This document shows, piece by piece, positions 1 to 8,141 of a stretch of DNA of 8,141 bases (position 1 is the first letter of the stretch; each line of letters opens with the position of its first letter). Source of the DNA: Candidatus Zhuqueibacterota bacterium. Lineage in GTDB: Bacteria > SM23-31. A model generated the notes under the pieces. It was not told where the DNA came from. It was given only the letters and a program-made list of their open reading frames with translations, and ran no database searches. The DNA lies in contig JADFON010000068.1 in assembly GCA_022562855.1 (NCBI GenBank), positions 1-8,141 on the forward strand, read 5' to 3'. The position numbers were made by a program, and so were the translations under genes.

Positions 1-2443
1 AAGTGACATCCCGGACTGGCGGGAATTCCATAAGATATATCTTGCGCTGGTCAAGAAATGGAGGAATATACGACGCCCGCGCAATAAACTCCGTCTGGTC
101 TGTGTGCAGTCTTTCAAATGACGAATTCGGTGTTATTTCATCATCTGCCGTAAATCCGATCCTGTTGCGCCAGGGACCGAAGAACGGTTCGGATTCGTAT
201 TGTATGATTTTATCAACAACACCCTGCGCCATTTCCAACGATTGTACGGGAAGCCTTCCGATAGCAATATCGATAAATTTATCGTTTCCGCTCACAATTC
301 CAAAAAAATCGTCTTTTACCCGGGTCGCCAATGCGTTAACATTGTTGATTTGAAAAGAAGGAACCCACATTGGCGCTGAATCAGGTCTGACTCTTAGATA
401 ATCGAAGTGACCGTCACCAAACAGCAACAAATATTGTAATGGATTGTTTTGGTTATCTCTCCAGTTTTCGAAGGCGAATTTTACAAAATCGCGGATCGCA
501 ACGGGGTCCTGAAGACCAGCAGAAAAATTATCGTAAATATCCTGAACGGTAACAACCTCCGTCGCAAGATTATCATGAGTCTGCCGAAAATCCTTTAAAT
601 TGCCGGCAGCGCTGACAAACTCTTCCGGGGATATGATAACCATGTCTATCGCCAGGTCGGTAACTATCAAGTTTTTAACCGGTTTTGGTAAAATAGCCGT
701 TACACTTTTATAATGATTCCTTCGTACGACATAAAATTGTTGTTTTCCTTCACTGAGATCATCTGAAAAAAGAGCGGTTGAATCCGCCGGATCATACGTA
801 AAATTCAACATGTGCACATTTTCAATATCGGTTATGTTGTAAATATCTAAACTGTCATCGGGAATATTCTGAAGTTCAAATGATAACGTTCCAGCAATGT
901 CGGGAGCAAAAAATTTCAAGAATCCGTCTACGGGTACGAGGCTTCTGACGTATTCGAATTTGTACCAATCTATATATGTCAGGCGATTGGAAGATTGCGT
1001 TGTGTTAGTTATACGAAAGGCGACATCTCCATTGACCTCAGTGGTGTCGGAATGAATAATTACTCTTTCATTGAAACCTGATAACGTGGAGATCCGGGGC
1101 AGTCCGTTATTAATCTCAAGGCTCAAAAACTGTGTTGCTCTCGTTACAGAACTAACTAAAACACTCAAATCAACTATTGATCCGGGTTTATATCCGGGCA
1201 GTTGAGCGGCATAATCAATTGAATTTCCTGCAGACAAAATATCCATAAACCAGTTATTACCCGATTCATGCATTTTGTGCCGTTCGGTTTCCAGGAATAC
1301 GATAGCGCCCGCCGAATCTACCGGGGACTGCGTAGTCTCAAAGGACTTAGCTTCCATTCGCTTTCCCTGGTCTCCGCCAAATGTAAACCAATATATATTC
1401 TCGCGGCTGTAAACACTTTGAAAATGACGCCAGTCGTCCTTGCCCGCATCCCATTCCCAACCCTTAGTGTCTCTACCGTAAAACAAAATATAATCCTCGA
1501 CATCGAAAGCGCCGTCTTCTTCACCTGTCACCCTGATCGCATTTTCCAGCAATCCATCAGGACGGGGCGCGATTATGTTTTCCGGGAGTTCCCTTCCGCC
1601 GTTGTTATAGATCTTTATCGTACGCGGGTCGAGACTTTCCGGTATTATTCCGTTTACCACCAGGTCCTCGTAAGTGATCCGGTAAATTCCCTCTTCACTG
1701 ACCGGGATAGTAAACCATAAACCGCTGAGAAACGGACTCGATTTCTTGCTTAACACCGGTTTGGCGGATTTTCTCCATTTTTTGCCCGACTCGTAGTTTA
1801 CAATTATATTTTCATAATACGGATCGAATTCCGAATCGGCTACTCCTGTCGAGACGCCGGGTCTGACGGCAGGCGCTACTTCCTGGGTTACCGGTGTTGA
1901 GTTGAACGCTACATGCACCACCATTCTCGACGAAATGCGCGCCTCATGCCGGACCGGATTATACTGAACCGGGTTGAAGGTAACCTGTATTACACGCTGA
2001 AGCCTGATATAACCCGGATCAGAACCGGTAAACTCTTCACCAGGATACAATCGGTTACCAAACGCCTGCGTACCGGGCACGGCTGTACCGGGGGTGTTGA
2101 CCGCTGTTATATCCGTGTAGGTTTGATAGTTGTTTTCAACCATGTCTATTACCGGGTCGGCGTTTTCGGGAATCGCTATCAAAACTTGCCTCTGCGGGAT
2201 GAGCGGTTCTCCCGGACCCGCTTCGTATATAGTATTTTCAGTTGCGAATTCGGTATAGATTACATTTTGCATTGTCTGGGTTTTCTGCACAATTACCGGT
2301 GTATAAATGATCGTTATCCCGGCAGTTCCATTCTCGATAATGGATATTTCTCCTTTTATCTGTGCCCGTACCGGCAAACTACTTATCAATACTGATGCAA
2401 CAAACAGCGTTACGCAGATAGACTGCTCAATTCGGATACCCAT
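1..2443 (-). CDS. porU: PorU-like type IX secretion C25 peptidase (sortase), N-terminal 814 residues, cut by window edge
   Basis: No stop interrupts this minus-strand frame from ATG 2443 to the left edge (814 residues). A signal peptide is clear: hydrophobic residues 9-23, then PVRA before Gln28. Residues about 208-262 hold the PorU-type entry to the beta-rich region (DPYYENIIVNYESGKKW, then GLWFTIPVSEEGIYRITYED). The C25 (gingipain-like) fold starts near 590: LLLFGDGHFDYLRV at 672-685, VPSFQ at 694, DDFFG at 711, IAIGRLPV at 726-733, and FTADDE near 764-769. The GHG motif with the catalytic His and the later Cys should lie just beyond the edge, so activity cannot be judged. In Bacteroidota, PorU cleaves the C-terminal domain of T9SS cargo at the outer surface and attaches the cargo to lipopolysaccharide. 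An in-frame GTG at 2488 would add 15 residues; I prefer ATG because it sits closer to the signal-peptide core. No Shine-Dalgarno is obvious. It could be another C25 paralogue, but the N-terminal region favours PorU. Confidence 0.85.
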   Translation of the reverse strand, partial: MGIRIEQSICVTLFVASVLISSLPVRAQIKGEISIIENGTAGITIIYTPVIVQKTQTMQNVIYTEFATENTIYEAGPGEPLIPQRQVLIAIPENADPVIDMVENNYQTYTDITAVNTPGTAVPGTQAFGNRLYPGEEFTGSDPGYIRLQRVIQVTFNPVQYNPVRHEARISSRMVVHVAFNSTPVTQEVAPAVRPGVSTGVADSEFDPYYENIIVNYESGKKWRKSAKPVLSKKSSPFLSGLWFTIPVSEEGIYRITYEDLVVNGIIPESLDPRTIKIYNNGGRELPENIIAPRPDGLLENAIRVTGEEDGAFDVEDYILFYGRDTKGWEWDAGKDDWRHFQSVYSRENIYWFTFGGDQGKRMEAKSFETTQSPVDSAGAIVFLETERHKMHESGNNWFMDILSAGNSIDYAAQLPGYKPGSIVDLSVLVSSVTRATQFLSLEINNGLPRISTLSGFNERVIIHSDTTEVNGDVAFRITNTTQSSNRLTYIDWYKFEYVRSLVPVDGFLKFFAPDIAGTLSFELQNIPDDSLDIYNITDIENVHMLNFTYDPADSTALFSDDLSEGKQQFYVVRRNHYKSVTAILPKPVKNLIVTDLAIDMVIISPEEFVSAAGNLKDFRQTHDNLATEVVTVQDIYDNFSAGLQDPVAIRDFVKFAFENWRDNQNNPLQYLLLFGDGHFDYLRVRPDSAPMWVPSFQINNVNALATRVKDDFFGIVSGNDKFIDIAIGRLPVQSLEMAQGVVDKIIQYESEPFFGPWRNRIGFTADDEITPNSSFERLHTDQTEFIARASYIPPFLDQRKIYLMEFPPVRDVT

Positions 2444-2490
2444 TTTTTGCTTATTTGCTTCTTTGAGTGACTGTTTCCAATAATTCACAA

Positions 2491-2524
2491 ATAAAAAAGG
2501 CGTCAAAGTAATACCTCGACGCCT
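2491..2524 (-). terminator. Intrinsic terminator in the porU upstream region
   Basis: Read on the minus strand, arms AGGCGTC (2524-2518) and GACGCCT (2504-2498) form a perfect 7-bp GC-rich stem with a 13-nt loop, followed at once by a run of six T (2498-2493) and then ATT. This is a textbook Rho-independent terminator. It sits about 48 bp before the porU ATG and 280 bp after the stop of the propeller lipoprotein gene. It therefore ends either a separate short RNA or a regulated porU leader; it is too distant to be an ordinary terminator placed next to the upstream gene's stop. Confidence 0.8.
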
Positions 2525-2672
2525 GCATTTATAAAACTTTACAGGAAAAACAAACCGGAATACGTCCGCAAAGGTACTTACTGATTCAAATACTTAAAAA
2601 TGTATTTTATATAAAAACCTTTAACGAACTGCTATAGGCTGCCTTCCTTTGTGAATATATTCTATAATAACT
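2491..2672 (-). ncRNA. Candidate small RNA or attenuator leader upstream of porU
   Basis: A strong promoter candidate (2679-2707) and an intrinsic terminator (2491-2524) in the same orientation bracket about 180 nt with no convincing coding frame. The predicted RNA has several possible helices: CAAAGG (2651-2646) with CCTTTG (2574-2569) as a long-range closing stem; AAATAC with GTATTT forming a hairpin inside it; a small CGGA/TCCG hairpin just after it; then the terminator stem. I do not recognise a known RNA family. Two readings are possible: an independent sRNA, or a leader whose terminator is bypassed to express porU, as in a riboswitch or attenuator. I found no strong competing anti-terminator helix (only about four pairs, GACG with CGTC), which slightly favours the sRNA reading. 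Confidence 0.45.
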
Positions 2673-2678
2673 TGGTAA

Positions 2679-2707
2679 ATGATAACTATATTATACTATA
2701 ATGTCAA
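2679..2707 (-). promoter_or_regulatory. Strong sigma70-like promoter facing porU
   Basis: On the minus strand, TTGACA (2707-2702, 6 of 6 to consensus) is followed after exactly 17 bp by TATCAT (2684-2679, 5 of 6). Transcription would start near 2672, giving about 230 nt before the porU ATG with the terminator at 2491-2524 in between. The region is very AT-rich, so chance matches occur, but a perfect -35 with optimal spacing is uncommon. The Bacteroidota primary sigma factor uses a different consensus, so this site argues for a classical sigma70 in this organism if it is real. The remaining spacer between it and the upstream gene (2708-2805) shows nothing further. Confidence 0.55.
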
Positions 2708-2805
2708 GCTAATAATTCAATGTGTGATTTGCATCTTATTAAACATTAATTTTATTGTACGTGTTCCTCGAAACTAAAAAATTCAAGAGTTCGATCATCG
2801 TATAC

Positions 2806-3804
2806 TTATTTTTTTGATAACGGTACAAAAAAACTCATGAGCCAGATATCGAGATCGCCTTCGCGTGTCGATGCGAATATAATCCCGGTGTCGGTACCGA
2901 GAAAAGTTGGTCCCGTATCGAATCTTTCATTGAGCGACACCTGGACCGGGGGTATCGTCCGGGGAACGCCGGCAGCAAACTCACGCATCCACAAGTCCCA
3001 GTTACCGGACCGCTTTGAAGTATAGACAAGGAAATTTCCCGAAGGAGACCAAGCCGGCATATCGTTTTCGGATGGCGTTTCCGTTACAACGGTAACCTGT
3101 CCGCTTGCAATAACTACCGTTCTTATCTCGCTTTGATTTGGTCCAATCCTCGAGACATATGCTATCTGTTGACCGTCCGGTGACCAGCGGGGTCTGAAAT
3201 CGTCCGAAAGATCAGTCGTTATTTGTGTTGCCTCTCCGCCCGAAACGGGGATGATCCAGATATCGAGATTTCCCGAACGGTTCGAGGCAAACGCAACCTG
3301 TAACCCATCGGGACTAAAATCGGGCATTGCGTCTTCGGATTCATTTGTGGTGAGCAGGGTGACGTTTCCACCTGTGTTGCTCATCAGCCAGATATCCTGG
3401 TTGCCAAGTGAATCAGACGCATAGGCTATTGTACTGCCGGTGGAATTCCAGACCGGCGCTGTCTCTTCTTTCATGCTGACGGTCAACTGCGTTAGACCCG
3501 ACCCGTTTTGGGCGATTCTCCAGATATCCTTACTTCCTCCTGCATCGGAAACATAAACGACCGCGTCGAGTTCCGGAGAATAATTCGGTTCACTGTCATA
3601 TCCCTGCCGTTCCACTATAATCGTTACCGCACCAAGCTCCTCGATTGGGGGAACCTCCGTCTCGGAGCCGGTCGTGATCTCGTCATCTCCGCTCAAAAGA
3701 CCAAAAATAGCCGGACCGAGAATGTCGAGCCTGCCGCAGGATAACCCGTTCAATATGATAAACGACGCCGCTATAAACGGTATTTTTCTTAATAACTGCA
3801 TCAT
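2806..3804 (-). CDS. Secreted TolB-like six-bladed propeller protein, probable lipoprotein
   Basis: A 332-residue protein. The N-terminus has KIPF then a hydrophobic stretch ending ILNGLSC, so Cys23 is a probable lipid attachment site; the lipobox is loose, with Gly at -3. After an acidic linker (about 39-57) come six WD40-like (PD40/TolB) repeats. Their strand motifs lie near residues 81-95, 126-139, 170-183, 214-229, 258-272 and 308-322, typically YxSxxxGxxDIW, with SPDG turns at 164-167 and 208-211. Six repeats make a complete TolB-type propeller, but the N-terminal domain of true TolB is absent, so it should not be named tolB. It likely acts as a periplasmic or surface protein-binding scaffold. 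It lies between the PorZ-like and PorU-like genes; a PD40 propeller also occurs in the T9SS lipoprotein PorE, so a T9SS accessory role is a reasonable guess but unproven. The start could be either Met of an ATGATG pair (3804 or 3801). No Shine-Dalgarno is visible. Confidence 0.85.
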   Translation of the reverse strand: MMQLLRKIPFIAASFIILNGLSCGRLDILGPAIFGLLSGDDEITTGSETEVPPIEELGAVTIIVERQGYDSEPNYSPELDAVVYVSDAGGSKDIWRIAQNGSGLTQLTVSMKEETAPVWNSTGSTIAYASDSLGNQDIWLMSNTGGNVTLLTTNESEDAMPDFSPDGLQVAFASNRSGNLDIWIIPVSGGEATQITTDLSDDFRPRWSPDGQQIAYVSRIGPNQSEIRTVVIASGQVTVVTETPSENDMPAWSPSGNFLVYTSKRSGNWDLWMREFAAGVPRTIPPVQVSLNERFDTGPTFLGTDTGIIFASTREGDLDIWLMSFFVPLSKK

Positions 3805-3828
3805 ATTTAATCTAAAAATAAATTGACA

Positions 3829-3857
3829 GTATTACGCTTAATCTTATTATCGGTCAA
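3829..3857 (-). promoter_or_regulatory. Possible promoter for the propeller lipoprotein gene
   Basis: On the minus strand, TTGACC (3857-3852, 5 of 6) is followed after 17 bp by TAATAC (3834-3829, only 3 of 6); shifting by one gives AATACT with 18-bp spacing (4 of 6). It lies in the 96-bp gap downstream of the porZ-like stop and 25 bp before the start codon. The -35 is good but the -10 is poor, so the gene may equally be read through from porZ. Confidence 0.3.
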
Positions 3858-3900
3858 TCAGGAGATTTTGTGTACTTTTTTCTTTCACAAATTCTTTACC

Positions 3901-6126
3901 TCATCGTCTGATCACCGCTACCTTTTGAGTGCCGCTTCCGGCTCCGCTTACTCCGGCTGTGATAAAATAAATACCTGACGGCACCAGTCTCTGCTCATCG
4001 TCCCTGCCGTCCCAGAACGCCTGTGTGCCTGCCACCTCACCGCTTTCCGGGGTGAGTTTCCGCACAATATTACCGGAAAGAGACGAGATCAGAACAGTAC
4101 TGTTAATTTTAATGTTATCAATGGTCAGTCTTCCTCCGGATCCGCCAATAATAAACGGGTTTGGGTACACGATAATTGCATCGAAGGTTTCCGGGGGTGT
4201 TTTAAAGGGGGTCATAATTTTCGAAAGACCCTTTCCTGTTCCTATATAGGCGTCACCGTTATTCTCGTCAAATGTTATACTGATAATAAAATTATCAACA
4301 ATGTCGCTGTTATCGGTGGTATAATGGGTCCATGTCAGGTTATCGGATGCAAGCATACTCACACCGTTACGTGTTCCGAACCACTTGTTGTTTGCGGGGT
4401 CTACGGTAACCACTGTTATAAAATCACCGATAGCGCCCCGAATACTTTGAATCGGAAGTCCGTCTATAAAATAATTTATTCCTTCTTCTGTACCAATCCA
4501 CATTCCGATTTCCCTGTCGGCAGCCAATGCGGTTATCCTGTTGCTGTTTAGATCGTCCGTGGTCGTAAAATGTGCCCAGGTATCGTCCGATTTGTTACCG
4601 GCAGTACCGCCAAAATCAAGCCTGTCAACGCCGCTGTTTTCAGTTGCGATCCACAGCCTTCCTAATAAATCAAATGCAATATCGCTCACGGCTGTATTTG
4701 TCAATCCATCGGATAAAGAAAAGTAATTCCATTCATTTTGGGGGCTTACTACAGCGATGGCGTTACCGTTGTCAACAAATTTATTGACAATCCACATATA
4801 ACCGTCGTCTCCGCGAATAATCTTATTCACGATGACAAACTCCGCAGTTTTTGCACCTCCAAGCCGTCCGTCTGTCGTGTCAATTAATGTAACGACAAGG
4901 TCGCCGGAAGAATCGTCTAATATCATCAATCCCTCTCCCGGTGTTCCAACCCAGATTCTCCCGGACGGACCGGTTGCAACCCCTGTTGTATTATTTGAAA
5001 CAAGACCATCGGCAATAGTAAAATGTGTCCACTCGGAACCGTCAAATTTATAGATCCCATTGTTCGATGCCTGACCGGTGGCAAACCATACATTACCGGC
5101 ATTATCAAAAGTCATCTCTTCAAACGTGTTGCCTCCGGGACCGGGTGGAAATACATTTAACCACCTTTGCCGGGGTTCGTCATATACAAATAGCCCTTCT
5201 TTTTGATGACCAGCCCAGACCAGGCTATTTTCATCACGGACCACAGTATTTACATTACTCAATCTCTGCGTAAGTTCCAACCATGATGCAGCGGAAACCT
5301 GTCGAAATACCCCGATATTTGTCGCCGCGTGGATCACCCCGTCCAGGTTTTCCAGACGGTTAACCTGTATACCTCCCAATCCTTCGCCGGATACATTCCC
5401 ATTCACAATAGCGGCGACCCCGTTTTTGGTCCCGGCATATATAACTCCGCCATTTTCGGTAAAATCGAAAACATCATTTGAGGGAAGCCCGTCTGCCGTC
5501 GTGAAATTCTCCCAGAACTGGGGGTCCTGCAGGTTTGGCGATGAGAGTTCAACGGACGCAACACCCCGTTCGGTGGCTGCCCAGATCCGGTCGTTCGCAA
5601 TAAACAGTCTTCTCACAGGCGTATTTGTCACAAAACTACCGAGATTACGAAACGTAGCCCTGATCTCTTCTTTAGAGATCAAAAATTCGCTGATTCCGAA
5701 ATCTAATGCGAGATAAAGTACGTCGCCGAGAATTGCAATATCGTTAATTCGGATAGGGTCAGGGTCGATCTGGACCCTTCTGATCGAAATGTCATCCAGC
5801 TTTACCACATTCAACGACCCGTCGTCCATGCCAATCCACAACTGATTTTGTGAATCGACCACAAACGAGGAAGGATTATTAGATGACAGTCCGGATGTGT
5901 TGTTCAGTATGCTGAACGTGTTTAATGAAATATCGTAGGCAAACACACCGCCCCCGGTAGCCGCCCATATATCGCCGGAATTTACAAGCAGATCGCGTAT
6001 TTCACCCTGATAGGTGAATGATCTCCAGGTTACCTGCTGGGAATAAAGCGTTTTGAAATTTATGATAAAGAAGGAAAAAAATAATAGTGCGGTATAGACT
6101 ATTCTTTTATAACTGTTTGGAGGCAT
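3901..6126 (-). CDS. porZ: PorZ-like T9SS protein: two seven-bladed propellers plus C-terminal sorting domain
   Basis: A 741-residue protein. A signal peptide spans about 1-29 (KR, hydrophobic 9-24, cleavage after LYS before QQ). Fourteen two-component-regulator-propeller motifs (such as IWAATGGGVFAYD) start near residues 53, 96, 137, 181, 229, 265, 303, 346, 391, 444, 491, 542, 581 and 627, which fits two seven-bladed propellers. Residues about 650-741 are a T9SS/FlgD-Ig-type sorting domain: VYPNPF at 653-658, LTIDNI, LSGNIVRKL at 683-691, FWDGRDD, then VPSGIYF and KVAVIRR at the end. This architecture and length match PorZ (Porphyromonas PorZ is about 776 residues), which recognises the C-terminal signal of cargo and works with PorU in the attachment complex. 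No histidine kinase or DNA-binding part is present, so it is not a hybrid sensor. It follows accA by 65 bp and may share its transcript. The alternative is an ordinary T9SS-exported propeller protein; the nearby PorU supports PorZ. Confidence 0.75.
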   Translation of the reverse strand: MPPNSYKRIVYTALLFFSFFIINFKTLYSQQVTWRSFTYQGEIRDLLVNSGDIWAATGGGVFAYDISLNTFSILNNTSGLSSNNPSSFVVDSQNQLWIGMDDGSLNVVKLDDISIRRVQIDPDPIRINDIAILGDVLYLALDFGISEFLISKEEIRATFRNLGSFVTNTPVRRLFIANDRIWAATERGVASVELSSPNLQDPQFWENFTTADGLPSNDVFDFTENGGVIYAGTKNGVAAIVNGNVSGEGLGGIQVNRLENLDGVIHAATNIGVFRQVSAASWLELTQRLSNVNTVVRDENSLVWAGHQKEGLFVYDEPRQRWLNVFPPGPGGNTFEEMTFDNAGNVWFATGQASNNGIYKFDGSEWTHFTIADGLVSNNTTGVATGPSGRIWVGTPGEGLMILDDSSGDLVVTLIDTTDGRLGGAKTAEFVIVNKIIRGDDGYMWIVNKFVDNGNAIAVVSPQNEWNYFSLSDGLTNTAVSDIAFDLLGRLWIATENSGVDRLDFGGTAGNKSDDTWAHFTTTDDLNSNRITALAADREIGMWIGTEEGINYFIDGLPIQSIRGAIGDFITVVTVDPANNKWFGTRNGVSMLASDNLTWTHYTTDNSDIVDNFIISITFDENNGDAYIGTGKGLSKIMTPFKTPPETFDAIIVYPNPFIIGGSGGRLTIDNIKINSTVLISSLSGNIVRKLTPESGEVAGTQAFWDGRDDEQRLVPSGIYFITAGVSGAGSGTQKVAVIRR

Positions 6127-6191
6127 TGGTGCTGCTTTTCTACCGGAATTAAAAAGCCGGAAACGGTATGGGTATGATTAATAGTTCGGAA

Positions 6192-7169
6192 TTAGGTTTT
6201 CTCAATCCATATCCCCATTTGACCAAACTTGTCAATTCGCTTTTCGATACGTTCCTCGGGGGACATTTTCTCAAGAATATTGAGTTCCCTGAGAATCACG
6301 GATTTGACTTCCTCTGCAGCCAGGTCGTAGTTTCTGTGTGCTCCGCCTACCGGCTCTTTGATAATCCCGTCCACTACGCCAAGCTCAATTACATCGGAGG
6401 CTGTTACTTTGAGAGAATCCGCCATAGCGGGAGCTTTTGTCGGATCCCGCAGTAAAATCGACGCGCAGCCTTCCGGCGAAATTACAGAGTATATGGCATT
6501 TTCGAGCATGAGCACCCTATCGCCGATAGCCAACGCCAACGCCCCGCCGCTGCCTCCTTCACCGATCACGATACAAATCACCGGCACAGGCAGAGTGGAC
6601 ATCTCGAAAAGATTGACGGCGATCGCCTCTGCGACGCCCCGCTCTTCCGACCCCTTACCGGGGAACGCGCCGGGTGTGTCGATAAGCGTCACAATCGGTT
6701 TATTAAACTTTGCCGCAAGCTTCATCAACCGCAGGGCTTTCCGGTATCCTTCCGGGTTCGGCATCCCAAAGTTGCGGTAGAGATTGCTCTTTGTGCCCCT
6801 TCCTTTCTGATGACCGATCAACATTATGTTGTGCGTTACACCCTTTTCGGTATCTTCGATGGTCGCCAGACCGCCGACAATCGCTTTGTCATCGGCAAAC
6901 AGCCTGTCGCCGTGAATCTCAATAAACTTAGAGCACATTCTCTTTGCATAATCAAGCGTATAGGGACGTTCGGGGTGACGCGCAAGCTGGACTCTCTGCC
7001 ACCGGGATAAATTCGAATAAACATCCTTTTTTAATTTTTCGCACCGTTTTTCGAGCTTGAGAATCTCATCGGTCATATCGATCTCTTCCGAAACGGCATA
7101 CTCCCGCATCTCGTCGATCTTTTTCTCCAACTCAACAATGGGCTTTTCGAATTCAAGAATGTGAATCAT
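6192..7169 (-). CDS. accA: Acetyl-CoA carboxylase carboxyltransferase subunit alpha
   Basis: AccA pairs with AccD to move the carboxyl group from carboxybiotin-BCCP to acetyl-CoA, giving malonyl-CoA, the first committed step of fatty-acid synthesis in the cytoplasm. The 325 residues match the family length (about 320). The N-terminus (ILEFEKPIVELEKKIDEM) is the usual AccA coiled start and supports ATG 7169. Conserved blocks follow: RHPERPYTLDY (64-74), FIEIHGDRLFADD (82-94), GHQKGRGTK (119-127), GMPNPEGYRKALRLM (135-149), DTPGAFPGKGSEERG (164-178), the crotonase-fold oxyanion segment GEGGSGGALALAIGDR (203-218) and SPEGCASILLRD (231-242). All appear intact. No other acc or fab gene is visible; accD is often unlinked in bacteria. 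A promoter candidate lies about 70 bp upstream, and an inverted repeat sits just before the start. Confidence 0.97.
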   Translation of the reverse strand: MIHILEFEKPIVELEKKIDEMREYAVSEEIDMTDEILKLEKRCEKLKKDVYSNLSRWQRVQLARHPERPYTLDYAKRMCSKFIEIHGDRLFADDKAIVGGLATIEDTEKGVTHNIMLIGHQKGRGTKSNLYRNFGMPNPEGYRKALRLMKLAAKFNKPIVTLIDTPGAFPGKGSEERGVAEAIAVNLFEMSTLPVPVICIVIGEGGSGGALALAIGDRVLMLENAIYSVISPEGCASILLRDPTKAPAMADSLKVTASDVIELGVVDGIIKEPVGGAHRNYDLAAEEVKSVILRELNILEKMSPEERIEKRIDKFGQMGIWIEKT

Positions 7170-7173
7170 GTAC

Positions 7174-7197
7174 GTAACCCCGGGGTAATCCGGTTAC
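7174..7197 (-). promoter_or_regulatory. Inverted repeat in the accA leader, next to the start codon
   Basis: Six-base arms GTAACC and GGTTAC flank 12 bases; the element ends four bases before the accA ATG. On the minus strand the same RNA can instead fold as GGTAA with TTACC around a five-base loop (7198-7184), and the two folds exclude each other. The bases also contain CCCCGGGG, the only GC-rich tract in this leader. It could tune ribosome access or be a protein site, but the stems are short. Confidence 0.3.
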
Positions 7198-7240
7198 CTG
7201 CGGTATGAGGTTGATTGGTTTATCGATATTTAAGGCGTAT

Positions 7241-7269
7241 AATATACAATATAATTAATCATATTGCAA
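7241..7269 (-). promoter_or_regulatory. accA promoter candidate with palindrome over the -35
   Basis: On the minus strand, TTGCAA (7269-7264, 4 of 6) is followed after 17 bp by TATATT (7246-7241, 5 of 6). The start would be near 7234, giving a leader of about 65 nt. The -35 lies inside a perfect 12-bp palindrome ATATTGCAATAT (7261-7272), which could be an operator, although short palindromes are expected in such AT-rich DNA. Confidence 0.45.
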
Positions 7270-7322
7270 TATTTTAGCAATTTTACTAATTAACACCATG
7301 AATTGAACCCTTTTCAATTTAA

Positions 7323-7466
7323 TTTTGTTTCGCGCTGGCGAAGCTGTTCTTTCCCGTTAAGGACTGCTCTGCGCAGCGCCTTCGTTTATTCAACTCAGTA
7401 GACGTGCCGCGTATTGGTGGCTGCGCCAAAGAACACCTCAACGAGCATCAATTTGTAGAATTTTAG
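7323..7466 (+). repeat. GC-rich structured island in AT-rich spacer, possible dispersed repeat
   Basis: Between about 7329 and 7440 the base composition jumps to GC-rich inside a very AT-rich gap. Three inverted repeats are present: TTCGC/GCGAA (7329-7333 and 7338-7342), TGTTCTTT/AAAGAACA (7345-7352 and 7428-7435), and nested in the last GCGCAGC/GCTGCGC (7371-7377 and 7420-7426). A plus-strand frame stays open for 47 codons (7323 to the TAG at 7464) but has no start codon. It ends in the peptide GGCAKEHLNEHQFVEF, which looks like a fragment left by a repeat and not like a gene. I therefore read it as a degraded mobile or palindromic dispersed repeat, or a structured RNA. Strand is nominal. 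Confidence 0.4.
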
Positions 7467-7684
7467 CTAAAATATTTCGACATTTTCAGAATTATTTCGT
7501 GCTCTTTTCGGTAATTTTGGATTTTTTTGTTAATTATTCCATTGATTTTTATGAAATAATTGCTTATTAATTACATACTAAGTTGATAGGTTAATACCGA
7601 TATGGAAATCTGGTTGCCTTAATTATAGGCAAGATAACATTCGAAATTGTATCAGTCAATTTCTCATGTAGAAGATATTCGATA
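7467..7684. other. AT-rich spacer before the AraC-like gene
   Basis: Very AT-rich, with T-runs on the plus strand up to about 7545 and no plausible coding frame. Several weak -35/-10 pairs can be drawn here (for example TTGATT, 17 bp, TATTAA around 7542-7570), but none stands out above what this composition would give by chance. The palindrome at 7614-7632 is listed separately. Confidence 0.5.
7614..7632 (+). promoter_or_regulatory. Palindrome upstream of the AraC-like gene, operator candidate
   Basis: TTGCCT and AGGCAA form perfect six-base arms around seven AT bases, 52 bp before the ATG at 7685. This size and placement suit a dimeric regulator site, perhaps for autoregulation, or a short leader hairpin. 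No T-run follows, so it is not a terminator. Confidence 0.35.
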
Positions 7685-8041
7685 ATGAATGTGAGATATT
7701 TAATAATCATCGAAGAAATCAAACAGCTTATCGACAGCGATGTAAAAAACAACAATTATGTTACTAATTTTGTCGATAATTATGGTATCCGGAAAAGAAT
7801 ACTTAGCGATTTGTTCCGGCTTGAATATGGTTATGGTATAAAAGAATACATAGGGACGGTCAGAATTGAATGCTTGCGTAAAATGATCAAGAACTCAGAC
7901 AATAACGTATCAATAGTATCCTTTACATTTGCTGTCGAGCTTGGTTATAAAGATTCCTCCGGGTTGCATAAACTCCTTGATCGCAAGCTGAAACTGAGTC
8001 TTGAAGAGTTCGTTGAATTAGTCAATTCCGAAAAAGGCTGA
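7685..8041 (+). CDS. Stand-alone AraC-type helix-turn-helix protein
   Basis: A 118-residue protein that is almost entirely an AraC/XylS DNA-binding domain. The first helix-turn-helix spans about 24-50 (YVTNFVDNYGIRKRILSDLF, then RLEYGYGIKEYI), followed by the linker helix with the usual basic pattern (VRIECLRKMI, 59-68). The second covers 74-113: NVSIVSFTFAVELGYKDSSG, then LHKLLDRKLKLSLEEFVELV, matching the family pattern of I-x-x-(I/F)-A-x-x-(L/V)-G-(F/Y)-x-(D/S)-x-S-x-(F/L). There is no N-terminal sensing domain; residues 1-20 form only a short helix. It deviates from consensus in places (Phe80-Thr-Phe-Ala in the second motif and Lys-Leu-Ser in place of Gly-(V/M)-(S/T)-P near the end), so it may be divergent or specialised. 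Codons are more AT-rich than in the genes to the left, hinting at transfer. The start is set by ATG 7685 with only a weak upstream AGAAG. Its target is unknown. Confidence 0.75.
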   Translation: MNVRYLIIIEEIKQLIDSDVKNNNYVTNFVDNYGIRKRILSDLFRLEYGYGIKEYIGTVRIECLRKMIKNSDNNVSIVSFTFAVELGYKDSSGLHKLLDRKLKLSLEEFVELVNSEKG

Positions 8042-8057
8042 TATGAATAATTGCACT

Positions 8058-8117
8058 TTTGTCCTCTCAAATGTCAACCAATTTGTCCTCCCGTTTGTCA
8101 TCTCAAATGTCATCTTG
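8058..8117. repeat. Five phased 12-bp TGTC units, possible transposon end or regulator array
   Basis: Five head-to-tail 12-mers run without a gap: TTTGTCCTCTCA, AATGTCAACCAA, TTTGTCCTCCCG, TTTGTCATCTCA and AATGTCATCTTG. TGTC stands at positions 8060, 8072, 8084, 8096 and 8108, exactly 12 bases apart. Units 1-2 and 4-5 form a longer direct repeat 36 bp apart, with 19 of 21 bases identical. Multiple TGTC/TGACA boxes are typical of ends bound by IstA/TnsB-type DDE transposases, so a mobile-element boundary is my leading reading; an operator array for the adjacent AraC-like protein is the alternative. Overlapping its right end, TTGACA (8115-8120) could be the -35 of a promoter pointing out of the window. 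The array begins 16 bp after the AraC-like stop. Confidence 0.55.
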
Positions 8118-8141
8118 ACAATTCAAAGTAGTATACTTATT

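Follow-up and report, generated by a model that had tools for sequence, protein, structure and literature searches.

A putative transcription-attenuating leader RNA upstream of the type IX secretion genes porU and porV

Judged from sequence, one and the same RNA precedes porU or porV in more than 50 genomes that span at least five bacterial phyla, and it likely acts in cis as a transcription attenuator, the leader RNA of a type IX secretion (T9SS) regulon. Sequence support extends to its promoter, the conserved element, the hairpin formed by segments 1 and 2 (1:2) and the terminator hairpin 3:4, and, in the phylum of the analysed DNA, in Calditrichota and in some other groups, to a competing helix 2:3. 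Attenuation as such appears well supported, and we infer that termination is regulated.

Architecture of the window leader

The window, the whole 8,141-nucleotide stretch of Candidatus Zhuqueibacterota DNA that was analysed, encodes on its minus strand accA, a porZ-like gene with a PorZ_N propeller, a PD40 beta-propeller gene and porU. The PD40 stop codon at 2806 and the porU ATG at 2443 are separated by 362 bp, the gap length already given in the first-pass annotation. The features of the leader and its target gene are as follows.

2..2443, minus strand: porU, target gene of the leader, with Propeptide_C25 and Peptidase_C25 domains, cut at the window edge
2679..2707, minus strand: promoter TTGACA (2707-2702), 17-nt spacer and TATCAT (2684-2679), 11 of 12 matches, of the type preceding 58 of 63 elements
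2564..2649, minus strand: conserved leader element, covariance model R2, 43.9 bits
2637..2647, minus strand: P1 5' strand GGAAGGCAGCC, with an RRGGA-like start close to the expected RNA 5' end
2630..2636, minus strand: conserved internal-loop side UAUAGCA, the A of UAU invariant in 59 of 59 elements
2617..2629, minus strand: segment 1, the P2 5' arm GUUCGUUAAAGGU, the most conserved stretch
2564..2575, minus strand: segment 2, the P2 3' arm ACCUUUGCGGAC, pairing with segment 1
2571..2581, minus strand: alternative segment GUAAgUACCUU, putative antiterminator partner, complementary to the terminator loop; the equivalent helix covaries in Calditrichota
2544..2556, minus strand: P1 3' strand GGUUUGUUUUUCC; support for P1 is weak in the window's phylum and strong in KSB1
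2508..2517, minus strand: segment 3, the terminator arm/loop GAGGUAUUAC, complementary to 2571-2581
2498..2524, minus strand: terminator hairpin 3:4 AGGCGUCGAGGUAUUACUUUGACGCCU, a 12-pair stem with six G-C pairs
2492..2497, minus strand: terminator U-run T6, read from the sequence

Analysis of positions 2300-2900 reveals two terminator-like sites where 0.2 are expected, and the window promoter match taken alone lies within chance (one found, 2.6 expected from shuffles). The segment 2672-2491 folds at -50.1 kcal/mol, compared with -31.7 +/- 3.8 kcal/mol for shuffles (z -4.9, 0/200). The promoter TTGACA-17-TATCAT, the GC-stem terminator with its six-T tail and the structured RNA between them, all proposed in the first-pass annotation, are thereby recovered: the promoter at 2707-2679 on the minus strand with 11 of 12 matches, the terminator at 2524-2492, and a fold more stable than that of every one of the 200 shuffles. 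Across the family, a promoter of the form TTGAnn-16/18-TnnnnT stands just 5' of 58 of the 63 elements, compared with a rate of 8% in shuffled flanks, and almost every element is followed by a terminator; this conservation removes the remaining doubt about both signals. The combination expected of an intrinsic-terminator attenuator, an own promoter and a terminator before the gene, is thus present in the window and in the family.

The porZ-like gene lies directly 5' of the PD40 gene and porU, with accA before it, and the opposite strand carries an AraC-like helix-turn-helix gene recognised by a sub-threshold Pfam match (window positions 3901-6126, 6192-7169 and 7685-8041 for this neighbourhood). 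Together these genes make up a T9SS gene cluster of a candidate phylum represented by six genomes.

Conservation in same-phylum relatives

Homologues of porU with 31-42% identity occur in the relatives G002, G004 and G005, which stand for three further genera within the phylum. Immediately 5' of the gene, each of them has a promoter of the form TTGA(C)-16/17-TAnnnT, then the strand nnTATAnnAGTTYGTTAAAGGTTT and a 3' arm that matches it, and finally, ahead of the porU ATG, a further hairpin and T-run. The gene 5' of the leader varies, being PD40 in the window's own genome (G000) and G002, GGDEF-like in G004 and others elsewhere. Direct DNA searches of the relatives returned short AT-rich chance matches only, and a search of genome contigs with a single PorU sequence found nothing; an alignment-based PorU search of the contigs led to PorU loci of many phyla, several with the leader arrangement seen in the window.

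Distribution across phyla

Two covariance models describe the element. Since MAFFT applied to full hairpins misaligned segment 2, the first model (R1) was built from ten porU leaders with hand-defined arms and shortened loops; a partner-swap p-value from that alignment is biased and is superseded by tests on unprompted hits. The second model (R2) derives from alignment A5. Over 733 kb of PorU loci, R1 matches strongly only in porU upstream regions. Among the six genomes of the window's phylum it yields an untrained 44-bit match in G003, a 16-bp hairpin followed by T7 directly 5' of a Pfam PorV gene, together with a second leader in G005 before a 399-aa ORF of no named family. The genes 3' of this ORF specify one protein whose C-terminal domain is of the T9SS type and another that resembles PorV/PorQ, both named from sequence only.

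Within the window's phylum, R2 matches five of six genomes, and it gives no match at E<=0.001 in 380 genomes from elsewhere. Searches centred on other groups recover it in Calditrichota (18 of 40 genomes, one match each, every one before porV), in the phylum of the KSB1 MAG (8 of 82 genomes, seven matches before porV and one before a homologue of the G005 ORF, 27% identical over 349 aa, E 4e-25), in the Zixibacteria phylum (9 of 132 genomes, PorU) and in the class of the Kryptoniota MAG (14 of 197 genomes, PorU, where the ORFs L166, L172 and L176 are short or broken and are assigned by N-terminal similarity only). Six other Bacteroidota genomes (Pontibacter, Tenacibaculum, Bacteroidales, Flavobacteriales, Cyclobacteriaceae) contain no R2 match. 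The five groups with the element are accordingly the window's candidate phylum and those of the Calditrichota, KSB1, Zixibacteria and Kryptoniota MAGs, each group being called after the named record behind its search centre. Altogether the five genome searches, run mostly on MAGs with rough E-values from a shortened calibration and with strict filtering of the large searches that loses weak members, give 55 matches, nine of them training members and 46 new. A covariance search before porU homologues, suggested as a check in the first-pass annotation, therefore finds the element both in relatives and in other phyla; its occurrence before porV, its spread over at least five phyla and the competing antiterminator helix go beyond what that annotation had foreseen.

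The neighbourhoods of these matches bear directly on whether the RNA belongs to its downstream gene. If an independent small RNA gene had come to lie beside porU by chance, its own promoter and terminator would yield an RNA of about 180 nt, and hairpin 1:2 does end in a U-run in some relatives. In all 55 matches, however, the gene that follows on the same strand is porU, porV or a single other gene linked to T9SS, whereas the gene on the upstream side differs, and at E<=0.01 no match lies apart from these genes, so that a free small RNA is very unlikely. Of the two outcomes first predicted for the region, a new small RNA or attenuation of porU, the second is therefore retained, backed by conservation and covariation, and the first is set aside, because the leader keeps porU or porV while its other neighbours change.

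The hairpin P1/P2 and its conserved 5' strand

The P2 helix is the best-supported pairing of the element. Over 59 elements, in an alignment fitted to the model, 95.8% of its cells are paired, 8 of 13 pairs show compensatory change, double-change cells number 65 as against 18 in shuffles, and covariation reaches 0.400, compared with at most 0.103 for slid versions. RNAalifold, applied to a MAFFT alignment of 19 Calditrichota leaders that is not model-fitted, returns the same P2 and the terminator. For the counted pairs of P1/P2 and of the terminator, covariation lies above that of all shuffles. Conservation and covariation, whose absence in close relatives had been named in advance as evidence against the leader, are thus both present, with P2 covarying strongly.

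The 5' strand of the hairpin follows the consensus RGGA-n4-GCYUAUA-...-GUUYGUUAAAGG. Segment 1 carries 1.50 bits, compared with 1.20 for its partner; specifically, all 59 elements share U28, G30, U32 and A33 (alignment A7), and the partners of U28, G30 and U32 vary between A and G, C and U, and A and G, respectively. Because segment 1 is conserved beyond the need of pairing, it is probably bound by a trans factor, although G-U pairs tolerated on one side could account for part of its higher conservation.

The main rival to an attenuator with a protein-bound strand is a riboswitch with the folded hairpin as its aptamer, in which P1, the internal loop and P2 would enclose a ligand at the UAUA loop that stabilises P1/P2 and sets the terminator. 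The hairpin indeed presents two helices around a conserved asymmetric internal loop with a nearly invariant UAU, P1 passes partner-swap tests (0/10000; KSB1 9/9), and in KSB1 the P1 3' strand can pair with the terminator loop, three of nine cases beating shuffles. Conservation, on the other hand, resides mainly in a single strand and inside its paired arm, unlike the compact two-sided loop that aptamers mostly have; P1 has little support in either the window's phylum or Zixibacteria, the apical loop varies, and the target genes point to no metabolite. On this evidence a riboswitch is unlikely. A separate proposal, that P1 masks the porU ribosome-binding site in L063 and L069, was rejected, since the true start codons lie 3' of the terminator.

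The competing helix 2:3

In the Calditrichota porV leaders, segment 2 can pair through its 5' part with the terminator loop. For example, the segment 2 sequences GUCUGCC, GUCUACC, GUUUACC, AUCUGUC and GACUACC face the loop sequences GGCAGAC, GGUAGAC, GGUAAAC, GACAGAU and GGUAGUC, respectively. Five of the eight pairs of this helix change on both sides, and its covariation is 0.324, compared with 0.202 in shuffles and at most 0.109 in slid versions. In the window, GUAAgUACCUU (2581-2571) stands opposite GAGGUAUUAC (2517-2508). Over 58 members, duplexes of segment 2 with the member's own terminator loop average -13.5 kcal/mol, as against -9.6 kcal/mol for swapped loops (0/20000 permutations), and the own loop is better than 95% of shuffled loops in 17 of 18 Calditrichota leaders and in each of the five from the window's phylum that were tested. 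Helix 2:3 is without support in Zixibacteria (1/8) and in part of the Kryptoniota class. The layout is that of an attenuator because segment 2 cannot pair with segments 1 and 3 simultaneously, and such a mutually exclusive antiterminator pairing is found in Calditrichota and the window's phylum and not in Zixibacteria. Thermodynamic folding of the full-length leader favours the terminator even when segment 1 is blocked; helix 2:3 would therefore need to act during transcription.

Two hairpins with U-runs in a row, as in G002, G004 and G005, might also be read as tandem terminators that insulate porU from upstream transcription without any switching. Duplicated terminators can yield cross-complementarity, and hairpin 1:2 often ends in a U-run in the window's phylum, so that a non-switching tandem pair is conceivable there. 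An insulator would nevertheless have no need of the conserved promoter that, in 58 of 63 elements, separates the terminators from the upstream gene; segment 3 of G004 and G005 can pair with segment 2 through additional bases that play no part in the terminator stem, helix 2:3 covaries in Calditrichota, and the sequence of segment 1 is kept across phyla. Pure insulation is accordingly regarded as highly improbable.

Proposed mechanism of attenuation

In the attenuator that we propose, a sigma-70-type promoter would start the RNA shortly before RGGA, and segment 1 of the 5' strand would pair with segment 2 to give the imperfect hairpin P1/P2. With 1:2 formed, the terminator hairpin 3:4 and its U-run could halt transcription before porU or porV, so that the gene would be off, presumably by default. 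Removal of segment 1 would let segment 2 pair alternatively with the terminator arm/loop (segment 3), impeding terminator folding and allowing the polymerase to read on. A trans-acting factor, most likely an RNA-binding protein, may bind the conserved segment 1 and so remove it.

The same set of pairings, 1:2, 2:3 and 3:4, occurs in trp leaders, and an AGGAG-like purine stretch lies 5' of segment 1, which would suit ribosome-mediated attenuation through a leader peptide. A start codon at a plausible distance after that stretch is present in only 7 of 63 leaders and is absent from the window, and the resulting peptides are mostly unrelated, making a trp-type leader peptide the least probable of the readings considered.

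The factor-dependent attenuator would on balance represent a new class of regulatory RNA, with about 60 examples in at least five phyla, that turns T9SS on and off by antitermination at three genes (porU, porV and one other), by means of a dedicated RNA-binding factor or ligand recognising RGGA-n4-GCYUAUA-...-GUUYGUUAAAGG.

Possible variants and further members

The candidate for the third regulon gene is an exported protein family of 384-399 aa with no Pfam match (L119:467-1666 and L155:255-1406), preceded by the element in two phyla; in L119 it heads a row with the T9SS-type C-terminal domain protein and the PorV/PorQ-like protein. Two R2 matches from the genome of L046 (L128:1501-1571 and L131:1501-1568; E 0.016 and 0.031) lie 5' of a Rieske-like protein and of a membrane cytochrome-like/YceI locus. 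Each is closed by a stem AAGGyAG/CTrCCTT that T-rich sequence follows, and both are possible members outside T9SS.

Ignavibacterial porU leaders (L038, L044, L045, L046, L048, L052, L054, L061, L067 and L078) have a promoter with TTGAC, a stretch AGGAG and, resembling segment 1, a conserved motif that is shorter and approximates TAGAGAATTTGCTAC; the terminator is absent from them, and they are perhaps a variant acting at translation. Additionally, the terminator stem is similar in sequence across phyla, CCGAATG...CATTCGG or GCCGAAT...ATTCGGC (L063, L080, L124, L150-L157 and L166-L176), a conservation that exceeds the need of an ordinary terminator.

Comparison with known systems

At gathering score, Rfam 15, riboswitches and T-box included, matches nothing here except tRNA, and the best sub-threshold match of the leader is the RF04312 trpB motif, at 24.8 bits against a cut-off of 59. 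A literature search, with the candidate-RNA survey 10.1093/nar/gkx699 outside its scope, found no paper on an RNA leader of T9SS genes. The view taken from the outset that no such porU leader had been described thus agrees with both resources.

In length (about 180 nt) and in its long irregular hairpin the porU leader resembles 6S RNA (RF00013), but it has neither an RF00013 match nor common sequence. An identity with 6S RNA was rejected, since four of five same-phylum relatives have a separate 6S match of unrelated conserved sequence. Such matches lie above cut-off in G001, G004 and G005 and just below it in G002, and G000, about 80% complete, has none; the 6S-type loci L029, L030, L031 and L032 (G005, G004, G001 and G002, respectively) share a strongly conserved core AAAGAACCAACACTAA...GGTTCTTT.

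Like the trp, pyr and T-box attenuators, the leader combines a promoter, alternative pairings (1:2, 2:3 and 3:4) and, ahead of the gene, an intrinsic terminator; it differs from them in having no leader peptide and no T-box or other Rfam match, and in targeting a protein secretion system. A conserved strand on the 5' side of the switch suggests a protein site by analogy with the BglG/LicT RAT, PyrR and TRAP sites, a general likeness for which no sequence match is claimed; the strand is longer than such sites, occurs once and sits close to the 5' end of the RNA.

If the attenuator holds, it would place T9SS under RNA-level control in phyla far apart from one another, by way of porU (the sortase gene) and porV (the shuttle gene), and would make the T9SS regulon of uncultured phyla definable from sequence alone. 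It would also point to an RNA-binding factor or ligand that can be searched for with a defined bait, and the covariance model could serve as a marker for T9SS operons in MAGs. T9SS regulation described so far acts at the promoter level only, through PorXY-SigP and through ECF or other alternative sigma factors, and nearly all of it comes from Bacteroidota. Specifically, PorX/PorY-SigP of Porphyromonas is reported to control T9SS genes at transcription initiation (PMC7712824), and in Flavobacterium psychrophilum T9SS genes, porU listed among them, have ECF-type and other alternative-sigma promoters (PMC9723704). These Bacteroidota systems likewise control T9SS components, but they do so at initiation, whereas the window presents an RNA leader behind a sigma-70-type promoter.
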